Part shown: positions 1 through 11,029 of the stretch, piece after piece
Layout: every line of letters begins with the position of its first letter
How positions within the stretch are numbered: position 1 is the stretch's first letter
Assembly (NCBI RefSeq): GCF_946479605.1
Contig: NZ_CAMLGT010000120.1
Coordinates: forward strand, 1-11,029
Direction: 5' to 3'
Source: an uncultured Lacibacter sp.
Lineage (GTDB): Bacteria; Bacteroidota; Bacteroidia; Chitinophagales; Chitinophagaceae
DNA: 11,029 nt
Notes under the pieces: generated by a model
What the model saw: only the letters and a program-made list of their open reading frames with translations
Database searches by the model: none
What the model was told of the DNA's origin: nothing
Translations under genes and position numbers: made by a program

Positions 1-2096
1 TGGCAAACATCGGCACCGATTAAACCGGGTGATGTTAAACCAACCTGTGCATTCATATTTGCACCATCCATGTATACTTGTCCGCCATGTTCGTGTACAA
101 TAGCGCAAATCTCTTTTACAGTTTCTTCAAACACACCGTACGTGCTGGGGTAAGTAATCATTACACCTGCAAGGTTGGCGCTGTGTTGTTCTGCTTTTGC
201 TTTAAAGTCGGCCACATCAATGTAACCGTTTTCCAATGCTTTTACTACAACCACTTTCATACCCGCCATTACAGCACTTGCAGGGTTGGTACCGTGTGCA
301 GAAATAGGAATAAGAATGATGTTGCGGTTTGCATTGCCGTTTGCTAAATGATAATCACGAATAGCGAGCAAACCAGCGTACTCACCTTGTGCACCACTGT
401 TGGGCTGCAAACTGGTTGCATCAAAACCGGTAATTTCTGCCAGGTATTGTGATAATTCATCAACGATCTGCTGATAGCCTTTTGTTTGATCGGCCGGTGC
501 AAACGGATGTACTTTGCTCCAGTGTGCCCAGCTGAGCGGCATCATTTGTGTTGCAGCATTCAGCTTCATGGTACAGCTGCCCAGCGAAATCATTGATGTG
601 TTCAACGATAGATCTTTGTTTTCCAGCTGCTTGATGTAACGCATCATCTGGCTTTCGCTGTTATGCGTATTAAAGTTGGGATGCGTGAGGTAAGCACTTG
701 TTCTTGTAAGTGCAGCAGGAATATGGTTGAGTTGCACATCTTCTGCAACTGCGAAATGTACAGGATCTACATCGTTTACAAAGCAATTGATGAGATCGTA
801 CAGATCTTCAAGATTGGTTGTTTCATCAACTGAAATACCTATTGTCGTTGCATCAATATAGCGCAGGTTAATTTCCTGTTTTTCTGCTTTTGCTTTTATA
901 GCTGCAAGGTCGTTTACTTTCACAGCAATGGTATCAAAGAATGAATTGCTCAGTAATTCAAAACCTCTTTCTGTTAATGCATCGCCTACAACCTGTGCAA
1001 GCACGGCTACACGTGTAGCGATATTTTTTAATCCCTGCGGACCATGATACACCGCATACATTGCCGCCATGTTGGCGAGTAATGCCTGTGCTGTACAAAT
1101 GTTTGAGGTTGCTTTTTCACGTTTAATGTGCTGTTCACGTGTTTGCAACGCCATACGCAATGCACGGTTGTTTTGTGCATCGATGCTTACACCAATGATA
1201 CGGCCGGGAATCGAACGTTTAAATTCGTCTTTACAGGTAAAGAACGCAGCATGCGGTCCGCCATAACCAAGCGGTACACCAAAACGTTGTGCCGAACCAA
1301 AAGCAACATCAGCACCCAGTTCGCCGGGCGATGTTAATAAGGTTAACGCCAGCAGATCGGTAGCCATGGCTACGAAACCGCCAACACTTTGTACTTGATG
1401 TATAAATGCACGGTAATCTTCAACCGAACCAACATTGTTGGGGTACTGCACCAATGCGCCAAAATAAGTATTGTCGATAGTGGCAGTTTTATAATCTCCA
1501 AACACCAATGCAATGCCCAGCGGTGTGCCACGTGTAATCAATACGTCTTTGGTTTGTGGAAATACCTGCTCATCTACAAAAAACTTCGGCGCATTGATAA
1601 CGTCGGTTTTATTTACATGGTGAAACAGCATGTTCATGGCTTCTGCAGCTGCAGTTGCTTCATCCAGCAAAGAAGCATTGGCTATAGGTAAACCGGTAAG
1701 ATCGCTCACCATGGTCTGGAAGTTGAGTAAGCTTTCCAAACGGCCTTGCGAAATTTCGGCCTGGTAAGGTGTGTATTGTGTGTACCAACCCGGGTTTTCA
1801 AAAATGTTACGCAGAATCACCGAAGGCGTAATGGTATCGTAATAACCTTGGCCAATATAGTTTTTGAATAATTTATTGTTGAGCGAAATGTCTTTCAGAT
1901 GCTTCAACAAATCCGCCTCGCTCATGGCATCGGGCAGGTCCAGCTTTTCGTTGTTACGGATTGCTGCCGGTACGGTTTTGTCAATCAGCTCATCAAGGCT
2001 GTTTACCCCGATGGTTTTTAACAGGCTTGCTTCGGATCCTGTAGTGCCAATGTGTCTGCGGGAAAATTCGTTTTGTTGTGCTTCAAAAAGATTCAT
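1..2096 (-). CDS. gcvP: Glycine dehydrogenase (decarboxylating), P-protein, 3' end cut off by window edge
   Basis: This is the pyridoxal-phosphate subunit of the glycine cleavage system. It decarboxylates glycine and passes the aminomethyl group to the lipoyl arm of GcvH in the cytoplasm. The minus strand reads open from the ATG at 2096 to the window edge: 698 full codons plus two bases of what is probably a His codon. The usual length is about 950 residues. The protein starts MNLFEAQQNEFSRRHIG and contains the family stretches NASLLDEATAAAEAM, PGELGADVAFGSAQRFGVP, SLGSCTMKLNA and SAHGTNPASA. It breaks off after SPGLIGADVC, just before the expected HLNLHKTF motif with the catalytic lysine. 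Both halves of the long single-chain GcvP are represented. Codon phase agrees at 1331, 569, 71 and 2, so there is no net frameshift. No other gcv gene is in view. Confidence 0.97.
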   Translation of the reverse strand, partial: MNLFEAQQNEFSRRHIGTTGSEASLLKTIGVNSLDELIDKTVPAAIRNNEKLDLPDAMSEADLLKHLKDISLNNKLFKNYIGQGYYDTITPSVILRNIFENPGWYTQYTPYQAEISQGRLESLLNFQTMVSDLTGLPIANASLLDEATAAAEAMNMLFHHVNKTDVINAPKFFVDEQVFPQTKDVLITRGTPLGIALVFGDYKTATIDNTYFGALVQYPNNVGSVEDYRAFIHQVQSVGGFVAMATDLLALTLLTSPGELGADVAFGSAQRFGVPLGYGGPHAAFFTCKDEFKRSIPGRIIGVSIDAQNNRALRMALQTREQHIKREKATSNICTAQALLANMAAMYAVYHGPQGLKNIATRVAVLAQVVGDALTERGFELLSNSFFDTIAVKVNDLAAIKAKAEKQEINLRYIDATTIGISVDETTNLEDLYDLINCFVNDVDPVHFAVAEDVQLNHIPAALTRTSAYLTHPNFNTHNSESQMMRYIKQLENKDLSLNTSMISLGSCTMKLNAATQMMPLSWAHWSKVHPFAPADQTKGYQQIVDELSQYLAEITGFDATSLQPNSGAQGEYAGLLAIRDYHLANGNANRNIILIPISAHGTNPASAVMAGMKVVVVKALENGYIDVADFKAKAEQHSANLAGVMITYPSTYGVFEETVKEICAIVHEHGGQVYMDGANMNAQVGLTSPGLIGADVC

Positions 2097-2188
2097 TTGT
2101 TTCGTTCGTTTAAACAGATCTGTTATTTGAAAAGAAGCTGTTGCCAGCCCATCTTTAACTTTTCCTCATGCCGAAAATTAAAGACGTG

Positions 2189-2196
2189 CAAAGTTA
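2189..2196 (-). promoter_or_regulatory. Predicted -7 promoter element of gcvP
   Basis: The minus strand reads TAACTTTG followed by CA, a full match to the Bacteroidota -7 consensus TAnnTTTG. A TTTA lies 19 bases upstream and a TTTG 15 bases upstream, so the -33 box is imperfect. Transcription would start near 2184 and leave a 5' leader of roughly 88 nt before the gcvP ATG. Confidence 0.55.
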
Positions 2197-2263
2197 CGGG
2201 CAGAAGTAATTCAAATAAACGCATGTTAGCGGTTGGGGAAAGGCTGTGAAAACGGTTGCACAG

Positions 2264-2369
2264 AGAAGAAAGCTATTAGCTACTAGCTGCAAGCCATTTC
2301 CTGATTTTTATAGGAGTTAATAAATGCCAGGGTATGTATTGACTTGCAGCTAACAGCTTGCAGCTTCTC
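2264..2369. repeat. Imperfect inverted repeat built from AGCTGCAAG units
   Basis: The left arm lies at about 2264-2293 and ends in AGCTGCAAG (2285-2293). The right arm has two copies of the complement CTTGCAGCT (2343-2351 and 2357-2365) and ends beside the AHSA1 stop codon at 2370. The arms are about 28 bases with mismatches, and about 49 bases separate them. On the minus strand no T-run follows the stem, so it is not a classical terminator. It could be a REP-like dispersed intergenic element or a 3'-end processing or stability stem. The rest of the 2097-2369 spacer holds the gcvP leader and promoter. Confidence 0.55.
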
Positions 2370-2861
2370 TTATTTTTTCAACAAAGATTCCAACTGATCG
2401 AAACAGATGGAAATGCCCTGTTCAAAACCCATTTCGACAATGGTTTGTAAACTCTGTTCTGTTGGATAGATCATTTTAAATTCTACTGTTGTTCCTGTTT
2501 TCGTTTCGCTGAAAATATTATGTCCTTTTGATACCGGCAGTTCCTGGTTTATTGTTCCGTTCTCATCACAAAAACTGTCTTCCAGTTCAAAACCTTTATG
2601 GTGCGTAATGGAAATATAATCCATACGTGCCCAGTGCCGCTGATCTTCTGGTCCAACCATGGCATACAGCCAAAAGCCACCTGGTTTAAAATCCTGCGAT
2701 TTTGTTTCTGCACGCCAGGGTGCTGGTCCCCACCACTGATCGAGTAATTGACTTTCGGTAAAAGCACGCCATACATCAGCAAGCGGAGCCTCAAATTCTC
2801 TTGATACAACAATTGATTTTTCCTGAAAATCTTTTGTAACATTTGTTTTATTCGTACTCAT
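2370..2861 (-). CDS. AHSA1-type SRPBCC (START-like) domain protein
   Basis: This is a 163-residue single-domain protein of the AHSA1 (Aha1 C-terminal-like) branch of the SRPBCC superfamily, a helix-grip fold that binds hydrophobic ligands. Its biochemical role is unknown. Typical family features are [18 protein letters not shown] near residues 19-36, the DQWWGP motif at about 41-46, the FKPGGFW turn, the HWARMDY strand, and a C-terminal helix ending in [10 protein letters not shown]. There is no signal peptide, so it should be cytoplasmic. Its ATG overlaps the end of the upstream ArsR-type gene by 14 bases and is preceded by eight A residues instead of a Shine-Dalgarno, which suggests coupled translation. 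ArsR-AHSA1 pairs are a recurrent arrangement in bacteria. The ligand cannot be told from sequence. Confidence 0.93.
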
Positions 2862-3177
2862 TTTTTTTTGTTTTTATAGTTGATAAAACAGTGTCTAACT
2901 GATTAAATCTTGTGTCCCACATCTGGCGGAAGGGTTCAATAAAATCAGCTACCTCTTTCATTTTTTTAGCATTCAGGTGATAATAGATTTCTCTTCCGTT
3001 CTGTTCCTGCTTTACCAGTTCGCATTCAGTTAAAATGCGCAGGTGTTTTGATATTGCCTGTCTTGTGCTGTCGAAATGTTCGGCAAGTGCATTCGGGGTC
3101 ATTGCCTGCGTAGCAACCAGTACTATAATAGCTCTCCGGGTTGGATCGGCTATTGCCTGAAAAACGTCTCTTCTCAT
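2848..3177 (-). CDS. ArsR-family winged-helix transcriptional repressor
   Basis: This is a 109-residue DNA-binding protein that probably represses its own operon. Near the N-terminus it has [13 protein letters not shown], then a helix-turn-helix spanning roughly residues 27-52 with [17 protein letters not shown] followed by RILTECELV. The wing is [10 protein letters not shown]. The C-terminal helix contains [13 protein letters not shown], typical of regulators paired with AHSA1 genes. The metal-binding cysteine pair of the metal-sensing ArsR/SmtB members is absent, so metal sensing is unlikely. The ATG at 3177 lies 14 bases from a 44-base palindromic operator. The last codons run through an A9 tract that also forms the start of the next gene. 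The effector is unknown and may be a small hydrophobic molecule bound by the partner. Confidence 0.93.
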
Positions 3178-3191
3178 AAAAAGGGTTTATA

Positions 3192-3235
3192 CGAAACCGT
3201 TCGGTTGCAAATATACATGCAACCATTCGGTTTCG
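3192..3235 (-). promoter_or_regulatory. Palindromic operator surrounding the arsR-AHSA1 promoter
   Basis: The left arm 3192-3209 reads CGAAACCGTTCGGTTGCA. The right arm 3218-3235, read on the other strand, is CGAAACCGAATGGTTGCA: identical except for three central bases. Each arm also contains AACC(G/A)TTCGGTT (3195-3206 and 3221-3232), so the site has inverted and direct symmetry with centres 26 bases apart. The eight-base spacer (3210-3217) carries most of a perfect minus-strand -7 element, TATATTTG (3208-3215). A TTG (3236-3238) lies 20 bases upstream. A repressor bound here would cover the promoter. Confidence 0.75.
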
Positions 3236-3309
3236 CAATATTTTCTGCTTATTTTTTTGCGACTGGTTGAGAAGGTAGTGCAAATAACCAGCCTCTTTGG
3301 GCTAACACT

Positions 3310-3317
3310 TACATTTG
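3310..3317 (+). promoter_or_regulatory. Predicted -7 element of the YkgJ-type gene, leaderless spacing
   Basis: TACATTTG matches TAnnTTTG fully. It is followed by CAGC and then the ATG, so the A of the start codon is five bases after the last G. Transcription from this element would begin at or near the start codon. No good -33 TTTG is seen at the usual distance. Confidence 0.55.
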
Positions 3318-3321
3318 CAGC

Positions 3322-3804
3322 ATGGCCGAGGATCTCTTACATAATTGGGAAAAGAAAGCAGCAGAAAGACAAAAAGAATATGCCCGTTTCCTGAAGCGTG
3401 CAGAAAAGAATAAAGTGTTGAAGCAACTGCCCGACTTGCATGAAGAGGCATTTGAGAAAGTTGATTGTCTGCAATGCGCCAATTGTTGTAAAAATTATTC
3501 CCCACGGTTTAAAACACCGGATATTAAACGCATCAGCAAACACCTGCGTATGAAAGAAGGGGAGTTTATTGATCAATACCTGAACCTTGATAACGAAGGC
3601 GATTATGTTGTGAAAACAAAGCCTTGTCCTTTTCTTGGTGCTGATAATTATTGCAGCATTTATGATGTGCGTCCATCGGATTGTGAACGTTTTCCTTATA
3701 CGGATGAGGATGTAATCCTGAAGCGGCCCCAGCTTACTCTTAAGAACAGTACGTTTTGCCCCATCACGTATTATGTGTTGGAAAACCTTGTTCGGCAGAA
3801 ATGA
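3322..3804 (+). CDS. YkgJ-family cysteine-cluster protein
   Basis: This 160-residue cytoplasmic protein belongs to the YkgJ family, which is annotated as zinc- or iron-chelating on the basis of its conserved cysteines; the biochemical activity is not established. A charged helical N-terminus (about residues 1-45) is followed by the motif VDCLQCANCC with the CxxCxxCC pattern. Further conserved cysteines lie in KPCPFLGADNYCSIYDVRPSDCERFPY, and a last one in STFCPITYY. DVRPSDCERFPY is the clearest family signature. The ATG is chosen because MAEDLLHNWEKKAAER resembles N-termini of relatives and sits five bases after a -7 element. The gene diverges from the arsR-type gene across a 144-base spacer but is not obviously part of that regulon. 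The 130 bases downstream hold only a weak hairpin (3898-3914) and no clear terminator. Confidence 0.92.
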   Translation: MAEDLLHNWEKKAAERQKEYARFLKRAEKNKVLKQLPDLHEEAFEKVDCLQCANCCKNYSPRFKTPDIKRISKHLRMKEGEFIDQYLNLDNEGDYVVKTKPCPFLGADNYCSIYDVRPSDCERFPYTDEDVILKRPQLTLKNSTFCPITYYVLENLVRQK

Positions 3805-3934
3805 TTTTCCTTCAACATTTATTTAACAGGAGCAAAGCAGCTAAAGTTTTGCAGAATAAAATTAATCTTTACTTTCAGGCATAAATAAATTTACCCTGCC
3901 TGCATAGTACAGGCGCAACTCTAAAATCTTCAGA

Positions 3935-4369
3935 ATGAAAATGATCAAACCTGTAATTGCCTTTCTTTTTGTTGCAGTTACCCTCACAGCTTGTACAAAA
4001 GGTTTTTATATTGATGGCAAGAAAGCAACTGCCGTAAAAATTACTGATATGGGTGAAATGTATTCTACCTATAATTTGTCGCAGGCAGAAAAAACAGAAG
4101 TGTCGAAACAATTGAATAACAAATCAATGATCGATGAAATTATACGTTACGCAAAAGAAGGAACATGGCCCGATGGTGTAAACACATTACAGGAAAGGTT
4201 AGACAGCCGAAAAACCATGGAGCGTTATAATTTTTATAAGGTAGCCAGTTTTGGAAATAAAACGATTGTAAGTGTACCTGCTGAAAAAAATCAACACATG
4301 CCGGCTGCATTTATACCGCAAGGACCAATGTATATGATCTTTGCCAGTTCAGTCGTATCGGGTAAATAA
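3935..4369 (+). CDS. Putative lipoprotein of unknown function
   Basis: This is a 144-residue protein with a lipoprotein signal: a positively charged start (MKMIKP), a hydrophobic core (residues 6-17) and the lipobox LTAC ending at Cys20. It should be exported, acylated on Cys20 and anchored in a membrane. The mature part is mostly hydrophilic and ends with a hydrophobic segment (about 127-141) containing FIPQGPMYMIFASSVV. I do not recognise a family. An alternative ATG two codons later changes little. Upstream there is only a poor promoter match (a TTTG at 3848-3851 with TACTTTC 18 bases on). A GCCTG/CAGGC hairpin (3898-3914) would lie in the leader. A strong terminator follows 19 bases after the stop, so the gene is probably transcribed alone. 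Confidence 0.85.
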   Translation: MKMIKPVIAFLFVAVTLTACTKGFYIDGKKATAVKITDMGEMYSTYNLSQAEKTEVSKQLNNKSMIDEIIRYAKEGTWPDGVNTLQERLDSRKTMERYNFYKVASFGNKTIVSVPAEKNQHMPAAFIPQGPMYMIFASSVVSGK

Positions 4370-4388
4370 TTGCAGCATGAAATTTTTT

Positions 4389-4415
4389 AAAGGGCTCAGC
4401 AATGAGCCTTTTTTT
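4389..4415 (+). terminator. Intrinsic terminator of the lipoprotein gene
   Basis: GGCTCA (4393-4398), a GCAA tetraloop of GNRA type and TGAGCC (4403-4408) form a perfect six-pair stem, extended by a G-T pair and A-T pairs. A run of seven Ts (4409-4415) follows. It lies 19 bases after the lipoprotein stop codon. Confidence 0.88.
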
Positions 4416-4431
4416 ATGCTCATGTATGGAC

Positions 4432-4465
4432 AAAAAAATATCCCCGCCTGGAAAGGTGGGGATAT
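4432..4465 (-). terminator. Intrinsic terminator of candidate small RNA copy 1
   Basis: The eight-base arms ATATCCCC and GGGGATAT pair perfectly. Two more C-G pairs follow inside after a single A-C mismatch on the minus strand, and the loop is six bases. Six Ts follow on the minus strand. On the plus strand no T-run follows, so the orientation is minus. Confidence 0.75.
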
Positions 4466-4466
4466 G

Positions 4467-4504
4467 GCTAATCAGTTACCATTAACCATTAAACCTTATC
4501 ATCA
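4467..4504 (-). repeat. 38-base direct repeat, copy 1
   Basis: This is identical over 38 bases to 4631-4668, which lies 164 bases away in the same orientation. On the minus strand it begins TGATGATAAGG and ends AACTGATTAGC, with two TTAATGG units in the middle. Similarity continues more weakly on the 4505-4529 side, up to a shared run of eight identical bases. Confidence 0.95.
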
Positions 4505-4601
4505 CACAAATAGACTGAATATTTTTTTTATGAGTTGCATGGCATTGTCATAATTCGGCAAGCTGATGGCAAAACAGGGGCATTTCGATCTTTGCGGGCA
4601 C

Positions 4602-4630
4602 AAAAAAGCCTCTTCTGTAAAAGAAGAGGC
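4602..4630 (-). terminator. Intrinsic terminator of candidate small RNA copy 2
   Basis: A perfect nine-pair stem is formed by 4608-4616 and 4622-4630 (GCCTCTTCT with AGAAGAGGC) around a five-base loop. Six Ts follow on the minus strand. It could also end read-through from the thioredoxin-fold gene, whose stop is 83 bases upstream. Confidence 0.85.
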
Positions 4631-4668
4631 GCTAATCAGTTACCATTAACCATTAAACCTTATCATCA
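4631..4668 (-). repeat. 38-base direct repeat, copy 2
   Basis: This is a perfect match to 4467-4504 in the same orientation. The flank 4669-4692 aligns with 4505-4529 only with small gaps. The similarity stops at the terminator side, where the two stems differ completely. Confidence 0.95.
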
Positions 4669-4713
4669 ATGGCAAAATAGCTAATTTTTTTTAATTATTG
4701 TTGAAACGTTAAA

Positions 4714-5247
4714 TTATTTCCAGCTTGGCTTAAATTTTTTTGCATAGTCATCGAAGCTCACGTTGGGGTATTTTTTTTCAGCAAAGTACCGGGTAACCAG
4801 TTCCATTTCCTTTACCTCAAGCATCCCTGAAATAGGCTGCGGCTCATCACTTAAGGAAGGAATGATCACAGTTGTGGGGTAAGCTAACTCACCTGCCGTA
4901 AGTGTGATTGCTATTTCATTGGTTTTATAGGACGGGTTAAACTTATATACTTTGCCTTTCCAGATCACTTCATTTCTTGTTTCGGCATTCAGTTTTACGG
5001 TATAAAAATTTGCATTCAGGTACTTTATAAGATCCTGGCTTGTATAAGTTTTACGATCCATCACCTTGCACCAGCCACACCAGTCGGTATAAAGGTCAAC
5101 AAGTATGGGGCGGGGGTCGGTTTTCGCTTTTTGTTCAGCTTCTTCTAAACTTATCCAGTTCAGCTTTTCTTTTGGTTGCTTTTGCTGAAATGAACTGATG
5201 CTGATGAAGAGAAAGAAAAGGACGGAGTAAAAACAAAACTTTTGCAT
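4714..5247 (-). CDS. Secreted thioredoxin-fold protein with CGWC active site
   Basis: This 177-residue protein has an N-terminal signal sequence (hydrophobic residues about 4-19) and is probably periplasmic. The domain starts at about residue 30. DLYTDWCGWCKVMDRKTY places the redox motif CGWC at residues 57-60. The conserved cis-proline before the substrate site is in AYPTT (Pro124). This arrangement matches the Thioredoxin_7/DsbD C-terminal-like group, which reduces or isomerises disulfides outside the cytoplasm, rather than cytoplasmic thioredoxin. There is no lipobox. The ATG at 5247 is 38 bases from the divergent ubiX start. A minus-strand -7 element lies at 5267-5274. Downstream lie the duplicated repeat-terminator units. 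The partner protein is unknown. Confidence 0.9.
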   Translation of the reverse strand: MQKFCFYSVLFFLFISISSFQQKQPKEKLNWISLEEAEQKAKTDPRPILVDLYTDWCGWCKVMDRKTYTSQDLIKYLNANFYTVKLNAETRNEVIWKGKVYKFNPSYKTNEIAITLTAGELAYPTTVIIPSLSDEPQPISGMLEVKEMELVTRYFAEKKYPNVSFDDYAKKFKPSWK

Positions 5248-5249
5248 AG

Positions 5250-5257
5250 TATTTTTG
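5250..5257 (+). promoter_or_regulatory. Possible -7 element of ubiX
   Basis: TATTTTTG matches TAnnTTTG. It sits 28 bases before the GTG start, between the divergent start codons. No -33 TTTG is found at the usual distance, and T-rich DNA gives such matches by chance. Confidence 0.35.
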
Positions 5258-5266
5258 TTACTGTTA

Positions 5267-5274
5267 CAAAATTA
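5267..5274 (-). promoter_or_regulatory. Predicted -7 element of the thioredoxin-fold gene
   Basis: The minus strand reads TAATTTTG, a full match to TAnnTTTG, 19 bases before the ATG at 5247. It implies a leader of roughly 15 nt. The -33 region is AT-rich but has no TTTG. Confidence 0.5.
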
Positions 5275-5285
5275 AACGCTTTCCC

Positions 5286-5843
5286 GTGCATAAAATTGTT
5301 ATTTCAGTTACAGGCGCCAGTGGTTCTATCTATGCAAAACTGCTGTTGCAAAAACTATTGCTTGCAAAAGAACAATGGACCGAGGTGGCTGTTGTAATGA
5401 CAGAGAATGCAAAAGAAGTGTGGCGGACTGAACTGGGAGATGACTCATATAATGAGCTTCCGTTCAACATATATTCCACTACCGATTTTACTGCAGCTTT
5501 TGCATCGGGCTCAGGAAAGTTTAACACCATGATTGTGGTGCCATGCAGCATGGGCACGCTTGGCCGTATTGCTGCGGGTGTATCAAACGATTTGATTACA
5601 CGTGCAGCCGATGTGGTGCTGAAAGAAAGAAGAAAACTCATCTGCGTTGTTCGTGAAACGCCTTACAATCTTATTCATATTCGTAATATGGAAACGGTAA
5701 CACTTGCAGGCGGCATCATTTGCCCGGCTACACCAAGTTTTTACAGTGTGCCGCAAACAATAGAAGATGTGGCAGCAACTGTTGTTGACCGTGTGCTTGA
5801 TCTTGCAGGAATTGATGTGAAAACGTTTCGCTGGGGCAAGTAG
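5286..5843 (+). CDS. ubiX: Flavin prenyltransferase UbiX
   Basis: This enzyme joins a dimethylallyl group to FMN and so makes the prenylated flavin cofactor of UbiD-type decarboxylases, which act on aromatic acids including quinone precursors. The 185 residues are the usual length. Visible are the N-terminal Rossmann-like strand IVISVTGASGSIYA with GASG at residues 10-13, and the signature PCSMGTLGRIAAGVSNDL from residue 86. Then come TRAADVVLKERRKL and VRETPYN (residues 122-128), and ICPATPSFY. The start is GTG at 5286: the frame has a stop at 5247 and no ATG before the conserved HKIVISV. The gene diverges from the thioredoxin-fold gene and converges on a minus-strand gene ending 19 bases after its stop. 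No ubiD is in the window. Confidence 0.95.
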   Translation: MHKIVISVTGASGSIYAKLLLQKLLLAKEQWTEVAVVMTENAKEVWRTELGDDSYNELPFNIYSTTDFTAAFASGSGKFNTMIVVPCSMGTLGRIAAGVSNDLITRAADVVLKERRKLICVVRETPYNLIHIRNMETVTLAGGIICPATPSFYSVPQTIEDVAATVVDRVLDLAGIDVKTFRWGK

Positions 5844-5862
5844 TTTACAGGTTGTCGTTTTA

Positions 5863-6060
5863 TTAATCACTGCTACCATCACCTCCGCCATCACTGCTAT
5901 CAGATGAAGAATCATTACTGTGATCGTTATCAGAATAATCATAGCCGCCTCCGCTATTATCATTGTTGTTTTCAGAACTTTGAAAAGAAGTGTCTCTGTT
6001 TTTGTTAAGGCTGAAGAATACAACTGTTACAAAAATGGCAATGAAAATTCCGATCCACAC
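5863..6060 (-). CDS. Small single-pass membrane protein with Ser/Asp/Gly/Asn-rich tail
   Basis: This is a 65-residue protein. Residues 1-18 (MWIGIFIAIFVTVVFFSL) form one membrane segment, followed by a short basic patch (NKNRD). From about residue 25 to the end it is low-complexity and acidic, made of Ser, Asp, Gly and Asn and ending DGGGDGSSD. The segment followed by basic residues would put the acidic tail in the cytoplasm by the positive-inside rule, but this is uncertain. The ATG is 12 bases after the stop of the TPR gene, consistent with the last position of one transcription unit. No function is recognised. A longer frame on the same strand (5583-6023) overlaps ubiX and has no protein-like features. 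Confidence 0.68.
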   Translation of the reverse strand: MWIGIFIAIFVTVVFFSLNKNRDTSFQSSENNNDNSGGGYDYSDNDHSNDSSSDSSDGGGDGSSD

Positions 6061-6072
6061 AGGCTGCGTTTA

Positions 6073-7038
6073 TTAAAGTGAGTTAATAGACGGATCAGTT
6101 TCTTTTTGCTTGCAGTGCTGGTCAACCAGCTTTTGCACTTCATCGCCGTAATATTCTGAGAAACCGAATTTGAGTGCTTTCTGAAAGTCAATACAAGCTT
6201 CTTTGTTTTTCTTTTGCTTCAGGTAAATTAATCCTCTGTTCCTGTACGCATAGGAATTGGATGGAAGTTGGGTAATGGAATTATTGATGTCTTCCAGTGC
6301 GCCTTCAATATCCTTCAGTTTAAAACGGATATAACCTCGGTTGTTAAGAGCGTATGGCTCGTTTGGATGCATCTTGAGCAAGCGGTTGCTGTAGCCAAGT
6401 GCTTTTTCAAATTGCTCAAGTTCTGAATACAAAAAAGCAAGGTTGCCAAACACAGCATCAAATGTTGAATCGATCTGCAACGCCATTTCCAGGTAGGCAA
6501 TGGCTTGTTTTGATTCGCCAATATCAGGTAAAACGGCTCCCAGGTTTGTCATGGCGGCAATACATTTAGGATTTATTGTAATCGCATCTTTATAATCCTG
6601 TACAGCACCGGGAATATCTTTCAGCATCCGTTTTGTTTGTGCCCTGTTTATATAGATCACTTCTTTTAGGGTATCATTCTTTGCAAAACGGAATGCGTTG
6701 TTATAGTCGGTTAATGCGTAAGAATAATATTCATAACGTGCCAGCAGGTCTGCTCTTCTGAGATAGGCGTCACATGATTTGTTGTCTTTGATCAATGCTT
6801 TATTATAATCAAGCATTGCGCTTTCATAGTCTTTCATTTTTTCATAAGCAAAGCCTCTGCGGTGGTATGCTTCAGAATGATTACTGTCTTTCAGGATAGC
6901 TCTGTTAAAATAGTTAATGGCTTTGCCATAGTTTTCAATATCCATTTGTTGGGCGGCACTGTCTAACAATAGTTCAGGTGTTTGCGCATGCAATGAAAAA
7001 GAAAACAGCAGGCACAGGAATGCAATGTGAAGTTTCAT
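6073..7038 (-). CDS. Secreted tetratricopeptide-repeat protein
   Basis: This 321-residue protein has a signal peptide (residues 1-19, cleavage probably after SLHAQ), so it acts in the periplasm or at the outer membrane. The rest consists of about eight consecutive TPR units of 34 residues from residue 25 to about 300. Examples are AYHRRGFAYEKMKDYESA, YALNNRGYIRFKLKDIEGA and AYRNRGLIYLKQKKNKEA, with the usual NRG/RRG and DYxxA patterns. TPR arrays bind other proteins; nothing shows the partner. There is no lipobox and no enzymatic domain. It begins 32 bases after the MFS gene and is followed closely by the small membrane protein. A weak -7 match TATATTTA (7052-7059) precedes it, so a secondary promoter is possible. 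Confidence 0.93.
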   Translation of the reverse strand: MKLHIAFLCLLFSFSLHAQTPELLLDSAAQQMDIENYGKAINYFNRAILKDSNHSEAYHRRGFAYEKMKDYESAMLDYNKALIKDNKSCDAYLRRADLLARYEYYSYALTDYNNAFRFAKNDTLKEVIYINRAQTKRMLKDIPGAVQDYKDAITINPKCIAAMTNLGAVLPDIGESKQAIAYLEMALQIDSTFDAVFGNLAFLYSELEQFEKALGYSNRLLKMHPNEPYALNNRGYIRFKLKDIEGALEDINNSITQLPSNSYAYRNRGLIYLKQKKNKEACIDFQKALKFGFSEYYGDEVQKLVDQHCKQKETDPSINSL

Positions 7039-7070
7039 GGGATTATTTTTATAAATATAATTATTCAGTA

Positions 7071-8318
7071 CTAATATTCCAGTTTACGCAGAGTGGGTGC
7101 TTTAAACCAAGTGCCGATAACAACCGCTACAGTCATGCATCCACCAAAGATCACTGATGGTACTACACCCATTAGCCTTGCAGCGACGCCGCTTTCAAAC
7201 TGACCCAGCTCATTGCTGCTGTTAATGAACATGCTGTTTACGCTTAACACCCGGCCTCTTAGTTCATCGGGCGTTTTCAGTTGAAGAATGGTGCCACGCA
7301 CAACTACACTGATACCATCCAGCATACCTGCAATAAACAATGCAAAGAACGATAACCAGAAGAATGTTGAAATGCCAAAAACAATGATGCACAAGCCAAA
7401 ACCTGCAACAGCATACAGCAATAGGCGGCCTTGCTGTTTACGCAATGGGAAAACAGTGAGCATCACCACAATAACAATGGCACCAAAATCAGCAGCTGCA
7501 TTGAGCCAGCCAAAACCAATGGGCCCCACCTTCAGAATATCTTTTGCAAAAACAGGTACCATGGCTACTGCGCCTCCAAACAAAACAGCAAACAGATCGA
7601 GCACCAATGCTCCTAATACTTCTTTTGTTTTATACACAAACCGTAAACCTTCTTTCATGCTTTCCCATGTTTTCTTTTCTGCCTGTGCGGGTGCCGGTTT
7701 ATTTCCGATAGTATTAAAAATGAGTAATGCCAGTGAAATAGAAAGGATGATGCTGGTGAGTGTACCGGTGATGCCAAAACCGGCGATCATAAAACCAGCC
7801 AGCGAATGGCCGGTAACAGAAGCAGAAAGCCATGTGCCCTGGCTCCATGTAACAGCATTGGGCAATGTTGTTTTTGGCACAAGCTGCGATAAGATGGCGC
7901 CAAAGGACGGGCCGCTGAATGCTCTTGTGATACCTGTAATAAAAATGACGATGTAAATAAGAGTGGTGATGGTTGATTTACCAAAACTATCTTCAAAGTA
8001 AGCTGTTGAAACAAAGATGAGTAATGCAACACACAAGCCATATGATAATACCGAACGGAGGATCATATTCCTCCTGTCGCTGAGATCAACCACATGACCG
8101 GCATACAGTGCCATTGATACTGCAGGAATAACTTCAGCAAGGCCAACGAGACCAAGTGCTAAAGGATCGCCCGTAAGTTCATACATCCACCAGCCAACCA
8201 ATGTGCCCATCATACGCAAGCCCATGATGAACAGGAAACGGCCGATAATAAAATTCCGGAATTCGGTTATGCGAACAGATTCGAAAGGATCGTTTGAAAG
8301 AGATTTTGCCACAAGCAA
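7071..8318 (-). CDS. MFS transporter of the EntS-like (MFS_3) group
   Basis: This is a major facilitator permease of 415 residues with about 12 hydrophobic segments. It fits the branch that includes EntS and many exporters annotated as multidrug or siderophore efflux. Loop 2-3 carries the family motif A variant GHVVDLSDRRNMIL (about residues 74-87). A hydrophilic central loop lies at about 207-225 (NKPAPAQAEKKTWESMKEGL). The second half has ILQLKTPDELRGRVLSVNSMF, typical of this branch. No ATG is available at the N-terminus. The first start is TTG at 8318, and GTG at 8312 is almost as good. Both come just before the conserved DPFESVRITEFRNFIIGRF, while the first ATG would remove about 30 needed residues. 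The gene starts 17 bases after the kinase stop. The substrate cannot be inferred. Confidence 0.92.
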   Translation of the reverse strand: MLVAKSLSNDPFESVRITEFRNFIIGRFLFIMGLRMMGTLVGWWMYELTGDPLALGLVGLAEVIPAVSMALYAGHVVDLSDRRNMILRSVLSYGLCVALLIFVSTAYFEDSFGKSTITTLIYIVIFITGITRAFSGPSFGAILSQLVPKTTLPNAVTWSQGTWLSASVTGHSLAGFMIAGFGITGTLTSIILSISLALLIFNTIGNKPAPAQAEKKTWESMKEGLRFVYKTKEVLGALVLDLFAVLFGGAVAMVPVFAKDILKVGPIGFGWLNAAADFGAIVIVVMLTVFPLRKQQGRLLLYAVAGFGLCIIVFGISTFFWLSFFALFIAGMLDGISVVVRGTILQLKTPDELRGRVLSVNSMFINSSNELGQFESGVAARLMGVVPSVIFGGCMTVAVVIGTWFKAPTLRKLEY

Positions 8319-8335
8319 ATCTATGAATGAAACAA

Positions 8336-8968
8336 TTACCCAAGCGTTATATAGTGCTGGCCCTGCTCATATTCTTTATCCAGTGCATCAATAATGATCT
8401 GCAGGTGTTCTTTATTGCCCAGGAAATCAGCATTGCTGGCATCAACAAAAAGTGTTTTTATGTTGTGTTGTTTAATGTATTGGGTATATGTTTCCTGGAT
8501 GCTGAAAAGATATTCATCCGCAATCTGCTGTTCATAACTGCGGTTACGTTTGCGGATGTTTTGTTGCAAACGTGAAACAGGAGAGTGCAGGTAAATTAAT
8601 ATGTCTGGCTGTACCAGCTGCTGATGTATAATATCGAACAGATTTTGATATAAACGGAACTCATCTGCTGGCAGGTTTACTTTTGCAAACAAGAGACATT
8701 TGGTAAACAGGTAATCCGATATGGTAATGGAGTTAAACAGATCCTGTGTATGCAGCAAGTCTTTTAATTGTTTGTAACGCTCTGCCATAAAAAACAGTTC
8801 CAGCGGAAAAGCAAACTGTTGCGGGTTTTCATAAAACTTTGGCAGGAAAGGATTGTCGGCAAACTCTTCCAGTATCAGTCGTGCATTGTAATGTTTGCTT
8901 AGTAAATGTGCCAGTGTTGTTTTACCTGCACCAATATTTCCCTCTATTGTTACAAAATTGTATTTCAT
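8336..8968 (-). CDS. Deoxynucleoside kinase family protein
   Basis: This enzyme transfers the gamma-phosphate of ATP to a deoxynucleoside (salvage pathway, cytoplasm). Its 210 residues match the bacterial dNK family. The P-loop GNIGAGKTT spans residues 10-18. EEFADNPFLPKFY follows at about 34-46, with the acidic pair expected to contact the sugar. PLELFFMAERYKQL forms part of the substrate site. The arginine-rich lid is RLQQNIRKRNRSYEQQI. At the position of the usual DRS/ERS motif the sequence reads SDYLFTK, without the arginine, so base preference (dG/dA against dC/dT) is left open. It lies downstream of folK. An imperfect -7 element TTAATTTG (8976-8983) gives a very short leader. It is probably the first gene of a unit with the MFS, TPR and small membrane protein genes. 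Confidence 0.92.
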   Translation of the reverse strand: MKYNFVTIEGNIGAGKTTLAHLLSKHYNARLILEEFADNPFLPKFYENPQQFAFPLELFFMAERYKQLKDLLHTQDLFNSITISDYLFTKCLLFAKVNLPADEFRLYQNLFDIIHQQLVQPDILIYLHSPVSRLQQNIRKRNRSYEQQIADEYLFSIQETYTQYIKQHNIKTLFVDASNADFLGNKEHLQIIIDALDKEYEQGQHYITLG

Positions 8969-8975
8969 CCGGGGG

Positions 8976-8983
8976 CAAATTAA
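8976..8983 (-). promoter_or_regulatory. Possible -7 element of the deoxynucleoside kinase operon
   Basis: The minus strand reads TTAATTTG, one mismatch from TAnnTTTG, and its final G is eight bases before the A of the ATG. A TTG (9007-9009) lies 23 bases upstream, longer than usual. If it is used, the leader is only a few nucleotides. Confidence 0.35.
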
Positions 8984-9089
8984 AACAAGCCGTGAAATGG
9001 CGGCATCAACTTATACAGTTTGTGGAAAAATAGATGTATTAAGCCATACAGTTACAAATTTGCAAGGCAAAAAACGAGTTGATAGAGAT

Positions 9090-9149
9090 AAAGTCTGGCC
9101 GATATTGTATTTAAATACATGAAAGAAGCTGAAAGAACGGCCTGACTTT
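9090..9149. repeat. Inverted repeat with nested 14-base palindrome at the 3' end of folK
   Basis: The 12-base arms AAAGTCTGGCCG (9090-9101) and CGGCCTGACTTT (9138-9149) are complementary except at one position. The right arm includes the first two bases of the folK stop triplet. The 36-base interval contains the perfect palindrome TGTATTTAAATACA (9106-9119). No T-run follows on the minus strand, so this is not a standard terminator. It could be a processing stem between folK and the kinase gene, or a protein site. Confidence 0.6.
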
Positions 9150-9636
9150 AAGCAAGTTTTTTTACAGCCAGTTGATCGGCACATTCTCTCAATAAAGTGC
9201 CGATGGTTTTTTTATATACCGGGTGAATTTTTCGGGGCGATAATTCTGTGAGCGGAATAAGCACAAAGCGCCTGTCCTGTATGGCAGGGTGGGGAAGTGT
9301 TACAACCGCTGAATGATAAATAAGGTCATTGTAAAACAAGATGTCGAGGTCAATTGTACGTGGCCCGTATTTTTCAGTACGCACACGGCCAAGTTCCTGT
9401 TCAATCTGCAACAGCGTTTTCATCAGGTCATCAGGTGAAAGAGAGGTTTGTAATACGACCACTTTGTTCAGAAATGCAGCCTGGCTTGTTTGACCCCATG
9501 CAGCTGTTTCATAAACCGAGGACTCCTTGCTGATGCTGCCGCAGCGCTCACTCATCAACAGAATCGCTTTTTTGAGAAATTGTTTTCGTTGTCCCTGGTT
9601 GCTGCCTAATAAAATGTAAACCTTGTGTAGCGACAT
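9148..9636 (-). CDS. folK: 2-amino-4-hydroxy-6-hydroxymethyldihydropteridine diphosphokinase (HPPK)
   Basis: FolK transfers pyrophosphate from ATP to 6-hydroxymethyl-7,8-dihydropterin, the step before dihydropteroate synthase in folate synthesis (cytoplasm). With the ATG at 9636 the protein has 162 residues, a normal length. It starts MSLHKVYILLGSNQGQR and contains ETAAWGQTSQAAFLNKVV, IEQELGRVR, the HPPK signature KYGPRTIDLDILFYND and LPHPAIQDRRFVLIPLTEL. The frame remains open to 9729, but the extra 31 residues are not folK-like, and a longer gene would overlap the divergent permease. An imperfect -7 element ends five bases before this ATG, which supports the shorter form. The next gene on the strand is a deoxynucleoside kinase after a 179-base spacer holding an inverted repeat. 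Confidence 0.95.
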   Translation of the reverse strand: MSLHKVYILLGSNQGQRKQFLKKAILLMSERCGSISKESSVYETAAWGQTSQAAFLNKVVVLQTSLSPDDLMKTLLQIEQELGRVRTEKYGPRTIDLDILFYNDLIYHSAVVTLPHPAIQDRRFVLIPLTELSPRKIHPVYKKTIGTLLRECADQLAVKKLA

Positions 9637-9640
9637 GCTG

Positions 9641-9648
9641 TAAAAGTA
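9641..9648 (-). promoter_or_regulatory. Predicted -7 element of folK, leaderless spacing
   Basis: The minus strand reads TACTTTTA, then CAGC and ATG. It has one mismatch (final A for G) to TAnnTTTG, and the ATG begins five bases after its end. A TTG (9671-9673) lies 22 bases upstream. The arrangement copies that of the YkgJ-type gene. Confidence 0.45.
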
Positions 9649-9686
9649 TGGCAGGAAAAAGTTTTTCAGGCAACGGCATAAACAAA

Positions 9687-9694
9687 TAGCTTTG
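9687..9694 (+). promoter_or_regulatory. Predicted -7 element of the ABC permease gene, leaderless spacing
   Basis: TAGCTTTG is a full match to TAnnTTTG. TTTC (9664-9667), one mismatch from TTTG, lies exactly 19 bases upstream as the -33 box. CGCC and then the ATG follow, so transcription should begin at or next to the start codon. Confidence 0.6.
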
Positions 9695-9698
9695 CGCC

Positions 9699-10805
9699 AT
9701 GAGTCAACCTTACAGCCAGTGGAAAGCAATGCTGGCTATTTCCAGGGCAAGTTTCAGGGCAATATTCCGCAGTCCCTCGGCTGTTATTTTCAGCTTTGCT
9801 TTTCCGCTCATTTTCATCCTGGTGTTTGGATTTATTGGTGGCGGCAGCCCAACAGTGCGGATCGGTTTTACCAAGGGAACGGATACTTCTCAAAATAATG
9901 CGGTGTACCAGCAGCTCAGTAAGTATAAAACAATCAGGATCGTTGAAAAGTCAGAAGAGGAATTACGTAATGACCTTTCGAAAGGAAGGATCACGGCTAT
10001 TCTTGATATGAAGCCTAACGGTACTGATACGTTCCCGTTATACAATATCAGTATCCAAACATCTACTGCAAGTGTTGATCGCCTGGCAATACTTCAATCA
10101 ACAGTAAAAGATATTATTGTCGATATCGATCGCAGAAAAGCACCGGATGCACCAACGTATGCAAAGATTGAGCTGCCTGAACCCTTGCCCGGCCGTGTAT
10201 ATAAGACCATCGATTTTATTTTGCCCGGACAGTTAGGCTTTTCATTATTGAGTGCAGGTGTTTTTGGTGTAGCATTTTTGTTTTTTAATCTGCGTCAGCA
10301 ACTGGTATTGAAACGATTTTTTGCCACTCCCATCAGGCGTGGTTATATTTTATTTGGCGAAGGCATCAGCCGTGTATTGTTTCAACTTATTACCGCAGTT
10401 GTTATTCTGTTGATTGGCCGTTTTGTTTTTGGATTTACACTTGTGCATGGTGTGGTTACTTTTCTTGAAATGCTGATACTAAGTCTTGTTGGGTTGATTG
10501 TATTCATGGGCTTTGGTTTTATTGTGAGCGGTCTGGCAAAAAATGAAAGTACCATTCCACCATTTGCCAATATGTTTACGCTACCACAATTTTTACTGGC
10601 AGGTACATTCTTTTCTGTTGATACATTTCCTAAATGGTTACAACCTATTTGTAAAATATTACCCCTCACACACCTGAACGATGCCATGCGCAATGTTGCA
10701 TTTGAAGGAAGCCATCTGATCGATTGCGGCAAACAGTTAGGTATACTCGGTTTGTGGGGAGTTGTGTTGTATGCCGTGGCTATTAAAGTGTTTCGTTGGG
10801 AATGA
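9699..10805 (+). CDS. ABC-2 type transporter permease
   Basis: This is the membrane subunit of an ABC exporter, 368 residues. One membrane segment at about residues 27-46 is followed by an extracytoplasmic domain (about 50-170). Then a block of five membrane segments starts at about 173 with FILPGQLGFSLLSAGVFGVAF. The sequence LKRFFATPIRRGYILFGEG is the cytoplasmic coupling helix typical of the ABC-2 family. PPFANMFTLPQFLLAGTFF and LPLTHLNDAMRNVAFEG are the usual C-terminal motifs. The substrate could be a drug, lipid or polysaccharide. The ATP-binding partner, normally encoded next door, is absent: folK lies divergently upstream and an SRPBCC gene downstream. The ATG at 9699 is supported by the -7 element five bases before it. 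Confidence 0.92.
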   Translation: MSQPYSQWKAMLAISRASFRAIFRSPSAVIFSFAFPLIFILVFGFIGGGSPTVRIGFTKGTDTSQNNAVYQQLSKYKTIRIVEKSEEELRNDLSKGRITAILDMKPNGTDTFPLYNISIQTSTASVDRLAILQSTVKDIIVDIDRRKAPDAPTYAKIELPEPLPGRVYKTIDFILPGQLGFSLLSAGVFGVAFLFFNLRQQLVLKRFFATPIRRGYILFGEGISRVLFQLITAVVILLIGRFVFGFTLVHGVVTFLEMLILSLVGLIVFMGFGFIVSGLAKNESTIPPFANMFTLPQFLLAGTFFSVDTFPKWLQPICKILPLTHLNDAMRNVAFEGSHLIDCGKQLGILGLWGVVLYAVAIKVFRWE

Positions 10806-10816
10806 TAATGATGTCT

Positions 10817-10880
10817 GATTTAGGATTTATGATTTAGGATTTGGGTTGAACTCATAACCTTCAATCCTTAACCCTTAACC
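10817..10880. repeat. Short tandem repeats and hairpin in the permease-SRPBCC spacer
   Basis: Two 14-base units start GATTTAGGATTT (10817-10830 and 10831-10844) and differ only in their last two bases. Further on, CCTTAAC occurs twice in tandem (10866-10879). Between them GGGTTGAA (10843-10850) can pair with TTCAATCC (10860-10867) around a nine-base loop, with one G-T pair. No T-run follows, so a terminator is not supported. It resembles degenerate dispersed intergenic repeats. Confidence 0.6.
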
Positions 10881-10887
10881 TTCTTTT

Positions 10888-11029
10888 ATGCGTTTAATAA
10901 AAATGTTTTTGTTTGTGCTTATTGGGTTGTTTGCAGTGATAACAATCATCGGGCTGTTCATTCCATCTTCAGTAAAAATTTCAAGAGGAGTGATCGTTAA
11001 TGCCGACAGCAGCCGGGTGTATAATAACC
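10888..11029 (+). CDS. SRPBCC/polyketide cyclase-like protein, N-terminal fragment cut by window edge
   Basis: Only the first 47 codons are visible. The frame starts MRLIKMFLFVLIGLFAVI, a membrane segment to about residue 26. It continues IPSSVKISRGVIVNADSSRVYNN. A membrane anchor followed by a strand of the type ISRGVIVNADSSRVYN is the usual start of membrane-anchored SRPBCC proteins in Bacteroidota. It lies 82 bases after the permease stop in the same direction and may be co-transcribed with it, although repeats fill the spacer. The family call rests on this short N-terminus. Confidence 0.72.
   Translation, partial: MRLIKMFLFVLIGLFAVITIIGLFIPSSVKISRGVIVNADSSRVYNN

Follow-up and report, generated by a model that had tools for sequence, protein, structure and literature searches.

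Tandem candidate genes for an antisense small RNA of a multicopy family in Chitinophagaceae

The small RNAs (sRNAs) of Bacteroidota met in our literature searches come mainly from Bacteroides, and two of them, FopS and GibS, are closest in build to the locus described here. FopS is a family of paralogous sRNAs in Bacteroides thetaiotaomicron that is found in Bacteroidaceae; its published description names SusC-like transporters as targets and reports an association with the RRM protein RbpB by CLIP (PMC11697453). GibS, from the same species, is about 145 nt long, comes from a single locus with a non-canonical promoter motif, and is described as having a conserved 5' part, positions 1-38, which is mostly single-stranded and pairs with target mRNAs around their start codons, and two further hairpins before the terminator (PMC7366714). 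OmrA/B and Qrr are named as multicopy sibling sRNAs in the FopS description (PMC11697453).

In this paper, we describe two tandem units in an 11,029-nt stretch of DNA from an uncultured Lacibacter sp. (contig NZ_CAMLGT010000120.1; this whole stretch is called the window), which are in our judgement likely to be genes for a trans-acting antisense sRNA of a multicopy family of Chitinophagaceae. Like FopS, which is known here by its description, the members of this family are predicted to carry a single-stranded 5' seed followed by a Rho-independent terminator, with exceptions in the folds of two members (L063 and L110), and they have many paralogues per genome, up to 19 model matches, with two or fewer in many genomes. 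Unlike FopS, a family of Bacteroidaceae, they occur in Chitinophagaceae, and the two are likened by build. A conserved, mainly unpaired 5' part with predicted complementarity around start codons is shared with GibS, whereas the present RNAs are predicted to be short and are multicopy, in contrast to the length, single locus and extra hairpins given for GibS. Homology to FopS/GibS and mere likeness in build are both possible. As in the multicopy siblings LhrC (Listeria), OmrA/B and Qrr, one pairing sequence is common to all siblings, and the sets of mRNAs would overlap. These siblings, however, come from other lineages, and OmrA/B and Qrr depend on Hfq, whereas no Hfq match was found in any of ten genomes of the present family (5 of 14 control genomes gave a match).

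Within the limited collection of papers that was searched, the core sequence occurs in no paper's text, and none of the papers listed describes a Chitinophagaceae sRNA family; we class the present one as a new sRNA family of a known kind. As a sequence-defined family with candidate targets, it makes Hfq-free sRNA control testable in a large environmental (soil and water) family of bacteria, provides a case of sRNA copies multiplying with a fixed seed and a replaced terminator, and bears on whether a FopS-like build arose once or repeatedly.

Layout of the two units in the window

A 38-nt block occurs twice on the minus strand of the window, at 4631-4668 (copy 1) and 4467-4504 (copy 2); the two blocks are 100% identical and spaced by 164 nt, which confirms the tandem repeat reported in the earlier note. 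A third match to the 19-base core of the block is absent from the window with three mismatches allowed, and the core had a mean of 0.01 matches in 200 shuffled windows. The order of elements that had been described for both units, i.e. an A8 run, a box, the block and a terminator with dissimilar stems, was likewise recovered from the sequence. The A8 runs lie at 4692-4685 (copy 1) and 4529-4522 (copy 2), and the box regions read CTATTTTG at 4680-4673 and CTATTTG at 4513-4507, respectively. The promoter-like box of copy 1, TATTTTG (4673-4679, minus strand), fits the box pattern of the family, TAnnTTTG-like, which is present in 48 of 84 collected copies (see below), and resembles the TAnnTTTG -7 element of Bacteroidota; the weaker box of copy 2, TATTTG (4507-4512, minus strand), was read from the sequence and falls outside that pattern. 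By sequence reading and folding, the intrinsic terminators occupy 4602-4630 (copy 1, stem GCCTCTTCT/AGAAGAGGC with a T run, 0 bases 3' of the block) and 4432-4465 (copy 2, ATATCCCC stem, arms ATATCCCCACCT/AGGCGGGGATAT with one mismatch and a T run, 1 base 3' of the block), both on the minus strand; the stems are GC-rich and unrelated to each other.

From the positions of box, block and terminator together with the fold, we predict an RNA of about 69 nt for copy 1, the one nearer the thioredoxin gene (4602-4670, minus strand), and of about 75 nt for copy 2 (4432-4506, minus strand), with putative 5' ends; each unit would probably be read from its own promoter and end at its own terminator. The seed GATAAGGTTTAATGG, delimited by conservation in the family and by antisense sites at gene starts, lies at 4650-4664 in copy 1 and at 4486-4500 in copy 2. 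It is followed by a predicted weak hairpin 1 at 4631-4650 (copy 1, with the variable linker in its loop) and at 4466-4487 (copy 2, centroid fold), again on the minus strand, and the first 17-20 nt of both window copies are unpaired in the predicted fold.

The neighbouring genes were assigned by ORF and profile match. Upstream of the pair lies a syntenic thioredoxin-fold gene (4714-5247, minus strand), beyond which a ubiX-family flavin prenyltransferase gene (5286-5843, plus strand) is also syntenic. The convergent neighbours downstream have a PF08941 match (3935-4369, plus strand; syntenic in Lacibacter-like genomes) and a CxxCxxCC match. In the near relative SCNH_8, a MAG (G004), a 2-kb piece has 94.6% identity to the window and both blocks are 100% identical. 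Elsewhere in the window, an intergenic AGCT-rich imperfect inverted repeat was observed at 2262-2370 (arms 2270-2296 and 2340-2366); its Rfam hit looks like chance, with a score far under the gathering threshold.

Distribution and anatomy of the family

An exact scan of GTDB contigs with the 22-mer GATAAGGTTTAATGGTTAATGG from the block gave 15 matches in 12 stretches, ten of which are sRNA loci; these come from Lacibacter and from MAGs labelled as Chitinophagaceae or Sphingobacteriales. A sequence model of 45 positions (R1; cut-off E 1e-3 or better), which was built without one antisense site lacking a terminator (L016), repeat DNA (L019) and two matches in a near copy of the window (L018), matched 142 of 394 Chitinophagaceae genomes, and a broader model (R2) matched 114 of 294 genomes of a sample overlapping that of R1; both counts may be too low because the filters were strict and weak copies may be lost, and they include matches that were not each read individually, some of which may be antisense sites. 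The highest numbers of R2 matches per genome were 19 (G265), 15 (G299) and 14 (G171). In each of two other high-copy genomes one sRNA copy was seen near an RRM_1 gene, at about 3.4 kb (G294:C1:6362968-6366653) and about 4.4 kb (G347:C23:5066-9706).

A search at the level of the class gave matches in 10 of 395 genomes, about four of which look real, namely those in G294, G039, G552 (with a poor T run behind the copy) and a diverged one in G044, and no other group with many copies was found among these 395 genomes. The matches in G522, G559, G606, G609, G706 and G707 were set aside as simple repeats or isolated matches by appearance. The diverged copy of G044 (L202) has five mismatches to the 22-mer and keeps TTTTCATAGGATAAGG, TGATTAG and a terminator; it was missed by R1 and found by R2, and further diverged members may exist. 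In other Bacteroidota, runs of simple repeats of the GTTAATGGTTAATGG type (L019, L203, L205, L210) mimic the core and inflate weak model matches. The absence of a known RNA family, as claimed from the letters alone, held in Rfam (release 15), where the window and ten loci gave only matches below the gathering score. A viral origin was considered and rejected, since an exact 18-mer occurs in 14 IMG/VR stretches, and in none of these do the 90 bases viewed include the remainder of the block or a terminator.

For the anatomy of the RNA, 84 distinct copies were collected from loci L015-L118 and L199-L214 and from the window. A copy was counted if it carried no more than two mismatches to the 22-mer, had TGATTAG or TGATTAA downstream of it and left 75 bases of sequence; these limits removed the diverged L202, L083 (at a contig end) and the second G010 copy (L041). 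The best match to the 22-mer is exact in all 62 loci L057-L118. The linker behind the 22-mer has four bases in 80 of the 84 copies (5, 6, 6 and 11 in the other four) and is followed by TGATTA(G/A) and then, in 83 copies, by a hairpin with at least four T in its tail, for which 50 different 5' arms were counted. In the earlier note the units were put forward as a small-RNA family in which the block is constant and the terminators are exchanged, and a block absent before terminators elsewhere was named as speaking against it; the block precedes a terminator hairpin in 83 of the 84 copies, which, together with the matches in 142 of 394 genomes, supports the proposal.

Three subtypes can be told apart, i.e. 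A, with TGATGATAAGG and the linker TAAC, in Lacibacter-like genomes; B, often with TTTTCATAGGATAAGG, and the linker TATT; and C, with TTTTCATAGGATAAGG and the linker TTTT. TTTTCATAGGATAAGG, at the 5' end of the B and C types, is complementary to CCTTATCCTATGAAAA, which reads as an ATG preceded by its leader. Folding of six members placed a hairpin of GGTTAA type with ATTAG, the linker in its loop, in the best structure of five and in the centroid of three; the fold of L063 did not stand out from shuffles, and in L110, for which the folded stretch extends past the T run, the 5' seed part pairs with the T-run region and the bases after it. These predictions suggest an architecture of a largely unpaired seed, a weak hairpin and a terminator, in which hairpin 1 is without covariation support because its stem columns are invariant.

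Complementarity to translation start regions

The antisense matches of R1 fall at gene starts, and the antisense seed is an addition beyond the account of the earlier note. In G002, a stretch of 23 nt that precedes a radical-SAM gene (L036) is perfectly complementary to the genome's own sRNA copy (L043). The same region (L036 / L016:241-279) also holds a 27-nt complement of the A-type block, 16 nt before the radical-SAM ATG, and the genome's own copy is of the C type.

As duplex energies with loops were too noisy for a target screen, ungapped complementarity around gene starts was scored in 0.8 Mb each of the A-type genome G298 and the B-type genome G294; the gene starts used here, in the match-free comparison and for the orientation of neighbours are mechanical ORF starts rather than annotated genes. 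In G298, a score of at least 14 was reached between -30 and 0 by 12 of 675 genes, as compared with a mean of 0.3 and a maximum of 2 for 30 shuffled blocks, and 11 of these 12 have their end no more than 6 nt from the ATG. The other bins held 0-3 genes at this score (bins of 30-40 nt, with 3 in +30 to +60) and 4 and 5 genes (bins of 200 nt), the outer bins slightly exceeding their shuffle maxima. For half of the sites found at gene starts, AT-rich leaders could be part of the cause, and the shuffles also rise slightly there. An 11-mer profile of the same genome had its highest values in the 5' half of the block, at and around AAGGTTTAATGG, with up to 11 of 676 genes, while the last eight windows at the 3' end had 0-2 genes each, and none of 200 shuffles equalled the signal. 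The score profile of G294 was weaker than that of G298, with 24 genes at a score of 11 or more (shuffle mean 10.5, maximum 18); its 11-mer peak lies at TTTAATGGTTAAT, and 9 of 200 shuffles did as well as the true seed.

An antisense 13-mer had 42 matches in ten Lacibacter-like genomes versus one for the backward control. Eighteen of these are the sRNAs themselves; 24 lie elsewhere, and in 13 of them a start codon overlaps the site or is at most 15 nt away. The gene-start sites include those of DUF2807 and cytochrome c proteins, each in two genomes, and of an MKFNFKS lipoprotein in four. Family genomes without a listed match, of which the 13 of 20 genome pieces with at least 14 kb were used, had none of 185 genes at 12 or more versus 15 of 676 in G298 (one-sided Fisher P 0.026), and none of 185 versus 12 of 676 at 14 or more (P 0.054). 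Two exact antisense pattern screens of ten high-copy genomes gave no clear enrichment (6 versus 2 and 11 versus 8 in controls). Judged by these scores, complementarity to translation start regions is beyond chance in G298 and weak in G294 and the high-copy genomes. Duplexes predicted between the two RNAs of the window and three leaders of G004 range from -24 to -39 kcal/mol.

One conserved site, CATTAATCATTAAACCTTA, precedes the gene for a small secreted protein, which is the best candidate target; this protein has no Pfam or NCBIfam family at cut-off, and the label "PepSY-like" was dropped as unsupported for that reason. Its site takes the form CATTAATCATTAAACCT(TA), 11-14 nt before the ATG, in the A-type genomes G298, G169, G004, G005, G003 and G093, and recurs with changed flanks before the B-type orthologues of G360, G337, G278, G018 and G237, so that 17-20 nt are conserved before orthologues of 11 genomes and two subtypes. 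Among 31 start regions of this protein family (from 40 loci, nine repeated loci being left out), 14 score at least 11 (shuffle mean 0.3, although one shuffle reached 12 regions), and the mean score of 12.1 is above that of all 300 shuffles (maximum 8.6); the 17 regions below 11 include all those from G294, G061, G022, G045, G274 and G049, and a match to the protein was absent in 6 of 15 genomes. For DUF2807, 28 regions from 30 loci (43 matches listed; L327 and L339 left out) were scored. Three of them reach 11 (G005, G003 and G010), where one shuffle reached four, and the 28 regions average 8.2, a value that none of 300 shuffles reached (maximum 7.8). G004 has one more DUF2807 site (L049).

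Proposed function, genomic setting and other readings

The constant front part of the RNA most likely controls the protein output of genes with complementary start regions. In the proposed mechanism, this 5' part (GATAAGGTTTAATGG...) would pair with mRNAs over the start codon or immediately before it, most likely blocking the loading of ribosomes; repression is expected because of the position of the sites, and activation is possible. Genes for secreted and envelope proteins appear prominent among the sites, and the RNAs of the high-copy genomes may act in the same mode. Pairing would take place without Hfq, perhaps with an RRM protein, as the lack of an Hfq match combined with RRM_1 proteins in all ten genomes suggests an RRM partner, by analogy with RbpB for FopS.

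RRM proteins also figure in another reading, unlikely in our estimate, according to which the constant GG/UAAUGG-rich front part binds and sequesters an RNA-binding protein, e.g. an RRM protein, and pairs with mRNAs only secondarily or not at all. Such a decoy is favoured by a front part that is constant beyond the needs of one seed, by the RRM_1 proteins of the ten genomes, two of which, both high-copy, have 12 matches each and the remaining eight 2-6, and by the fact that long antisense sites are not enriched in high-copy genomes. It does not, however, predict the start-codon sites in G298, nor their conservation in the orthologues of two subtypes.

Still less probable is that the block forms no independent RNA. 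It would then be a conserved 3' end of neighbouring genes, a repeat linked to their terminators, or a mobile repeat of intergenic DNA. Window copy 1 starts about 50 nt after the thioredoxin stop codon, and the nearest called ORF upstream is on the same strand in 58 of the 84 copies, within 100 nt in 14. In the window, read-through from the thioredoxin gene is possible, and the 3' untranslated region of that gene had been put forward in the earlier note as a simpler account; this account is insufficient, since copies lie beside ubiX without a thioredoxin match in L043, L061, L110, L116 and L117, and 38 of the 84 copies are in loci (flanks mostly about 1.5 kb) with none of the neighbour genes of the window, the other 46 being in loci with at least one. 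Stems and flanks that vary between copies around 22 fixed bases are unlike a mobile repeat, and phage and plasmid records gave no match to the block.

That the MVNGN frame, MVNGN* in the window, serves as a leader peptide with an attenuator controlling the next gene is very improbable. In its favour, MVNG-X-stop or MVNDN-stop is kept ahead of the terminator in 80 of 84 copies. Against it, 62 copies have a convergent gene as the next one called downstream and just 15 have one on the same strand (nine of them within 150 nt; four copies have none in the locus and three are overlapped by a called ORF), so that a regulated same-strand gene directly downstream is mostly missing. In addition, four copies alter both linker length and peptide, and conservation extends past the stop into TTAG. 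As the linker lies in the loop of the predicted hairpin and differs in length in 4 of 84 copies, we do not read the frame as the cause of the conservation; its presence had been noted correctly, and neither its function nor that of the TTAATGG repeats as such was borne out.

We return to the antisense sRNA as the preferred reading and to its origin. Copies of all three subtypes A, B and C lie beside ubiX, often with the thioredoxin gene, so the ubiX locus is probably ancestral and the scattered copies derived. The recent duplication that had been suggested for the tandem pair does not agree with its distribution, as both copies are found in 8 of 10 genomes of one set and also in G093, G169, G298 and G264, the second sometimes diverged; by this distribution the pair is old. 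More tentatively, and with somewhat more doubt than confidence, we propose that an ancestral sRNA gene beside ubiX founded an Hfq-free regulon across the family, in which the seed would have stayed unchanged as the copy number rose above ten per genome and matching sites arose in mRNAs, the RNA being antisense to the start-codon region as such and RRM proteins replacing Hfq.

Stretches in the sense of the seed were also observed behind protein-coding genes. One, in L247 and L253 (G298 and G169), is conserved behind a gene, and the stretch viewed shows no obvious terminator. Another, GATGATAAGGTTTAATG with a hairpin, lies behind the stop codon of a different gene ending ...SLTMTSVKIG in L223, L225, L246 and L249 (G169, G005, G003 and G298), and may be a 3'-UTR-borne sibling with the same seed; its hairpin stems differ between loci, i.e. 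GAGTCGCA/TGCGACTC in L223 and L249 versus GGAGTTGCAG/CTGCAACTCC in L246.
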